Shown piece by piece: positions 1 through 64,000 of a stretch of DNA of 64,000 bases. The position numbers were made by a program, and so were the translations under genes. The notes beneath the pieces are model-generated. The model was not told where the DNA came from. It saw only the letters and a program-made list of their open reading frames with translations, and ran no database searches. Location of the stretch: the NCBI GenBank assembly GCA_947475415.1, contig CANJLH010000001.1, positions 248,001-312,000 on the forward strand, read 5' to 3'. Within the stretch, counting starts at the first letter, position 1. Each line of letters starts with the position of its first letter. Source of the stretch: Caulobacteraceae bacterium. Lineage in GTDB: Bacteria > Pseudomonadota > Alphaproteobacteria > Caulobacterales > Caulobacteraceae.

Positions 1-104
1 GATATCCAGTTGGGAATTGTGAAGCTGGTGAGGTCCCGAAGCGCGGCCACCGCTACCAGGGCGGGGAACGCCAGTATGAGCAGATATTGCAGGAGATGGA
101 GCAT
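1..104 (-). CDS. cpaA: Prepilin peptidase CpaA/TadV, N-terminal part only
   Basis: The complement of the first 104 bases encodes a protein starting MLHLLQYLLILAF and reaching LRDLTSFTIPNWI at the window edge. A hydrophobic first helix followed by an Asp and then T-x-x-IPN is the start of the A24 prepilin peptidase family, whose first catalytic Asp lies in this stretch. The enzyme is an inner-membrane aspartyl protease that trims the leader of Flp pilins. It lies directly downstream of two pilin genes on the same strand, as in pilA-cpaA of Caulobacter. The gene continues outside the window, so only about 34 residues can be read. Confidence 0.8.
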   Translation of the reverse strand, partial: MLHLLQYLLILAFPALVAVAALRDLTSFTIPNWI

Positions 105-248
105 GCGGGACCTCGGTCTGGCCGCAGGATCGCGGCAACCGGTGAACAGAGCGTTGTCGTCCGCGCGGCGACACCGACGCGCCGCAACAGAAAAGGGCCG
201 CGGCGCTTTCGCACCGCGGCCCCATCTTGGTGCCTTAGGCCTTCAGGC

Positions 249-413
249 TTACGGCATCTTGCTCGCAACGCTGTTGAACGTGCCGCCGACCTTGCCGCCC
301 AGGGTGGTCAGGGCCGCAACGAGAACCAGGGCGATCAGGGCGGCGATCAGGGCATACTCGATGGCGGTGGCGCCGGATTCGTCCTTAGCGAAACGCGAAA
401 TGAACTTGCTCAT
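249..413 (-). CDS. pilA: Flp/Fap-type pilin, copy 1 (54 aa)
   Basis: This is a major-pilin subunit of the Flp (type IVc, tad) pilus. The protein starts MSKFISRFAKDESG and continues ATAIEY followed by an uninterrupted hydrophobic helix of about 20 residues. G-A-T-A-I-E-Y is the Flp pilin signature: prepilin peptidase cuts after the Gly, and the Glu and Tyr at +4/+5 are conserved in the family. The usual length is 50-65 aa. The ATG at 413 was chosen over a longer upstream reading because it follows an AAGGA ribosome site and gives the canonical short basic leader. It is the second pilin of a tandem pair and precedes cpaA on the same strand. Confidence 0.93.
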   Translation of the reverse strand: MSKFISRFAKDESGATAIEYALIAALIALVLVAALTTLGGKVGGTFNSVASKMP

Positions 414-481
414 GGGTTTATTCCTTCCAGTCTGGGTACAAGTTGAACGTAGGTTACTAGGCTTTAGAGGTCGTCGCCCCG

Positions 482-646
482 TTAGGGCATCTTGCTGCCG
501 ATACCGTTGAATGTGTTTCCGATACCGTTTCCAAGTAGAGTCAGTGCGGCGATGAGGGCTACACAAAGCATCGCGGCGATAAGTCCGTACTCGATGGCCG
601 TGGCGCCAGACTCGTTCTTGACAAACTTGGTCACGAACTTCGTCAT
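482..646 (-). CDS. Flp/Fap-type pilin, copy 2 (54 aa)
   Basis: A second Flp pilin lies 68 bases upstream of the first and has exactly the same length. It reads MTKFVTKFVKNESG, then ATAIEY, then a hydrophobic helix, and ends GSKMP like its neighbour. By eye about 33 of 54 residues are identical, with a fully conserved cleavage and Glu/Tyr region. The hydrophobic part differs (a Met-Leu-Cys in the helix) and the C-terminal half is richer in Gly/Asn. The pair looks like a tandem duplication followed by divergence. Both are leftward and probably transcribed from the AT-rich region at 647-948. Whether both are assembled, or one is a minor pilin, cannot be told from sequence. Confidence 0.9.
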   Translation of the reverse strand: MTKFVTKFVKNESGATAIEYGLIAAMLCVALIAALTLLGNGIGNTFNGIGSKMP

Positions 647-713
647 CCCTCGGTCTCCGTTGCTCTAACGAGGGCGTCTTCGTGGAACCCTCGCGGGGTT
701 GCGCCCCAATCTG

Positions 714-762
714 AATCTGAGATTTGCACCCTCGACCTTAATTCCAAGTAAATCTGAGATTT
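714..762. repeat. Two copies of a palindromic 12-mer upstream of the pilins
   Basis: AATCTGAGATTT occurs exactly twice, at 714-725 and 751-762, 37 bases apart start to start. Its core is the inverted repeat AATCT-N-AGATT, so each copy is itself a dyad. They lie 68-116 bases upstream of the first pilin start inside an AT-rich island. Repeated dyads at this distance are typical of operators for a dimeric regulator. No known regulator is assigned. Confidence 0.6.
738..752. promoter_or_regulatory. CtrA-like site (near-match) upstream of the pilins
   Basis: TTAA-N7-TAAA departs from the CtrA full site TTAA-N7-TTAA at one base. It overlaps the start of the second 12-mer dyad. In Caulobacter the pilA promoter is activated by CtrA, so the site is plausible, but the region is AT-rich and chance matches are likely. 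Confidence 0.35.
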
Positions 763-809
763 CTTCTTCAATTTTATTATGGTATACTTCGGTTTACTAT
801 TATTATCGG

Positions 810-817
810 TTAACCAT
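810..817 (+). promoter_or_regulatory. CtrA half-site TTAACCAT
   Basis: An exact TTAACCAT octamer, a described CtrA half-site form, lies between the leftward pilin operon and the rightward CpaC-N/TadE cluster. From here CtrA could act on either unit. The stretch 647-948 has no gene that I can support and is otherwise an AT-rich divergent promoter region. Confidence 0.35.
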
Positions 818-948
818 GTCGCCGAAATCGGGGAGATTCGGCCCGCCAGACATAAGATTCTCACGCGCGCGCGTTAGGGCGGCGCGGCGTTCAAGGTTTA
901 TTGACCATTCGGAAGCGACCCTGTGGCCTGCACCACGGGAGCCCGCCG

Positions 949-1365
949 ATGCGCCGAGCCACATTTTTCTTCGCCGCCTTTCTCTTGACCGCCTTGCCCG
1001 CGGCCGCCGAGACCCTCAATGTTCAGATGGATCAGAGCGCGGCCCTGCGCCTGTCCGTCCCGGCGCGCGATGTGGTGATCGGCAATCCCAACATCGCTGA
1101 CGTCAACCTTCTGGACGCGCGCCGGTTGGTGGTGATCGGCAAATCCTTCGGCGTCACCAACCTGCTGGTCATGGATCAGGCCGGCCGCACCATCCTGGAC
1201 CGCACCATAGTGGTGTCGGCCGCGGCGCCATCGATGAAGTATTTCCGAGGCGACGAAGTGCGCAACTACGCGTGCACGGACCGCTGCGAGCAGATCTCCT
1301 CGTCGCAAGGCTCCGTCGCGGCTGTCGCCGCCGCGACGCCCCAGGCGCCGACGACCACTCCTTAA
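949..1365 (+). CDS. CpaC N-terminal-domain-only pilus protein
   Basis: A secreted 138-aa protein. After an N-terminal signal peptide (MRRATFFFAAF, cleavage near AAAE) comes one domain of about 75 residues resembling the N-terminal domain of RcpA/CpaC secretins (T2SS/T3SS pilus N domain). Its marks are a V-P-A-R-D-V-V-I-G-N-P-x-I-A-D-V core and the L-V-V-I-G-K-S-F-G-V-T-N-L turn. There is no secretin channel domain, and the C-terminus is an Ala/Pro/Thr-rich tail. It probably binds near the tad outer-membrane secretin or pilotin. The start at 949 is chosen because it precedes the signal peptide and follows GGGAG. It begins a rightward cluster with two TadE-like genes. Confidence 0.75.
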   Translation: MRRATFFFAAFLLTALPAAAETLNVQMDQSAALRLSVPARDVVIGNPNIADVNLLDARRLVVIGKSFGVTNLLVMDQAGRTILDRTIVVSAAAPSMKYFRGDEVRNYACTDRCEQISSSQGSVAAVAAATPQAPTTTP

Positions 1366-1421
1366 AGGTCACTTAAGACTGGGCGGCTATGGTCTGGATC
1401 GAGACTCCAGGAGCCGCCCAC

Positions 1422-2006
1422 ATGGCGCTTAGAAAAGCGCGAACCTCGTTCCTCCGGCGCTTCAGCCGCGCCCACCGCGGCGCGGCGGCGGTCGAGTTCG
1501 CCTTTATCGCCTTCCCGTTCCTGTTGTTGCTGTTCGGCATCGTCGAGCTGGCGATGGTCTTCGTGGTGGCGACGACCCTGGAGGGCGCGACCGACTCCGC
1601 GTCTCGGCGGATCCGCACCGGCGAATTCCAGACCAGCGGCGCCACCTCAAAGACCGACTTCCGCGACCTGGTCTGCGCGCGCATGTCCTGGCTAGCGGGC
1701 GGCTGCGCGGCCAAGCTGGTTGTCGACGTACAGACATTCGCTGTCGGGGACTATGTGACCGCGGCGGGGAGCACGCCGCAGAACCCGACCACATTCGACC
1801 CGCTGACCACCTGCTTCTCAGCCGGCGGGCCCGGGGACATCGTGCTGGTGCGCACCTACTATCCCTGGACCCTGTTCACACCGCTGCTGAACAGCGCGCT
1901 GCAGAACATGGGAACCGGCACCGGCAAACGACTGGTCTCCGCCGTCGCCGCGTTCCGCAACGAGCCCTACAACAACGATGCCACGGTCGGCGCCAAATGC
2001 ACCTGA
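1422..2006 (+). CDS. TadE-like pseudopilin
   Basis: A 194-aa TadE-family protein. A short basic N-terminus (RRFSRAHRGAAAVEF) leads into a single hydrophobic helix with the TadE motif R-G-x-x-A-V-E-F and a downstream E-L, followed by a periplasmic domain with several Cys. TadE and TadF are pseudopilins processed by the same prepilin peptidase as the Flp pilin and are needed for pilus assembly. The start at 1422 has AGGAG about 9 bases upstream; a longer reading from 1389 has none. Its 3' end overlaps the next TadE-like gene by 10 bases, so the two are very probably translated together. Confidence 0.85.
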   Translation: MALRKARTSFLRRFSRAHRGAAAVEFAFIAFPFLLLLFGIVELAMVFVVATTLEGATDSASRRIRTGEFQTSGATSKTDFRDLVCARMSWLAGGCAAKLVVDVQTFAVGDYVTAAGSTPQNPTTFDPLTTCFSAGGPGDIVLVRTYYPWTLFTPLLNSALQNMGTGTGKRLVSAVAAFRNEPYNNDATVGAKCT

Positions 2007-2542
2007 GTCGACTTCTCCGTGACACCCGCGGCCTGTCCGCGGTGGAATTCGCCCTCGTGGCGCCACTGATGGTGCTGCTCTACATGGGCCTGGCCGAGCT
2101 CACCCTGGCCATGATGGCCGAGCGCCGCGCCAGCCACTCGGCCTCCGCGGTTGCGGACCTCGTAGCCCAGTCGCCAGCCTCCATGAGCAGCGCCGATCTC
2201 GACAAGGTGCTCTATATCGGCAAGGCGGTCGTGGCCCCCTTCCCCACCGCCGGGCTCTCCTTGCGCATATCCAGCGTAAAGGCCGATGCGGCGCTTTCGC
2301 CAAAGGTGGTGTGGAGCAAGACCAGCGGGCCGGACCTGACCCGCTATAGCCAGGGCTCCACGGCGCCCAGCTTCCCGTCCGGTCTGCTGGCCGCAAATGA
2401 AACCGTGATCTCAGCCGACGTGCTCTACAAATATGACACGCCGCTCAAGCAGATCATCCCACGGACTCTCAACTTCAAGACCACCTTCTATCTGCGGCCG
2501 CGCCGCGCCGACGCCATCGCCTGTCCGGACTGCCCGGCCTAA
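1997..2542 (+). CDS. TadE/TadF-like pseudopilin
   Basis: A 181-aa TadE-like protein. The N-terminus RDTRGLSAVEFALVAP is the conserved R-G-x-x-A-V-E-F-A-L-x-x-P motif, followed by a hydrophobic segment to about residue 40 and a periplasmic remainder. It ends with a pair of Cys in CPDC. The start lies inside the 3' end of the preceding pseudopilin gene, indicating translational coupling. Its last four bases overlap the convergent aminotransferase gene. With 949-1365 it forms a three-gene accessory pilus set, separate from the main cpa operon that runs leftward out of the window. Confidence 0.85.
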   Translation: MHLSRLLRDTRGLSAVEFALVAPLMVLLYMGLAELTLAMMAERRASHSASAVADLVAQSPASMSSADLDKVLYIGKAVVAPFPTAGLSLRISSVKADAALSPKVVWSKTSGPDLTRYSQGSTAPSFPSGLLAANETVISADVLYKYDTPLKQIIPRTLNFKTTFYLRPRRADAIACPDCPA

Positions 2543-3306
2543 AGGTCCGATGCGGCGGCCGTGAGTTCATCGACCAGCCGCAACGCCGCCACAGGCCGGC
2601 CGTCCAGCCACGCCACTGGCCGCACGCCGATCAGGCTGTTGGTGAGGAATATGGCTTGGGCGCCAGCCAGCGCGCTCGGTGCGGTGCGGACTTCTAGACA
2701 CTCCAGACCGCGGCGGCCCGCCTCCGCCAGCACGGCGGCGCGCATCACCCCGTCAAGAACGCCACAGTCCAGCGCCGGCGTGTAAAGCCGCCCGTCCTCG
2801 ATCCAGAACATGTTCGCCGCGGTTGCCGAGGTCAGTTCGCCGCGGTTGTTCAACATAAGGGCTTCGTCCGCGCCAGACTCGCGCGCTCCGCGCCGGGCCA
2901 GCACATTGTCCAGGTAGGCCAGCGTCTTCAGGCGAGAAGCGGGCGAGCCTTCATTGCGCCGGACAGTGCTGATGATCACCCGCGCCGGTCCCGATGGTCT
3001 TGGCGCGGCGGCGGCGGTGGCCAGCATCCTGGGCGCGATCGGATCGGGCCGGTCCAGCCCGCGACCGCCGGATCCCGCGGTGAGGGTCAGACGCACCGCC
3101 ACGCGTCCGGGTTCGGTCGCCGCCAGCGCCTCGCCCATCAGCCTCAGCGCCAGCTCGGGGTCTGGCGCCGGCAGTCCCAGGACCTCACAGCCCCGCGACA
3201 TCCGCGCGAGGTGCTCCGCCACCAGCCGTAGTTGGCCGTCCAAGGCCAGCACCGTCTCGAACAGTCCGTCGCCGAGGGTCAGGCCGCGGTCGTCGGGCGC
3301 GATCAC
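2539..3306 (-). CDS. PLP class IV aminotransferase / aminodeoxychorismate lyase-like
   Basis: A 255-aa fold-type IV PLP enzyme. The N-terminus DDRGLTLGDGLFET is the family start signature. The PLP lysine is expected at K127 in SRLKTLAYLDN, and the cofactor-binding stretch TSATAANMFW follows. This combination is nearest to 4-amino-4-deoxychorismate lyase (PabC, folate pathway), but branched-chain and D-amino acid aminotransferases share the fold, so the substrate is uncertain. It appears to start at GTG 3306, five bases after the stop of the upstream class V aminotransferase, so the two are probably cotranscribed. Confidence 0.8.
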   Translation of the reverse strand: MIAPDDRGLTLGDGLFETVLALDGQLRLVAEHLARMSRGCEVLGLPAPDPELALRLMGEALAATEPGRVAVRLTLTAGSGGRGLDRPDPIAPRMLATAAAAPRPSGPARVIISTVRRNEGSPASRLKTLAYLDNVLARRGARESGADEALMLNNRGELTSATAANMFWIEDGRLYTPALDCGVLDGVMRAAVLAEAGRRGLECLEVRTAPSALAGAQAIFLTNSLIGVRPVAWLDGRPVAALRLVDELTAAASDL

Positions 3307-3311
3307 GCCGC

Positions 3312-4490
3312 TTACGTCTCCCGGCTGAGGCTCGCCTCGGCCGCGTCAAGCGCCCGGCGGCCATCCGCGCCATTTCCCTGGGCGTTGAGCGCGTCGGCGA
3401 GCGCGGTCAGGCACAGGCGCACATGCCAGTCGCTGGCCGAGGCGCCCATCAGGCCGATCCGCCAAACCTTGCCCTTCAGGGGGCCCAGGCCTGCGCCGAT
3501 CTCCAGGCCCCAGGCGTTCAGCACATGGGTCCGCACCGCGGCCTCATCGACGCCGTCGGGAACCCTCACCGCGTTGAGCTGAGGCAGCCGGTGGGGCGCG
3601 TCGACCAGGAACGATAGGCCCAGCGCCTCGACCCCGGCAGCCAGCGCACCATGGGTGCGGGCGTGGCGCACGAAGGCGGCCTGCAGGCCCTCCTCGAACA
3701 GCACAACCAGCGCCTCGTGCAGGCCATAAAGTGCGTTGATCGGGGCCGTGTGGTGGTAGGTGCGCCCGCCCTCGCCGCCCCAATAGCTCATCAGCAACTG
3801 GAAATCGAACAGCCAGTTGCGCGGCTTTTCCGTTCGTGCGGCGATGGCCGCCTGGGCGCGGGAGCTCAACGCGATGGGCGACAGGCCCGGCGGCGCCGAG
3901 AGGCATTTCTGGGTTCCCGAATAGATCACGTCCGCGCCCCAGCCCACCGCGTTCACCGGCACGCCACCCAGGGAGGTGACGCAGTCGACGATCGACAACG
4001 CCCCATGCCGCGCGGCGGCCGCGCATAGCGGGTGTGCGTCGCTCAAGGCGCCGGTCGAGGTCTCAGCGTGGACGAAGGCCAGCAGCTTGGCGGGCCGCTC
4101 GGCCAGCACCGCCTCGACCCGCTGCGCATCCACTGGCTGGCCCCATTCGTGATCAACCGTCACCACCTCGGCGCCCGCGCGGCCGGCCATGTCCGCCATG
4201 CGCCCCCCAAAGGCGCCATTGACCGCGATCACCGCCCGCTCGCCTGGCTGCAGCAGGTTCATGATCGCGGCCTCCATGCCAGCCGTACCCGGCGCCGGCA
4301 GCGGCACGCAGGCGTAGCCGGGGGCGTTCATCAGGCGCGACAGCCCCGCCTTGATCTCTTCCATCAGGTCCTGGAAGGCTGGATCCAGGTGGCCGATGGT
4401 GGGTCGGGCCAGCGCCGCCAGCACGCGGGGGCTGACATCGGACGGGCCGGGGCCCATCAGGATTCGTCGGGGGGGATTGAAGCTCTGCAT
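3312..4490 (-). CDS. Class V aminotransferase, serine-pyruvate/alanine-glyoxylate type
   Basis: A fold-type I PLP enzyme of about 392 aa. The early [16 protein letters not shown] is the hallmark of the alanine-glyoxylate/serine-glyoxylate aminotransferase group. The D-C-V-T-S-L-G-G motif and the PLP lysine in [13 protein letters not shown] are present. The likely reaction is transfer of an amino group between Ser or Ala and glyoxylate or pyruvate; the exact pair is not determined. The ATG at 4490 is preferred because the preceding 15 codons add a His-rich stretch foreign to the family. It is the first gene of a two-gene leftward unit with the class IV aminotransferase. Confidence 0.88.
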
Positions 4491-4629
4491 CACCCTCGCG
4501 TGTAACACGTGGTGGTGATTTGGCGCCACGCTCAAGGGCGCGTCATTCTGCGTCCAGGCTCTTTACGGAGAGTCCAGTCCCCCTGAAGCGCCCGCCATGG
4601 TTCTGGAGACCGTGGCGGGCGTGCTTCGT

Positions 4630-5409
4630 TCAGTCGCGGCCCAGGATGCGCTGGTGAATCCTTTCGCGCAGCGGGGCGTCGAGACCCAGGGCCTCATCCA
4701 GGTAGCCGTCCAGCCCGCCGTGCTGGCGCTCGATTTCCTCGAAGGCCGCATCAAGGTAGGCCACGTCCACGGAAACCGCGATGCGCGCGGTGGCCTCGTC
4801 GATCCGCTTGCCCACGTGCCGGTCGATAAAGGTGATCAGCCGCTGGCAGCGCCGGGCGACGTGCGCCGGCTCATTGGTCAGCAGATAGTCGGCCATCATG
4901 TCCTCGTGGCTCACCCCGGCCAGGTGGTGGGTGAGCGCGCAGATCAGCCCGGTACGGTCCTTGCCCGCCGCGCAGTGCACGAGCACCGCCCCGTCGCTCT
5001 GCGCCAGCGCGCGAAAATAGCGGGCGAACAGGTCCATGTGGCGCGGCTCGTGCGGCGCCTTGCGGTAGAACGACAACCCGTCCTGGCGAAACCACTCAGG
5101 CGTGACATCCGCGTCCTTCAGTCCCGCCGCCCAGTCCTCGTCAGCTGTGCCGATGTCATTCTCGATCACATCGGCGGCGAAATCCGCCCAGCGCCGCGAG
5201 GGCTCCCGCTCCCGCTCCGTGCTGCGCCTCAGGTCGACCACCACCGCGACGCCCAGGTCGCGCAGCCGCGCAAGGTCCGCCTCGGTGGCGTGGGCGTGGT
5301 TGGCGCTGCGGTACAGCAGCCCCCGCTTCAAGCCGCGGCCGCACACGGTGTCATAGCCACCGAAGTCGCGGAAGTTGTCGATGCCGTGGAAGTCGATGTG
5401 CCGGGTCAT
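4630..5409 (-). CDS. Dual-specificity/tyrosine protein phosphatase (Y_phosphatase3 type)
   Basis: A 259-aa cytoplasmic phosphatase. The active-site loop HCAAGKDRTG is complete, with nucleophile C146 and the phosphate-binding R152. The N-terminal FRDFGG motif typical of the bacterial tyrosine-phosphatase subgroup lies near residues 13-18. The general-acid Asp is not assigned with certainty. The substrate is unknown; relatives act on phosphotyrosine or phosphoinositides. The ATG at 5409 was chosen because homology begins right after it, whereas the longer reading is the shadow of the neighbouring gene. It lies 43 bases downstream of AMP nucleosidase on the same strand. Confidence 0.85.
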   Translation of the reverse strand: MTRHIDFHGIDNFRDFGGYDTVCGRGLKRGLLYRSANHAHATEADLARLRDLGVAVVVDLRRSTEREREPSRRWADFAADVIENDIGTADEDWAAGLKDADVTPEWFRQDGLSFYRKAPHEPRHMDLFARYFRALAQSDGAVLVHCAAGKDRTGLICALTHHLAGVSHEDMMADYLLTNEPAHVARRCQRLITFIDRHVGKRIDEATARIAVSVDVAYLDAAFEEIERQHGGLDGYLDEALGLDAPLRERIHQRILGRD

Positions 5410-5452
5410 GGTCGACCAATAATATGACCGCGGCGGAAAATCGAGGCGACCC

Positions 5453-6901
5453 TCAACGGAATGGCGGCTCATCGAAACTGCGCAGCTTGCGCGAATGCAG
5501 GGCCGGGCCCTCCTTCCGCAGCAGGTCCATGGCCGCCACCCCGATCTGCAGGTGTTGGGCGATGGAGCGCTCATAGAAGGCGTTGGCCTGGCCCGGCAGC
5601 TTGATCTCCCCGTGCAGCGGCTTGTCGGATACGCACAACAGCGTCCCGTAGGGCGCGCGGAACCGGTAGCCCTGGGCGGCGATGGTGGCGCTTTCCATGT
5701 CGATGGCCACCGCCCGGGATTGGTTGAACCGGAGCGCCGTGGAGGAATAGCGGAGTTCCCAGTTGCGGTCGTCGGTGGTCACCACCGTGCCGGTGCGCAG
5801 CCGCCGCTTCAACATCTCCCCCGACTCACCGGTGACCTGTTCGGCCGCTCGGCTCAAGGCCACCTGCACCTCGGCGATGGGAGGGATCGGAATCTCCGGC
5901 GGCAGCACCGCATCCAACACATGGTCGTCGCGCAGATAGGCGTGGGCCAGCACATAGTCACCGATGGTCTGGCTACCGCGCAGGCCGCCGCAATGGCCGA
6001 TCATCAGCCAGGCCTGGGGCCGCAAGACCGCCAGGTGATCGGTGATGGTCTTGGCATTGGACGGGCCGACGCCGATGTTGACCAGGGTCAACCCCGCCCG
6101 GCCCGGCGCCATCAGGTGATAGGCCGGCATTTGGTGGCGCCGCCAGGGCGCGGCGGTGACGGCCGCCACCGGATCGGGAGTGTCGGCGGTCACCACCACC
6201 CCGCCCGCCGCCGATAGCGCCGTATAGGGTCCGCCCTTTCCCAGCTGATCGCAGGCCCAGCGCACGAACTCGTCCACATAGCGATGGTAGTTGGTGAACA
6301 GAATGAAGGACTGCACGTGCTCGGCCGGCGTACCGCAGTAGTGCGCCAGTCGGGCCAGGGAGAAGTCCGTGCGCAGGCCGTCGAACAGCGCCAGCGGCCG
6401 CTCCACCTCCGCGCTGTGAGTCCATAGGCCGTCGGCCACCTCGTCGCCGATGAACGCCAGCTCTGTGGTGGGGAAATGCCGGGCGATTTCGCCGGCGCTG
6501 ACGTCGGCGGCGCTCAGGTCCGCGGCCTCAAGCACATAGGGAAACGGAATTTCCTGGCTTGACCGGTCCACCGACAGATCGACCCCGAAATCCGCAACCA
6601 GCAGGCTCAGTTGCTCCACCAGATAGTCGCGGAACAGATCGGGCCGGGTAATGGTGGAGGCGTAACGTCCCGGCAGCGACATGCGCGCGTAGGCCCGCCC
6701 CAGCCTGGGATAGGGCTTGCCCGCCGGCCATGCCAGCCGCAGCAGCGGATAGACAAACGCCCCCGCCGCCCGGCGCTCCGCCGACGGCGGAGGCCCACCC
6801 GCCAGGAAGGACTTCAACGCCCCACGCAGGGCGTCGGTGCTGGCGCGGTACTCCGCGTCAAGCTGGGCGACGACGGCGGCGGCCTGTTGCTTGGGGCTCA
6901 T
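5453..6901 (-). CDS. amn: AMP nucleosidase
   Basis: A 482-aa enzyme that hydrolyses AMP to adenine and ribose 5-phosphate (purine salvage and adenylate balance), close in length to E. coli Amn (484 aa). The N-terminal regulatory domain contains RPDLFRDYL and FTNYHRYVDEF. The C-terminal catalytic domain has the nucleoside phosphorylase fold, with NIGVGPSNAKT, MIGHCGGLRGSQ and the ribose-binding AIDMESATIAAQGYR motif. It is the upstream partner of the tyrosine-phosphatase gene. The 243 bases between it and the P450 gene show no recognisable feature. Confidence 0.93.
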   Translation of the reverse strand: MSPKQQAAAVVAQLDAEYRASTDALRGALKSFLAGGPPPSAERRAAGAFVYPLLRLAWPAGKPYPRLGRAYARMSLPGRYASTITRPDLFRDYLVEQLSLLVADFGVDLSVDRSSQEIPFPYVLEAADLSAADVSAGEIARHFPTTELAFIGDEVADGLWTHSAEVERPLALFDGLRTDFSLARLAHYCGTPAEHVQSFILFTNYHRYVDEFVRWACDQLGKGGPYTALSAAGGVVVTADTPDPVAAVTAAPWRRHQMPAYHLMAPGRAGLTLVNIGVGPSNAKTITDHLAVLRPQAWLMIGHCGGLRGSQTIGDYVLAHAYLRDDHVLDAVLPPEIPIPPIAEVQVALSRAAEQVTGESGEMLKRRLRTGTVVTTDDRNWELRYSSTALRFNQSRAVAIDMESATIAAQGYRFRAPYGTLLCVSDKPLHGEIKLPGQANAFYERSIAQHLQIGVAAMDLLRKEGPALHSRKLRSFDEPPFR

Positions 6902-7144
6902 GGGGCGAGACTAGCCGGGGACGCGGCGGGAAGCGAGGTGGGCTGGCGAGGCGGCGATGGTAGGATTTCCGACGCCAAGCGCAAATTTTCGCGGAGCAGT
7001 CCGATGCACTGTACTTTCAGGCCGGGAATTATGAGGTGCGTCCGGAATTGACGCCGAAGCGTTCACGCCAAAAATCCGTAGCCTGAGACCAAAGTGCGGG
7101 CTTCCCGTATTCCGATGTGGCTTATGTCCCCGGATCCCGCGCGC

Positions 7145-8413
7145 CTATCCCCACACCACCGGAAGTCTTGGCGCGGCGAGCAGGCCGGGCGTCGCCCAGG
7201 GCTCGACGCCCGGCTTCAGGCGGAAGCTGAGTATGCGATTCAAGAGTTCCTCCACAGCTATGCGCAGTTCGCGGCGCGCCACGTGCGACCCCAGGCAACG
7301 GTGAGGGCCGCCGGCGAAGGTGAAATGGCGGTTCGAGGGGCGATCAAAGCGCACTTCGCGAGGGTTTTCGAACTCCGCCGGGTCGAAATTTCCGGCGGTG
7401 TTGAAGGCCATCACGGTATCGCCCTTCTTGATCTTCACGCCCCGGATTTCGTGGTCCTCCTTGACCAGCCTGTTGGAGTTGACCAGCGGCTGAATGCGCA
7501 GGAACTCTTCGACGGCCTCCGGGATAAGCGAGGGATCCTCGCGCAGCTTCTGCTGTAGTTCCGGCTGCATGGCCATGCGGCGGAACATCAGCGAGGTGGT
7601 GGCCGCCACGGTGTCGAGCCCACCGATCCACAGGAAAGTCATCGCGCCCATGATCTCGTCGTCGGTCAGCGGACGGCCGTCCACTTTGCCGTGGACGATG
7701 TGGCTTGCGAGCGTGTTGTCGAGCGGGAGGTTGCGCACCACTTCCACGAACTCGCGGTTGTACTTGACCGCTGAGCCTATGCCCCACTTGATCCGCTCGG
7801 CGTTGAAGTTCGAATGCAGGATCGCGTATTCCCACAGGAGGAATTCCTCCAACATGTCCTGAGGGAATCCCATCAGGTCGAGGAAGACGCGCACCGGATA
7901 GATCCGGCCGTAGTCATAGGCCAGGTCCGCCTCACCCTTGTCGGCGAAGCCGTCGACGAGGGTGGTGATGATCGACCGCATCTTGGGCTCAAGCCGCTCG
8001 TTCAGGGCCTTGGGCGAGAACCAGGAATTCAGCAGCAGGCGGTACTTGCCATGTTCTGGCGGATCGACCCCCAGCGGGATCATCGGGAAGGTTTCTCCCA
8101 CCAGGGTATGGAACGCTGCGGCGCCCTTGGTCGAATAGAGCCTGTCGTTCTGGTAAACTTCGCGAATGTCCTCGTAATGGGTCACCACCCAGCATCCGCG
8201 GAACAGACCCGGGGCGTCCTGGTTGTTGTAGAAGACCGGCGGCAGAACCTTATAGACATCTTCGGTGACGCTGAACGGATCGACCAGGGTGTTGGCTTCG
8301 CCATAGGCGGACACGTCGAAGATCAGGTCTTTCGGCACGTGCGCGGGCGCGTCAGGCATATCGGCGGGCTTGGCCCTTGGGCCGCCATAGCCGCGTGATT
8401 CAGTGATCGTCAT
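7145..8413 (-). CDS. Cytochrome P450 (first copy)
   Basis: A 422-aa soluble bacterial P450. The heme-binding loop FAGGPHRCLGSH places the thiolate at C373. The I-helix oxygen motif reads GGLDTVAATTS, the K-helix E-x-x-R is in EEFLR, and the C-helix region has DPPEHGKYR. The protein hydroxylates a small hydrophobic substrate with electrons from a ferredoxin; no ferredoxin or reductase gene is adjacent. A good Shine-Dalgarno (GGAGG) precedes the ATG. It is clearly related to the P450 at 23558-24832 (same DPPEHGKYR and SHxARRE signatures), so the genome carries several of this type. The substrate cannot be inferred. Confidence 0.93.
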   Translation of the reverse strand: MTITESRGYGGPRAKPADMPDAPAHVPKDLIFDVSAYGEANTLVDPFSVTEDVYKVLPPVFYNNQDAPGLFRGCWVVTHYEDIREVYQNDRLYSTKGAAAFHTLVGETFPMIPLGVDPPEHGKYRLLLNSWFSPKALNERLEPKMRSIITTLVDGFADKGEADLAYDYGRIYPVRVFLDLMGFPQDMLEEFLLWEYAILHSNFNAERIKWGIGSAVKYNREFVEVVRNLPLDNTLASHIVHGKVDGRPLTDDEIMGAMTFLWIGGLDTVAATTSLMFRRMAMQPELQQKLREDPSLIPEAVEEFLRIQPLVNSNRLVKEDHEIRGVKIKKGDTVMAFNTAGNFDPAEFENPREVRFDRPSNRHFTFAGGPHRCLGSHVARRELRIAVEELLNRILSFRLKPGVEPWATPGLLAAPRLPVVWG

Positions 8414-8584
8414 GATTTCCTCCGTTTCGTCCCGACGTGGGACCGACGCGCCGCCAGCGACCGGTGCGCCCCGATCCGGCCCAAGCGGCGCTTGGCGCTG
8501 TCATGAATCCAGCGACGTCGTGAGGCGCTTTGATCTGTGTCGAATTTGGCCTCGGAAAAACGGCGTCCCGTGAATGTTCCCATC

Positions 8585-8707
8585 ATGTCCCGCATCGTGG
8601 TTCTTGAAGTGCCGCACCAAGTGAAGCAGCGGGGAACCCGGTGCGAGGCGATCTTTTTCGAAGACGTCGACCTGGAGGTCTACCGAGATGTGAACTGGGG
8701 CGTCTGA
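8585..8707 (+). pseudogene. Truncated REP-associated tyrosine transposase (RAYT), N-terminal 40 codons
   Basis: A 40-codon reading frame reads MSRIVVLEVPHQVKQRG, then FFEDVDLEVYRDVNWGV and stop. V-P-x-x-V-x-Q-R-G followed by x-F-F-x-D-x-D-x-x-x-Y is the start of the Y1 transposases that mobilise REP/BIME palindromes (family Transposase_17, normally 150-250 aa). Neither the HUH pair nor the catalytic Tyr is present, so this is a decayed fragment. It ends inside a direct repeat of TGAACTGGGG (8691 and 8705), and GGGGACACGCACG follows, resembling ends of RAYT-linked palindromic elements. The flanks at 8414-8584 and 8708-8790 have no other supported gene. Confidence 0.65.
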
Positions 8708-8794
8708 ACTGGGGACACGCACGACCTTCGGCGCTCCTGCTTGGCGTCAACGACCCCAAGATCTTCACAACCCTTGACAACCAGCCAACTTTGT

Positions 8795-8809
8795 GTTCTC
8801 TTTTTGTTC
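8795..8809. promoter_or_regulatory. LexA SOS box, GTTC-N7-GTTC
   Basis: GTTC (8795-8798), seven bases, then GTTC (8806-8809) is a perfect match to the alphaproteobacterial LexA operator. A TTGACA hexamer lies 16 bases upstream (8774-8779), as expected for a LexA-covered promoter. No SOS gene follows: the next supported gene is the helicase over 400 bases away, which has its own promoter. The 8810-9052 stretch shows nothing else I can support. Confidence 0.6.
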
Positions 8810-9052
8810 TCGCCCCCCGCCCCACTCGGCTTCCCACAAGGCGTTGCTCGCTCCTCGAAAATCGCCGACAAACCGAAAGCGCCCGCTACACCTGAGCGCC
8901 CGCAATTCTTTGAAATCTTGTGATATTGTCCCTCGACAAGGTGCTACCCGAATGCGGGTTTTGCGAGAAGCGAGGAACACCTGAAACGTCGCGTTTCGCC
9001 CCGCCGTCCACTCGGTTTACCGCGTCCAATTCCGCCAAGACCGCAATCCGCC

Positions 9053-9081
9053 TTGACTTTTTGCACTGCAGCAGCGATAGA
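9053..9081 (+). promoter_or_regulatory. Predicted sigma-70 promoter of the DEAD-box helicase
   Basis: TTGACT (9053-9058), a 17-base spacer and GATAGA (9076-9081) form a reasonable promoter. The spacer contains the dyad TGCACTGCA (9062-9070), which could be a repressor site. Transcription from here would give a 5' leader of about 150 bases, common for cold-induced DEAD-box helicase genes. Confidence 0.5.
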
Positions 9082-9128
9082 CCGCCTCGCGTCCAGATCG
9101 ACGCTATTGGCGCTCCAGCCGCGTGAGG

Positions 9129-9147
9129 GTCCCGAGAACGGGACTTT
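9129..9147 (+). other. Short leader hairpin upstream of the helicase
   Basis: GTCCCG and CGGGAC pair around an AGAA loop and are followed by TTT. It lies in the predicted leader of the helicase mRNA. It could be a weak attenuator or just a structured leader element. Confidence 0.35.
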
Positions 9148-9235
9148 GCCTGTCGAGCGCCGAGAATTCCCATAGATCGCCCGGCCACGCGGGGCGCTTC
9201 CCATTATATCCTTCGCCCCGCGCGAGACGCCCCTC

Positions 9236-10642
9236 ATGGCGCTCGCGCCCATGGCGTATCTGAAAGAATATTGTTTGACCCAATTCACCGACCTAAACCT
9301 CGATAAGGCGCTCCTGAAAGCGCTGGCCGAGAAGGGCTACGCCACCCCCACCCCCATCCAGGCCCAGGCGATTCCTGGCGTGATGGCCGGCCGCGACCTC
9401 CTGGGCGTGGCCCAGACCGGCACCGGCAAGACCGCGGCCTTCGCCCTGCCGATCCTGCACCGGCTGGCCGCCGACCGTAAGGCCGCCCCGCGCCGGGGCT
9501 GCCGGGTGCTGGTGCTGGCCCCGACCCGCGAGCTGGCCACTCAGATCGGCGACAGCTTCAAGACCTATGGCAAGCATCTGGGCTTCTCCACCGCGGTGAT
9601 CTTCGGCGGTGTCAAGTATGGCGCCCAGATCAAGGCGCTGGCCGCCGGCATCGACGTGCTGGTCGCCACACCGGGCCGGCTGCTCGACCATATCCAGGAA
9701 AAGATGGCGGTGCTGAGCCAGACCGAGATCTTCGTACTCGACGAGGCCGACCAGATGCTCGACCTGGGCTTCCTGGTCCCGATCCGCAAGATCGTCGGCC
9801 ACTTGCCCAAGCAGCGCCAGAACCTGTTCTTCTCCGCCACCATGCCCGCCGAGATCGGCAAGCTGGCCGGCGACCTGCTGCACGACCCGCTGAAGGTTTC
9901 CGTGGCGCCCCAGGGCACTACGGTCGAGCGCGTCAACCAGCAGGTGCTTTACGTGGAGACCTCCCGCAAGCGCGCGCTGCTGTGCGAACTGTTCGACCAG
10001 CCGGACTTCACCCGCGTGCTGGTGTTCACTCGCACCAAGCGCGGCGCGGACCGGGTCGCCAAGTCCCTGGAGCAGATCGGCGTCGAGGCGGCCTCCATTC
10101 ACGGCGACAAGAGCCAGGGCCAGCGCGAGCGTGCGCTGGCGTCGTTCAAGGCCGGCCAGGTCCGCGCCCTGGTGGCCACCGACATCGCCGCGCGCGGCAT
10201 CGACATCGACTCGGTCACCCACGTGATCCAGTATGAACTGCCCAATGTGCCGGAGTCGTACGTCCACCGCATCGGCCGCACCGCGCGTGCCGGCGCCAAG
10301 GGCTCGGCCGTGGCCTTCTGCGCCGATGACGAACGCAAGCTGCTGCGCGACATCGAAAAGGTCACTCGCCAGGTGATCCCGACCTTCGACCGCCGCAACG
10401 ACCGCGCCCTGGGCGCGGCCACGGCGGCCATGCCGGAACCGTTGGGCGTGCGCCCTGAGCGCGCGCCGAACGCCGGCCGCAGCGGCCAGCCCAAGTCGGG
10501 GAACCGCGGAAACCGCAGCCGCTCCGGCGGCGGCGGCGGGGGACAGGCCAAGTCCGGCGGCCAGCGCGGCGCGGCGTTCAAGGGACCCAAGCGCACCGGC
10601 GATTCCGCACCTGCCCGCACCGGCGTCTGGTCCAACCGCTAG
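9236..10642 (+). CDS. DEAD-box ATP-dependent RNA helicase, RhlE-like
   Basis: RNA helicase of up to 468 aa. The Q motif (GYATPTPIQ), motif I AQTGTGKT, motif II VLDEAD, motif III SAT in FFSATMP and motif VI HRIGRTARAG are all present in order. The C-terminal 90 residues are a basic Gly/Arg/Ser-rich tail with a poly-Gly run, as in RhlE and other cold or ribosome-assembly helicases, and would bind RNA non-specifically. The start is uncertain: ATG 9236, ATG 9251 and TTG 9275 are all in frame, and family members usually begin near the last. A long structured leader precedes it. The MFS gene follows after six bases. Confidence 0.93.
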   Translation: MALAPMAYLKEYCLTQFTDLNLDKALLKALAEKGYATPTPIQAQAIPGVMAGRDLLGVAQTGTGKTAAFALPILHRLAADRKAAPRRGCRVLVLAPTRELATQIGDSFKTYGKHLGFSTAVIFGGVKYGAQIKALAAGIDVLVATPGRLLDHIQEKMAVLSQTEIFVLDEADQMLDLGFLVPIRKIVGHLPKQRQNLFFSATMPAEIGKLAGDLLHDPLKVSVAPQGTTVERVNQQVLYVETSRKRALLCELFDQPDFTRVLVFTRTKRGADRVAKSLEQIGVEAASIHGDKSQGQRERALASFKAGQVRALVATDIAARGIDIDSVTHVIQYELPNVPESYVHRIGRTARAGAKGSAVAFCADDERKLLRDIEKVTRQVIPTFDRRNDRALGAATAAMPEPLGVRPERAPNAGRSGQPKSGNRGNRSRSGGGGGGQAKSGGQRGAAFKGPKRTGDSAPARTGVWSNR

Positions 10643-10648
10643 GCGTGA

Positions 10649-12070
10649 ATGGACGGGCCGGACCCCGACACGAGCTGGCATGACCTGCTCGGCGAAGGAC
10701 GACTCGCCCGGTTCGCGCTGATCTGCCTGGGCGTCTGGCTGAACGCAGCCGACGCCCTGGTGGTGGCCACCATCATGCCCTCTGTCGGCGCCGAACTGGG
10801 TGGCCTGGCCTGGTTCGGCTGGGCGACGGCGGGGTTCTTCACCGGCTCGATCCTCGCCGGCGCCACGGCGGGGCGACTGTCGATGGTCTTCGGACTGCGC
10901 AGGGCCATGGCCTGGGCCGGGATCCTCTACGCCCTGGGCTGCCTGGTCAGCGCCATGGCCCCCTCCATCGGCCTGTTCCTCGCCGGCCGCTTGGTACAGG
11001 GTGTCGGCGCAGGATGGATCATCGGCTTCGCGCACGTGGCCATAGGTCTGGTGTTCCCCAAGCGCCATCTGGCCCGGACCTTCGCCGCTGTCGCCAGCGT
11101 CTGGGGCGCGGCCACGCTGGTCGGCCCGCTTTTGGGCGGCCTGTTCGTCCAGGCCGGCGACTGGCGCGGGGTGTTCTGGCTGTTTGCGGTCCAGGCGCTG
11201 GCTTTCGCCGCCGCGGCCGTCTGGCTGCTGGAGCGAGAAGCCCGCGGCGAGGACCAGGGCGGAGTGCCGGCCCTGCAGGTCGGCCTGATCGTACTGGCGG
11301 TGGCCGCGATCGCCGCCAGCGGCCTGACCGGTTTGGCCTGGCGCGCGGCGGCCCTGGGCCTTGCGGGCGTCGGCCTGCTCGGGGCTGCGGTGCGCCTGGA
11401 CGCCCGCGCGCCGGCGAACCTATTCCCCCGCCGCGCCGCCGACATATCCACAGCCCAGGGGGCGGCCTATGGCGCCATGCTCGCCATGTGCGTGGCCGGT
11501 ATGGCCCTGGTCACCTTCGGCCCTGCGATCCTGCAGGCGCTGCATGGTCTGTCGCCGCTGGCCGCCGGCTATGTGATCGGTGCGGAAACGCTGAGCTGGA
11601 CGATCTCGGCCCTCCTGGTGTCCCGCGCCGGGCCCCGCTGGCAGGTGCTCTGGATCAGGGTGGGAACCCTGGCGCTGGTCGCCGCCCTGGTCTGGCTGAC
11701 CTTCGCCCTGCGCGACGGCCCGCCGGCGATGGTGGTGGCCGCCGCCCTCCTGCAGGGCGCAGGCTTCGGGGTCGCGTTCGGTTTCCTTTGCCAGATGATC
11801 ATCGCCCAGGCCTCCGACGCCGAACGGGCGGTGGCCTCATCCTCGATCGCGGCGGTTCAGCAGACCGGCGCGGCGGTAGGCGCGGCCCTGGTGGGCGCGG
11901 TGGCCACCCTTGCCGGGGCGAGCGGCCATGTGCTGAGCGTTCCGGCAGCCCGGATGACCGCGATGTGGATTTTCGCGGCCGGCCTGCCCGCCGCGGCGCT
12001 GGCGATCTTTTGCGCGTTCCGCCTGCCGGTCCCATCGGCGTCCGCGCTCAGCTCCGGTAGTCCCCGTTGA
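10649..12070 (+). CDS. MFS transporter, DHA2/EmrB-like
   Basis: A 473-aa inner-membrane major facilitator with about 14 hydrophobic segments, the number typical of the DHA2 drug:H+ antiporter branch. The loop G-R-L-S-M-V-F-G-L-R-R after helix 2 matches motif A, and the motif C-like segment VWGAATLVGPLLGG lies in helix 5. The likely role is proton-driven export of a drug or metabolite; the substrate is unknown. It starts six bases after the helicase stop, so it may share that transcript. Its last 23 bases overlap the 3' end of convergent argJ. Confidence 0.85.
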   Translation: MDGPDPDTSWHDLLGEGRLARFALICLGVWLNAADALVVATIMPSVGAELGGLAWFGWATAGFFTGSILAGATAGRLSMVFGLRRAMAWAGILYALGCLVSAMAPSIGLFLAGRLVQGVGAGWIIGFAHVAIGLVFPKRHLARTFAAVASVWGAATLVGPLLGGLFVQAGDWRGVFWLFAVQALAFAAAAVWLLEREARGEDQGGVPALQVGLIVLAVAAIAASGLTGLAWRAAALGLAGVGLLGAAVRLDARAPANLFPRRAADISTAQGAAYGAMLAMCVAGMALVTFGPAILQALHGLSPLAAGYVIGAETLSWTISALLVSRAGPRWQVLWIRVGTLALVAALVWLTFALRDGPPAMVVAAALLQGAGFGVAFGFLCQMIIAQASDAERAVASSSIAAVQQTGAAVGAALVGAVATLAGASGHVLSVPAARMTAMWIFAAGLPAAALAIFCAFRLPVPSASALSSGSPR

Positions 12071-13502
12071 TTTCCACGTAGCGCTTGGTGAGGTCGCAGG
12101 TCCACATGGTCGCGGCCCCGCGGCCGACGCCCACGTCCACCGACACCTCCAACTCCTGGCGCTTCATGTAGGCGCTCATCTTCGCCTCGTCGTAGGTGGT
12201 TGAGACTAGGCCGTCCTGGGCAGCGACCAGGGGACCGAACTTGACGCAGATCCGGTCCCGGTCAATGGGCTCGTCGGCTCGGCCCACGGCCATGACTATG
12301 CGGCCCCAGTTGGCGTCCTCGCCGGCGAAGGCGGTCTTGACCAGCGGGCTCTCGCAGATGGTGCGGGCGATCTTGCGCGCTGAGGCTGCATTCTCGGCTC
12401 CGGTCACATTGACCTTGACGAACTTGCTCGCCCCCTCCCCGTCGCGCACCAGTTGAAGCGCCAGATCCAGCAACACGGACTCAAGCTTTTCACGGAAGTC
12501 GGACAGCCTGCGGTCCCCAGCCCGGCTGATCCGAGGCGCGCCGGACTGGCCAGTGGCGAACAGCAGCAGGGTGTCGTTGGTGGAGCGGTCGCCGTCCACC
12601 GTGACGCAGTTGAAGGTCGAGCGCGTGTAGAGGCCGACCAACGTCTGCAACGCCGCCGGCGCGATCGCCGCGTCGGTGGCCACGAAGGCCAGCATGGTCG
12701 CCATGTCAGGCGCGATCATGCCCGAACCCTTGGCGATGCCTGCGATGCGCACCTTGACCCCGTCGATCTGCGCCTCGGCGGTCGCACCCTTGGGGAAGGT
12801 GTCGGTGGTCATGATCGCCGCGGCCGCCTCGGCCCAGCCGTCCTCGGTCAGCCGCGCTTCCAGCTCCGGCAATCTGGGAACGATTTTGGAGTCGTCGAGC
12901 AACACCCCGATGACCCCGGTAGAGGCGCACATCACGTCGCGCTGACGGCAATCAAAGCGCTTGGCGATCCCAGCAGCGACCCGACGCACGGCGTCGGCGC
13001 CCGGCTTGCCGGTGAAGGAATTGGCGCAACCGGCATTGACCACCAGGGCGCGCACATCCTCGCCCTTGGAGGCGGCGAGTTGGCGCGTACACCAGTCCAC
13101 CGGCGCGGAGCCTACGCGGTGGCGGGTGAAGACTCCCGCAGCCGCCGTCCCCTCAGCGAACCGCATCACCAACAGGTCCGGCCGCTCATGCTTGTAGAAC
13201 CCGGCCCGCCCGATCGCCATCTCGACACCGGCGATGGGGGCGATGCGCGGAAATCTGACCGCAAGCGGCGACACCAGCGGGCTCGCAGGCGCCGCTGGAA
13301 CCGTCGCCGTCGACAGGGCCTGGGTCTGACGATCGGCGCGCCGCAGGGCCGCGCGCTTGAGCGCTGACGCCAAGGGATCCAGCGCCCACTCCAGAGTCTG
13401 GCCCACTGCCTCCACAGACCCGGCCGCCGCATCGCGAACCATCGAGACACCGGCGGACCTGGGCTTGGGCGTGGACTTGGCGGGCGGCGGCTTGCGGCTC
13501 AT
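12048..13502 (-). CDS. argJ: Bifunctional ornithine acetyltransferase / N-acetylglutamate synthase
   Basis: A 484-aa ArgJ, which recycles the acetyl group from N-acetylornithine to glutamate in arginine synthesis. The self-cleavage site is present in [16 protein letters not shown]: the Thr after Ala becomes the N-terminal nucleophile of the beta chain. The oxyanion region STGVIG and the substrate motif near the C-terminus are also intact. ArgJ is normally about 405 aa; here some 75 extra residues, rich in Lys/Pro then Ala, precede the conserved start around VSPLAVRFP. The ATG overlaps the stop of the upstream parvulin gene (ATGA), which supports this long start. The stop overlaps the convergent MFS gene. 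Confidence 0.93.
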
Positions 13503-14491
13503 TTGCGCATTCCCTCAGCTTTAGCCGTGGCGTTGGCCGACAGCGGGGCGGCCGGCGCGGCGGCGGTGACAGGCGGCGCCGCGGACGGCGGTGGGGCGGC
13601 GGCCGGCTCTACCGCCTGACCGGCGATTTTCGCCGGCGGCGGGATGAGCGGCTGAATCTTTGAATGTCCGCGCAGGCGCTCCAGTAGGTCCTTTATCCGG
13701 TCAAAGGTGAGATAACGGACGATCTGAGGCCGGGCAGCCTCGAGAGTGATCGGATCCTCAAGCTTGCGGTCTTCTACCCGAAGGATCGCCCAGCCCCCAT
13801 CCACCTGAATGGGCCCCACGATATCACCAGTCTTGGCCGCCTTCAGAGCGGTCTCATAGGCCTGCGGCATGATGTCGGTGGTGAAAAACCCCAGGTCGCC
13901 GCCGTTGAAGCGCGTGGCCGCATCGATCGATCGTTCCATGGCCAAGGCCTCAAAGGCGGCGCCGGAAGCAAGTTGCGCCTTGATGATGGCCGCCTCGGCC
14001 TGCGATGCCACCAGGATCTGGCGGGCGCGGATCTGTTCGGACTGACGAGCGAGCTTCATCTGTTCCTGGTAGAGACCGCGCACGGCGTTCTCGCTCGCCG
14101 CGCCGGATACCTCACGCTCAACGAGCAAGTCGCCCAGGATTCGCTCACGGGACGCCGCCAACCGGCGCTGGGCGGCCGGATCGCGGTCGAGCTTCAGCCG
14201 CACGGCTTCGGCCGCCAGCAACTTGCGGTCGATGACCTCATCCATCACCTGATGGAATGGTTCAGAGGCCACGTCGAGCGGTTCGCCTTCGCCGATCAGG
14301 CCCTGGGCGATCGCCTCGCGCTTCACGTCCGAGGCCCAGACCGTCTTGCCATCGACCTTGGCGACCGCCTTGTCGCCGGGAACCGGAGCCTGTTCCGCGC
14401 CGCCCTTCTGATCACAGGCGCTCAGCGCCAGGACGCAGGCGACCGCGGCGATCGCCAGGCGTGGAATCCCGCCCCCTGTCGCACCAGTCAT
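13499..14491 (-). CDS. Parvulin-type peptidyl-prolyl isomerase lipoprotein (PpiC/SurA/PrsA-like)
   Basis: A 330-aa exported folding factor. The signal peptide ends with the lipobox L-S-A-C, so the protein should be lipid-anchored in the periplasm. An N-terminal SurA_N-like helical region is followed by a parvulin domain (RARQILVASQAEA, then FNGGDLGFFTTDIMPQAYE) with the usual G-G-D-L-G-F core. The C-terminal 45 residues are a disordered Ala/Pro-rich tail. It would assist folding of exported proteins, consistent with secA lying nearby on the other strand. It is the first gene of a two-gene unit with argJ (4-base overlap). Confidence 0.87.
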   Translation of the reverse strand: MTGATGGGIPRLAIAAVACVLALSACDQKGGAEQAPVPGDKAVAKVDGKTVWASDVKREAIAQGLIGEGEPLDVASEPFHQVMDEVIDRKLLAAEAVRLKLDRDPAAQRRLAASRERILGDLLVEREVSGAASENAVRGLYQEQMKLARQSEQIRARQILVASQAEAAIIKAQLASGAAFEALAMERSIDAATRFNGGDLGFFTTDIMPQAYETALKAAKTGDIVGPIQVDGGWAILRVEDRKLEDPITLEAARPQIVRYLTFDRIKDLLERLRGHSKIQPLIPPPAKIAGQAVEPAAAPPPSAAPPVTAAAPAAPLSANATAKAEGMRK

Positions 14492-14616
14492 GGTTTGTCC
14501 TCGCGCAGCAATCGTCGCCGTCCCTAGCCATTTACATCCGACGATGCAAAGGTTGCGCCCATGCGCCCTGCGGCCAGGACCATCATGTGGCCGCGCAAAT
14601 CAGGAAAGGATCCGCC

Positions 14617-15786
14617 ATGCGCGAAGCCGTCGTTGTCTCCTACGCCCGCACAGGCCTCGCCAAGTCACAGCGCGGCGGGTTCAATATCACCCCGACAGTC
14701 ACCATGGCCGCCCACGCCATCAAGCATGCGGTGGCTAAGTCCGGGATCGAAAAGGAGGCGGTGGAAGACTGCTACCTGGGCAACATCGCCCACGGCTCGG
14801 GCAATCTCGGCCGTCAGGCGAGCCTGTTGGCGGGCTTGCCGATCACCACCTCCGGAGTGACCATCAACCGCTTCTGCTCGTCTGGAACACAGTCCATCGC
14901 AATGGCCGCCAACACCGTGCGCAACGACGGCGTCGATGTGCTGGTCGCCGGCGGAGTGGAATCCCTATCCCTGCGTCAGCCCCGCGAGGAAAGCGACAAC
15001 CAGGACCCCCATCTGCTGGAGATCGCGCCAGCCATCTTCATGGCCATGATCGACACCGCTGACATCGTCGCCAAGCGCTACAACGTCAGCCGCGAATACC
15101 AGGACCAGTACTCCTACGAATCCCAGATGCGCACCGCCGCCGCCCAACAGGCCGGCAAGTTCAAGGACGAGATCGTCCCCATGGCCACCAAGATGAAGGT
15201 GGTGAACAAGGAAACCAAAGCCGAGAGCATCGTCGACTATGTGGTGGAGCGCGACGAGTGCAACCGCCCCGACACGACGCTCGAGGGTCTGTTGAAACTG
15301 CCACCCGTGCGCGGCGAGGGCAATTTCATCTCCGCCGGCAACGCCTCACAGCTGTCCGACGGCGCCGGCGCGGTGGTGATGATGGAGGCCAAGGAGGCCG
15401 CCCGCCGCAATCTTAAGCCCCTGGGCGCCTTCCGCGGCTGGGCGGTGGCCGGCTGTGAGCCCGACGAGATGGGCATTGGCCCGGTGTTCGCCGTGCCGCG
15501 GCTCCTGGAACGTCACGGCCTGAAGGTGGACGACATAGACCTGTGGGAACTGAACGAGGCCTTCGCCTCCCAGGCACTCTATTGCCGTGACCGGCTCGGC
15601 ATCGACCCGGCCAAATTCAACGTCAATGGTGGCGCGATCTCCATCGGCCACCCGTTCGGCATGAGCGGCTCGCGGATGGTGGGTCACGTGCTGCAGGAGG
15701 GCCAGCGCCGGGGCTCCAAGTACGCTGTGGTCACCATGTGCATCGGCGGCGGCATGGGCGGCGCGGGGCTGCTGGAAGTCTATTAG
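14617..15786 (+). CDS. Thiolase / acetyl-CoA acyltransferase
   Basis: A 389-aa thiolase for C-C bond formation or cleavage on acyl-CoA. The nucleophilic Cys is C87 in NRFCSSG. The C-terminal catalytic His is H345 in GHPFGMSG, and the second Cys is C375 in MCIGGGMGGAG. GHPFGMSG, rather than GHPIGASG, is common in the fadA-like and beta-ketoadipyl groups, so beta-oxidation is as likely as acetoacetyl-CoA synthesis. The ATG at 14617 follows GGAAAGGA and fits the family start; longer readings run into the divergent gene. No beta-oxidation partner gene is adjacent. Confidence 0.9.
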   Translation: MREAVVVSYARTGLAKSQRGGFNITPTVTMAAHAIKHAVAKSGIEKEAVEDCYLGNIAHGSGNLGRQASLLAGLPITTSGVTINRFCSSGTQSIAMAANTVRNDGVDVLVAGGVESLSLRQPREESDNQDPHLLEIAPAIFMAMIDTADIVAKRYNVSREYQDQYSYESQMRTAAAQQAGKFKDEIVPMATKMKVVNKETKAESIVDYVVERDECNRPDTTLEGLLKLPPVRGEGNFISAGNASQLSDGAGAVVMMEAKEAARRNLKPLGAFRGWAVAGCEPDEMGIGPVFAVPRLLERHGLKVDDIDLWELNEAFASQALYCRDRLGIDPAKFNVNGGAISIGHPFGMSGSRMVGHVLQEGQRRGSKYAVVTMCIGGGMGGAGLLEVY

Positions 15787-15801
15787 GCCTTGTCGCTTTT
15801 T

Positions 15802-15831
15802 CCTCTCCGGCCGCCGTTGCGGCGGGAGAGG
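15802..15831. repeat. REP-like intergenic hairpin downstream of the thiolase
   Basis: CCTCTCC (15802-15808) pairs with GGAGAGG (15825-15831), and an inner GCCGC/GCGGC stem extends it. There is no T tract on either exit side, so it is not a canonical intrinsic terminator. It resembles the other C/T-rich hairpins in this window and is best seen as a dispersed palindrome. Confidence 0.5.
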
Positions 15832-15989
15832 ACAACTGCGCGCGGCCACTCCGCGTTGACACCGCACGGGGGGCTCACTAAGTCTCCGGCGCGCTGAAGG
15901 TGCGGGATTCCGGGCGGGCGGAGGGCATCCTCGATCTCCACGCGCGGCGCCCGCCGGCGTCAAATTGCGGCTATCGGACGCCCATAAAC

Positions 15990-18752
15990 ATGATCTTCCA
16001 ACGCCTCTTCGGCTCCTCGAACGACCGCAAGGTCAAGGCCTTCATGGCCCGTGTCGGTAAGATCACCGCCCTCGAACCGCAGATGAAAGCCCTCTCAGAC
16101 GAGGGCCTACGGGCCAAGACTGAGGAATTCAAGGCCCGGCTGGCGGGCGGCGCCAAGCTCGACGACGTTTTGGAGGAGGCATTCGCGGTCGTGCGCGAGG
16201 CCTCAGTAAGGACGCTCGGCCAGCGTCATTATGACGTGCAGCTGGTGGGCGGCATGATCCTGCACCAGGGCGGCATCGCAGAAATGCGCACTGGGGAAGG
16301 CAAGACCCTGGTGGCCACAGCGCCGGTTTATCTGAACGCACTGGCCGGCAAGGGCGTGCACCTGATCACCGTCAATGACTATCTGGCTCAGCGCGACGCG
16401 GAGTGGATGGGCCAAATCTACCAATTCCTGGGTTTGTCGGTTGGCGTAATTGTCCACGGTCTTAGCCAGAACCAGCGCCAGGCCGCCTACGCCGCCGACG
16501 TCACCTACGGCACCAACAATGAATTCGGCTTCGACTACCTGCGCGACAATCTGGTCTACGACCTGGGCGAGATGGTCCAGCGCGGCCATAATTTCGCGAT
16601 CGTGGATGAGGTGGACTCCATCCTGATCGATGAGGCGCGGACGCCGCTGATCATCTCCGGTCCCACCGAGGACCGCAGCGAGTTCTACCGGACCATCGAC
16701 GTGCTGGTGAAGGAGCTTATCAAGGACAAGACCAGCTTCGAACACGACGAGAAGCAGCGTCAGGTGATGCTGACTGAGGCTGGATCCGAGAATTTCGAAG
16801 AAACGCTGCAGGCGGCCGGCCATCTGGAGGCGGAAACCACCGGCCTATATGACGCCGCCAATGTCTCGGTGGTGCACCACGTCAATCAGGCTCTTCGGGC
16901 CAATATCCTCTATCAGCGCGACCGCGACTACATCGTGCGCGCTGGCGAGGTGATGCTCATCGACGAATTCACAGGCCGGATGATGCAGGGCCGGCGCTTG
17001 TCGGAGGGTCTCCACCAGGCCATCGAGGCCAAGGAGGGGGTGGTCGTCCAGCCGGAGAATCAGACCCTGGCGTCGGTGACGATCCAGAACTACTTCCGCC
17101 TGTACAGCAAACTGTCGGGCATGACGGGTACGGCCGCCACCGAGGCGCAGGAATTCCTCGACATCTACAAGATGGATGTCGCCGAGATTCCCACCAATCG
17201 GCCGATCACGCGGATCGACGACGACGACGAGGTCTATCGGACGGCGGCCGAGAAGAACCAAGCGATCCTGAAACAGATCGAGGATTGCTACCGTCGCGGA
17301 CAGCCGATCCTGGTTGGCACGGTCTCGATTGAAAAGTCCGAACAGCTTTCCGCCCTGCTCAGCGCCCATAAGTCCGAGCAGGACGGCAAGACGATCACCG
17401 GCATCCCGCACAATGTGCTGAACGCCCGGTATCACGAGCAGGAAGCCATGATTGTCGCCGACGCAGGCGTGCCGGGCGCGGTGACCATCGCCACCAACAT
17501 GGCCGGACGCGGCACCGACATCCAACTTGGCGGCAACGTCGACATGAAGGTGTTGAAATGGCGCGAGGAGCAGATCGGCCTTGGACTCGAAGTCACCCCG
17601 GCCATGGCCGCCCAGCGCCATGCCGAGATCGCCGCAGAGATCGCCGACCTGAAGGAACAGGCCCTGGCCGCCGGCGGCCTGTTCGTCCTGGGCACGGAAC
17701 GCCATGAGAGTCGGCGGATCGACAACCAGTTGCGCGGCCGTACCGGCCGGCAGGGCGACCCGGGACGATCCAAGTTCTATCTATCCTGCGAGGACGACCT
17801 GTTGCGCATCTTCGCCGGCGAAAGGCTGGACACGATCATGCGCACCTTTGGCGTCGAGGAAGGCGAAGCGATCACCCATCGCTGGCTGAACGCCGCCATC
17901 GAGAAGGCCCAGAAGCGCGTCGAGCAGCGAAACTACGAGATCCGTAAGAACCTGCTGAAATACGACGACGTGGTCAACGACCAGCGCAAGGCGGTGTTCG
18001 AACAGCGTCAAGAGTTCATGGAATCCACCGACATCTCCGAGGTGATCGAGGAGATGCGCGCCGACACCATCGAGGACTTTGTCTCCCGTCACCTGCCGCC
18101 TAAGGCCTATGCAGAACAATGGGACGTCGATGGCCTTGACGCCCAGGTTCACGAATACCTGGGGCTTGACCTGCCGATCCGCGACTGGGCGAGCGAGGAA
18201 GGCATCGCCAACGAGGAAATTCAGGAACGGCTGATGGACGCCGCCAAGGCGCGCGCCGCCGAGCGCGAGCAGCTGGTGGGCCCTGCGCACATGCGCACCA
18301 TCGAGAAGAGCTTCCTGCTGCAGACCGTGGACCTGCAATGGCGCGAGCACCTGATGCACCTGGATCATCTGCGCAACGTCATCGGCCTGCGCGGCTATGC
18401 CCAGCGCGATCCGCTCAACGAGTACAAGACCGAGGCCTTCTCACTGTTCGAGAAGCTTCTAATCGACGTGCGCCAGAATGTGACGCGCTGGATGATGACC
18501 GTTCAGTTCGAATTCTCCGAACCGGAACCCGCGCCCTCGCCGCTCGGAAACCTGACCGAGGTGCACCTAGACCCGCTTACCGGAGAGAATGCCGTGGTGA
18601 TGGGTGTGCTGCCGGACGGCCTGTCCGCCGAGCAGCGTCAAGGCCTGCCGGTGTCAGCATTGCCTGATGGTTGGGAGAGCACCGGCCGAAATGCGCCCTG
18701 CCCCTGCAACTCCGGTCGCAAGTTCAAGCACTGCCACGGACAGCTGGTTTGA
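15990..18752 (+). CDS. secA: Preprotein translocase ATPase SecA
   Basis: The 920-aa motor ATPase of the Sec translocase. The Walker A region [11 protein letters not shown], the DEAD-like [21 protein letters not shown], the preprotein cross-linking domain, helicase motif [15 protein letters not shown] and RTGRQGDPG are all present. The C-terminus carries the Cys/His zinc motif [14 protein letters not shown] that contacts SecB and lipids. The start at 15990 ([14 protein letters not shown]) is the conserved family start; longer readings are not coding. It stands alone as a rightward unit, with the periplasmic parvulin gene divergently placed beyond the thiolase. Confidence 0.97.
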
Positions 18753-18767
18753 TCGTGACAGGCGGAG

Positions 18768-18965
18768 TCAGCCTCCTCCGCTTGCCTTACAGGTTTTGAC
18801 GCCAAGCAGCGAATAGACCGGGCAGTAGCCGATCAGGCCGGTGACCAGAGGGATGAGGCCAATATAGGCCCAGGGCGTCTTGGGTCCTACGAAGGCCAAG
18901 GATAGCACCAGGGCGCCGACAATGACGCGCAGCACGCGGTCGAGTGTTCCTTCGTTGGCTTTCAT
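18768..18965 (-). CDS. DUF2892 small inner-membrane protein
   Basis: A 65-aa protein. MKANEGTLDRVLRVI leads into two hydrophobic segments joined by a short P-K-T-P-W loop, ending GYCPVYSLLGVKTCK. The N-x-G-x-x-D-R-x-x-R start and the G-x-C-P-x-Y-x-x-L-G-x-x-T-C end are the DUF2892 (YgaP membrane) signature. The two Cys near the end are conserved in the family. Such proteins cluster with rhodanese and persulfide genes, and this one is the last gene of the leftward bigR-type unit, 76 bases after tauE. A role in sulfur transfer at the membrane is inferred from neighbours only. Confidence 0.85.
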   Translation of the reverse strand: MKANEGTLDRVLRVIVGALVLSLAFVGPKTPWAYIGLIPLVTGLIGYCPVYSLLGVKTCKASGGG

Positions 18966-19041
18966 ATCACCGGCTCCTTTGCGGGGTTGAGCCCCGGAAA
19001 TTAGGAAGGCCGCAGTCTTCAGATCGCCGCCTTGATCCAGG

Positions 19042-19821
19042 TCAGGCGACCCCAAGTGTCTTGGCGCCCACATAGGCGGCCGCCGCGATAACCATGAGGG
19101 CGAACATCCGCCGTCCCAGGTCGGCGTGTGCGGCGATCTTCTGGGCAAGCGGGGCTCCCGCCAGGACTCCCACCCCGCCGCCAGCCACCAGAGCCGCGAA
19201 CATCGGCCAGTCCACCAGGCCTGAAGCGGCATAGCTGGCGCTGGTCGCGGCCCCGAACAGGGCGACTGATACCAGTGAGGAGGCCGCGGCATGGCTCAGC
19301 GTCATGCCCGTCGCCGCCATCAGCCCCGGCACGATCAGAAAGCCGCCGCCAATACCGAAGAATCCCGCCGCGAGGCCCGTCAAGAGGCCCAGGGGCGCGA
19401 GTTTCAAGATCAATGGCGGCGTAAGGTGGACTGTTGGATCGCCGGGTCGCCGCTGAGGGAACAGCATGGCCGCGCCGACGAGGCCCATGGCGAGCGCAAA
19501 CCATCCGAGCAGGGCGTGGCCATCCACCTGCTTGGCCAGATGCGCGCCACTCATGGAGCCTGCCAAGCCCGAAATCCCGAACACGATCGCGCAGGGCCAC
19601 TTGACCTGACCCGCACGCGCCTGCCGCGACAGGCCGATCAGCGCGTTGACCGCCACGGCCGCCGCCGAAGTGCCGATGGCGACGTGCGGATCGCGCACGC
19701 CGGCGGCGTATATCAGCAATGGCGTGGCGACCACCGAGCCACCGCCCCCGAACAGGGTCAACAGGACTCCGATCAGCAGGCCAATCAGCGCGCCGATGAA
19801 GAGGGGGCTGAGAGATTCCAT
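19042..19821 (-). CDS. TauE/SafE-family sulfite exporter
   Basis: A 259-aa inner-membrane protein with about eight hydrophobic segments. The duplicated TauE/SafE signature is visible: LLTLFGGGGSVVATPLL in the first half and GLAAGFFGIGGGFLIVPGL in the second. Relatives export sulfite or other sulfur oxyanions; in the Xylella and Agrobacterium bigR operons the homologue removes sulfite made by the persulfide dioxygenase. Its start lies three bases after the stop of the rhodanese-membrane gene, so the unit is cotranscribed. Nothing looks damaged. Confidence 0.88.
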   Translation of the reverse strand: MESLSPLFIGALIGLLIGVLLTLFGGGGSVVATPLLIYAAGVRDPHVAIGTSAAAVAVNALIGLSRQARAGQVKWPCAIVFGISGLAGSMSGAHLAKQVDGHALLGWFALAMGLVGAAMLFPQRRPGDPTVHLTPPLILKLAPLGLLTGLAAGFFGIGGGFLIVPGLMAATGMTLSHAAASSLVSVALFGAATSASYAASGLVDWPMFAALVAGGGVGVLAGAPLAQKIAAHADLGRRMFALMVIAAAAYVGAKTLGVA

Positions 19822-19824
19822 CGG

Positions 19825-20109
19825 TCAGGCCCGCGCCGGTCGGTTCCAGGGCGTAATAGTCAGGATTCGCGCGAGACCACAGGTCCCGTTGACGCCCGCA
19901 TAGACGAGCCCCGCGCCCATGAATGCCGCGAGGCCGAAGAATCCTGGATGAACCAAGCAACCGGAAACCACCGCCACAAGGACAAAGCCGTTGGCCACAT
20001 GCCTGTGCGCAAACTCATCCGGCTCCCGATTATCGACAAGGACCGCCCCCCCTGCGCGGAGCCGTTCGGCGACTTCGTATGGCTTCAAGTGGATCAATGT
20101 AGCGGTCAT
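19825..20109 (-). CDS. YgaP-like rhodanese/membrane protein with its catalytic segment deleted
   Basis: A 94-aa protein. Residues 1-36 (IHLKPYEVAERL, VDNREPDEFAHRHV) match the start of a rhodanese domain. The reading then jumps directly to a DUF2892-type membrane tail (VHPGFFGLAAFMGAGLVYAG, then GTCGLARILTITPWN) as found at the end of YgaP. A full YgaP-like protein is about 170 aa; the missing 65-75 residues contain the catalytic Cys loop (C-x-x-G-x-R). The join keeps the frame, so this is an internal deletion and not a single-base error. As a sulfurtransferase it should be dead, but a membrane peptide could still be made. ATG 20109 is used; TTG 20148 is an alternative. Confidence 0.75.
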   Translation of the reverse strand: MTATLIHLKPYEVAERLRAGGAVLVDNREPDEFAHRHVANGFVLVAVVSGCLVHPGFFGLAAFMGAGLVYAGVNGTCGLARILTITPWNRPARA

Positions 20110-20110
20110 G

Positions 20111-20435
20111 TCAGGAAACCAATTCAGGGGGACAGGAGAATTCAGCAATGGTCCTAATCACGCGGGCGGCGGCCGGATCGGCGATCCGGGGCCAGATGAC
20201 CGGGCTTCCCGGCGGGTCACCACGATAACCTCATCGCGCAGGACTTCAGGTGTTGCGACAGCGCCGACTGAGAAAGTCCGATATGGGGGTACAGTTCCCC
20301 GACGCAGCGTTCCTGGTCCACAAGTTGGCTCAGGATCGTCAGACGCCGCTCATTGGAAAGCGCTCGGAGCAGGCGAGCCGTCTGGCCGGCGCTGGCCTCA
20401 AGGTGGGCAAGATCAAAGGGCGCGGCGTCATTCAT
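20111..20435 (-). pseudogene. bigR: BigR-like ArsR-family repressor, apparently frameshifted twice
   Basis: The open part (72 codons from 20435) gives an ArsR winged-helix N-terminus: RLLRALSNERRLTIL, then ERCVGELYPHIGLSQSALSQHLK. The expected wing (VLRDEVIVVTRREA) continues in a second frame after about 20243. The C-terminal helix (IADPAAARVIRTIAEFSCP) continues in a third frame after about 20200 and stops at 20111. BigR senses sulfide with two Cys; C44 is in the open frame and the second, in EFSCP, lies in the third. Each change fits a one-base loss, at least the first of them a G, so sequencing error is possible. It would repress blh and its own leftward unit. Confidence 0.75.
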
Positions 20436-20442
20436 GGTGCGA

Positions 20443-20482
20443 TTATATATGATATTGCTAATTTAGTAAATACTAATATATA
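20443..20482. promoter_or_regulatory. AT-rich dyad between bigR and blh, probable BigR operator
   Basis: The only strongly AT-rich patch of this area lies between the divergent bigR-like and blh genes. It contains an imperfect inverted repeat with arms close to ATATT-N2-TA(A)TTT (from 20452 and, inverted, to 20479). BigR operators in other bacteria are AT-rich palindromes covering the promoter of the blh unit. The match is by position and composition, not an exact consensus. Confidence 0.55.
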
Positions 20483-20508
20483 GGACTGGTCATTCCGGAG
20501 TTCTCTTC

Positions 20509-21384
20509 ATGTCCGCCCGCATTCAAGCCTTCTTCGACCAAGCGACGTCCACGGTAAGTTACCTGGTGTCCGATCCCGCGACGATGGCTGCCGCAATTAT
20601 CGATCCGGTGCTCGACTACGAGCCCAGGGGGGCGACGATTTCAACCGTTTCAGCGGACCGGATCCTCGCCGCCATGAGCGACCAGGGACTCCACCTTCGC
20701 TACGTGCTTGAAACCCACGCGCATGCCGACCACCTCACAGCGGCGCGCCTGATCCGGACACGCACTGGCGCGCCGGTGGTCATCGGCTCCCACATCGGAG
20801 AAGTCCAGAAGACGTTCATTCCGCGGTTCGAGGCCTTCGATGTCATTCCAGACGGAAGCGCATTCGATCGCCTGGCGGCCGACGGCGACGTGCTGGCCCT
20901 TGGAGATCTGGCGATCCGTGTGATGCACACGCCCGGTCATACGGCGGCCTGTGTCACCTATGTGATTGGCGACGCAGCCTTTGTTGGCGACACCTTGTTC
21001 ATGCCGGACTACGGGACCGCCAGGACGGACTTTCCAGGCGGCGACGCTGCCGATCTTTATCGGTCGATCCGCAGGATACTGGACCTGCCGTCGGCGACGC
21101 GAATTTACGTCGGCCACGACTATCTGCCGGAAGGGCGTACGCAACCCCGTTGGGAGACCGACGTGGCGGAGCAACGGGCGAGCAATATCCACATCCACGA
21201 CGGCGTCGATGAGACAGCGTTCGTGGCGCTGCGTCAGGCGCGCGATGCGACGCTTCCGCCTCCATTGCTGATCCTGCCATCACTGCAGGTAAATATCCGC
21301 GCTGGGGTCCTGCCGCCGCCATCGGCCCACGGCGGCGTATTCCTGCGTCTTCCGGTTACCGGAGCGGAGCAGCTGTCCGCCTGA
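20509..21384 (+). CDS. blh: Blh: metallo-beta-lactamase-fold persulfide dioxygenase (ETHE1-like)
   Basis: A 291-aa metallo-beta-lactamase-fold protein. The metal site THAHADH (H70, H72, D74, H75) is complete, and MHTPGHTAACV, the VGDTLF Asp and the YVGHDY His follow in order. The single-iron persulfide dioxygenase group (ETHE1, Blh) uses glutathione persulfide and O2 to give sulfite, which the TauE-like protein next door could export. The divergent position from an ArsR/BigR-like regulator is diagnostic of the bigR locus. The gene looks intact, in contrast to its regulator and the rhodanese gene. A CCGGAG sequence about 11 bases upstream may be the ribosome site. Confidence 0.9.
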   Translation: MSARIQAFFDQATSTVSYLVSDPATMAAAIIDPVLDYEPRGATISTVSADRILAAMSDQGLHLRYVLETHAHADHLTAARLIRTRTGAPVVIGSHIGEVQKTFIPRFEAFDVIPDGSAFDRLAADGDVLALGDLAIRVMHTPGHTAACVTYVIGDAAFVGDTLFMPDYGTARTDFPGGDAADLYRSIRRILDLPSATRIYVGHDYLPEGRTQPRWETDVAEQRASNIHIHDGVDETAFVALRQARDATLPPPLLILPSLQVNIRAGVLPPPSAHGGVFLRLPVTGAEQLSA

Positions 21385-21549
21385 CGGAGATGGCCAATGT
21401 ACCGCGGACGCCCTATGTAAAGGGTTGCGTCGATCCATCTGCGCCGACCGTTTCGTTTGGGCCCCGTTTCCGGGATCCGACCCGCGATCCCCGCAATTTG
21501 AGCGCTCTTATCGCAAGGGCGCCGTTCCAGTGGCGCAGGGAGTCTGTCG

Positions 21550-21669
21550 ATGGCCAAGGGCCAGAAGAAGTCCAACAAGGAAGTCCGCAAACCGAAGCAA
21601 CCAAAGGCCAAGGCCGAACCGGCGGTCCGCTCCTTCCTGACCCCGCCGAGCTCGGGCAAGAAGGGCTGA
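21550..21669 (+). CDS. Small basic conserved-type protein (39 aa)
   Basis: A 39-codon frame: MAKGQKKSNKEVRKPKQPKAK-type Lys-rich start, then AVRSFLTPPSSGKKG. Eleven Lys and two Arg in 39 residues suggest a nucleic-acid or ribosome contact. Short MAKGQ-x-x-SN-x-E-x-x-KPK proteins are widespread as hypotheticals in Alphaproteobacteria (recollection, not searched). There is no strong ribosome site; a GGGAG sequence lies about 10 bases upstream. It stands between blh and the sulfotransferase gene, 74 bases before the latter. The function is unknown. Confidence 0.6.
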   Translation: MAKGQKKSNKEVRKPKQPKAKAEPAVRSFLTPPSSGKKG

Positions 21670-21742
21670 GCCAACGCTGGCGTCCGACTTCGGCTCGGCT
21701 AGGATGCCGCGCAGGAAGATTACGCCAGCTGGGACGGCCTAA

Positions 21743-22651
21743 ATGAATGATGGAGCGCCGCGCCGCGCGCGCAGCATCGCGGAGATGCACGCGTTGCAGG
21801 GCAAGATGTTCCGGCCCGAACAGATCGGCGCCGGCATCAAGGCCTATCGGCCGCGCCCGAGCGATGTGATCATCTCGCCATACGGCAAGTGCGGCACAAC
21901 CTGGTTGCAGCAGACCTTCCACACCCTGCGCACCCGCGGCGACATGGATTTTGACGACATCTCGCGGGTGGTCCCCTGGATAGAGACCTCCGTAGCTCTG
22001 GGCCTTGACATCAACGCCGAGCAGCGGGCCGAGCCGCGCGGCTTCAAGAGCCACATGGGCTATGACGCCGTCCCCAAGGGCGCCCGCTACGTGGTGTCCC
22101 TGCGCGATCCCAAGGACGCCCTGGTGTCCATGCACCGGTTCATGGACGGCTGGTATCTGGAGCCCGGTGCAGTGAGCGTGGCCGAGTTCGCCGTGGGCCT
22201 GCTCACGGGACGACCCGGCGACTACTGGAGCCACCTGGCCAGCTGGTGGACAGAGCGGGACAACCCCGATGTGCTGCTCATGTCCTATGAGCACATGAGC
22301 GCCGAGCCGGCGCTGCACATCCGCAAGCTGGCCGCCTTCTGCGGCATCCCCCTGGACGACGAGCTCCTGGCGCTCACCCAGGAGCGGTCCTCGCTCGGCT
22401 ACATGCTGGCGCACAAGGACCGCTTTGACGACGCCATGATGCGGGAGGCGTCCGAACGGTTGAGCAACCTGCCGCCGGGCAGCGACTCGTCCAAGGTGCG
22501 CCGGGGCAAGGTGGGCTCCCACCGCGATGAGCTGGACGCCGACACCGCCGCGAAACTGGACGCCAAGTGGACCGAACTGATCACGCCCCGGTTCGGCTTC
22601 CCCGACTACGCCGCCCTGGAGGCGGAGCTGCGGCGGCGCAACGTCGTCTAG
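21743..22651 (+). CDS. Sulfotransferase-family protein
   Basis: A 302-aa cytosolic-type sulfotransferase (family PF00685) that would move a sulfuryl group from PAPS to an alcohol, phenol or amine. The 5'-phosphosulfate loop is SPYGKCGTTWLQQ, the 3'-phosphate-binding motif is SLRDPKDALVSMHRF, and the C-terminal RRGKVGSHRDE corresponds to the family R-K-G-x-x-G-x-W/x-x motif. The acceptor is unknown. No PAPS-synthesis genes are in the window. The upstream small basic gene and the sulfur locus are on the same strand, but no functional link is evident. Confidence 0.88.
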   Translation: MNDGAPRRARSIAEMHALQGKMFRPEQIGAGIKAYRPRPSDVIISPYGKCGTTWLQQTFHTLRTRGDMDFDDISRVVPWIETSVALGLDINAEQRAEPRGFKSHMGYDAVPKGARYVVSLRDPKDALVSMHRFMDGWYLEPGAVSVAEFAVGLLTGRPGDYWSHLASWWTERDNPDVLLMSYEHMSAEPALHIRKLAAFCGIPLDDELLALTQERSSLGYMLAHKDRFDDAMMREASERLSNLPPGSDSSKVRRGKVGSHRDELDADTAAKLDAKWTELITPRFGFPDYAALEAELRRRNVV

Positions 22652-22733
22652 CTCGGGGCGATTCGCCCGCCGCATTGCCGCAGATCAAAGCAGGGAGCGC
22701 CGGCGCCATGACGTCATGGCCCATTCCACAAAT

Positions 22734-22760
22734 TGCGAATGATATTGACAATCGTTCGCA
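22734..22760. promoter_or_regulatory. Fur-box-like inverted repeat
   Basis: TGCGAATGAT (22734-22743), a 7-base spacer and ATCGTTCGCA (22751-22760) form a 10-bp dyad with one mismatch. It matches the Fur consensus core (TGCRAATGAT...ATYATTYGCA). It ends 40 bases upstream of the ATG of the outer-membrane protein gene, the position of an iron-repressed promoter. Confidence 0.6.
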
Positions 22761-22800
22761 TGTAGGGCTTCTGAGCCCCGGTTGGAGCAGGAGCGCTTGG

Positions 22801-23547
22801 ATGAACAGAGGGGTGTTTTTCGCAGCGGCGATGGCCGCGGCGGCCTATGCGGGATCGGCCGCGGCGGCGCCGGGGCTGTCCACCAAGGTCTATGAGCCCT
22901 ACGTCAAAAACGGGGTCACCGAGGTGGAGCTGCGGGCCGGCGCCCTGACCGGCGGGCCGGCCGATGGCGAGGGCAAGGCGATCTTCGAAGTCTCCCATGG
23001 CTTCAGCGATCGGGTAAGCCTGGGACTGGAGGCTCATATGGAAAAGGCCGCGGGCGGGTCGGCCAAACTGGAAGCCCTGTCGCTGGCCGCCGTGGTCTAT
23101 CTGGGCCAGATCCCCGGGACCGGCGTCGATGTGGCCGGTTATGTCGAATACGAACAACCCCTACACGGCGGCGCCAGCGTCGCAGAGGGCAAGTTGCTGT
23201 TCGCCCGCCAGTTCGGCCCCATCAAGACCACCGCCAATCTGATCGCCGAGCGGCCGATCTCCCTCAATGGCCGCGAGACCGAGTTCGAATACGGCCTGCA
23301 GGCCACCGCCGAGGCGGCCCGGGGTCTCAACCTGGGCGTCCAGGCCCTCGGCGACCTGGGAACCACCCACCGCTTCGGCGGCCGCCAGGAGCACTATCTG
23401 GGCCCGTTGGCGCAGTTCGAGATGCGGCCCAAGGGCCTGGGCGGCGAGATCGAACTGGAGGCGGCCTATCTGTTCGCCGCCGGTTCGGCCAAGGACGAGA
23501 CCGGCGGCCAGTTCCGCTTCGTGATCGAGTTCGAGAAACGATTCTGA
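22801..23547 (+). CDS. Putative outer-membrane beta-barrel protein under a Fur-like box
   Basis: A 248-aa exported protein. The signal peptide is MNRGVFFAAAMAAAAYAG with cleavage after AAA. The mature part alternates polar and hydrophobic residues (EVELRAGALTG, KAIFEVSHGFSDRVSLGLEAHMEKA, RFVIEFEKRF) and ends in Phe, as beta-barrel proteins inserted by BAM do. I recognise no named family; it resembles small porin or OmpW-like hypothetical proteins. The ATG at 22801 follows GGAGCAGGAG. The iron-box-like dyad just upstream suggests derepression at low iron, so a role in metal or siderophore passage is possible, as inference only. Confidence 0.65.
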   Translation: MNRGVFFAAAMAAAAYAGSAAAAPGLSTKVYEPYVKNGVTEVELRAGALTGGPADGEGKAIFEVSHGFSDRVSLGLEAHMEKAAGGSAKLEALSLAAVVYLGQIPGTGVDVAGYVEYEQPLHGGASVAEGKLLFARQFGPIKTTANLIAERPISLNGRETEFEYGLQATAEAARGLNLGVQALGDLGTTHRFGGRQEHYLGPLAQFEMRPKGLGGEIELEAAYLFAAGSAKDETGGQFRFVIEFEKRF

Positions 23548-23557
23548 GGCGCGCGCC

Positions 23558-24832
23558 TCAAGCCTTCACCTCCCACTCCAGCGGCAGGCTGTTCAGGCAG
23601 ACCAGCCCGCCGTCGTAACGCAACTCGGCCCCCGGCTTGACCCGGAACTCCCCCAGGCGATCCAGCAGCATCCGCACGGCGATGCGCATCTCGCGGCGCG
23701 CCAGGTGCGAGCCCGCGCAACGGTGAACCCCGGCGCCGAAGGCGAAGTGGCGGTTGGGCTCGCGGTCGGGCCGGAACTGGGACGGATCGGGCGCCTCGGC
23801 AGGGTCGTTGCTGGCTGCGTAGAGCAGGGTCTGCACCCAGTCGCCGGCCTTGATCGGCGCGCCGTTAAGCTCGATGTCCTTCACGCAAAGCCGCCCGGTG
23901 GGGATCCAGCTGTGATAGCGCAGGGATTCCTCGATGGCGTCGGGGATCATCTCCGGATTGGCCCGCAGCCGGCGCTGCAGCTTGGGATGTTCGGCCAGGT
24001 AGCGGAGAGTGTGACCCAGCCCCGCGGCCACCGTGTCCAGCCCCGCCATGTAGAGCAGCATGTTCATGCCGGCGAGCATCTCGGGCCGGATCGGCGCGCC
24101 GTCCACCTCGGCGCGGACCAGGCCGGAGAGGATATCGTCGCCGGGATTGCGGCGCTTCTCCTCGGACAGCTCGCGCATGTAGCCGGCCACCGCCATGGCC
24201 GCCGCCCGCCGCGCCTCCAGGGTCTCGCCCTGGAAGATGGTGTGCTCCCAGGCGATGAACTGTTCGCGGCCCTCCATGGGCAGGCCCATGAAGCGCATGA
24301 ACACGATCACCGGGAACGGCCGCGCATAGGCGGTCATGAACTCGCACTCGCCCTTGCCGGCGAAGGCGTCGATCAGTTCGGACGACAGGCCCGTGAGGCT
24401 CTGCTCCACCGCATCGATGTTCTTGGGCGAGAACACCGGCGCCAGCAGCGCGCGGTACTTTCCGTGCTCCGGCGGGTCCATGTACAGCGGCACCAGCCCG
24501 CCGGTCCCGCCGCTATAGCCGCCATTGGGGTCGCGGGCCCGCTCGTTGGAGAAATGCTCCCAGTCCTGCATCACCTGGCGGATCGGTTCCGCCCCGGTGG
24601 CGACCCAGCAACCGCCGGGGCGGATGGCCTCGGCGTGCGTCGACCAGAACACCGGCGGCAGGCCCCTGAGCTTGCCCCAAACCTTGAAGGGATCCTTGCG
24701 GAACGCCTCGGTCCGCGCGCCGCCCACGTCGAGGTTGAACACCAGCTCGGCCGGCACATGGGCGGGGATTGCGGCGGGGATTGCGGCGGGGATTGCGGCG
24801 GGGATTGCGGCGGGGGCGAGGGTCTGTGACAC
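23558..24832 (-). CDS. Cytochrome P450 (second copy)
   Basis: A 424-aa soluble P450. The heme loop is FAFGAGVHRCAGSH with C372, the I-helix has MAGLDTVAAGLGH, the E-x-x-R lies in EESLR and the C-helix in DPPEHGKYR. The GTG start follows AGGAGG with a seven-base gap. The N-terminus carries four perfect tandem copies of Ile-Pro-Ala-Ala from a 12-base DNA repeat, an odd low-complexity stretch ahead of the normal start near HVPAELVF. The substrate and redox partners are unknown. It is similar in length and signatures to the P450 at 7145-8413. Confidence 0.92.
   Translation of the reverse strand: MSQTLAPAAIPAAIPAAIPAAIPAHVPAELVFNLDVGGARTEAFRKDPFKVWGKLRGLPPVFWSTHAEAIRPGGCWVATGAEPIRQVMQDWEHFSNERARDPNGGYSGGTGGLVPLYMDPPEHGKYRALLAPVFSPKNIDAVEQSLTGLSSELIDAFAGKGECEFMTAYARPFPVIVFMRFMGLPMEGREQFIAWEHTIFQGETLEARRAAAMAVAGYMRELSEEKRRNPGDDILSGLVRAEVDGAPIRPEMLAGMNMLLYMAGLDTVAAGLGHTLRYLAEHPKLQRRLRANPEMIPDAIEESLRYHSWIPTGRLCVKDIELNGAPIKAGDWVQTLLYAASNDPAEAPDPSQFRPDREPNRHFAFGAGVHRCAGSHLARREMRIAVRMLLDRLGEFRVKPGAELRYDGGLVCLNSLPLEWEVKA
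24762..24809 (-). repeat. Four perfect 12-bp tandem repeats in the P450 N-terminus
   Basis: The unit GCGGGGATTGCG (plus strand) occurs four times without change at 24762, 24774, 24786 and 24798. A fifth imperfect unit follows. Read on the minus strand it gives repeated I-P-A-A. Being a multiple of three, length changes by slippage would keep the frame. Confidence 0.9.
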
Positions 24833-25365
24833 GGGGTTCCTCCTGGAGCGTCACCCGCGGGCGACGCTGACAGCTGAGGCGCGCGGCCGGGCGACGTCAA
24901 GGCAATGGCGAGGGCGGCCGGAAACCGGGGCCTGACGAAGGTGCTAACGATCTGGCCGAAACGTGCGTTTCGTTAGCACCTGGAGCTCGAATTTCCCTTC
25001 GTGTTTTCAAGGGTATGCTGGGGGTCAGGTGTAGACACCCCTTTCGGCGAGTCGGTGTTTTTCGGGTGTGAACAGCACCTTGCGGGCGGCGCGGGCGGCG
25101 GGTGAACTCAACCGCGCAGTCTAGCGGCGGCAAAGGGTAACGTCAAGAACACTTCAGGAACACTTGGCGTCTTCGCCCCGCGTGGCGCAGGCGCCGGGGC
25201 CGCCGGCGGTTTTGCGTCAACCGCCCGGAACACGGGCACAACGAATCAGGACCGAATCAGCGCCCCAGCCGGATTCGGGATTCGTTCTCCACAACATATT
25301 GTATTTCCGAGAAGCTTCACCACAAGCCCCCATCGGACCATCGCATCACGCCCACCGTCTGCGGC
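24833..25365. other. Gene-poor interval with a large inverted repeat
   Basis: No coding region is supported between the P450 start and the rpmB promoter. GGTGCTAACGA (24940-24950) and TCGTTAGCACC (24970-24980) form a perfect 11-bp inverted repeat around a 19-base loop. Inside the loop CGAAAC can pair with GTTTCG, the latter overlapping the right arm, so two alternative folds exist. A small GGTGT/ACACC hairpin lies at 25028-25039. No T tract follows the large repeat. Confidence 0.55.
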
Positions 25366-25395
25366 TTGACGCGGGGGGAGCCCTTCGACTATATC
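25366..25395 (+). promoter_or_regulatory. Predicted promoter of rpmB
   Basis: TTGACG (25366-25371), an 18-base spacer and TATATC (25390-25395) lie about 60 bases upstream of the rpmB start. The -35 is one base off consensus. No competing gene start lies between. Confidence 0.65.
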
Positions 25396-25454
25396 GCGCC
25401 CTCCCGCGTGGGCCCCGCCCGCCGCACCTTTTTTATCCAGGCGAAGGTCACCCC

Positions 25455-25754
25455 ATGTCGCGCCGCTGCGAACTCACCGGAATTGGCCCGATGGTCGGCA
25501 ACAACGTGAGCCACTCCAACGTCAAGACCAAGCGCCGCTTCCTGCCGGCCCTTTCGCCCGCGACCCTGGCGTCGGACGCCCTTGGCCAGAGCTACCGCCT
25601 GCGGATCTCCAACGCGGCCCTGCGCACCATCGACTTCCGCGGCGGCCTCGACCCCTTCCTGCTCAAGGCCCGCGACACGGACCTGTCGCCCCGCGCCCTC
25701 AAGATCAAGCGCCAGGTGAAGGCCAAGCTCAGCGCGGCGCAACCGGCGGCGTAA
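25455..25754 (+). CDS. rpmB: 50S ribosomal protein L28
   Basis: A 99-aa L28. The start [22 protein letters not shown] is the conserved N-terminus, with the [10 protein letters not shown] and [11 protein letters not shown] core following, the alphaproteobacterial long form (about 95-100 aa). The ATG at 25455 was chosen on this conserved start. It is monocistronic: a good promoter lies upstream and a strong hairpin terminator follows 32 bases after the stop. The Cys at residue 5 is not part of a complete zinc motif. Confidence 0.97.
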
Positions 25755-25786
25755 GAGGCGGTTAGTCCCCAAGGTCGATGTGAAGG

Positions 25787-25811
25787 AGCCGCCCGGTGGG
25801 GCGGCTTTTTT
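25787..25811 (+). terminator. Intrinsic terminator of rpmB
   Basis: AGCCGCCC pairs with GGGCGGCT around a GGTG loop and runs straight into six T. This is the clearest rho-independent terminator in the window. Confidence 0.92.
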
Positions 25812-26208
25812 CGTTTGGGGGGGTGGGGAGCGATGATTGACTCGTAGGCGACATTGCGAAGGTCTGCTCGTAAGATGTGACGAGTTGGGTCTGCTTGACC
25901 CCAGGGTCGCCGACGACACGATCCTGGAAGCCATGTTGCCCAGCCCCTCCTCGTGACCCGGCCTATCGTGGCGACCCCAAGGGGAGTCAGGCTCTGACGC
26001 CCGTCGGAGCTCGTGTTCGAATTGCTTGATCAGAAAGTATCCGGCTTCACCAAAGAGGATGGAGAGGTCGTGCGACCCTAAGGTCGGATGGTCCGTCACA
26101 TCCGACCGTCGATTTAGAGATGGAAAGCAGTCATCGGCCTGACATCACGCTTTCCAAGGTTTAGACCTGTTGCATGGGCGCCGGCGCCGCTGCCCTTCGA
26201 AGGACACC
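25812..26208. other. Interval upstream of arsA with a 9-bp dyad; no gene supported
   Basis: No frame here resembles a known protein. A short open stretch on the plus strand (ELVFELLDQKVSGF, stop at about 26081) has coding-like composition but no start, and may be a gene remnant. GGTCGGATG (26082-26090) and CATCCGACC (26099-26107) form a perfect dyad about 100 bases upstream of arsA, which could be an operator. No T tract follows it. Confidence 0.4.
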
Positions 26209-28014
26209 ATGAGTGATAGCGCAGCCGTCCACCCACCTGGATTTCTGAAGAACCCGACCCGGTTCCTGTTCTTCACGGGCAAGGGTGGCGTAGGCAAAAC
26301 TTCGATCGCTTGCGCCACCGCACTATCGCTCGCTGATCGCGGCAAGTTCGTTCTTCTGGTCAGCACCGACCCCGCCTCCAACCTTGACGAGATATTGGAC
26401 GTGCCCTTGGGCAATCTTCCAATCGCCGTCCCCGGCGCGGCGCGTCTGTCCGTGCTGAATATCGACCCCACTGTCGCAGCCGAGACCTATCGCGCGAGGG
26501 TTCTGGCGCAGCTGGGACCGGACGCGGGCGAGCTGGATCGGAGCAAGGTGCGGGAGCAGTTGTCGGGGGCTTGCACGACCGAGATCGCTGCGTTTGATGA
26601 GTTCGTCGGTCGTTTGGCCGACACTGACTCGGGCTTCGATCACATCGTCTTCGACACTGCGCCGACCGGGCACACACTCCGGCTCCTCAGCCTCCCGAAG
26701 GCTTGGAGCGGCTTTCTGGAGGACAATGATCAGGGCGCATCGTGCCTCGGACCGCACTCCGGCCTCAAGATGCAGGAGGCGCGTTTCAAAGCGGCGATGA
26801 CAGCGCTCTGTGACCCGGCGTCCACGACCATTATCCGCGTGACGCGCCCCGAAGTCAGCGCCATCGCCGAGGCGGCGCGGACCTCGGACGAGTTTCGCGC
26901 GCTCGGCCTCGCCAACCAGCATCTGGCCGTTAATGGCGTGTTCCGGGCCAGTGACCGATCTGATGCGACGGCTTTGTCGCTAGAGGCCCAGGGGCGGGAG
27001 GCGCTCATGGGCATGCCGTCCTCACTGCGGGCGCTGCCGCGCGACGACATTCTGCTGCGACCGTTCGAGATGATGGGGCTGGGCGCCTTGCGTTCCCTGC
27101 TTGGTCCGGGCGCGGCGCCTGTGACCCCGGTTCAGACCTCTCTAGCCAAACCCTTTGCCGACGATCTCCCGGCTCTTGACCAGCTGGTGGACCTTCTCGC
27201 GGCGGATGGCCGCGGCCTGATCATGGTCATGGGAAAGGGCGGAGTCGGCAAGACGACGATCGCCGGCGCTATCGCCCTCGGCCTGGTCGAGCGCGGCCAT
27301 AGCGTGCATCTCAGCACGACCGACCCCGCCGCCCACCTTGCAATGACAATCGTCGGCGAGGTCGCTGGCTTACAGGTCGATCGGATCGATCCCAAGGCGG
27401 AGACGGGACGCTATATCGCCAAGATCATGGCCCAGCGCGGCGCCAAGCTTGACGCGGAGGGCCAAGCCCTGCTGCGCGAAGATCTGGCTTCGCCCTGCAC
27501 GGAAGAGATCGCTGTATTCCACGCCTTCTCGCACATCGTCGCGGAGGCGCGGAGTTCGTTTGTGGTGCTCGATACAGCGCCGACCGGCCACACCTTGCTG
27601 CTGATGGACGAAACCGGCGCCTATCATCGGCAGATGGTCCGTCAGACGGCGGAATTGGGGAGGCGTATCATTACGCCCCTGATGCGTCTCCAAGACCCAG
27701 ACTACACGCGAATTCTTCTGGTCACGCTGGCCGAGACTACGCCAGTTTCCCAGGCCAGCGCCTTGCAGGACGACTTGCGACGAGCGCAGATCGAGCCCTA
27801 CGCCTGGATTATCAACCGGAGCCTGCTCGCCGCCGGAACTCGTGACGAGCTGCTTCAACAGCGACTGTTGGGCGAGCAAAAGCAAATTGATCGCGTGCGC
27901 GCGGGCCTGGCGAAGAGAGTATTCTTCCTTCCGTGGCAGGCGAACCCGCCAATCGGTTTGGCAGCGCTCAAGGAATTGGCCCATCACCGTTCCCAAGCGC
28001 CGTCGATCGCGTAG
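26209..28014 (+). CDS. arsA: Arsenical pump-driving ATPase ArsA
   Basis: A 601-aa duplicated ArsA/GET3-family ATPase, the usual length of bacterial ArsA. The two halves each have a deviant Walker A GKGGVGKT (residues 24-31 and 342-349), a D-T-A-P-T-G-H-T-L signal motif and a linker. The three metalloid-binding Cys of ArsA are present: C122 (GACTTE), C179 (GASCLGP) and C430 (SPCTEE). ArsA energises the ArsB arsenite pump, but no arsB, acr3, arsC, arsD or arsR is nearby, so it is an orphan here. The ATG at 26209 follows AAGGA. Neighbours downstream are membrane proteins of other families. Confidence 0.93.
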   Translation: MSDSAAVHPPGFLKNPTRFLFFTGKGGVGKTSIACATALSLADRGKFVLLVSTDPASNLDEILDVPLGNLPIAVPGAARLSVLNIDPTVAAETYRARVLAQLGPDAGELDRSKVREQLSGACTTEIAAFDEFVGRLADTDSGFDHIVFDTAPTGHTLRLLSLPKAWSGFLEDNDQGASCLGPHSGLKMQEARFKAAMTALCDPASTTIIRVTRPEVSAIAEAARTSDEFRALGLANQHLAVNGVFRASDRSDATALSLEAQGREALMGMPSSLRALPRDDILLRPFEMMGLGALRSLLGPGAAPVTPVQTSLAKPFADDLPALDQLVDLLAADGRGLIMVMGKGGVGKTTIAGAIALGLVERGHSVHLSTTDPAAHLAMTIVGEVAGLQVDRIDPKAETGRYIAKIMAQRGAKLDAEGQALLREDLASPCTEEIAVFHAFSHIVAEARSSFVVLDTAPTGHTLLLMDETGAYHRQMVRQTAELGRRIITPLMRLQDPDYTRILLVTLAETTPVSQASALQDDLRRAQIEPYAWIINRSLLAAGTRDELLQQRLLGEQKQIDRVRAGLAKRVFFLPWQANPPIGLAALKELAHHRSQAPSIA

Positions 28015-28194
28015 GAAGCGAGTCTGTTGCGCTCCTGTGGACGGCGAGCAGACCATCCCAGTGACCGCAACGGGTCGATAGCGGTCGAGCGCCTAAGTCC
28101 CAAAGGCCGACATTCAGGCCTTTTGGCCGTCGGTGCGAATGCCGGATTTCCGGTCGGACGCCAACGCCCGCTTCTGGCGCATTTCCGACCAAGC
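28015..28194. other. Interval after arsA, imperfect hairpin only
   Basis: No gene is supported. CCAAAGGCC and GGCCTTTTGG (around 28098-28125) can pair imperfectly and may end arsA transcription, but no separate T tract follows. Confidence 0.3.
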
Positions 28195-28303
28195 AATTCG
28201 GGGACAGGCGCAATGTTCCCCTGGTGTTTCTGATGTGCCGTTGCTTGCGCAACTGCTCCTGATTTTAGCCGGCGTGTGGGGCACATGTTCCATTCCCCGA
28301 ATT
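28195..28303. mobile_element. MITE/REP-like element with 9-bp terminal inverted repeats
   Basis: A 109-bp segment is bounded by AATTCGGGG (28195-28203) and its exact reverse complement CCCCGAATT (28295-28303). The similarity continues inward: ACAGGCGCAATGTTCCCC on the left is answered by GGGGCACATGTTCC near the right end. Ends of the type GGGGACAGGCxC are familiar from palindromic elements mobilised by RAYT transposases, and a RAYT fragment lies at 8585 with a similar flank. It encodes nothing. The rest of 28304-28536 shows no supported gene. Confidence 0.5.
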
Positions 28304-28536
28304 ACCGGTTTGGCGTCGCTCACACGATGGGGAGCTGCAAAATGCGCTACACGGCGCCGGGCCTGTCGCCGGCATGATTTGGATCAACGATAAATGCCGT
28401 GACCGCGCGATAAACATGTCACTCCGCCCCGACGGGAGCGCGCGCTTGGGCCCATTCGAGTCCACGACGCTGCTGCTTCCTTGATTGACGCTAACCGACG
28501 CGGCGGCGCCCGCGGGATCAATCGAGGAGAACCGCT

Positions 28537-28830
28537 GTGACAGTCTGTGTCGAAGACATCGAAGTGCTGACCGTCGAGAACACCGCCTTCAGCCCGATTG
28601 CCTCGCAAGACAGACGGCCGGTCAGGGGCTGGTATCCTCCAGATGGAGCCGACGTCCTGCGCCATCGGATTTCAAGCTACGCTATCGCGACGGACTTTGA
28701 CGGTTCGCTTGGTGGCACCCTGATCTTGCCGAGAACACTGGCGGCGCATCATCTGCCGGGTCGGCCGCAGAACTCCGCCGCTGGTCCACGCACAAGCGCC
28801 CCAATCGCGTCGCCGCATGTCGGCCGATGA
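28537..28830 (+). CDS. Small hypothetical ORF overlapping the MgtC-like gene
   Basis: A 97-aa frame starting at GTG 28537 behind a strong GAGGAGA ribosome site six bases away. It begins VCVEDIEVLTVENTAF and contains GWYPPDGADVL and FDGSLGGTLILP. It matches no family I recognise and has no signal peptide or membrane segment. Its last 14 bases overlap the start of the MgtC/DUF4010 gene, which itself lacks a clear ribosome site, so translation of the two may be coupled. The C-terminal third is Pro/Ala/His-rich and less protein-like. It could be a real small gene or a leader frame. Confidence 0.45.
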   Translation: MTVCVEDIEVLTVENTAFSPIASQDRRPVRGWYPPDGADVLRHRISSYAIATDFDGSLGGTLILPRTLAAHHLPGRPQNSAAGPRTSAPIASPHVGR

Positions 28831-30115
28831 GTTGGATCACTGGTTCAGCCGACCCGAGTGGCCACTCTTGGTCGCCCTGGCGATCGGACTGCTGATCGGC
28901 CTTGAGCGCGAACGCCGCAAGGGTGAAGGAATCACCCGCTCAGCGGCAGGGTTGCGGACATTTGGCCTAGTGGGCCTGTTGGGGGGCGTCGCCGCCCTGG
29001 CCGGAAACGCCGGCTTTGTCTTGCTAGCCGGCGCCTTTGTCGCCCTAGGCGCCCTTGCGGCCTATTGGCTCGGAGACCGAAAGGACCCGGGGCTCACCGG
29101 CGAGGTCGCGCTGGTTGTAACATATGCCCTCGGGGTTCTCGCCCAGACGCGACCCGCAGTCGGCCTTGAAGTTGGCGTGGTGGTCGCGGCCTTGCTGGCG
29201 TTTCGGGTCCAACTGCATCGCTTCGTGCGGGACCGCATCACCGACCAGGAGCTGTTGGATGCCCTGACCTTTGCCATTGCGGCGTTGGTCATTCTGCCCT
29301 TACTGCCCAATCGGCCGATCGATCCGCTCGGCTTGCTCAATCCCTTCACCCTCTGGCGTCTCGCCGTTGTGGCGATGGCGCTCAGCTTCCTGGGATATGT
29401 AGCGCAGCGCCTGCTGGGCGGCAGGTTCGGGCTCCTGGTGGCGGGCCTTGCCGCTGGCCTTGTCTCAAGCACCGCGGCGGTTGCCGCCATGGGCGCGCGC
29501 GCCAAGGGCCAGACCGACCTAGCCGCCGCCAGCGCGGCCGGCGCAATCGCCTCCATGATCGGCAGCCTTGCCTATCTCCTTGCGATCATTGGCGCCGTCA
29601 GTCCCCAGCTGATCATCACCATGGCGATCCCATTGGGCCTGGCCGCATGCCTGATGCTCGCTTACGCAGTCTGGCTTGTGCGCCGCACGCCAAAGGTCTC
29701 AGGCCATGACACCGCCGGCCGAGCCTTCAGCGGCGGAGCGGTTCTGCTGTTCGTGGTCATGGTGGGAGCATTCAGTCTCATCGCCGAATTGCTCCTCCGC
29801 TGGCTTGGCGCGCCGGGTGCTTTGATCGGCGCGGCGGTGATGGGCCTCGCTGACGCGCATGCCGCTTCGGTGTCCATGGCCACACTTCAAGCCGGCGGTC
29901 GGGTGACATTGACGGCCGCGGCGATCGGCGTGGTCTTGACGCTGACCACCAATATGGCTGTCAAGGTTCCGGCGGCCTTCATGACGGGAGGCCGAGCCTA
30001 CGGGCGACAGGTGACGATTGGCGTCCTGCTACTGATCGCAGGCCTCTGGGCGGGCGGCGCCATGGCTTTCCTGACCGGAGATGGCGGCCGGTTGTTATTG
30101 GGGAGGCCATCTTGA
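28817..30115 (+). CDS. MgtC/SapB + DUF4010 family inner-membrane protein
   Basis: A 432-aa multi-spanning membrane protein. The N-terminal third carries the MgtC/SapB core: ALAIGLLIGLERERR, then GLRTFGLVGLLGG. The remaining two thirds are the DUF4010 domain with a further set of hydrophobic helices (about 12 in total). MgtC proteins act in Mg2+ starvation and control of ATP synthase, but the DUF4010 branch has no established function. The start overlaps the upstream small ORF by 14 bases, and its stop overlaps the TTG start of the PerM-like gene. Confidence 0.88.
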   Translation: MSADELDHWFSRPEWPLLVALAIGLLIGLERERRKGEGITRSAAGLRTFGLVGLLGGVAALAGNAGFVLLAGAFVALGALAAYWLGDRKDPGLTGEVALVVTYALGVLAQTRPAVGLEVGVVVAALLAFRVQLHRFVRDRITDQELLDALTFAIAALVILPLLPNRPIDPLGLLNPFTLWRLAVVAMALSFLGYVAQRLLGGRFGLLVAGLAAGLVSSTAAVAAMGARAKGQTDLAAASAAGAIASMIGSLAYLLAIIGAVSPQLIITMAIPLGLAACLMLAYAVWLVRRTPKVSGHDTAGRAFSGGAVLLFVVMVGAFSLIAELLLRWLGAPGALIGAAVMGLADAHAASVSMATLQAGGRVTLTAAAIGVVLTLTTNMAVKVPAAFMTGGRAYGRQVTIGVLLLIAGLWAGGAMAFLTGDGGRLLLGRPS

Positions 30116-31266
30116 CCCGCAACCAGTCCCCAGCGCCGTCGACGTCAAAGAACAAAGCCAGTGTCATGGGCGGCCCCACTCGCGCCGCGCGACCCGCGCC
30201 GCACCCCTATGTTCAAGTCACTTTGCTGGTGCTGGCCGCCGTGGTGGCATGGAAGTTGGCCGGTGTCCTTCTGTTGCTGTTTTCGGCCATACTGCTGGCG
30301 GCGGCGCTCTCGGCGCTGTCTGATGGTCTGCGTAAACTTGCCCCCCTACCTAACCAGGTCGCAGTGTTGCTGGCGGCGCTCTTGATGTTCGCCGTCCTGG
30401 CAGGGGTGATCGCGCTCTTCGGTTGGCGCATTTTGGCTCAGTATGAGGAGATCCTGGGTAAGGCGCGCAATAGCGCCCACGCCCTGTTCGCCTACGCCCA
30501 GGCGCAACCTTGGGGGGATGCGCTCCTAAAGCAGGCCAATGGCGCGCGGATTTCCGACGCGACCGATACCCTGGCGCCCATCCTGGGGTCGGCCGTCAGC
30601 GGGGCCGCGCGCTATCTCACCTACGGCGCGATCGTGATCTTCTGCGCAATCTTCCTGGCGCTAAATCCTGCGCGGTATCGCGAAGGAGCTCTCATCCTCA
30701 TTCCGCCATCCCATCGACCGGAAGTGTTGAGTTTTCTGACGCGGAGCGCGACGATCCTGAAACGCTGGCTGGTCAGTCGCCTGATCGTGATGGTCGCGCT
30801 TGGCGTGCTGGTTAGCATCGGACTTAGCTTGCTGGGAATTTCCGGGGCGGTCGCGTTGGGGCTTACCGGCGGCCTCCTTACGTTCATCCCGTTCCTGGGC
30901 GCGCTGATGGCGGCGGTTCCTGCCGTGCTCGTGGCCTTCACGGTCAGTCCGCTCAAAGCGCTTGCGACAGCTCTGATGTTCTGGGCGGCCCACTTCATTG
31001 AGGGGACCTTCATCACCCCGCTGGTTCAAGACGAGAGCGTCGACCTTCCGCCCGTCCTGAACATATTCTCGACGCTTGCCTTCACTGTTCTCTTCGGACC
31101 TTCCGGCGTCCTGCTGGCAAGCCCCCTTGTCCTCGTCATCATCACCGCTATCCAAGTCTTTTATCTTGAGGGACACCTTGGGAATCCGCGACCGACGCCG
31201 GTAACGCCGCAGCCGCCATCCTCGCGGTCTAGGCTGCGCCAAATTCTCCAACTGAGGCACCGGTAG
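30112..31266 (+). CDS. AI-2E/PerM-family transporter
   Basis: A membrane protein of up to 384 aa. Hydrophobic segments near residues 35-70, 80-105, 165-185 and several in the C-terminal half are arranged as in the AI-2E family (UPF0118; TqsA, PerM, YdiK). The conserved loop PLVQDESVDLPPVLNIFSTL followed by VLLASPLVLVI is diagnostic. The family includes an autoinducer-2 exporter and Na+/H+ antiporters, so the substrate is open. The TTG start at 30112 overlaps the previous stop (TTGA), implying coupling; ATG 30166 is an alternative. The last 30 residues are a basic tail. Confidence 0.85.
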   Translation: MTRNQSPAPSTSKNKASVMGGPTRAARPAPHPYVQVTLLVLAAVVAWKLAGVLLLLFSAILLAAALSALSDGLRKLAPLPNQVAVLLAALLMFAVLAGVIALFGWRILAQYEEILGKARNSAHALFAYAQAQPWGDALLKQANGARISDATDTLAPILGSAVSGAARYLTYGAIVIFCAIFLALNPARYREGALILIPPSHRPEVLSFLTRSATILKRWLVSRLIVMVALGVLVSIGLSLLGISGAVALGLTGGLLTFIPFLGALMAAVPAVLVAFTVSPLKALATALMFWAAHFIEGTFITPLVQDESVDLPPVLNIFSTLAFTVLFGPSGVLLASPLVLVIITAIQVFYLEGHLGNPRPTPVTPQPPSSRSRLRQILQLRHR

Positions 31267-31389
31267 AACGTGGCCTTCCCGCCCGCCTCCGAAACGTCCC
31301 GCCAGTTCCGAGCGCGGAGAAGACGCACCTCGAAAGCAGGGACGCACACCGATTTCTGAAATCTGCCGTCTCGGACAATAAACCTGGGT

Positions 31390-31405
31390 CCCCGCTTTCG
31401 CGGGG
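31390..31405. repeat. Dispersed hairpin repeat with CCCCGC/GCGGGG stem
   Basis: GGGTCCCCGCTTTCGCGGGGATGAG at 31386-31410 contains a six-base stem around TTTC. This unit is a common intergenic palindrome in Alphaproteobacteria (general recollection) and gives P-A-K-A-G-T-type peptides when translated. It lies between convergent PerM-like and dienelactone hydrolase genes, where it may help end both transcripts. Confidence 0.6.
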
Positions 31406-31451
31406 ATGAGCGGGGATTGGGGGCGATTGGCGAGTCTTGCCGGCCGCCGCC

Positions 31452-32198
31452 CTACCCGATCGTGCCCTTGAACAGCGCCAACATCTCGCGCCAATGCCGC
31501 TCGGACGCCGCCTCGTTGTAGGTGAGCGTGTCGGCCGGGGCGTAGCCGTGCAGGGCGCCGGGCCAGATGGAGACGTTGGCGTCGACGCCGGCGGATTTGA
31601 GCGCCGCGTCCAGGGTGGCGCAGGCTTCGGGGGTGAAGCCGGCGTCCTCGTCGGCCCCGGCGACCAGCACCTTGGCCTTGATCTTCGGCGCCAGCAGGTG
31701 GGGGCTTTCCGGCTTGTCGGTGGCCATGTTGCCGCCGTGGAAGGCGCCGACGGCGGCGAAGCGGTCGGGGAAGGCGGCGGCGGCGCGGAAGGAAATGGCG
31801 CCGCCCATGCAATAGCCGATGACGCCCAGCTTGTCGGCCTTGGCCTGCGGCTGATTGTCCAGCCAGGCGAGGCAGGCGGCGACGTCGGCCACGCACCGTT
31901 CGGGGTTGGTGGAGGGCAGGAACTTGCCGAACAGCTCCTTGCGTTTGGCCTCATCGGAGAGGACGGCCTTGACGTCCATGGGCGGATAGGGGCCGACGCG
32001 CCAGAACATGTCGGGCAGCAGCACATAATAGCCGTTGCAGGCCAGCCGCTCGCCCATCTCGAACAGGGCCGGGCGGATGGCCAGGCCGTCCATGACGAAG
32101 AGGACGGTGGGCCAGGGGCCGGCGCCGGTGTCGGGCTTGAAAGCGAAGGCGCGAATGTCGCCTTCGGGCGAGGGGACGGTGACGTCGGTGCGGCTCAT
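31452..32198 (-). CDS. Dienelactone hydrolase family protein
   Basis: A 248-aa alpha/beta hydrolase. The nucleophile is C130 in GVIGYCMGGA, the DLH-type G-x-C-x-G-G elbow. The acid Asp lies in GADEDAGF and the His in GALHGY. Early strands contain FVMDGLAIRP and LLPDMFWR. The family opens dienelactones in aromatic degradation but also includes general carboxylesterases; with no aromatic cluster here the substrate is unknown. The ATG overlaps the stop of the phytase-like gene by four bases (ATGA), so it is the third gene of the cobT unit. Confidence 0.9.
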   Translation of the reverse strand: MSRTDVTVPSPEGDIRAFAFKPDTGAGPWPTVLFVMDGLAIRPALFEMGERLACNGYYVLLPDMFWRVGPYPPMDVKAVLSDEAKRKELFGKFLPSTNPERCVADVAACLAWLDNQPQAKADKLGVIGYCMGGAISFRAAAAFPDRFAAVGAFHGGNMATDKPESPHLLAPKIKAKVLVAGADEDAGFTPEACATLDAALKSAGVDANVSIWPGALHGYAPADTLTYNEAASERHWREMLALFKGTIG

Positions 32199-33136
32199 GG
32201 GCGGGTCCAGTCGAAGGCCAGCAGCAAGGTGCGCTGGGTGGGGGAGAAATTGTCGTCGGAGAGGATGTAGAAGCGCAAGGTCCCGTGGGGGCCGGGGAGG
32301 ATGGCGACGCCCTCGAAATTGTCCACGGTGAGCGGATCGGCCAGGTACATGCGGTCGAGTTCGGCGTTGTTGGCGTCGCGGAAACTCAATGTGACGCGGT
32401 TTCCCAGGGCCGGGCTCCAGGCCCGCATCAGCCAGGCGGTGCGCCCGTCGGGCATGGGGGCGATGGCGACAAGGCCGGCGGCGGGGGGCAGGTCGGCCGG
32501 CGTTCCGGGCGCGCAGGCCGCGGAGAGGCGACAGACCCAGGTGCGGCCAGAGGTTTCGGCGCCGGTGACATAGGCGTCGGGCGCCACCCATGGCAGGGGG
32601 GCCAGGGCCTCCAGCCCCTCATTGGGGGCGAAAGTCTCGTTCGGCATGGGCGCGGCGCTCGGCGGGCCGCCACGGGCGGGGTAGTTGAGGATGCGGTGGT
32701 GGTGCTCGAAGCTGACCAGCCGGTCGCCGCCTGGAAGGAAGGCCAGGCCCTCGGCGTCGGCCTCGAACTTGTCGCTGAGCGGGGCGCCGTCCTCAGCCGT
32801 GAGGCGGCTCAGGCGCACGTCCTTGATCCCGGTCAGCCGGCCGGCGGCGTCGAGGTTGAGGCGTGCGGTCAGGAAGTCACCCTCATCGCCGATGGCGGTG
32901 AGCCTGCCGTCGGGGGTGATCTTGAGGTCCGACAGGCCGTGCAGGCGCTGGGACGCCACGGCGGTGAGCTGCACCCCGCCGGCATAGACGAAGCCCGAGA
33001 CGCGGTCCTGGGCCGGGTCGGCGGGGTTCAAGGGGACCGGCACGGCGGTGATCTGGACCGTCGGGTTGGCGGGCGGCGCGGTGGCGCAGGCCGTGAGCGC
33101 CAGCGCGGCGGCCAGGACGCACCACGGCCCCCTCAC
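32195..33136 (-). CDS. Esterase-like/phytase-like family lipoprotein
   Basis: A 313-aa exported protein. From the GTG at 33136 the signal peptide [13 protein letters not shown] ends in a lipobox, so it should be a lipoprotein. The rest reads like an esterase-like phytase beta-propeller: [60 protein letters not shown] and [12 protein letters not shown]. These repeat the short G-D/E-G-L-A-F blades of the family. The enzymatic activity is not established for this branch. GTG is used because it lies exactly in the GTGA overlap with the cobT stop and directly precedes the signal peptide. Confidence 0.8.
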
Positions 33137-35076
33137 GCCACCACTCTCCGCACTTCCTTGAAGGTGGAGCGGCGCATGCCGCCGGTGGGACCCTGGGTGT
33201 TGGGCGGCGGGGGCAAGAGGCCGGACATGGCGCGGGTGACGCGGCGCGGCTCCTCCTCGAACAGTTCCGCCAGCTGCTCGACGATGGCGCCGGCCAATTG
33301 CTCCACATCGACGATGGTGACGGCGCGGCGGTAGTAGCGGGTGACGTCGTGGCCGATGCCGATGGCGATCAGCTGCACGGGGCTGCGGGCCTCGATCTCG
33401 GCGATCACCTCGCGCAAGTGGCGCTCCAGATAGTGGCCGGAGTTCACGGACAGGGTGGAGTCGTCCACCGGCGCCCCGTCGGAGATCACCATCAGGATCC
33501 GCCGCGCCTCGGGCCGGCCGATCAGCCGCTGGTGAGCCCACAGCAGGGCTTCGCCGTCGATGTTCTCCTTCAGGAGTCCCTCGCGCATCATCAGACCGAG
33601 GTTCTTGCGGGCGCGCCGCCAGGGGGCGTCGGCGGCCTTGTAGATAATGTGGCGCAGGTCGTTCAGGCGGCCCGGCTGGGCGGGCTTGCCGGCCTTCAGC
33701 CAGTCCTCCCGGGACTGGCCGCCCTTCCAGGCGCGGGTGGTGAAGCCGAGGATCTCGGTCTTGACACCGCAACGCTCAAGGGTGCGGGCCAGGATGTCGG
33801 CGCAGACCGCCGCCACCATGATCGGCCGCCCGCGCATAGAGCCGGAATTGTCGATGAGGATGGAGACCACGGTGTCGCGGAACTCGGTGTCCTCCTCCTG
33901 CTTGAAGGAGAGCGGCGCGGTGGGGTCGATGATCACCCGGGTCAGGCGGGCGACGTCGAGGATCCCCTCCTCCAGGTCGAAGCTCCAGGAGCGGTTCTGC
34001 TGGGCCATCAGCTTGCGCTGCAGGCGGTTGGCCAAGCGCGAGACCACGTTGGAGAGATTGGCCAGTTGCTGGTCCAGATAGGCGCGCAGGCGGGAAAGCT
34101 CTTCCGGCTCGCACAGCTCCTCGGCGGCGGTCACCTCGTCGTGGGCGGTGGTGAACACCCTGTAGGTGATCGCCCGGGGGTCGCCCTTGGGGTCCGGGCG
34201 GGCGGGCTGTTCGCCGTCGCCCAGTTCCGGCGGCTCGTCGGTCTCCTCGGCGTCGGCGTCATCGTCGGAGGGCATCAGCTCGGACTCGGCATCCTCGGTC
34301 TCGCGGCTGGATTCCTCGGACTCCCTGGCGGTCTGGTCGGAGCTATCGCCCTCCCCGTCGCTGTCCTCCTCTTCGCTCTCCTCGGGCTGGCCCTGTTCGC
34401 CGCTGTCGTCGTCTTCCTGATCCTGGTCGGAGGAGTCGGTGAGTTCGTCGCCCATGGCCAGGTCGCGCAGGATCGCCTGGGCGATGCGGGCATAGGCCTT
34501 CTGATCGTCCACGGCGCCCGCGAGCCGGTCGAGGTCGGCGCCGGCCTTGGTTTCGATATCCTCGCGGAACAGATCCACCAGCGGCTTGGCGCTGGGCGGC
34601 GGCGGCTGACCGGTGAGGCGTTCGCGGGCCAGCAGGGCGACCACGTCGGCGAGCGGCGGGCTGGCCAGGGATTCCAGCTGCGACAGGTTCTTCTTCGACC
34701 AGTTGTGCTCAAGCACCGCGTTGAGGTTCGAACGCACGCCGCCCATGGCGTTGGCGCCGATCGCTTCGATGCGGGCCTGCTCCATGGCGTCATAGACCGG
34801 CATTCCCGGCCCGGCCCGTGGCCGGCCGCGGGTGTGGGCGGCCGGGTCGTGGTGCGCCACCCTGAGCGCCATCTGGTCGGCCAGGCCGCGAATGCGCGCG
34901 GCGTCAATCTCGGTCAGGTCCCTGGGCGGATGCGGCAACACCAGACGGTTGCCGGACAGCAACGGCCCCTCGCCCGAATAGGCCACCTCAAGGTCGGCGG
35001 ACTCAGCCAGAGAGCGTGCGGCGTTCGCCAGCGCGCGCTTGAAGGGCTCCAGTGGGCTTTCCGGGGACTTGGCCAT
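33133..35076 (-). CDS. cobT: Cobaltochelatase subunit CobT
   Basis: The 647-aa CobT subunit of the aerobic cobalt chelatase (CobN-CobS-CobT) that inserts Co2+ into hydrogenobyrinate a,c-diamide during B12 synthesis. A central stretch (about residues 215-300) is extremely acidic (Asp/Glu/Ser), as in known CobT. The C-terminal von Willebrand A domain carries the metal-ion motif DNSGSM and later [10 protein letters not shown]. cobS is expected upstream in many Alphaproteobacteria but the next gene here is divergent ffh, so cobT heads this unit alone. The stop overlaps the GTG of the phytase-like gene. Confidence 0.95.
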
Positions 35077-35141
35077 CGTGCGACGTCAATAAAGCAAACC
35101 CGCCCCGGCGCGCCACCACTCGTTCCCGCAGACGCGCTTCC

Positions 35142-35171
35142 TTGACCTTTCCGCCCTTTTGAGCGCATAAG
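35142..35171 (+). promoter_or_regulatory. Predicted ffh promoter
   Basis: TTGACC (35142-35147), an 18-base spacer and CATAAG (35166-35171) lie in the divergent region between cobT and ffh. The -10 is weak. The resulting leader would be about 130 bases and contain the hairpin at 35248. Confidence 0.45.
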
Positions 35172-35247
35172 CCCGCCTTTCCGGCGCAGATCATGAGCGC
35201 CCTCCACCGCCACGACCCCCATCCAGCATGGGACGAGGGCGGCGAGG

Positions 35248-35275
35248 CCCCCCGTCGACGTGAACGTCCACGGGG
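35248..35275 (+). other. Strong hairpin in the ffh leader
   Basis: CCCCCGT-C-GACGT pairs with ACGTC-C-ACGGGGG across a two-base loop: twelve pairs broken by one C-C mismatch. It ends 33 bases before the ffh TTG start and about 20 before the GGAG ribosome site. There is no T tract, so it is not a simple terminator. It may protect or control the mRNA. Confidence 0.6.
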
Positions 35276-35308
35276 GTTCATGGCGTATGGGCCAATGGAG
35301 CAACGAAA

Positions 35309-36823
35309 TTGTTCGACGCGCTGACAGAACGGCTTTCCGGCGTCTTCGACCGCCTGTCGGGCCGCGGCGTGCTGTCCGAAAAAGACGTCGACGAAGCGCT
35401 GCGCGAGGTGCGGGTGGCGCTGCTGGAGGCGGACGTCGCCCTGCCGGTGGTGCGCGAGTTCATCGCCAAGGCCAAGGAAGCGGCCACCGGGGAAGCGGTG
35501 ATCCGCTCGGTGCGGCCCGCCGACCAGGTGGTCAAGATCACCTATGACGGCCTGGTGGAGATGCTCGGCGGCGAGGGCGAGCCGGAGGGGCTGAGCCTCT
35601 CGCTGAACCCGCCGACGGTGATCCTGATGGCCGGCCTGCAGGGCTCGGGCAAGACCACCACGGCGGCGAAACTTGGTCTGCGGCTGGGCCGCGAGCGCAA
35701 GAAGGTGCTGCTGGCCTCGCTGGACACCCGCCGGCCGGCGGCCATGGAGCAGCTGGCGACGCTGGCCGAACAGGCAGGAGTTTCGTCTCTGCCGATCGTG
35801 GCCGGCCAGTCGGCGCCGGACATCGCCCGGCGCGCCATGTCGGCGGCCAAGCTGCAGGGCTATGACGTCCTGATCCTCGACACCGCGGGCCGCACGACCA
35901 TCGACGAGGCGATGATGGCGGAAGCCGCCGAGATCGCCCGCATCGCCACTCCTTCGGAAACCCTGCTGGTTGCCGACAGCCTCACCGGCCAGGACGCGGT
36001 GCGCACCGCCAAAGCGTTCCATGAGCGGCTGCCGCTCACCGGCCTGATCCTCACCCGGGCGGACGGCGACGGCCGCGGGGGCGCGGCGCTCTCCATGCGC
36101 GCAGTCACCGGATTGCCGATCAAATTCCTGGGGGTTTCGGAGAAGATCGACGGCCTGGACGCCTTCGACGCGCGCCGGATCGCCGGGCGCATCCTTGGTC
36201 AGGGCGACGTGGTGGCCTTGGTGGAGAAGGCCGCCCAGGACCTGGACATGGCCAAGGCCGAGGCCACGGCGCGCAAGCTCGCCAAGGGCCAGTTCGACCT
36301 GGAAATGATGGCCGACCAGCTGCAGCAGATGAAGCGCATGGGCGGCATGGAAGGCATCATGGGCCTCTTGCCAGGGGTGCAGAAGGTCAAAAAGCAGATC
36401 GCCGAGGCCAATATCTCGGACAAGACCTTCGACCGGCAGCTGGCGATCATATCGTCCATGACCCGCGTGGAGCGCCGCAAGCCGGACATCCTGCAGGCCT
36501 CGCGCAAGCGCCGCATCGCCAAAGGCGCCGGCGTCGATGTGTCCGAGGTCAACCGGCTGCTCAAGCAGCAGCGGCAGATGGCCGACACCTTCAAGGCCAT
36601 GAGCCGCGGCGGCGGCCGTGGCCTGGCGCAGATGGCGCAGATGTTGGGCGGCGGCGGCGCGGACATGGCGCGGCTGAAGGCCATGGGCGGCGGCAAGGCG
36701 CCCTCACCCGATGAGATCAACAAGGCCCTGTCCGGCCTCGGCGGCGCGCCAGGCGAATTGCCCGGCGGCCTGAAACTCCCCGGCCTGGGCGGACCGCCCG
36801 GCTTCAACCCCTTCAAGAAATAA
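35309..36823 (+). CDS. ffh: Signal recognition particle protein Ffh
   Basis: The 504-aa SRP54-type GTPase that targets inner-membrane proteins cotranslationally. The N domain ([16 protein letters not shown]) is followed by the G domain with [21 protein letters not shown] and [14 protein letters not shown]. The Met-rich M domain ([24 protein letters not shown]) is followed by a Gly/Pro-rich tail. The TTG start at 35309 matches the conserved N-terminus and has GGAG upstream. No 4.5S RNA gene was seen in the window. It begins the ffh-rpsP-rimM-trmD-rplS block, with rpsP 17 bases downstream. Confidence 0.96.
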
Positions 36824-36840
36824 GCAAACCAAGGACCCCA

Positions 36841-37353
36841 ATGCTCAAGATTCGTCTCGCCCGCGGCGGCGCCAAGAAGCGCCCGTTCTATTCCATCGTC
36901 GTCGCCGACAGCCATTCCCCCCGCGACGGCCGCTTCATCGAGAAGGTCGGCACCTACGATCCGCTGGCCGCCAAGGACCATCCCGAGCGCCTGCGCATCA
37001 AGACCGAGCGGGTGGCGGAATGGATGAGTAAGGGCGCCCAGCCCACCGACCGCGTGGCGCGGCTCCTGTCGAGCGTGGGCGCGGCCCAGTGGACCGCCGG
37101 CAATAACCCGAAGAAGGGTCAGCCCGGCAAGAAGGCCCAGGAGCGCCTGGCTGAGAAGACCCAGCGCGAAACCGACGCCAAGGCCGCCGCCGAGGCCGCC
37201 GCCGCCGCGCCGCCGCCGGTGGTCGAGGAGCCGGTGGTCGAGGAGGCGGTGGTCGAAGAGGCTCCCGCGGCCGTGGAGGAACCCGCCGCCGCCGAAGAGG
37301 CCGCGCCGGTTGAAGAGGCGGCCGCTGAAGCCGCGCCGGCCGAAGAGGCCTAG
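36841..37353 (+). CDS. rpsP: 30S ribosomal protein S16 with long acidic/Ala tail
   Basis: A 170-aa S16. The core [41 protein letters not shown] is canonical and ends near residue 85. The following 85 residues are a Lys/Ala-rich linker and a strongly acidic Ala/Val/Glu repeat tail ([14 protein letters not shown]). S16 is usually 80-90 aa; alphaproteobacterial forms have extensions but this is on the long side. The ATG lies 17 bases after the ffh stop behind AAGGA. It is part of the translation block. Confidence 0.97.
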
Positions 37354-37384
37354 TCGACCATTGAAACAAAAGCCGCCAGTCCTG

Positions 37385-37421
37385 AGCTCTCCCTTCCCCC
37401 CTCCAGTGGGAAGGGAGAGCT
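37385..37421. repeat. Perfect 14-bp hairpin between rpsP and rimM
   Basis: AGCTCTCCCTTCCC (37385-37398) pairs perfectly with GGGAAGGGAGAGCT (37408-37421) around a nine-base loop. The tail TTCGCTGG resembles the AGCGAAGC seen in the elements at 40144. It is a REP-like palindrome placed inside an operon, where it could lower expression of distal genes. Confidence 0.75.
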
Positions 37422-37436
37422 TCGCTGGTTAGTTCG

Positions 37437-37940
37437 ATGACCCCCCTTATCCAGGTCGGCGTCGTGGGCGGCGCGTTCGGGGTGCGGGGGGAGGTGCGGA
37501 TCACCACCTATACCGACGATCCGATGGCGCTGGCCGGCTACCGGGACCTGGTGCGCCAGGATGGAACGCCAGCGCTCACCGTTCTGTCGGCCCGGCCCGC
37601 CAAGGCCGGGATCGTGGCGCGGGTGAAGGAAGTGGATTCGCCCGAGGCCGCCGACGTTTTGCGCGGTCTGAAACTGTTCATCCCCCGCGCGCGGCTGCCG
37701 GCGCTGGAGGACGAGGACGAGTTCTACCTGGCCGACCTGATCGGCCTGGCGGTGGAGGACGAGGCCGGCGAGACGCTGGGCGTGGTCAAGGCGGTGCAGA
37801 ACTTCGGCGCCGACGACCTCTTGGAGATCCAGCCCCCGTCAGGCGCGAGCTGGTGGCTGCCGTTCACACGCGCAGCCGTTCCCGAGGTGAAACTCGCCGA
37901 GCGCCGTATCGTCGCCGTGCGCCCGCCGGAAACCGAATAG
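37437..37940 (+). CDS. rimM: Ribosome maturation factor RimM
   Basis: A 167-aa 16S rRNA processing factor that binds S19 in the assembling 30S head. The N-terminal barrel starts with the conserved V-G-V-V-x-G-A-F-G-V-R-G-E-V-R motif. The PRC-barrel half contains FYLADLIGLAV and ends in WWLPFTRAAVPEV. The length is normal. It follows rpsP after an 83-base gap that holds the strong hairpin. The next same-strand gene of the block, trmD, is separated by antisense tesB. Confidence 0.94.
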   Translation: MTPLIQVGVVGGAFGVRGEVRITTYTDDPMALAGYRDLVRQDGTPALTVLSARPAKAGIVARVKEVDSPEAADVLRGLKLFIPRARLPALEDEDEFYLADLIGLAVEDEAGETLGVVKAVQNFGADDLLEIQPPSGASWWLPFTRAAVPEVKLAERRIVAVRPPETE

Positions 37941-37943
37941 ACC

Positions 37944-38813
37944 CTACGCCGGCGCCGCGTTCGGGTGCACGCGCATCAGCCCTTCCTGGGCCGTCGAGGC
38001 CACCAACAACCCGTCCTCACGGTAGATCGAACCGCGGTTGAAGCCGCAGGCGCCGGCGGAAACCGGGCTGTCCATCACATAAAGGTGCCAACGGTTGAAG
38101 TCGGTGGGATGGTGGAACCAGATGGCGTGGTCGAGGCTGGCCGACTGCAGGTTGGGCGTGCGCCAAATGTAGCCGTGGGCGCGCAGGGCGTTGCCGGCGA
38201 GGTTCATATCCGAGGCGTAGGCCAGGGCCACGTGCTGAATCTTGTAATCGTCGCCCAGCGGCGCCACGGCGCGAAACCAGATGTTGGACCTGGGCTCGCC
38301 CGCGCCGTCCAGCAGGAAATGATGGCCGCCCACGGCGCGCATCTCCACCGGCCGTGGGCGCAGCAGGAGATCGTGCATCTCCTTGGGCAGGTTTTCCAAC
38401 AGCAGCGGCAGCTGCTCGGACTCCGGCGGCAGGGTTTCCGGTCGCGGCACGTCTGGCATGGGGAACTGATGCTCGGCGCCCTTCTCGAACACCTTGAACG
38501 AGGCGGCCATGTTGAAAATCTGCCTGCCGTGCTGGATCGCGGTGACGCGGCGGGTGGTGAAACTGCCGCCATCGCGGGAACGGTCCACGTCGAACAGGAT
38601 CGGGATCTTTGGATCGCCAGGCCGGATGAAATAGCAGTGCAGGGAGTGGCAGATGCGATCATCCACAGTCTCGTATGCCGCCATCAGCGACTGAGCGATC
38701 ACCTGGCCGCCGAAGATGCGCTCGGCCCCATTGTCGGGCGAGGTTCCCCGGAAAAGGTTCACCTCGATGCGCTCCAGCGCCAGCAGTTCCGGCAGGTCCA
38801 GGTGGGGGTCCAT
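37944..38813 (-). CDS. tesB: Acyl-CoA thioesterase II
   Basis: A 289-aa double-hotdog thioesterase that hydrolyses medium and long acyl-CoAs. The N-terminal hotdog has FRGTSPDNGAERIFGGQVIAQ. The C-terminal hotdog has the catalytic Asp in YASDMNL, the Ser/Thr in SASLDHAIWFH and the Gln in AQEGLMR. Length and order fit E. coli TesB (286 aa). It sits on the opposite strand exactly between rimM (stop 4 bases away) and trmD, interrupting a conserved operon. This suggests insertion of the gene or readthrough across it. Confidence 0.95.
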   Translation of the reverse strand: MDPHLDLPELLALERIEVNLFRGTSPDNGAERIFGGQVIAQSLMAAYETVDDRICHSLHCYFIRPGDPKIPILFDVDRSRDGGSFTTRRVTAIQHGRQIFNMAASFKVFEKGAEHQFPMPDVPRPETLPPESEQLPLLLENLPKEMHDLLLRPRPVEMRAVGGHHFLLDGAGEPRSNIWFRAVAPLGDDYKIQHVALAYASDMNLAGNALRAHGYIWRTPNLQSASLDHAIWFHHPTDFNRWHLYVMDSPVSAGACGFNRGSIYREDGLLVASTAQEGLMRVHPNAAPA

Positions 38814-38931
38814 GGCGGGCCTATGTTGCAGTGCGAAAGGAGGCGGGGTTTATCCGGTGACGCAGGGGACGGCAAGGCCGTAGCACCGGCGGGCGCTTGA
38901 CGTGGCCCGTCTGCAGGCCTTGAAGGCGCCC

Positions 38932-39660
38932 ATGAGCTTTGACGCCGCCGTCCTGACCATGTTCCCCGAGGCCTTCCCCGGACCGCTCGGCGTTTCGCTG
39001 ATCGGCACGGCCTGGCGCGAGCAGGGCCTGTGGGCTCTGGAAACGGTGGACATTCGGGGATTTTCCAAGGATAAGCGCGGCTTCCTGGACGACACCCCTG
39101 CAGGGGGCGGTCCGGGACAGGTGATGCGAGCGGACGTCATCGCGGCTGCGCTGGACAGCGTAGAGACGCGGGGGCGGCCGCTTTTGTATATGAGCGCCCG
39201 GGGCAAGCCCCTGACCCAGGCGCGGGTTCGTGAGTGGGCGGCGGGTCCAGGACTGATCATCCTGTGCGGCCGTTTCGAGGGGGTGGATCAGCGGGTCATT
39301 GAGACCCGCGGGTTTGAGGAGATCAGCGTCTCCGACGTGGTCCTCGCCGGCGGCGAGGCGGCGGCGATGGTGGTGATCGAGGCGTGCGTGCGTCTGGCGC
39401 CGGGGGTTCTGGGCCAGGCGGCGAGCCTGAGTGAAGAGAGTTTTGAGGACGGGCTCCTCGAATATCCGCAGTACACGAGACCGCGGATGTTCGAAGGGCG
39501 CGATATTCCCGAGGTGCTGACGTCGGGCCACCATGGCGAGGTGGCCAAATGGCGGCAGGCGCAGCGGGAACAGACGACGCGGGAGCGGCGGCCGGATCTC
39601 TGGGCGGCGCATCTCGCCAACTTACAGCCAAAGGGCCATTCAAGCCCCAAAAGGAAGTGA
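38932..39660 (+). CDS. trmD: tRNA (guanine37-N1)-methyltransferase
   Basis: A 242-aa SPOUT methyltransferase making m1G37 in tRNA. It starts [20 protein letters not shown]. The trefoil-knot SAM site contains [14 protein letters not shown] and [19 protein letters not shown], and the C-terminal tRNA-binding domain has LEYPQYTRP and [14 protein letters not shown] 38932 (after GAAGG) is favoured over a GTG at 38902. It is followed after five bases by rplS, the normal order. It is separated from rimM by antisense tesB, so it may need its own promoter or readthrough. Confidence 0.95.
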
Positions 39661-39665
39661 CCAAG

Positions 39666-40052
39666 ATGAACCTGCTCGAGACCCTGGAAAAGGAAGAGGC
39701 CGACCGCCTCAAGGCCCAGCGCAGCACCCCGGAGTTCCAGCCCGGCGATACGGTGCGCGTTAACGTCAAGATCAAGGAAGGCGAGCGTGAGCGCGTCCAG
39801 GCCTATGAGGGCGTCTGCATCGCCCGGGCCGGTTCCGGCATCAACGAGAGCTTCACCGTGCGCAAGATCTCGTTCGGCGAAGGCGTCGAGCGGGTGTTTC
39901 CGGTGCTGTCGCCGATGATCGAGTCCATCGAGGTCAAGCGCCGCGGCGCCGTGCGCCGGGCCAAGCTCTATTACCTTCGTGACCGCCGCGGCAAATCCGC
40001 CCGCATCGCCGAGCGGCAGACCCACCGGGAAGACCCGAAGTCCGAGGGGTAG
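39666..40052 (+). CDS. rplS: 50S ribosomal protein L19
   Basis: A 128-aa L19. The core [35 protein letters not shown] and the [18 protein letters not shown] motif are canonical. The alphaproteobacterial C-terminal extension ([16 protein letters not shown]) follows. The start at 39666 gives the conserved [15 protein letters not shown]; longer frames overlap trmD. It ends the translation block and is followed by a 290-bp nest of inverted repeats. Confidence 0.97.
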
Positions 40053-40083
40053 GGGACACGCCATCGCGTTCCCTTCCCTGAAG

Positions 40084-40373
40084 CCCTTCCCCCCTCCAGG
40101 GGGCTAACGGATGCACACATCTCGGCGCTGGCCTCAATGCGAACCCTTCTCCCTGCAGGGAGAAGGTGGCAGCGAAGCTGACGGATGAGGGGCTGCAGGG
40201 CATTTGTATGTGATAACAGAACCTTATCCGCGCGCTCGGTGTGGCCCCTCATCCGACCCTGCTCCGCAGGGCCACCTTCTCCCTGTAGGGAGAAGGGACG
40301 GCCCTCGGCGCCAACATATTGATGGAGCGAGCGTTTTTGAGATGTGTGAATCCCCTAGCTCCAGGGGGAAGGG
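40084..40373. repeat. Nested inverted-repeat composite (REP/BIME-like) after rplS
   Basis: Four palindromic units are arranged symmetrically. The outer arms, 40084-40123 (CCCTTCCCCC to CACACATCTC) and 40339-40373 (GAGATGTGTG to GGGGGAAGGG), are inverted copies of each other. The inner arms, 40144-40192 (CCCTTCTCCCTGCAGGGAG to CGGATGAGGGG) and 40245-40297, are also inverted copies. Each inner unit carries its own CTTCTCCCT-N2-AGGGAGAAG hairpin. No gene is supported in 40053-40436. The arrangement is like bacterial interspersed mosaic elements and could terminate rplS and pgi, which converge here. Confidence 0.8.
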
Positions 40374-40436
40374 AGCGGCGATTTGATTGATGGGTGAGAG
40401 CGGGGACGAACTATCGAGGCAGGATAACCCGCTTCC

Positions 40437-42050
40437 CTACCCCGGCCCCAATCTGCGCATCAGGTCCGCCGTCGACGGATCGTGCGGCCCCCTCGCGCCA
40501 GCGCCCCACTCCGCCAGCACCCGGCCGGCCAGGGTCTTGCCCAGTTCCACGCCCCACTGGTCGAAGGAATTGATCCCCCACAACACGCCCTCCACGAAGG
40601 TCTTGTGCTCGTAGAGCGCGACCAGGGCGCCGAAGCTCATGGCGTCCAGGCGCTCAAGGCAGAGGAAGCTGGTGGGGCGGTCGCCGGGGAAGGTGCGCTG
40701 GGGGGCCAGGGCGTCGATGGCGGCGGGGTCAAGGCCGCGGCCAGCCAGTTCGGCGCGCACCTCGGCCTCCGGCCGGCCGACCATCAGGGCCTCGGCCTGG
40801 GCTACGGCGTTGGCCAGCAGCTTGGCCTGGGCGGCGGGATCGCCGTCGGTGGCTTCGCGCACCGCCAGGATGTCCACCGGGATCACGTCGGTTCCCTGGT
40901 GCAAGAGCTGGAAGAAGGCGTGCTGGCCGTTGGTGCCGGCGTCGCCGAACACCGCCGCGGCGGTGGCCTGGGCGAGCGGGCCGCCGCAGGCGCCCACCCG
41001 CTTGCCGTTGGACTCCATCTCCAGCTGCTGAAGGAAGGCCGGCAGCAGGCGCAGGCGCTGCGCGTAGGGGACCACCGCGCGGATCGGCCGCCCCAGGCCA
41101 TTGCGGTTGAACACATGGGCCAGGGCCAGCAGCACCGGGGCGTTGCGCTCAAGGGGCGCTGAGCGGAAATGTGCGTCCATGGCCGCAGCCCCGGCCAACA
41201 TCGCGTCGAACACCTGCGGCCCCAGGCCGATCACCGTGGACAGGCTCACCGCCGACCAGAGGGAATATCGCCCCCCTACCCAGTCGCGGAAGCCGAACAC
41301 CTGATCGGCCGGCACGCCGAACGCCCGGGCCAGATCCGGGGCGGCGGAAACCGCGCAAAGGTGAGCGTCGCCGGCGGTTCCCATGGCGGCGCGCAGCCAG
41401 GCCCTGGCGGTCTCGGCATTGGTGAGGGTCTCCTGGGTGGTGAAGGTCTTGGAGACCACCACCACCAGGGTGCGCATGGGATTGAGGCCGGCCAGGGCCT
41501 GGGCGATCTCGCCGGGATCGACATTGGCCGCGAACCTGAGCTCGCGATGGGTGGCGAGAGGCTTCAGCGCCTCCCACACCAGCCGCGGACCGAGGTCTGA
41601 GCCGCCAATGCCGATGTGGACCACCGCGTTGAACCGCTGGCCGGTGGCCGACAGCCGCAGGCCGTCGCGCACGGCGTTGGCGAAGGCCGCCACCGCGTCG
41701 CGGGTGGCCTCAACTTCGGCGGAGACCGGAATCCCAGCGGCGCGGAAGTCGGCGCCCTTCGGCGCGCGCAGCGCCATGTGCAGGGCGGCGCGGTTCTCCG
41801 AGGCGTTCACCGGATCGCCGGCGAACAGCCGATCCCGGGCGGCCTCGACCCCCGCCGCGCGCGCCAGATCCAAGGTCGCGCCAAATCCCTCACGCGACCA
41901 GGATTGCTTGGAAAAGTCGAGGTGCAGCCCCGCAGCGTCAAGACTGAGCTTGGCGAGCCGGTCGGGTTCGTCGGCGAACAGCGACTCGATGCGGCGACCG
42001 CGCAACGCGGCGGCTTGCAAGGCGGCCCAGGCTTCGGCGAGCTCGCTCAT
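40437..42050 (-). CDS. pgi: Glucose-6-phosphate isomerase
   Basis: A 537-aa Pgi interconverting glucose 6-phosphate and fructose 6-phosphate. Motifs include HIGIGGSDLGPRLV, VVVSKTFTTQETLTNA, the catalytic-Glu loop GDAGTNGQHAFFQLLHQG and FDQWGVELGKTLA. The ATG at 42050 (MSELAEAW) was chosen because the longer frame upstream is non-coding and lies over the divergent gene. It is convergent with rplS across the inverted-repeat nest. Confidence 0.96.
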   Translation of the reverse strand: MSELAEAWAALQAAALRGRRIESLFADEPDRLAKLSLDAAGLHLDFSKQSWSREGFGATLDLARAAGVEAARDRLFAGDPVNASENRAALHMALRAPKGADFRAAGIPVSAEVEATRDAVAAFANAVRDGLRLSATGQRFNAVVHIGIGGSDLGPRLVWEALKPLATHRELRFAANVDPGEIAQALAGLNPMRTLVVVVSKTFTTQETLTNAETARAWLRAAMGTAGDAHLCAVSAAPDLARAFGVPADQVFGFRDWVGGRYSLWSAVSLSTVIGLGPQVFDAMLAGAAAMDAHFRSAPLERNAPVLLALAHVFNRNGLGRPIRAVVPYAQRLRLLPAFLQQLEMESNGKRVGACGGPLAQATAAAVFGDAGTNGQHAFFQLLHQGTDVIPVDILAVREATDGDPAAQAKLLANAVAQAEALMVGRPEAEVRAELAGRGLDPAAIDALAPQRTFPGDRPTSFLCLERLDAMSFGALVALYEHKTFVEGVLWGINSFDQWGVELGKTLAGRVLAEWGAGARGPHDPSTADLMRRLGPG

Positions 42051-42148
42051 GGTCGCATCTCCTGTCGGTAGCTTTCCGTTTACCACGCCGGGGCTAGCAA
42101 AGACCGGGCCGGAAGTCTCGGTTCCGCCGCAACTTGGAAGGGCCGCCG

Positions 42149-42601
42149 ATGGGCTGCGCCGCTTTTTCCGCCGCCGCGCTGCTGTGGCTCGCCGCCACGC
42201 CGCCGGTTCTGAGTGAGGCCACCAGTCCCAAAGTGGCCGCGCCCCAGGGCGCGGTGGCCTATTCACCGCCCTTCGACGAGATCCTACGCGCCGCCGCCGG
42301 CCTGAAAGACGAGGTCGCCGCCTTGCGCAAATCCGGCCGCAAGGCCGACGCAGCCTTCGCGGCCAAGGTGAAGACCCTCTCCGACCTGGACATGCAGGGG
42401 CACATCAAGCTGCGCGAGAGTGGCGCCGACGGGGATCTGAAATGCATCCTGAAGGGCATTTCGGAGGACCTGCCGCTGAAGCTGGCCGCCCTGCAGGCGG
42501 CGGGCGAGCGCCAGGCCCGGGACGCGGCACTGGCCGAGATGGGCTATCTGCTCAACGACAATATCGAAGTGATCACCGCCCCGCCGAAACCGCCGGTCTG
42601 A
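42149..42601 (+). CDS. Small exported hypothetical protein
   Basis: A 150-aa protein with a signal peptide (MGCAAFSAAALLWLAATPPV) and a mature helical domain (DEILRAAAGLKDEVAALRKSGRK, then DLPLKLAALQAAGERQARDAALAEMGYLL). A single mature Cys lies in GDLKCILKG. I recognise no family. A GGAAGGG ribosome site precedes the ATG at 42149. It lies divergent from pgi and convergent with dsbD (5-base gap). Periplasmic location is inferred from the signal peptide. The adjacent thiol-disulfide reductase may be coincidental. Confidence 0.7.
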   Translation: MGCAAFSAAALLWLAATPPVLSEATSPKVAAPQGAVAYSPPFDEILRAAAGLKDEVAALRKSGRKADAAFAAKVKTLSDLDMQGHIKLRESGADGDLKCILKGISEDLPLKLAALQAAGERQARDAALAEMGYLLNDNIEVITAPPKPPV

Positions 42602-42606
42602 CGGCG

Positions 42607-44721
42607 TCAACGCCTGCGAGCGTGTTCCAGGGCGCGGACGACCAAACTTTCCGTCAGAATCTGCGGCAGGACCGCAGGCTCGCCGCCGCGGGCGTCATAG
42701 ACCAGGTAGAGCGGCACCCCGGCCCGGCCATAGCGGGCGAGTTCGGCCTCGATCACCGCATCCTTGCGGGTCCAGTCGGCCTTCAGATAGACCGCATCGG
42801 CGGACTTCAGCGCCTCGGCGACCGCCCGGGTGGAAAGCGCGGTCCGGTCATTCACCTGGCACGTGACGCACCAGGCGGCAGTGAAGTTGACCAGCACCGG
42901 CCGGCCATCTGCGCGCAAGTCCGCCAGCCGTTGCGGCGACCAGACCTCATACGGAACCACCGCCTCACCCGAAGCCTGCGCGCCATCCGCTGAACGGTAG
43001 GCGGGCAACAGCGCCCCGCCGACAGCCAGCGTGGCCAGCACGGCGGCGAGGAGGCTCAGCCAGGCGGCGCGCCCACCCTCCGCCCGACGGGTCTGGGCTG
43101 CGCCCCACAGCCAGCCCGCAAAGGCCAGGACCAGGCTTGCGGCCAGGATGCGGGCCAGACCCATGTCGCCCGCCTGCACCGTAAGCACCCAGGCGAGCCA
43201 CGCCGCGGCGGCGTACATGGGAAACGCCAGCGCCTTGCGCAGGACGACCATCCACGGTCCCGGACTGGGTAGGCGCGCCAACAATCCCGGCGCATAGGAC
43301 GCCGCCAGGAACGGGGCCGCGAACCCCATGCCAAGGGCCGCGAATACGGCCAGAGCCGCAGCTGCGTCCTGGGTCAGCGCCCAGCCCAGCGCCGGCGCCA
43401 TGAACGGCGCGGTGCAGGGTGCGGCGACCACCACCGCCATCGCGCCAGTGAAGAAGGCGCCGGTAAGTCCTGCGCGGGAAGCGAAGCCGGAGCCGGCGCC
43501 CTGCAGCGCCTGGCCCACCTCGAACACGCCGGACAGGTTCAGCGCCACCGCCAGCATCAACAGCGTGAGCCCGGCCACCACCGGCGGCGATTGCAGCTGA
43601 AAGCCCCAGCCGATCGCGGCGCCGCCGGATTTCAACGCGATCATCAGGCCAGCAAGCCCCAGGAATGTCGCAAGAACGCCGGCGGCGAAGGCCAATCCCT
43701 GGCGGCGCGCGGCGCTAAGGTCGTGGGCGTGACCGGCCAGAGAGGCCGCCTTCATGGCCAGAATCGGAAACACGCAGGGCATGAGGTTGAGAATCATGCC
43801 GCCCAGGAGCGCAAATAACGCGGCCTGCGCCAGACCGAGGCCGGCCGCTTTGGGGGCGCGGGGCGGCGGTGGCCCCAATCCCCGCGCGTCCGACGGCGGC
43901 GGGCCGCGGACGGCCGCGATTTCAAAGGCCCCGTCCTCCAGAGCCAGCACGCCGGCCAAGGCCTGTGGACCTGAGCCGTCGGCGAAGGCTTGACCCGGTG
44001 TCAGGGTCAGCGTCAGGCCCGAACGGCCGCGCTCAATCACCTGGGGCGCGGCATGTTCGATTACGTCCCCGTCGAAGGGAAAGAAGTAGGCGCCCGCCAC
44101 ATCAGCGCCCTGGAGAGGCGCGCCGGTGAAGCCCAAGGCCACCTTGTCGCCGACCTTGGCGAACGCGGCGGTGACACCGGAGGTCCGCGGCATGGCGCTC
44201 AGGGTCCGGTTGACCACCGCCCCCCACTCAGGATCCGGCTTCGCCAGTCCTTTCGTGACAGCCAGGGCGATTTCCAGGTCCGCCTCCTCCGGCACGCAGA
44301 TTTCCTCGCAGACCAGGAAGTTGACGGCGGCGCGCAAGGTCGCCGTCTCGCCCGCCCGTGCGGAGGCAGGCGCCGTGATCGCCACCGGCAAGAGCACGTC
44401 GCCGGTGTAGCCGTAGTTCATCAGCGGTCCGGTGGGCTGGCGATGCGGTGTCGGCCAGACGATCGACCCGGCGCTCCAGCCGGCGGGCAGCGTCCAGGTG
44501 ATCGTGGTGGCCTCGCCGGAATCGCCGGCGTTTCGCCAGTAGGTGTGCCACCCCTTCTGAATGTCCTGGCGCAGCGCGACGTAGGTGGTACGCCCTGGGG
44601 CGACGCCCTGGGTCTGGGCCACCAGCTCCGCCTTGATGTGGCCGGTATCGACCGCCGCGGCCATGGCCGGCCCGGCCAACAACAGGGCGAGCAGTCCGAT
44701 CAGGCTTGTCAGACTTCGCAT
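42607..44721 (-). CDS. Thiol:disulfide interchange protein, DsbD/ScsB family
   Basis: A 704-aa inner-membrane reductase passing electrons from cytoplasmic thioredoxin to the periplasm. The signal peptide is followed by a periplasmic N domain with the redox pair in VCEEICVPEE. The central DsbD membrane domain has the conserved Cys in NLMPCVFPI and AAPCTAPF and about eight helices. The C-terminal thioredoxin domain has WCVTC (C618/C621). The long N domain with its Gly-Trp-His-Thr-Tyr-Trp-Arg motif is closer to ScsB than to E. coli DsbD (565 aa). The gene is complete. Confidence 0.9.
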   Translation of the reverse strand: MRSLTSLIGLLALLLAGPAMAAAVDTGHIKAELVAQTQGVAPGRTTYVALRQDIQKGWHTYWRNAGDSGEATTITWTLPAGWSAGSIVWPTPHRQPTGPLMNYGYTGDVLLPVAITAPASARAGETATLRAAVNFLVCEEICVPEEADLEIALAVTKGLAKPDPEWGAVVNRTLSAMPRTSGVTAAFAKVGDKVALGFTGAPLQGADVAGAYFFPFDGDVIEHAAPQVIERGRSGLTLTLTPGQAFADGSGPQALAGVLALEDGAFEIAAVRGPPPSDARGLGPPPPRAPKAAGLGLAQAALFALLGGMILNLMPCVFPILAMKAASLAGHAHDLSAARRQGLAFAAGVLATFLGLAGLMIALKSGGAAIGWGFQLQSPPVVAGLTLLMLAVALNLSGVFEVGQALQGAGSGFASRAGLTGAFFTGAMAVVVAAPCTAPFMAPALGWALTQDAAAALAVFAALGMGFAAPFLAASYAPGLLARLPSPGPWMVVLRKALAFPMYAAAAWLAWVLTVQAGDMGLARILAASLVLAFAGWLWGAAQTRRAEGGRAAWLSLLAAVLATLAVGGALLPAYRSADGAQASGEAVVPYEVWSPQRLADLRADGRPVLVNFTAAWCVTCQVNDRTALSTRAVAEALKSADAVYLKADWTRKDAVIEAELARYGRAGVPLYLVYDARGGEPAVLPQILTESLVVRALEHARRR

Positions 44722-44850
44722 TCCGCCTCCCCGACGTGGCCCCCGGACACCGGCGAATTGTGGAACTCACCGCGTCCGGATGCAAACCGCCTCGACTTCG
44801 CAGGCCAGCCCGCCATCATCAAGGCGAATCGATTTCGAGGAGGCTCCCCC

Positions 44851-45243
44851 TTGCCCGCAAGGTTCGACGACATCAAGATCGGCCAGGTGGCGGCTCTGGG
44901 AACCCAGATCGTGGCGCCCTCCGCGCTTTCGGCCTTCATCGCGGCCTTCCTTCCGGACTGGCCCGCCGACCGCGGGGCGCCGGACGCCATGGTCTACGCC
45001 CTGTGGTCGCGGCTGGAGACCGAGGCCGCTGCGGATTGGCCACAGACCAAGAAACTGGGCGTCGACGCGGTGCGGTTCATGCGTAATCCCCCCGCCGGCG
45101 ACACCTTGCGCGGGCGCATGACCGTAATGGCCAAGGACCCGGTGGGGGACGACAAGGGCATCGTCTTCGCACAGCATGATCTGTTGGACGAAGCAGGCCG
45201 GCTGGTCTTCTCCTGCCTGACCCGCAGTCTCTACGCGCGGTGA
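44851..45243 (+). CDS. MaoC/hotdog-like protein lacking the hydratase residues
   Basis: A 130-aa single-hotdog protein from TTG 44851, which sits seven bases after a perfect AGGAGG. It starts with FDDIKIGQVAALGT, typical of MaoC-like hydratases, and ends VFAQHDLLDEAGRLVFSCLTRSLYAR. The catalytic D-x-N-P-x-H motif is absent from the expected position (SAFIAAFLPDWPADRG). It is therefore probably not a hydratase but an acyl-CoA or acyl-ACP binding relative. The TTG was chosen because no ATG or GTG lies at a sensible place and the ribosome site is exact. Confidence 0.65.
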   Translation: MPARFDDIKIGQVAALGTQIVAPSALSAFIAAFLPDWPADRGAPDAMVYALWSRLETEAAADWPQTKKLGVDAVRFMRNPPAGDTLRGRMTVMAKDPVGDDKGIVFAQHDLLDEAGRLVFSCLTRSLYAR

Positions 45244-45250
45244 ACCCCTA

Positions 45251-45360
45251 GAGCGTGACAGCCACAATCGGTTGCCGGTTGTGGCGTCCGTCACGCTCAA
45301 AATATTTGAAGATCGCCCCTTATGATCCGGATCAGGTGAACCCAACTGATCCGGTAGGGG
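45251..45360. terminator. Two consecutive stem-loops between convergent genes
   Basis: GAGCGTGAC (45251-45259) pairs with GTCACGCTC (45290-45298), with CCACAA/TTGTGG nested inside, and AAAATATTT follows. A second stem, CCGGATCAG (45327-45335) with CTGATCCGG (45346-45354), is flanked by CCCCT/AGGGG. They separate the hotdog gene from convergent sapC. They probably act as bidirectional terminators or belong to the dispersed palindromes. Confidence 0.55.
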
Positions 45361-45361
45361 T

Positions 45362-46144
45362 CTAGGCGTTCGCGGCCTGCGGCTGGCGCGCCAGGGCCAG
45401 GGCGATCAGCCGGTCCCAGCCTACCAGGGACAAGAGGTGGGCGTAGATCTGCTGCAGGGCGCCGTTGTCGCGCAGCTCCTTCAGCTTTTCGGCGGACAGG
45501 GCGTTCAGCTTCTCCTCCGAGACGCCGAAGTAGTCGGCGATCTTGGTGGGCTCGCCCGCCGAACCATCCTCGTTAATCGGGGTGAAGTTGGCCACCTTGG
45601 GCTCGAACAGGTCGAGATCCTTCAGCAGCTGGGTGAAGCTCTGGGTGCGCTGGCGCTCCACCTCGAAGCTGTTGCAGAATTCGATGCAGTTTTTGGTGTA
45701 TTCCGACGGATCGCCATTGGCCTCGAAGAACGGCAGGTCGCCGCCCTCGACGATGAAATCCGCCGCGCGGTCGATGCACAACACCATCTGACCGGCCGAC
45801 TCGTCGTTGGCGAACACAAAGGGATACCGGCGAATATAGGCCGGCACATAGACGCCGGGTTCGAAAATACCTTCGGGCCGGACAAACATGTTCTCACCGG
45901 AGTTCAGGCCCATCACCGCGATCGGCAGCTTGTCGTCGCCGACGAAGATGATCGGTCCGTTGACCGCCGCCAGTTGGAACTCACCCACGGTCAGCGGCAC
46001 CGCATGGCCCACGGCGGCGAAGCCAAACGGCCCATCCCGGCGAACCACGCCCAGGGATTTGTGCAGCTCCGGCGTCAGGGGCTCGGGCCTGGAATAGAAC
46101 AGGACGTTTCCCGAGATCTCACCCGGGGATGCGGCGTTTGTCAT
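45362..46144 (-). CDS. SapC family protein
   Basis: A 260-aa protein of the SapC family (PF07277). The conserved stretches VPLTVGEFQLAAVNGPIIFVGD, YIRRYPFVFANDE and LCIDRAADFIVEGGDLPFFEANGDPSEYT are all present. The C-terminus has FAHLLSL-type helices. The family was named from a Campylobacter S-layer locus, but most members are uncharacterised cytoplasmic proteins. There is no signal peptide. ATG 46144 is chosen because homology begins a few residues later and the longer frame is the antisense of the next gene. Confidence 0.88.
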   Translation of the reverse strand: MTNAASPGEISGNVLFYSRPEPLTPELHKSLGVVRRDGPFGFAAVGHAVPLTVGEFQLAAVNGPIIFVGDDKLPIAVMGLNSGENMFVRPEGIFEPGVYVPAYIRRYPFVFANDESAGQMVLCIDRAADFIVEGGDLPFFEANGDPSEYTKNCIEFCNSFEVERQRTQSFTQLLKDLDLFEPKVANFTPINEDGSAGEPTKIADYFGVSEEKLNALSAEKLKELRDNGALQQIYAHLLSLVGWDRLIALALARQPQAANA

Positions 46145-46329
46145 GGGAACCTTCGAAGGAACTGGATAGGGCCGGACGTCGTCGGCGGCGGTGTCCGGGG
46201 CTTCTAGCCCATCGGCCCGACGCGGGCAAATCGCGCCGCGCGGCTTGCGTCGGCAATGTCGAACCGCTTCAATCCGCCGCGCCGCGTCCAGGCGGCCCAA
46301 GTTCAAGAATCCCAGGGAGACGCCCGCAC

Positions 46330-47205
46330 ATGCCGATCTACTATCCCGACATCCTGGAGGAGCGGAGCATCCCGCGGACGTTCAGCTACACCGACAAGGA
46401 GGTCATGCTCTATGCGCTCGGCATCGGCATGGGCGACGACCCCATGGACGAGAAGGAGCTCAAGTTCGTCTATGAGAAGGACCTGAGGGTGGTGCCAAGC
46501 GCCGCCACTGTGCTGGCCGCCGCCGCCGGTCGGCCGGAATTGGCGCCCATGCCAGCGGGCAAGCGGGTCACCGAGATCAACTACACAATGATGCTGCACG
46601 GCGAACAGAAGGTGGAGCTTCACAAGCCCCTGCCCTCGGCCGGGACCTTCACCGTCCAGACCCGCGTCATCGGCGCCTTCGACAAAGGCAAGGACAAGGG
46701 CGCGGTGATCTTCCGCGAAACCACCTGGACCGATGAGGCCGGCGACGTGGCCGTGACGCTCACCGGCGCCCAGTTCTGCCGCGGCGACGGCGGTTTCGGC
46801 GGCCCCGCCGAGGGCGCGCCGGAACCGCACAAGGTCCCCGACCGCAAGCCTGACCTCTCCGTCGACTACACCACCCGGCCAGGCCAGGCCCTGCTCTACC
46901 GCCTGAGCGGCGACCGCAATCCGCTGCACTCCGACCCCGAGGTGGCGCGCAAGGCCGGCTTCCAGGTGCCGATCCTGCACGGGCTGTGCGCCTATGGCAT
47001 CACCTGCCGCGCGGTGCTGGAGCATGTGCTGGACTATGACGCCAGCCAGATCCTGTCCCACCAGGTGCGGTTCTCCTCCCCGGTGATGCCCGGCGAGACC
47101 ATCACCGTCGACATCTGGAAGGACGGCAAGGACATCGCCTTCGAGACCCGCATCAAGGCGCGCAACATCACCTCGATCCGCAACGGCCTGACGCGGCTGC
47201 GGTAG
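46330..47205 (+). CDS. MaoC-type enoyl-CoA hydratase (double hotdog)
   Basis: A 291-aa (R)-specific enoyl-CoA hydratase related to the C-terminal part of human HSD17B4. The N-terminal hotdog (FSYTDKEVMLYALGIGMGDD) is followed by a catalytic C-terminal hotdog with YRLSGDRNPLHSDPEVARKAGFQVPILHG, where D-x-N-P-x-H carries the acid and base residues. It would hydrate trans-2-enoyl-CoA to (R)-3-hydroxyacyl-CoA, in fatty acid or steroid side-chain breakdown. The start at 46330 gives a clean N-terminus. The 185-bp gap from sapC shows no feature. Confidence 0.92.
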   Translation: MPIYYPDILEERSIPRTFSYTDKEVMLYALGIGMGDDPMDEKELKFVYEKDLRVVPSAATVLAAAAGRPELAPMPAGKRVTEINYTMMLHGEQKVELHKPLPSAGTFTVQTRVIGAFDKGKDKGAVIFRETTWTDEAGDVAVTLTGAQFCRGDGGFGGPAEGAPEPHKVPDRKPDLSVDYTTRPGQALLYRLSGDRNPLHSDPEVARKAGFQVPILHGLCAYGITCRAVLEHVLDYDASQILSHQVRFSSPVMPGETITVDIWKDGKDIAFETRIKARNITSIRNGLTRLR

Positions 47206-47223
47206 GGGGAGTCGGGCGCCGAA

Positions 47224-47251
47224 ATCCTTCTCCCCACCTGGGGAGAAGGAT
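47224..47251. terminator. Perfect 12-bp hairpin between convergent MaoC and aguB
   Basis: ATCCTTCTCCCC (47224-47235) pairs perfectly with GGGGAGAAGGAT (47240-47251) around ACCT. It lies in the 58 bases between two convergent stops. The CTTCTCCC arm is the same as in the repeats at 40144, so it may be a REP unit used as a terminator. Confidence 0.65.
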
Positions 47252-47263
47252 CGCACTCCGCAG

Positions 47264-48142
47264 TTACGCAGGCCTGGGCGCGGTGAGCGTTCCGTAGAGG
47301 TCGGGGCGGCGGTCGCGGAAAAAGCCCCAGGCTGCGCGGTGGGTGGCGAGGAAGTCGAGGTCGAACTCGGCGGCGATCACGCCTTCCTCCTCGCGGCCCA
47401 GCTCGGCGACCAGATCACCCCGGTGGTCGGCGATGAAGCTGGAGCCATAGAACCTCTGGCCGCCGCCGGGATAGCCGGCCCAGGGTTCGAAGCCTGTGCG
47501 GTTGGCGCCCAGCACCGGGATGACATTGGAGACTGCATGGCCCTGCATGGCGCGCCGCCAGGGGGCGGCGGTGTCGAGGCTGGGATCGTGGGGTTCCGAG
47601 CCGATGGCGGTGGGATAGAGCAGCACCTCGGCGCCCATCAGGGTCATGGCGCGGGCCGCCTCAGGATACCACTGGTCCCAGCAGATGCCGACGCCCAGGC
47701 GGGCGAAGCGGGTGTCCCAGACCTGGAAGCCGGTGTCGCCCGGGCGGAAATAATACTTCTCCATATAGCCGGGCCCATCGGGGATATGGCTCTTGCGGTA
47801 GACGCCCAGCAGCGATCCGTCGGCGTCGGCCATCACCAGGCTGTTGAAATAGTGCGGCCCCTCGCGCTCGAAGATCGAGATCGGGATGACCACACCAAGC
47901 TCCCCAGCCAGCGGCGCCAGCGCCTGGACGCAGGGGTGGGTGCGCCACGGGTGGGCCTCGGCGAACCAGCGCTCCTCCTGGGCGACGCAGAAGTAGGGGC
48001 CCTGGAACAGCTCTGGCGGCAGGACAACCTGGGCGCCCGCCGCGGCAGCCTCGCGGATCAGGTCGGCGGCGCAGGCGATATTTGCGGCGAGGTCGTCGCC
48101 AAAGGCCGCCTGGATCGCGGCGATGCGGACCGTGCGGGCCAT
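47264..48142 (-). CDS. aguB: N-carbamoylputrescine amidase
   Basis: A 292-aa nitrilase-superfamily amidase turning N-carbamoylputrescine into putrescine, CO2 and ammonia. The Glu-Lys-Cys triad is visible: E44 in LPPELFQGPYFC, K117 in YRKSHIPDGPGY and C154 in GVGICWDQWYPE. The FQGPYFC and PDGPGYxEKYYF segments are specific for the N-carbamoylputrescine amidase group. Its ATG shares one base with the stop of aguA (TGATG), so the two form an operon for making putrescine from agmatine. Confidence 0.94.
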   Translation of the reverse strand: MARTVRIAAIQAAFGDDLAANIACAADLIREAAAAGAQVVLPPELFQGPYFCVAQEERWFAEAHPWRTHPCVQALAPLAGELGVVIPISIFEREGPHYFNSLVMADADGSLLGVYRKSHIPDGPGYMEKYYFRPGDTGFQVWDTRFARLGVGICWDQWYPEAARAMTLMGAEVLLYPTAIGSEPHDPSLDTAAPWRRAMQGHAVSNVIPVLGANRTGFEPWAGYPGGGQRFYGSSFIADHRGDLVAELGREEEGVIAAEFDLDFLATHRAAWGFFRDRRPDLYGTLTAPRPA

Positions 48143-49143
48143 CAGGCGGGCTCCTGCTGAGTGATACAGTGGAACGATCCGCCGCCGGTGAGCAGCGCCC
48201 GGGACGGCAGGCCTATGACGACGCGGTCGGGAAACAGCGCCTCCAGCGCCTGGAGCGCCAGTTCGGCGGGGCGGGCCTCGTATGTGGGCATGATCACCGC
48301 GCGATTGGCGATGATGAAGTTCATGTGCGAGGCGGGCGCCGCGCCGCCCTCATGGCTATCCACCCAGCCCGGCGAGGGAATGCGCACCACCTTCAGCCGC
48401 CGGCCTTCGGCGTCGGTCATGCCCGCCAGGCGGCGCGCCGCGTCGTCATAGGCCCGCGCATTGGGATCGCCGCGGCCCCAGGCCACAGGGCAGGCGACGA
48501 CGCCGGGGGCGACGAACCGCGCCAGATTGTCCACGTGGCCGTCGGTGTGGTCGTTGGCGAGACCGTCGCCCAGCCACAGGAGCTTTCGGGCGCCCAGCAC
48601 CGCCAGGGCGGCCTCGGCCTCCGACTCGGTCCAGCCGGGGTTGCGATTGGGGTTGAGCAGGCACTGGGCGGTGGTGAGGACGGTCCCGGCGCCGTCATGA
48701 TCCAGCGCCCCGCCCTCGAGAATGCAGTCATGGCGGATAAGTTCAGCGCCAGCGTGGCGGGCCAATTGTTCGGCCACAGTTTCGTCGTTCGGCAGTTCGT
48801 ACTTTCCGCCCCAGCCGTTGAAGCGGAAGCCGTGGGCGCGCATCCCCTCGTCGCCGGACATGAAGATCGGGCCGGTGTCGCGCAGCCAAATGTCGCCGAA
48901 CGCGCCGGGGACGATCTCCACGCCCGGCACGTCGCCCAGCAATGCGCGGGCGGCCGCCTCCCCTCCGCTGGTCCCGGTTAACAGACGCACTTGTTCGCCA
49001 CCCGGCCCCGCCAGGGCGCGCGCCAGGGCGGCGGCCTCGGCCTGGGCGGCGGCGAGGTCGTCTTCCCACAGGTCCGCGTGACTGGGAAAACCCAGCCACA
49101 TCGCCCGGTGCGGCGCCCATTCGGCGGGGATGATCAGGCTCAT
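48142..49143 (-). CDS. aguA: Agmatine deiminase
   Basis: A 333-aa guanidino-modifying enzyme hydrolysing agmatine to N-carbamoylputrescine and ammonia. The peptidyl-arginine deiminase fold shows WLRDTGPIF, NGWGGKYELPND, LEGGALDHDGAGT, DGLANDHTDGHVDN and the catalytic C326 in GGGSFHCITQQEP. ATG 49143 gives the usual start near IPAEWAPHRAMWLGFP; the longer reading adds an Arg-rich segment. It is the first gene of the aguA-aguB pair. No arginine decarboxylase gene is in the window. Confidence 0.94.
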   Translation of the reverse strand: MSLIIPAEWAPHRAMWLGFPSHADLWEDDLAAAQAEAAALARALAGPGGEQVRLLTGTSGGEAAARALLGDVPGVEIVPGAFGDIWLRDTGPIFMSGDEGMRAHGFRFNGWGGKYELPNDETVAEQLARHAGAELIRHDCILEGGALDHDGAGTVLTTAQCLLNPNRNPGWTESEAEAALAVLGARKLLWLGDGLANDHTDGHVDNLARFVAPGVVACPVAWGRGDPNARAYDDAARRLAGMTDAEGRRLKVVRIPSPGWVDSHEGGAAPASHMNFIIANRAVIMPTYEARPAELALQALEALFPDRVVIGLPSRALLTGGGSFHCITQQEPA

Positions 49144-49213
49144 CGGCTCCTCGACGCGGCGCAGACGCGCGCAGATGGGCGCGGCTGGCCGCGTCGTCAA
49201 GCGCTGGCCGCGA

Positions 49214-52200
49214 TCAGAACTCGTAGCGGAGACTGACCTGCATGTACCACAGCGACAGGTTCGAGTTTAGCGTCTTGGTCACAGTGGTCGGGACATTGGA
49301 GTAGCGGTAGCCGACGCAGGTGGCGCTGTTGGCGGCGACCGCGGCGCCCGTCGCATCCGCGCACTGCGCCCGGGCGAGACTGAGCGTCGAGGTTCCCGCG
49401 CCATCGTTGTATTCCGCGACCCGCCCCCACTTGCTGCTCAGCAGGTTGAGCACATTGCGGATGTCCGCCTGAACCCGGATCTTGTGACCCTGAATCAGGG
49501 TCGGGAGTTCCTGGCTGAGGGAAAGGTCGAGCCGGCTGATGGGGGCGTTGTCGTTGGAATATTTGTCCAGAAGCTGCGCGTTGGGCAGGTGGAAGTTGGT
49601 GACATAACGCTTGAAGTTGTCGAGGTCCGCCTGAGTTGCGAAGGTCACGAGCCCGACCCTGAGGTCGTTGGTGATGGTGTCGCCGGCGAAGTCCGGAACA
49701 TAGAGCGCCTGGGCGGTCTTGGTGACGCCGAACACAGGGCCGCGGCCAGAGGCCAGATCCTGCATACTGAACCCGAAATGGCGGCCGTCCTGGCGTTCGG
49801 CGAACAGGCTGATCCGGGTTTCATTGTCGCCAAAGAATTTGCGGTGGAATCCGAATTCCGCCTTGTAGCGGTTCGGGATCTCATAGACGGAGCGACCGAG
49901 GTAGTCGTGGTTCGGGTCCTGCCCGGCCGGGACCGAGCCGTACAGAGAGCCCGCCGTGGTGCCGAAGAACAGGCCGCCGCCGTAGTCCCGCAGCCGCTGA
50001 CGGGCGTAGCCGAAGGCGACGTCGCCGCCCCAGTCCCAGGATTTCGACAGGCTCAGTGAGGCGATGTAGGAGGTGCCCTTGCTGGTGTTGGCGACGAGGA
50101 GGTCATTGTTGGCGCCGCCGCTGACCGAGGTCTTTCCGGTGACGCCAGTGTTCGGAAGCCCGTCATAACGAATCCGGCCATCGGGCAGGAGCTGCTGGAC
50201 GCCGTTGATCACCAAGGGCTGCGAACGGATATCGGTGTAGGTGATGTCATGCTTGACCCGCGTGACGACCACATCGGCGCCCACATGCCATCCGCGCCAG
50301 CCGTCCCATTTGCCGGACAGGAAGACTTTCCACTGCGCCGGCAGCTCGAAGTTCGGCGACAAGGCGATCACCGCGCCCAGCGGAGGAATGTTTGGCGTCC
50401 CGGTCAGGGTGCCCTGTTGCAGTTGCTGAACAAGACCGGGGATATTGTAGCCGAATTTCGGATCCAGATTGAGGTTATCCAGCGCCGCAGAGGCGACGTT
50501 GGAGCTGAGCACCTGATTGTTGTTCGCGGCGTCGGTAATGACCCCAGTCGCCACGTTCCGCTGGATGTCGACTGAAGTGGTGACGTAGCCGGTGTTGTAG
50601 AACGGCGCGCCGGTGAGCACGTCGGGCGTGCCGCCGGAAAAAAGGCCGAAGCCGCCGTTGACGGTCAAGGTGGGCGTGGCCTTCCACTCGGCGGAGATCC
50701 GCGGCATCAACACGGACTTCCCGTCAATGGTCTTCTGGTTGGAGAAGCCGTTGCGGGCCAGGAAGTTGGGGTTGAGCACCGGCTTGTCCGGATATTTGTA
50801 CCAGTCGTACCTGGCGCCGAAGGCGACCTTCAGGCTGTCGGAGACGTCGAAGGTGTCCTGGGCGAAGCCGGAATAGATCCAGTAGGTGGTGCTGAACTGG
50901 GCGTCGGTGGCATTGCCGGTGACCGCATTCTGGTACTGCAGGCGGTTGGCCCTGCCCGCCTGGAAGTCAGCCAGGGAGTCGAAATAGTAGATGCCGTGCG
51001 ACTGGTTCACGAACAGGTCTAGCGGCTGCGCCCGGCGGGCCTGGAGGCCGAATTTGATCAGGTGCGGGGCCAGGGAATATTCGCCGGTGAACTGCAGCCT
51101 AAGCTCCTTTTCCGCCAGCTTGTTGGCGTGGCGGAACTGGTCGGGGCCGAAGAAGATCTGATTGAACCCGTTCTGACAGACTGTCGCAGAAGCATCCGAC
51201 GTCGGCGCCGTGCAGACCCGTACATCCGCATAGTTCTGGCCGCTTGGGGGCGTCTGCGTGTCCTTGTAGCTGCGCGTGGTGGCTTTGAAATGGGTGGAGA
51301 GGCGGTCGGTCCACTTCGAATGCAGTTCGAAGGTCGCAGCCTCGTCGGCGTCGAAGCGAACATAGTTCTGCGAATCGAGCTGGATCTGAGTCGACTGGAT
51401 GTTCGGGCGCAGGACGCTGGCGGATTCGGCGTAGCGGTAGGTTAGGCTGGCGCGGTGGCCGCTTGTGATGTTCCAGTCCAGCTTGGCGGAATACTTCTTG
51501 TCGAGTTCCGGCTGGGTGGACGCGATGCCCAGTAGGTCGAACTTGCTGGCGTACCTGGAATTATAGATGCCGGTGACGGCGTCCACGGTCGCCTGGGTGT
51601 TCGAGCTGTTGTTCGAGAAAATATTGGGGGCGCCGGAGCCGACGACGCCGAAGGGCGTGGTCTGCACGGTCTTGTAGGTCTCATAGGAGGCCGCGAAGAA
51701 CAGGTGGTCCTTCCAGATCGGACCGGAGAGAAACCCGCCCCAGTTCTCCTGGCTGATCGCCTGCTTGATCCTGACCGTCTCGGACTTCTTCCCGACGAGG
51801 CCGTCGTTCAGGTAGTTGACGAAGGCGACGCCGTGGAAGGCGTTGCCGCCGGACCGCAGCGCCAGGTTCAGCGCGCCGCCGACGAAGTCGCCGTTCTCCA
51901 CGTCCGTCGGCACCGCCGCGACGGCGAACTGCTCGATGGCGTCGAGGGTCACAGGACCACGCGCGGTGGTCAGGCCGCCCTGGTTGAGACCGAAGTTGTC
52001 CTGCGCCGAAACCCCATCGACGGCGACGCGATTGTAGCGCGGGTTGGAGCCGGCGATGGAAATCCCGCCGGAGTTGACGCCCACCCGGGCGCCGGCGTTG
52101 AGGTCCTGGGCGACCAGCATATCCCTGCGGGCCAGATCGCGCGGATCGCGGGTGACGCTGACGACTTCCTGGATGTCCTTGCGGGTCAGGACGGTCTTCG

Positions 52201-52603
52201 GACCCTGGTCGGAGTCCTTCACCCGCTTGGCGGTGACGATGACCTCCTCGACGGTATCGGCGGCGCTCAGGTCGATCTCGATGTCGCTGGTCTTGCCGAC
52301 GATCAGGAAGACATTCCGCATCACCTTGGTCGGCTTGCCGGCGCCGCTCACCGTGATCGTGTAGGGGCCGCCTATCCGCAGGCCTCGGGCGTCGAAGTCG
52401 CCGCCGGTGTCGGTCGAGATCACCGAACGTGTGCCTGAGGGGGTGTGGAGCAATTGAACCGAGGCGCCCGACACCGGTTGTCCGTCGGCGGTGACGACGC
52501 CATGCACGGCCGAAGTCGTCTCCTGGGCGAAGGCGCCCGATGCGACAATGCTGGTTAACGCCGTCAGCGCCGCCCCAGCGGCAAGCCTTTTCATAATGCT
52601 CAT
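49214..52603 (-). CDS. TonB-dependent receptor with carboxypeptidase-like N-domain
   Basis: An 1129-aa outer-membrane transporter. The signal peptide (ALTSIVASGAFAQ) is followed by a carboxypeptidase-regulatory-like beta-sandwich (VHGVVTADGQPVSGASVQLL). A plug domain with VEEVIVTAKR as TonB box and RYNRVAVDGVSAQDNFGLN comes next, then a large barrel. It ends in WYMQVSLRYEF with terminal Phe. Such OmpA/Oar-type receptors import large or unusual substrates (glycans, peptides). No transporter operon is attached. There is no convincing Fur box in the 132 bases upstream, so iron is not the obvious substrate. Confidence 0.92.
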   Translation of the reverse strand: MSIMKRLAAGAALTALTSIVASGAFAQETTSAVHGVVTADGQPVSGASVQLLHTPSGTRSVISTDTGGDFDARGLRIGGPYTITVSGAGKPTKVMRNVFLIVGKTSDIEIDLSAADTVEEVIVTAKRVKDSDQGPKTVLTRKDIQEVVSVTRDPRDLARRDMLVAQDLNAGARVGVNSGGISIAGSNPRYNRVAVDGVSAQDNFGLNQGGLTTARGPVTLDAIEQFAVAAVPTDVENGDFVGGALNLALRSGGNAFHGVAFVNYLNDGLVGKKSETVRIKQAISQENWGGFLSGPIWKDHLFFAASYETYKTVQTTPFGVVGSGAPNIFSNNSSNTQATVDAVTGIYNSRYASKFDLLGIASTQPELDKKYSAKLDWNITSGHRASLTYRYAESASVLRPNIQSTQIQLDSQNYVRFDADEAATFELHSKWTDRLSTHFKATTRSYKDTQTPPSGQNYADVRVCTAPTSDASATVCQNGFNQIFFGPDQFRHANKLAEKELRLQFTGEYSLAPHLIKFGLQARRAQPLDLFVNQSHGIYYFDSLADFQAGRANRLQYQNAVTGNATDAQFSTTYWIYSGFAQDTFDVSDSLKVAFGARYDWYKYPDKPVLNPNFLARNGFSNQKTIDGKSVLMPRISAEWKATPTLTVNGGFGLFSGGTPDVLTGAPFYNTGYVTTSVDIQRNVATGVITDAANNNQVLSSNVASAALDNLNLDPKFGYNIPGLVQQLQQGTLTGTPNIPPLGAVIALSPNFELPAQWKVFLSGKWDGWRGWHVGADVVVTRVKHDITYTDIRSQPLVINGVQQLLPDGRIRYDGLPNTGVTGKTSVSGGANNDLLVANTSKGTSYIASLSLSKSWDWGGDVAFGYARQRLRDYGGGLFFGTTAGSLYGSVPAGQDPNHDYLGRSVYEIPNRYKAEFGFHRKFFGDNETRISLFAERQDGRHFGFSMQDLASGRGPVFGVTKTAQALYVPDFAGDTITNDLRVGLVTFATQADLDNFKRYVTNFHLPNAQLLDKYSNDNAPISRLDLSLSQELPTLIQGHKIRVQADIRNVLNLLSSKWGRVAEYNDGAGTSTLSLARAQCADATGAAVAANSATCVGYRYSNVPTTVTKTLNSNLSLWYMQVSLRYEF

Positions 52604-52798
52604 GTCAGTTCCCCATTACCCCCTGGCCGCGGGGCGCAATTGGGATTCCCGCGTCACCTGGCCGATACCTCAAAAATAGCGGATTGCGCGACAATTGAAT
52701 GACGGTGGCGTGCAAGTGCGACATCAAGCCCAAGGTTGCGGCGCCGGGGCGGGACGGCGCATATGTTAGAGGCACCCCACCTCGGACCCTCCCCGTCC

Positions 52799-54333
52799 AT
52801 GATCGCCCCGAGACCCGCAGGAACCCTCGACGACGCCTGGCGCATCGTGCTGGCGCTGACCGCGGCGCTGACGGTGGCGCGGATCACCGTGCTGTTCCTG
52901 ACCCCTCTGGACCTCTACCCGGACGAGGCTCAGTACTGGCTGTGGTCGCGCCAGCTGGCGTTCGGCTATTTCTCCAAGCCTCCGGTGGTGGCCTGGACGA
53001 TCTGGGCGACCACCGCGGCGGGGGGCGACGCGGAGCCCTGGATCCGGCTGGCCTCGCCACTTTTCCACGCCGGCGCCACCCTGACGGTGTTCGCGCTCGC
53101 CCGCGGTCTCTACGGGGAGGCGGCGGCCATGGCCGCGGCGGCGCTCTATGCGCTGATGCCGGGGGTGCAGCTGTCGGCGACGGTGATGGCGACCGATGCG
53201 CCGCTGCTGTTTTTCATGGGACTTGCGCTGTTGGCCTATGCGCGGCTGCAGGGCGCGCAGGGGCGCGGGCGCGTGATGCTGGCGGCGGGGTTCGGTGCGG
53301 CGCTGGGGTTCGCATTCCTGTCGAAGTATGCGGCGGCCTATGTGTTGGCTGGCCTCGTCCTGCATCTGGCGATGTCGCGCCGCGCGCGGAACGCCTGGAC
53401 GCCCGCAGCGGCGGCGGCGGCGGCGGCGGCGGTGATGCTGATCATGGCGCCCAACCTGGCCTGGAACGCCACACACGGGTTCGCCACTTTCCGCCATACC
53501 GCGGCCAATGCCGCCTGGGGCGGGCGCCAGCTGTTCAACCCGCCTGAGCTTTGGGACTTCTTCGCCTCACAGTTCGGCGTGTTCGGCCCGATTCCGTTCG
53601 CCGTGCTGCTGGGCGGCAGCGCGTTCCTGGCGGCGCGGCGGCGGCTGGCGCAAGCCGATGTGATGCTGCTGTGCTTCACCTTGCCGCCGCTGCTGATGGT
53701 CAGCGGACAGGCCTTTATCAGCCGGGCCAACGCCAACTGGTCCGGCGCGGCCTATCTGCCGGGCGCAGTGCTGGTGGGCGCTGGCTGATCCGTTGGGGGG
53801 CGCGGCGGTGGATGGCTGCGGCGGTGATCCTGCAGGGGCTGTTGGCGGCGCTGTTCCTGGTGTGGGTGGCCTTGCCCCCAACCGCCGAGGCCATGGGGAT
53901 GTCCAACAGTTTCAAACGCGCCAAGGGCTGGTCCGAGCTGACCGACATCGTGCTCAAGAGAGCGGCGGCCGAACCCGGCCTCACGGCCATCGCGGTGAAT
54001 AACCGCTTCCTCTACAACGCCCTGGCCTATTATGGGCGCGATGCGCTGGGGACGCCCGGCGCGGTCCCGCTGCGGATCTGGCTACTGGAAGAGTCGCCCC
54101 AGAATCAGGCCGAGACCACCGCGCCGCTGACCCGCAGCCTGGGTGGCCGGGTGCTGGCCGTCGCCCTCGAGCAGACCTATCGCGACCGCATGGCGGCCGA
54201 CTTCACCAAGGTCAGCGGCCGCGAGATCGTCAGCGTGCGGCTTGACGAGAAGCGCCGCCGCCGCGCCGAACTTTTCATCGGCGAGGCCTTCGCCCCCCGC
54301 GCCCGGGTCAGTGGCCCCGCCACACCGCGCTGA
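52799..54333 (+). pseudogene. GT39-family glycosyltransferase, split by one frameshift
   Basis: A dolichyl-phosphate-mannose/ArnT-like membrane glycosyltransferase read in two frames. The first part (to the stop at 53788) has the catalytic acidic pair in LDLYPDEAQYWLWSRQLAFGYFSKPP and many membrane helices, and ends SGAAYLPGAVLVGAG. The other frame then continues without a gap: RWLIRWGARRWMAAAVILQGLL, through to FAPRARVSGP at 54333. One lost G in the GGG at about 53776-53778 explains the break. The whole would be about 511 aa, normal for the family. Sequencing error is quite possible. The start is uncertain (52763 or 52799). Its 3' end overlaps msrA. Confidence 0.8.
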
Positions 54334-54883
54334 TCGCCGCATCGCGACCGCAGCCGCGGCGGTAGGCGGCGTAGTCGCCAGGGTTCCGGCGGGCGTAGTC
54401 CTGATGATAGGCCTCCGCCGGCCAGAACCGGGCGGCGGGCAGGATGGCGGTCGCCACCGGTTTGCCCAAGGTGGCGGCGACGCTCGCCTTCACCGCCTCG
54501 GCCGCGGCGCGTTCCGACGCATCGGCGACAAACACCGCGGTCCGGTAGCTGGGGCCCTGGTCGCAGATCTGACCGTTCGGGTCGGTGGGATCGATGTGGC
54601 GGAAGAAGCCGGCCACCAGCCGGCCGTAGCTGGTCTTGGCCGGATCATAGGTGACCTTGATCGCCTCCAGGTGACCTTCGTGATCGCGGTAGCTCGGACT
54701 GGTCTTGTCCCCGCCGGCAAAGCCCACCACCACATCCGTCACGCCGGGCAGATGTTCGACGTCGTGTTCAGCTGACCAGAAGCAGCCGCCGGCGAAGATC
54801 GCGGTCTTCAGGGCGGGACCCGCGGACGCGGTGGTCGCAAGAGCCAGGACGGCGGTCAGTGCGGCGAGGCGCGGCTTGTTCAT
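54308..54883 (-). CDS. msrA: Peptide-methionine (S)-S-oxide reductase, exported
   Basis: A 191-aa MsrA reducing methionine-S-sulfoxide. The catalytic motif AGGCFWSAEHDVEHLPGV has nucleophile C34. GFAGGDKTSPSYRDHEGHLEAI and SYRTAVF are canonical, and a resolving Cys may be the one in RRGCGRD. A signal peptide (AALTAVLALATTASAG) precedes the domain, so this form should repair periplasmic proteins; how it is re-reduced there is unknown, though a DsbD/ScsB homologue is in the window. It is convergent with, and overlaps by 26 bases, the glycosyltransferase gene. Confidence 0.93.
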   Translation of the reverse strand: MNKPRLAALTAVLALATTASAGPALKTAIFAGGCFWSAEHDVEHLPGVTDVVVGFAGGDKTSPSYRDHEGHLEAIKVTYDPAKTSYGRLVAGFFRHIDPTDPNGQICDQGPSYRTAVFVADASERAAAEAVKASVAATLGKPVATAILPAARFWPAEAYHQDYARRNPGDYAAYRRGCGRDAAISAVWRGH

Positions 54884-55000
54884 CTGGCGGTTCCTTGGAT
54901 GGCGATTGGCAGACTAAAGCCATTACGGCTCGCGGGCGCGTGCGGATGCAGCGGATGCGAAGAGATGGCGCAGCGGGCGAGATCGCCCTACTTTCCGGGC

Positions 55001-55162
55001 ATGGCGACCGTGAAAAAAGGCATGCTGACTCGCGCGGGCGAATGGTGGAAGCACCTGCGCCGCACTAAGCGCGCCTTCTGGAAAGGTGAGCGTCAGGCCG
55101 CCAAACGCGAGGCGGATGATCAGGGCCGCGCGCACGGCAAGACCGCGCCCAACAAAGGCTGA
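55001..55162 (+). CDS. Small basic hypothetical protein (53 aa)
   Basis: A 53-codon frame: MATVKKGMLTRAGEWWKHLRRTKRAFWKGERQAAKRE, then a hydrophilic end. The aromatic-basic pattern E-W-x-K-H-L-R-x-x-x-K-R-x-F-W-K-G-E-R-x-A is found in short hypothetical proteins of Caulobacterales (recollection, not searched). It is highly positively charged in its first two thirds. The ATG at 55001 is used because upstream codons read like non-coding sequence. It lies between msrA (divergent) and scoB (convergent, 4-base gap). The function is unknown. Confidence 0.6.
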   Translation: MATVKKGMLTRAGEWWKHLRRTKRAFWKGERQAAKREADDQGRAHGKTAPNKG

Positions 55163-55166
55163 CCCC

Positions 55167-55805
55167 CTAACCGGCCTCGAAGGCCGCGCTGGTCTTGGCC
55201 CGCACCTCGTCCAGAGTCACGTCAGGCGCGAGTTCCAGCAGCCGCACCGGCGACTTGCCGCGGTTCACGTCGAACACCGCCAGGTCGGTAATCAGCAGGT
55301 CCACAACGCCACGGCCGGTGAGGGGCAGGCTGCACGCGGGCAGGAATTTAGGCGCGCCGGTTTTCTCCACATGGTCCATGGCCACCACCACGCGCCCTAC
55401 GCCGGCCACCAGGTCCATGGCGCCGCCCATGCCCTTGACCATCTTGCCCGGCACCATCCAGTTGGCGAGGTCGCCGTTCTGGCCCACCTGCAACCCGCCC
55501 AGGATGGACAGCGCGATATGGCCGCCGCGGATCATGGCGAAGGAGTCAGCCGAGGAGAAATAGGACGAGGCGGAAAGTTCGGTGATGGTCTGCTTGCCGG
55601 CGTTGATCAGGTCCGGGTCGGCCTCACCCTCAAAGGGAAATGGACCCATGCCCAGCATGCCGTTCTCACTCTGCAGGGTCACGTCCATGCCGGCGGGGAT
55701 ATGATTGGCCACCAGGGTCGGAATGCCGATGCCCAGGTTTACGTAGAACCCGTCCTTGAGTTCCCGGGCCGCGCGGGCGGCCATCTGATCGCGGGTCCAG
55801 GCCAT
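55167..55805 (-). CDS. scoB: 3-oxoacid CoA-transferase subunit B
   Basis: A 212-aa beta subunit of succinyl-CoA:3-ketoacid (acetoacetate) CoA-transferase. The catalytic Glu is in the S-E-N-G motif of LQSENGMLGMGPFP. YVNLGIGIPTLVANHI and RGGHIALSILGGLQVGQNGDLANWMVPGKMVKGMGGAMDL are canonical. It pairs with scoA immediately upstream (one-base overlap) to give the two-subunit bacterial enzyme used in ketone-body or beta-ketoacid catabolism. Confidence 0.94.
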   Translation of the reverse strand: MAWTRDQMAARAARELKDGFYVNLGIGIPTLVANHIPAGMDVTLQSENGMLGMGPFPFEGEADPDLINAGKQTITELSASSYFSSADSFAMIRGGHIALSILGGLQVGQNGDLANWMVPGKMVKGMGGAMDLVAGVGRVVVAMDHVEKTGAPKFLPACSLPLTGRGVVDLLITDLAVFDVNRGKSPVRLLELAPDVTLDEVRAKTSAAFEAG

Positions 55806-56515
55806 CAGGCGTTCTCGCGTTTGCGGGTGGTGAGCTGCTCGATGCGCTTCTCAAAGGATACGCCCTTGAACAGGCGGTCCACATAGATGCCCGGCGTGTG
55901 GATGTGATCGTGGTCCAGGGCGCCGGTTTCCACCAGCACCTCGACCTCCGCGACGGTCTTGCGGCCCGCTGTCGCCATCATCGGATTGAAGTTCCGCGCA
56001 GTCTTTCGATAGACAAGGTTGCCGGCCGCGTCCGCCGTATGCGCCTTTACGAGGGCGAGGTCGGCGGTGAGCCCCCGTTCCATGACATAGAGTTCGCCAT
56101 CGAAGTCACGCACCTCCTTGCCCTCCGCCACCGGGGTGCCGACGCCTGTGCGGGTGTAGAAGGCCGCGACGCCGGCGCCGCCGGCGCGGATGCGCTCGGC
56201 CAGGGTGCCCTGGGGGTTGAATTCAAGTTCCAGGCGACCGGAGAGGTAAAGCTGCTCGAACAGTTTGTTCTCCCCCACATAGGAGGCGATCATCTTGCGT
56301 ATCTGACCGGTCTCCAGCAGCACGCCCAGGCCGAAACCGTCGACGCCGGCGTTGTTTGAAATCACCGTCAGGTCCTTGACCCCATGTTCGCGGAGCGCCG
56401 CGATCAGGTTCTCGGGAATGCCGCAGAGACCGAAGCCGCCGGACATGATGGTCATGCCGTCGAACAGCAGCCCATCCAGGGCTTCGGCGGCATTGGTTGC
56501 GATTTTGCTGGCCAT
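55805..56515 (-). CDS. scoA: 3-oxoacid CoA-transferase subunit A
   Basis: A 236-aa alpha subunit. [26 protein letters not shown] is the G-G-F-G-x-x-G-x-P CoA-transferase signature. [25 protein letters not shown] and [26 protein letters not shown] follow as in the ScoA/AtoD group. Its stop overlaps the ATG of scoB by one base, so the subunits are made together. Upstream is a divergent 2OG-Fe(II) oxygenase gene 60 bases away. Confidence 0.94.
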
Positions 56516-56574
56516 GGGCGTGAGTTACTTACGGGGGCGGACTTTGCAAGCGGAGCCGGCTAAAATCCTTCGTC

Positions 56575-57510
56575 ATGGACGCAACGTCGATTCAACCGGT
56601 CTCTTTCCAGGCGTTCGGCGCCGATTTTGCGGGCTTCACCCGCGACCTGGGCAGATCGTTCGAACGCTACGGGTTCGCCGTGGTGGCTGATCACGACCTG
56701 GACCCAGTCCGACTCAATGCCGCGCTTGAGGCGACACGCGCCTTCTTCGCCCTGCCTGAGTCGGCGAAGCGGGCCTATGTCACCGGCGTCGGCGGCCAGC
56801 GGGGCTATACGCCGTTCGGGATCGAGACCGCCAAGGGCGCGGCCCACCACGACCTGAAGGAGTTCTGGCACGTGGGCCGGGATCTGCCGCCGGGCCATCG
56901 TTACGCCGCCGAGATGCCGCCCAACGTCTGGCCCAGCGAGGTCGAGGGCTTCCGGGAGCGCCTGCAGTGGCTCTACGCCGCGCTGGATGACCTGGGCCGG
57001 CGATTGCTGGAGGCGATCGCGACTTACCTGGGCCTGGATCGGCGCTTTTTCGAAGCCACGGTGGCTGACGGCAATTCTATCCTGCGGCTGCTGAAGTACC
57101 CTCCGGCGGACTTTGACGGGCCGCATATCCGCGCCGGCGCCCATGAGGACATCAATGTCATCACCCTGTTGCTGGGCGCGGAAGAGGCGGGGCTGGAGGT
57201 GCTCGACCGCGACGGCGACTGGCTGGCCATCAACCCGCCGCCGGGGGCGCTGGTCTGCAACATCGGCGACATGCTGCAGCGCCTGACCAACCATCGCCTG
57301 CCGTCCACCACGCACCGGGTGGTCAATCCGCCGCCAGAGCGGCGCGGCGTTTCACGCTATTCCACGCCGTTCTTCCTGCACTTCAACCCCGATTACCTGA
57401 TCCGCACCCTGCCGGCTTGCGTGGGTGCGGACCATCCCGACCGCTACCCCGCGCCGATCACCGCCGACGACTACCTCCGCGAACGCCTGGCGCAGATCAA
57501 GCTGATCTGA
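56575..57510 (+). CDS. Isopenicillin N synthase-like 2OG-Fe(II) oxygenase
   Basis: A 311-aa non-heme iron oxygenase. The N-terminal DIOX_N domain (FGADFAGFTRDLGRSFERYGFAVV) is followed by a double-stranded beta-helix domain. The iron ligands appear as HED in GAHEDINVITLL and the distal His in STTHRVVNPP, with the 2-oxoglutarate Arg in RYSTPFF. The closest described groups are bacterial 2-oxobutyrate or 2OG-dependent oxidases of plant IPNS/ACCO type. The substrate is not deducible. It is a stand-alone gene divergent from scoA. Confidence 0.9.
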   Translation: MDATSIQPVSFQAFGADFAGFTRDLGRSFERYGFAVVADHDLDPVRLNAALEATRAFFALPESAKRAYVTGVGGQRGYTPFGIETAKGAAHHDLKEFWHVGRDLPPGHRYAAEMPPNVWPSEVEGFRERLQWLYAALDDLGRRLLEAIATYLGLDRRFFEATVADGNSILRLLKYPPADFDGPHIRAGAHEDINVITLLLGAEEAGLEVLDRDGDWLAINPPPGALVCNIGDMLQRLTNHRLPSTTHRVVNPPPERRGVSRYSTPFFLHFNPDYLIRTLPACVGADHPDRYPAPITADDYLRERLAQIKLI

Positions 57511-57521
57511 GCGGTCAGTCC

Positions 57522-59447
57522 CTAGTGCGATATTCGTAGCGAGTTCAGGTCGGCGCCGATCGCCTTGAAGGCGGCGGACAGATCGGAGCCGGAGGTGGGA
57601 AGATACTTGTGATTGGCGTCGGTCGCGCACTGGGTCATCAGCGTCTCGGCCGTGGTGTCGCCAGTGATGTCAAAGCCCACCGTGTAGACAACGATTTTGG
57701 CGTCCTTCATGGCTTGGCAGAGCGCCAGTGACTGGTCGAGCGTTGCGCCGTTGGTGGGGGCGCAATTGATGCGGTCATCACCGCCGTAGGTGGAGGTGTT
57801 GGCGCTGACGCCGTTGCAGAACGCGGTGTTGAGCGCGCCGTCGGTCATCAGCACCACCGCCTTGAGGGTGTTGGCCTGGGTATAGGATGCGCCCCCGCGG
57901 CCGCTAGGGAACAGGTACGACCAGTTGGGCGAAACCATATACCAACCCCAGGCGACGCCCACGTGACCGGCGGTGGTGCCGGCCGCCGTCAACGTTCCGA
58001 TCATCGTCTTAAGGGCGTTCTTGTCGGTGGACAGGGGAACGATTTCATTGGTCACGCAAGGGAACGACGAACTGAGCGAGTATGGTGCCACCGCAATCTC
58101 CGCCGGGTAGTTGAAACCGACGAAGGCTGTGCTCGGGGCGGCATCAGTATAGGCTTCGGTTCCCGTACGCTCGCTGACGCAGTTTGTCGTCTGGAGCGCC
58201 TTGATACCGCCGGAAACGTTGGTGTAGCGGTAGTATTTGCACCCGTAGTTGGTGCAGGAAGCCGAACCGCCGGAGGTATAGGTCCCCGAAGCGCCCACCG
58301 CCTCGGTGAGGGAAAAGGAATTCGTCGTACTGTCAGCAACCGTATACACGTAGTCGTTGACGTTGTGGCTCGACCCCCCACTGGAACTATAGGCGGTGGT
58401 GATCCCGCCCAGGCTGCTCACGACGACGTAGGTTCCATTAGCGAAACCGTGGGCCGCGGAAGTCACCACCAGAGAACATGTGGCCACCTGGCACTTTGTC
58501 ACCGTGCCGACGTTTGGGGCGCTGTAGTTGCTGTATGAACTGCCATTCACCCCGGAAAGCTGGAAGGTATTGGTGGTCTTTCCGGCCACCGTGTAAACTT
58601 TGTTGTTCAACTGCGTCATGCCGTTGACGCCCTTTATGAACACCTTGTCGCCATTGGCGAAGCCATGGGCGTTGGAGGTGATCACTACCGGATTGGCCTT
58701 GGTGGCGCCTGTAATGGTCTTGGCCGTCCCCGTCGCCCAGGAGGCGGCCGTGATGGTCTTGGCCGCGGTCGGGGCCCCACGGACCTGGTCAGCATAGGCG
58801 CCCGCATTGACACCGTTTGACCAGGGCACGACGGCGACCTTGGAATAAAACGGCGTCTGCTGGTCCTTGACCACCAGGTCAACGAGCTGCTGGGCGGCCG
58901 TCCGCAGGTCGCCGATCTTGTTGTTGGTGTCCATCGACTTGGTGACGTCGAGAACCAGCGCCACCTCAAGGTTCTTGGAATTGCGAATGACATCGCTGGA
59001 CACAACGATGGCCGGATTGGCCCAGATCGAGGGCGCCAGCGATAGCGACTGAATCGTCGCCGTGGCGGTAACGTGGGTGTTGTTGTCTGTGAGGGCGAAG
59101 TCCGAAGACACCAGGGTGGCGCCGCGGAGCAGCTTCAGGTTGGCGCTCAGCGCCGCGTCGCCCACCTGATCGATCTCCGCCGATGTATTGTAGGTCGTCC
59201 GCGCCGCATAGAGGGCGGCCGCATCGAGGGCGTCCTGGGCCGCGGCCCTCTGCTCGTGATTGGTGTAGACGTCGAACAGACCGAGGGTGAGGGGCAGGAT
59301 CACCACCAGCGACAGGGCGAACATCACAGCCGCCATGCCGCGCTCGTCCTTGGCGCCGGCGATCGCGAATTTTTTCGCCCAGGGCAGCAAGCTCTGAATG
59401 CGCCCAGGCCAGGAACGGTGTCTCGACACGTTAAGCCCCTTCTTCAC
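57522..59447 (-). CDS. TadG-like von Willebrand A pilus protein with inserted repeats
   Basis: A 641-aa TadG-family protein. The basic N-terminus KDERGMAAVMFALSLVVILP is the Flp pseudopilin-like helix (R-G-x-x-A-V-x-F). A von Willebrand A domain follows with a metal motif D-V-T-K-S near residues 167-171. Residues about 248-400 interrupt that domain with two copies of a module containing S-x-A-H-G-F-A-N-G and V-Y-T-V-A-x-x-T-T-N-x-F-x-L. This module resembles the FCCH-like domain seen in phage tail and adhesin proteins. TadG is thought to span to the outer membrane in tad systems. A perfect CtrA box lies 33 bases upstream of the start. Confidence 0.85.
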   Translation of the reverse strand: MKKGLNVSRHRSWPGRIQSLLPWAKKFAIAGAKDERGMAAVMFALSLVVILPLTLGLFDVYTNHEQRAAAQDALDAAALYAARTTYNTSAEIDQVGDAALSANLKLLRGATLVSSDFALTDNNTHVTATATIQSLSLAPSIWANPAIVVSSDVIRNSKNLEVALVLDVTKSMDTNNKIGDLRTAAQQLVDLVVKDQQTPFYSKVAVVPWSNGVNAGAYADQVRGAPTAAKTITAASWATGTAKTITGATKANPVVITSNAHGFANGDKVFIKGVNGMTQLNNKVYTVAGKTTNTFQLSGVNGSSYSNYSAPNVGTVTKCQVATCSLVVTSAAHGFANGTYVVVSSLGGITTAYSSSGGSSHNVNDYVYTVADSTTNSFSLTEAVGASGTYTSGGSASCTNYGCKYYRYTNVSGGIKALQTTNCVSERTGTEAYTDAAPSTAFVGFNYPAEIAVAPYSLSSSFPCVTNEIVPLSTDKNALKTMIGTLTAAGTTAGHVGVAWGWYMVSPNWSYLFPSGRGGASYTQANTLKAVVLMTDGALNTAFCNGVSANTSTYGGDDRINCAPTNGATLDQSLALCQAMKDAKIVVYTVGFDITGDTTAETLMTQCATDANHKYLPTSGSDLSAAFKAIGADLNSLRISH

Positions 59448-59479
59448 GGTCTATCGCCGCGATCTCTAGGGCGCCTGGT

Positions 59480-59494
59480 TTAATTCCCCTTTAA
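59480..59494. promoter_or_regulatory. CtrA full site TTAA-N7-TTAA upstream of tadG
   Basis: TTAA (59480-59483), seven bases, TTAA (59491-59494) is an exact CtrA consensus. It lies 33-47 bases upstream of the tadG start, in the 67-base gap before the convergently ending M2 peptidase gene, so tadG is the only gene it can serve. CtrA activates pilus genes in Caulobacter. Confidence 0.65.
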
Positions 59495-59514
59495 ATATAG
59501 TTATTAACATCCGT

Positions 59515-61308
59515 TCACCACCCGCACTTTTCGCTCTTGATCTGGGCGGACAGCCAACGGTCCAACGGCCGGAAGTATTCGATCAGGCCTGCGGCGTCCC
59601 CATGGGTTTCACCGCTGAACGCGGCCATGGCCTCTGGCCAGGGACGGGACTGGCCCATTGCCAGCATGGCGTTCAACCGCGCGCCAACCTGCTTCTGGCC
59701 GTACAGGGAACAGCGGTGCAGCGGCCCCTTCCAACCCGCCTGACGGCAGGCGGCGCGGTGGAACTGGAACTCATAGTTGAAGGCCAGGAAGTAGCGCATG
59801 TAGGGCACACTGGCGGCGATGTGGTACTTCGCGCCGGGATCGAAGGCGTCCGCCGGGCGGGGGCCGGGCGGCGCGACGCCCTGGTAGCGGGTGCGCAATC
59901 TCCACCAGGCTGCATTGTAGTCGGAAGGCTGGACCTCCCCGGAAAACACCTGCCATCGCCATTTGTCGATCAGCAGGCCGAAGGGCAGGAACGCCACCTT
60001 GTCCAGGGCCATCTTCAGCAGGAAGGGGATGTCTTCATCGACGCCGGGAACCGCGTTTATGAGGCCGATCTGCTGCAGGTAGGTGGGCGTCTGGGCTGAA
60101 AGGCCCGCCAGGTCGCCGATCGCCTCATGGAACCCGTCGTTCGCCCCGCCTTTGAACAGATAGGGCTGATCGGCATATGCGCGCTGGTAGTAGTTGTGAC
60201 CGAGCTCATGGTGGACGGTGTCGAAGTCCTCGCCATTGACCTTGAGGCAGGCCTTAATGCGCAGATCGTCGCGGTCGTTCACGTCCCAGGCCGAGGCGTG
60301 GCAAACCACTTCGCGGTCACGCGGCCGGGTGAGCATGGAACGCTCCCAGAAGGTCTGGGGCAGCGGCGCAAAGCCCAGGGATGAATAGAAAGCCTCGCCA
60401 GTGCGGACCATTTTTTCCGGCGTATAGCCGGCCTGCTTCAGGACGTCGTCGAGCTTGTAGCTGGACTTGATGGAACTCGGCGCCACGACGTCATAGATCC
60501 CGCCCCATTGCTGAGCCCACATATTCCCCAGCAGATCCGCACGGATCGGCCCGGTGCGCGGCTGAACCGCATCGCCGTAGTGGTCGTTCAGCCGCGCCCG
60601 CACGTAACAGTGAAGCCGTCGGTAGAAGGGTTCGATCTGGCCCCACATGCGTTCGGTTTCGGCGGCGAAGGCCGCCGGCGGCATGTCGTAGTTCGACCGC
60701 CAGAGCTCGCCAGCGTCCTTGTGGCCCAAGCCTTGCGCGCCCTCATTGGCGAGAGCCACCAGGCGCGCGTAGTCGGATTGCATCGGTTTGGCGGTGGCGT
60801 GCCAGCCTTCCCAAACAGCCCTGAGTTCGGCCGGGTCACGGGAAGCAGTCATCACGTCCGCGGCGTCGTCGAGGGTGAGCGTCTTGCCGCCGTAGGCGAA
60901 CTTGGCGGTGGCGTAGGCGGCGTTCAGACGCGAGTCCAGACCGGCCATCTCTTCGGCGGCGCCCGGCCGATCCGCCGCCGGCAGGTTGAGGTAGAGCTTG
61001 AGAAGATTGAGCTTGCGCGCGGTGGTGGGATCGACCGCCACACCGTCGAAACGCGCGGCCGCCTTGGCGTAGCGCGTGGCCATGGCCGTCTGTTCGGCCT
61101 GAGCGCGGGCGTCCAACCAAAGGGTGTCGTCGATGATGTAGGTGGCCCGGACCCAGGAAACCCGCGCCGCATATTCGTTGAAGGCCGCCAGTTCCGCTTC
61201 GGCCTTTTCCACAAAGGCCTTGGCCTCAACAGCATCGGGCGCCTTTGGCTCAGCGGCGGCGGCGGTCGCGACGACTACGGCGGCGAAGGCGGGCAGCAAA
61301 TACCTCAT
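59515..61308 (-). CDS. M2-family (ACE-like) dicarboxypeptidase
   Basis: A 597-aa zinc peptidase of the angiotensin-converting-enzyme family. The zinc motif is H367-E-L-G-H371 in TVHHELGHNYYQ, with the downstream Glu in GFHEAIGDLAGLS. The chloride- and substrate-site region FEFQFHRAAC and RPLDRWLSAQ-type end fit the family (bacterial members 590-680 aa). The signal peptide (YLLPAFAAVVVATAAAAE) makes it periplasmic or secreted. It removes C-terminal dipeptides from peptides. ATG 61308 directly precedes the signal peptide. The stop at 59515 is 21 bases from the CtrA box of tadG. Confidence 0.93.
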   Translation of the reverse strand: MRYLLPAFAAVVVATAAAAEPKAPDAVEAKAFVEKAEAELAAFNEYAARVSWVRATYIIDDTLWLDARAQAEQTAMATRYAKAAARFDGVAVDPTTARKLNLLKLYLNLPAADRPGAAEEMAGLDSRLNAAYATAKFAYGGKTLTLDDAADVMTASRDPAELRAVWEGWHATAKPMQSDYARLVALANEGAQGLGHKDAGELWRSNYDMPPAAFAAETERMWGQIEPFYRRLHCYVRARLNDHYGDAVQPRTGPIRADLLGNMWAQQWGGIYDVVAPSSIKSSYKLDDVLKQAGYTPEKMVRTGEAFYSSLGFAPLPQTFWERSMLTRPRDREVVCHASAWDVNDRDDLRIKACLKVNGEDFDTVHHELGHNYYQRAYADQPYLFKGGANDGFHEAIGDLAGLSAQTPTYLQQIGLINAVPGVDEDIPFLLKMALDKVAFLPFGLLIDKWRWQVFSGEVQPSDYNAAWWRLRTRYQGVAPPGPRPADAFDPGAKYHIAASVPYMRYFLAFNYEFQFHRAACRQAGWKGPLHRCSLYGQKQVGARLNAMLAMGQSRPWPEAMAAFSGETHGDAAGLIEYFRPLDRWLSAQIKSEKCGW

Positions 61309-61439
61309 GCAGCGGACCCCATGCATCACATCCCGATCTATCGGCTGATACCGCTGCTGAACGTCGGGTCAAGCGCTGTCGGGACGATTGACCGGACGGG
61401 CGCTTTATCGTCCCATCCCGGTGAAGCAGGTGACTCCCC

Positions 61440-64000
61440 ATGACCACGAACGAAACGCCCGCCTCAAGCTCGCCCAAGCCGTCCTGGTTCGGTCAGATGG
61501 CATCCGGGAGAACCGGTCCCGCCCTGGCCATCGCAGTGATCGCGGCGGCCTTCGGCGGCGGTTTTCTCACCGCAAAGACCACGGACGGCCTGTCGTTCCT
61601 GCGACCCAGGGCGGCGGTCGAGGGCGCCGCGTCGTCGTCAGCGCACAATGGCGCCAATGGCTGGAGCCTGTTCGGCAAGCCGCGGTCGGCCAACGCCCCG
61701 CGGCGCGGACCCGCCCGGCCAGACGGGTTTGCGGTCTGGCGTTCGCGGATCGACACCTCACGGCCGGAGCCACAGGCCTGCATTGAGCTTTCCAAGCCCC
61801 TCGACCCGGCGAAGTCCTACGCCGACTTCGTGCTGGTCTCGCCCGAGCTGGCGAGCACGCCGGCGGTTTCCGTCAAGGACGGCGAGCTGTGCGTGGGCGG
61901 GGTCGGATTCGCTGACCGGCGCATCACCCTGCTCAAGGGTCTGCCGGCGAAGACCGGCGAGACCCTGGACGCCAACGCCGACGTCGACTTCACATTCGGC
62001 GAAAAGCCGCCTTACGTCGGCTTCGCCGGCGAGGGGGTGATCCTGCCCCGTGAGGATTCCGACGGGATCGGCGTGGAAACCGTCAACGTCTCGCGCCTGT
62101 CCATCGAGGTCTGGCGGGTGGTTGACCGCAACCTGGTGCGAAAGTCGATCAGCGCGCCGGAACCGACCGCGCAGGGCGACTACCCCTCCGACTACGGCGA
62201 CGACAGCGAGGACGGCGAGGGCCGACGGGTCTGGAAGGGCGAAGTGACGGTCAAGGGCGAAGCTGGCGAGCGTGTCACCACCGTGTTTCCCCTGGGCGCG
62301 GTGCTGAAGGAGATGCAGCCCGGCGCCTATGTGATCAAGGCGGTCGACGCCTCCGCACGCGGCCCCAAGGACAATTCGGACGACGACGACAACAACCTGC
62401 CGGCCCAGGCGCGGCGTTGGGTGGTGTTCACCGACATGGCCTTGTCGGCCTATGAGGGCTCGCAGGCGCTGGACGTGGTGGCGCGGTCGCTGCAGAGCGC
62501 CAAGACCCTCGGCGGACTACGCGTGGCGCTGCTGGCGCGAAATGGTGAGACCCTGGCCGAGGGAAAGACCGATTCCGCCGGCCGGGTGCGCTTCGACCGC
62601 CCGCTGCTCGACGGCGAAGGCGCCGAGGACGCACGTATGGTGATGGCCTACGGCCCCCAGGGCGATCTGGCGGTGCTCGACCTCGATCGCGCGCCGGTGG
62701 ACCTGTCAAAGCAGGGCGTTGGCGGCCGCGCCGCCGGCGGGGGCGACGAAGAAACTTCGGGCCGCAAGGCGTCCAGCGTGGTCGACGGCTATCTTTATGC
62801 CGACCGGGGCATCTTCCGGCCCGGCGAGACCGCCCACCTCAACGTCCTGCTGCGAGACCATGAGGCCCGCGCGATCAAGGACCGTAAGGGCGCCGTGGTC
62901 ATCCGCCGCCCCTCTGGCGTGGAATTCAAGCGCATAGGCTTCGACAAGACGCCCACCGGCTCGGTGGTCGTCGACGTTGACCTGCCCAAGGGCGCGCCGC
63001 GGGGGCGCTGGAAGGCGGTGCTGGAAATCGACGGCCTGGACGGCTCGGCGGGTGAAATGTCATTTTCGGTGGAGGACTTCGCGCCGCAACGGCTGGCGGT
63101 GACCGCCACCGGACAGGAGGCGGCGCCTGTTGGAGCCGGCGAAGCCCGCACCATCGATATCTCCGCGCGGTTCCTCTATGGCGCAGCCGGCGCGGGTCTG
63201 CAGACCCAGGGCGAGGCGCGGCTGCGCGCCGATCCCGATCCCTTCCCCCAGTTCAAGGACTACAAGTGGGGCGACCAGCGCGAGGCCTTTGAGGAGAAGT
63301 TCCTGGAGCTGGGTTCGACGGTCACCGACGGCGAGGGCCACGCGATCATCGCACTCTCGACCGCCGAGGCGGGCGACACCGCCCAACCGCTGGAAGCCGA
63401 TGTGACGACCTCGGTGTTCGAACCCGGCGGCCGGCCGGTGCGCGAAGGCCTGAACCTGAAGGTGCGCACCAAGCCCGTCTACCTTGCGTCAAGATCGACC
63501 AGGCCGACGCGGCGGGAGGGCGCGACCCGCTGATGAACCTGGATGTCATCGCCGCCGACGCGGCGGGAAGGCGGATCACGGCTTCGGGTGTTGCCTACAC
63601 GCTGATCGCCGAAAATTGGGACTATGACTGGTTCCAACAGGACGGGCGCTGGCAATGGCGCCGAACCAGCCGCGACGTCGCGGTGGCCCGGGGCAACCTC
63701 AACGTGGGCGTCGGCGAGGCGGCCCGCATCGCCAAGCGTCTAGGCTGGGGCGACTATCGGCTGGAACTGGCGGGACCCTCGGGTGCGAAGACTGTCGTGC
63801 GCTTCGCTTCCGGCTGGGGCGCAGCGGCCAGTGACGTGGAAGCGCCCGACTTCGTGCGGGTCAGCGCCGGGACCAAGGCCTACGCGCAGGGCGACATGAT
63901 CGAGATCACGCTGAAACCGCCCTATGCCGGCGAAGCGCAGGTGGCGGTGGCCACCGATCGGCTGGTCGACCTGAAGAATGTTTCCGTCGGACCCAACGGG
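61440..64000 (+). pseudogene. Alpha-2-macroglobulin family protein, one frameshift, incomplete at window end
   Basis: A bacterial alpha-2-macroglobulin (YfhM-like). An N-terminal membrane anchor (residues about 28-50) is followed by a Ser/Gly-rich linker and MG domains, including the conserved DGYLYADRGIFRPGETAHLNVLLRD (MG1/2 bait-side motif). The first frame ends at 63533 after YLASRSTR. The homologous reading continues in another frame from about 63487 (VKIDQADAAGGRDPL, later ENWDYDWFQQDGRWQWRR) to the window edge. A single missing G near 63486 restores the frame. The thioester region, if any, lies beyond the window. Such proteins trap proteases in the periplasm, usually beside pbpC. Confidence 0.82.

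Follow-up and report, generated by a model that had tools for sequence, protein, structure and literature searches.

What are two modules resembling parts of a phage tail doing inside the von Willebrand (vWA) domain of a pilus protein? The question is raised by a gene of a Caulobacteraceae bacterium, lying on the stretch of 64,000 nucleotides that we analyzed (the window; assembly GCA_947475415.1, contig CANJLH010000001.1, positions 248,001 to 312,000). Sequence comparisons and predicted models together demonstrate a product with a pilin-like start, a vWA domain with all five MIDAS residues, and, on a loop of that domain, two tandem modules of the E1_FCCH kind related to modules of phage tails. 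The gene and its parts, in coordinates of the window, are as follows.

57522 to 59447, minus strand: gene for a CpaL/TadG-type minor pilin, vWA domain with two inserted E1_FCCH modules; 641 amino acids, GTG start
59199 to 59339, minus strand: Tad pilin-like N-terminal segment, residues 37-83 (PF13400, E = 1.5e-05, 25.6 bits, cut-off 22.3)
58758 to 58982, minus strand: first part of the vWA domain, about residues 156-230 (invariant columns, model, structural alignment)
58935 to 58949, minus strand: MIDAS residues D167-x-T169-x-S171, within the first part of the vWA domain
58506 to 58721, minus strand: FCCH / phage-tail-like module 1, residues 243-314 (Pfam, PHROGs, fold searches, HMM built in this work)
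58476 to 58493, minus strand: cysteine pair after module 1, CQVATC, residues 319-324
58254 to 58496, minus strand: second FCCH / phage-tail-like module (residues 318-398), which has an additional loop rich in Ser and Gly (alignment, HMM built in this work)
58239 to 58256, minus strand: cysteine pair after module 2, CTNYGC, residues 398-403
57525 to 58235, minus strand: second part of the vWA domain, residues 405-641 (alignment, structural alignment)
57972 to 57974, minus strand: MIDAS residue T492
57840 to 57842, minus strand: MIDAS residue D536

An earlier note on this DNA had taken the product for a TadG-like protein, and the pilin-like segment, scoring over the PF13400 cut-off, together with a vWA domain containing the full MIDAS, bears this out. 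The vWA domain itself gives a weak signal in Pfam for the 641-residue protein (PF13519, E = 0.13). The five MIDAS residues D167, T169, S171, T492 and D536 are unchanged in all 14 aligned sequences, and a script counted the pattern in 63 of 66 proteins (including the TadG-like paralogues L077 and L005); two of the three misses show the motif in the printed stretch, the script having caught an earlier place. The proposal that the vWA domain is interrupted is likewise sustained. The vWA alignments span residues 155-641, and relatives lacking modules keep aligned vWA halves; thus L014 has one module and L016 none, and the vWA halves of both still align. In the full-length model, calculated from an alignment of 14 sequences and of modest confidence (mean pLDDT 69.7, pTM 0.57), the insert lies between a strand at 202-209 with a helix at 217-223 and the later strands. 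The best match to the vWA part of this model (155-641 around the insert) is Mfa5, a protein of a pilus tip (Z = 24.5, rmsd 3.3, 202 residues); SpaC gives Z = 20.4. Going by their entry titles both are pilus tip or adhesin proteins, but they belong to other pilus systems and the likeness is drawn on the vWA fold alone.

To which family do the modules belong? The Pfam family E1_FCCH (PF16190) matches the protein at E = 1.4e-13 and 51.2 bits (curated cut-off 29.5), in two stretches each of which passes alone. The PHROGs family phrog_584 (major tail protein) also matches in two stretches (E = 7e-16), and no other PHROG family does so at E ≤ 1. Two copies had been placed by the earlier note at about residues 248-310 and 322-400; our HMM finds both, at 243-314 and 318-398, with 41% identity between them over 69 residues. 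Elsewhere the signals are faint. In NCBIfam, ubiquitin-activating enzyme E1 is matched weakly at residues 245-309 (E = 0.0052, far under the model cut-off), and a sequence search of the PDB gave weak matches to an entry named 'Structural protein' (26dk, E = 0.0052) and to an E1 FCCH domain (2lzj, E = 0.032).

The two-module segment was also modeled alone (180 residues, 12 sequences, pLDDT 75.0), and in the predicted models the insert forms separate beta-barrels, apart from the normal vWA fold. On searching the PDB with Foldseek, the best 50 of 372 matches to the two-module model were all E1 enzymes or their complexes, the top one with E = 7.4e-05. VIA alignment of the barrel model gave Z = 12.7 (rmsd 1.4, 79 residues) for Uba6 FCCH, Z = 11.2 (rmsd 1.7, 81 residues) for the phage T1 tail tube, and Z = 10.9 and 8.9 for two phage head-tail structures; these fold-search alignments cover mainly module 1, module 2 being barely included. 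Phage endosialidases follow at Z = 8.1 (phi92) and Z = 6.3-6.6 (the K1F group), the latter in the range where the tool warns of a common arrangement. A library of viral structures returned phage proteins, of which one is named FCCH domain containing and two baseplate wedge. The likeness to the FCCH domain of ubiquitin-activating enzymes is therefore one of Pfam score and of Foldseek and VIA alignment to Uba6 and Uba1; the window protein differs in being of pilin type, outside any E1 context and with flanking cysteine pairs, and no role in ubiquitin chemistry is implied.

A split vWA domain of this kind is already known. CpaL of Caulobacter crescentus, described in 2025 (PMC12607857), has a pilin-like module and then a single vWA domain, which a tandem pair of beta-rich domains (204-383) divides. 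These are two six-stranded barrels, for which the authors' Dali search gave no strong match, and the identity of the barrels is not reported in the parts of that paper available to us. Its MIDAS residues are D160, T162, S164, T470 and D515. According to the same paper, loss of cpaL leaves the cells with pili that are longer but reduced in number, with intermediate resistance to phage phiCbK and with stimulated production of holdfast; CpaL is placed at the pilus tip with CpaJ and CpaK by AlphaFold prediction, and is proposed as a candidate mechanosensor of the C. crescentus pili. A cryo-ET study obtained no density for the CpaL vWA domain (PMC13170226).

Are the published barrels also FCCH modules? 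A protein from another genome of the same family (G077; entered as both L020 and L101) has 626 amino acids with D160, T162, S164, T470 and D515 exactly as printed for CpaL, and matches E1_FCCH twice in Pfam (E = 7.4e-27). Since this protein has the length and MIDAS numbering of CpaL, we infer from sequence that the CpaL barrels are FCCH modules. The literature searched (FCCH combined with TadG, Caulobacter or pilus, most subscription papers lying outside its scope) yielded no report of this identity. The word ubiquitin is absent from the main text of the CpaL paper as available, and neither a range of barrel copy number nor cysteine pairs were found in the passages of it that we consulted. A search combining FCCH with phage tails returned nothing on this subject, judging by titles.

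The window protein has a single match in genome G077 at E ≤ 1e-5, the CpaL-fingerprint protein, with about 48% identity. In the reverse direction, four TadG-like proteins from the window's genome were compared with the CpaL-fingerprint protein, and the window protein came out as its best match. It shares with CpaL the pilin-like module, the vWA domain split by two tandem six-stranded barrels, the MIDAS residues and a gene outside the main pilus cluster; the window's genome differs in having two such proteins. The second (G000:C7:19684-21570; L002/L064) is 57% identical to the window protein and groups with it on a tree of 65 module-stripped cores (starred support 100/99). It has two modules by our HMM and a single match to PF16190, and the adjacent gene resembles cysNC by eye. 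On the same tree, for which the bootstrap had not settled, the window clade does not lie beside that of the CpaL-fingerprint protein. We therefore describe the window protein as of the CpaL family, and as the positional counterpart of cpaL by gene neighborhood, strict one-to-one orthology being unproved.

The oxygenase gene of this neighborhood, and the pilus genes elsewhere in the window, are as follows.

56575 to 57510, plus strand: 2OG-Fe(II) oxygenase-like gene, convergent neighbor of the pilin gene and recurring next to many cpaL-like genes (family taken from the 65% identical counterpart at L101)
255 to 392 and 488 to 625, minus strand: two Flp/Fap pilin genes, adjoining a cpaABCDEF-GH-like cluster just beyond the window
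1389 to 2006 and 1997 to 2542, plus strand: a pair of genes for TadE-like minor pilins, putatively CpaJ and CpaK, going solely by position and family

CpaJ and CpaK are the proposed partners of CpaL (PMC12607857, in the parts available). Just beyond the window there are matches to a prepilin peptidase, RcpC/CpaB, a secretin, CpaD, two T2SSF platform proteins and two ATPases, one of the AAA_31 family (resembling CpaE in its position) and one of the T2SSE family (CpaF-like). This main pilus locus is about 57 kb from the window gene on the same contig, so that the gene stands outside the cluster, as cpaL does in C. crescentus. On the other side, 67 bases upstream of the pilin gene and on the same strand, positions 59515-61329 (minus) encode a full-length Peptidase_M2 protein (angiotensin-converting-enzyme family, E = 1e-208).

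The oxygenase gene is convergent with the cpaL-like gene both in the window's genome and in G077, the two oxygenases sharing 65% identity. A relative was found in 37 of 105 loci (31 genomes), the set including phage and other loci that lack a cpaL-like gene, and at 6 of 20 further stretches around TadG-like genes, with a partial match at one end of another; it is missing around several CpaL-like genes, among them, in the window's genus, the genes of the relatives with a single module (G088, G098). The slot beside the oxygenase is occupied in five genomes (G093, G103, G082, G091 and G101) by a TadG-like vWA protein without FCCH modules, the printed examples being of a different TadG subfamily by eye. 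Evidently modules are not needed for the role of this slot, since module-free TadG-like proteins occupy it. Among these module-free occupants, L186, L187 and L197-L199 differ in their middle region, as if tips had been swapped. The variation in the slot agrees, by analogy, with the exchangeable tips of the Myxococcus Kil/Tad pili, which bear at their ends TadE/F/G-like minor pilins with a large and variable domain; the comparison differs in that the extra domain of KilN4 is described as having no structural homology in the PDB (PMC12075869, in the parts available).

How widely does the combination of modules and pilin occur? PF16190 matches were found in 26 of 119 genomes of the family and in 3 of the 17 sampled from the window's genus. 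In the order Caulobacterales there are 100 matches in 50 of 249 genomes, falling in five families. Ninety-three of these overlap a match to the window protein at E ≤ 1e-40 (a query that itself holds modules, the listed rows including vWA sequence), and the other seven lie within 1200 bases of one. A survey of the class found the module in 14 of 385 genomes, three of them in the window's family. Ten module-containing ORFs come from ten of the other eleven; other phage tail families are matched by eight of these ORFs, and L046 and L057 match nothing but phrog_584, which is the module itself. Two further places, L063 and L059 (below the cut-off at E = 9.6e-4), stand outside the phage-tail assignment. 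Thus, in the genomes searched, the module belongs within Caulobacterales to CpaL-like pilins, and elsewhere in the class was seen in phage-type tail genes. All genome counts are lower bounds because PF16190 misses diverged modules: L032, L034, L036 and L038 have two each by our HMM, and their genomes none by PF16190. Presence in all TadG-like proteins, which the earlier note named as counting against its reading, is not what we see: PF16190 matches only 3 of 17 genomes in the genus, and two TadG-like paralogues in the same genome as the window protein have no module. At two places, G664:C5 and G650:C1:2742046-2743190, the halves of a CpaL-like match are in separate open frames (443/313 and 344/243 amino acids, respectively), perhaps through a broken gene or an assembly error.

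The resemblance of the modules to phage tail proteins, proposed from the window alone, is upheld by phrog_584, by sequence relatives in phages and by the fold match to the T1 tail tube. A tail tubular protein B of a Pelagibacter phage has 63% identity to the module over 46 residues. Twenty-eight phage records contain the module at E up to 0.01: six are annotated tail or tail tubular, two phage stabilization, two tip attachment protein and one chitin-binding type-3 domain, the remaining 17 being hypothetical or named only for the FCCH domain, and none is annotated as a fibre. As for Caulobacter phages as possible donors of the module, none appears by name among these 28, or among the best 60 of 69 module records at E ≤ 10. 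The correspondence with phrog_584, tail tubular protein B and the T1 tail tube is one of module sequence and fold, and the rest of a tail protein is missing from the window protein, where only the modules match PHROGs and the remainder is pilin and vWA. Conversely, the pilin/vWA core found no match at E ≤ 0.01 among the viral ORFs examined.

There is a further difference between the pilus and viral modules. A pair of cysteines, C-x(3-9)-C, follows 118 of 126 pilus modules (taken at E < 0.01, not made distinct), and all eight modules lacking it are second modules of two-module proteins. None of 99 viral modules, all distinct and drawn from 72 loci (taken at E < 0.001), is followed by the same pattern. 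These counts come from related sequences and are not independent events. The module-free L016 retains one cysteine pair at the empty site. From the sequence pattern, we interpret the pairs as probable disulfide-like staples.

The number of modules varies between relatives. Among 64 CpaL-like proteins, one has no module, seven have one, 52 have two, one has three and three have four; the set tells us no frequencies, because it was made up mostly of best matches to the window protein with a few chosen by module number (L097-L100), and so favors module carriers. The proteins with three or four tandem modules are L097 (G685:C96), L098 and L099 (both G699), and L015. Mapped on the core tree, the copy number has changed at least eight times for all groups together. 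G111 supplies a second module-free member, the first of its tandem copies, alongside one with two modules. Comparison of the sequences thus points to the barrels as an add-on to the vWA domain, present in from zero to four copies. Arrays of three TadG-like genes at G111:C42, G047:C1 and G022:C6 (L200-L202) have one or two members with modules and the others with none. In L025 (897 amino acids) and L026 (797 amino acids) the modules begin near residues 508 and 410, reflecting long N-terminal extensions or overextended starts.

The rate of divergence was compared by domain for 43 of the 52 two-module proteins, the strict pattern having missed the MIDAS of the other nine. For 238 pairs with a vWA identity of 55-70%, the median identities are 43.4% and 44.3% for modules 1 and 2; the two parts of the vWA domain stand at 61.2% and 56.8%, and the pilin part at 51.8%. 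At a vWA identity of 45-55% (615 pairs) the corresponding values are 43.5% and 38.6%, 55.6% and 49.4%, and 33.9%. For the 23 pairs at 30-45%, module 1 (50.0%) is set against vWA parts at 47.0% and 40.6%. For distant pairs the modules are less variable than the pilin part. The divergence of the modules therefore speaks for a variable contact role, as far as sequence comparison may indicate one, but does not prove it.

What, then, might the barrels do? We consider it probable that the protein works as a Tad minor pilin of the CpaL family, with its vWA/MIDAS domain at the pilus tip and its barrels as cysteine-stapled arms. It would sit at the tip with the TadE-like pilins, as predicted for CpaL in C. 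crescentus, and its vWA/MIDAS domain would grip surfaces or sense tension. The barrels on the vWA loop, each usually followed by its disulfide-like cysteine pair, would form a stiff arm that may determine both the contacts of the tip and its reach. Whether such an arm binds or only spaces is a choice between two readings that are about equally likely on present evidence.

The earlier note took the barrels for an adhesive or receptor-binding element, which would bind a surface glycan or other ligand. We regard this as possible, at rather less than an even chance. It is favored by the faster divergence of the modules relative to the vWA core where vWA identity is 55-70%, by the changes in copy number, by the weaker alignment of the fold with phage endosialidase domains, and by the two tip attachment proteins among the 28 phage records. 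Yet the records are mostly tail or hypothetical proteins with no fibre among them, a shared fold shows no function, and the binding site is putative. Moreover, in the 23 most diverged pairs module 1 is no less conserved than the vWA parts (50% compared with 41-47%), the pilin part outpaces the modules in variation among distant pairs, and the barrels of CpaL are described as pointing away from the MIDAS (PMC12607857, in the parts available).

That the barrels are passive spacers or stiffeners, which bind nothing themselves but hold the vWA domain or alter the tip's reach, is a similarly tentative proposition. Bead-like tandem copies, from none to four at a single site, with cysteine pairs between the beads, are what such a part might look like, and the module-free proteins (L016 and the first copy at G111) keep their vWA core. 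However, the modules are inserted in a loop of the vWA domain, not between it and the pilin, and therefore would not lengthen the stalk; and the quicker divergence of the modules over some of the range suggests something more than a rod.

A recent capture from a phage, or an insertion linked to a prophage, with no lasting role, is very improbable. The sequence relatives in phages, such as the Pelagibacter tail tubular protein B, are in its favor, but the modules occur in five families of the order and the neighbors, as far as seen, are ordinary chromosomal genes. A tree of modules including 18 from phages also counts against it. The second modules of all 52 two-module proteins share one branch (support 0.956), so the pair looks old. 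On the same side lie six first modules of two-module proteins, one module of a four-module protein and one of a one-module protein; all 18 phage modules are on the other side, mixed among most of the first modules. The modules are short and most supports low, such that the tree cannot orient the transfer between pilus module 1 and the phages. Finally, the notion that residues 243-398 are an ordinary piece of the TadG vWA fold can be dismissed with near certainty, given the Pfam and fold matches to a separate domain and the homologs that have no equivalent of these residues; nothing was found in its favor.

We return to the stapled arm of a CpaL-family tip protein as the preferred reading. New here are the association of the module with CpaL-like matches across the order, the range of zero to four copies, and the cysteine pair that was not seen after viral modules. 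Naming the CpaL barrels as FCCH or phage-tail modules turns an anonymous region into a testable one, and the natural variants with 0, 1, 2, 3 or 4 copies, together with the non-viral cysteine pair, offer direct tests. The same naming shows one small barrel in repeated use, across ubiquitin enzymes, phage tails and pilus tips. Should the barrels be inert spacers, the significance would be modest. A bolder and rather unlikely extension is that the pilus tip of Caulobacterales co-opted a phage-tail module as an extracellular, cysteine-stapled arm, whose copies and sequence would be tuned by lineage and would decide the specificity for surface or partner, and possibly sensitivity to phage. If that were true, a pilus that is exploited by pilus-dependent phages would bear a phage-type contact domain at its own end.
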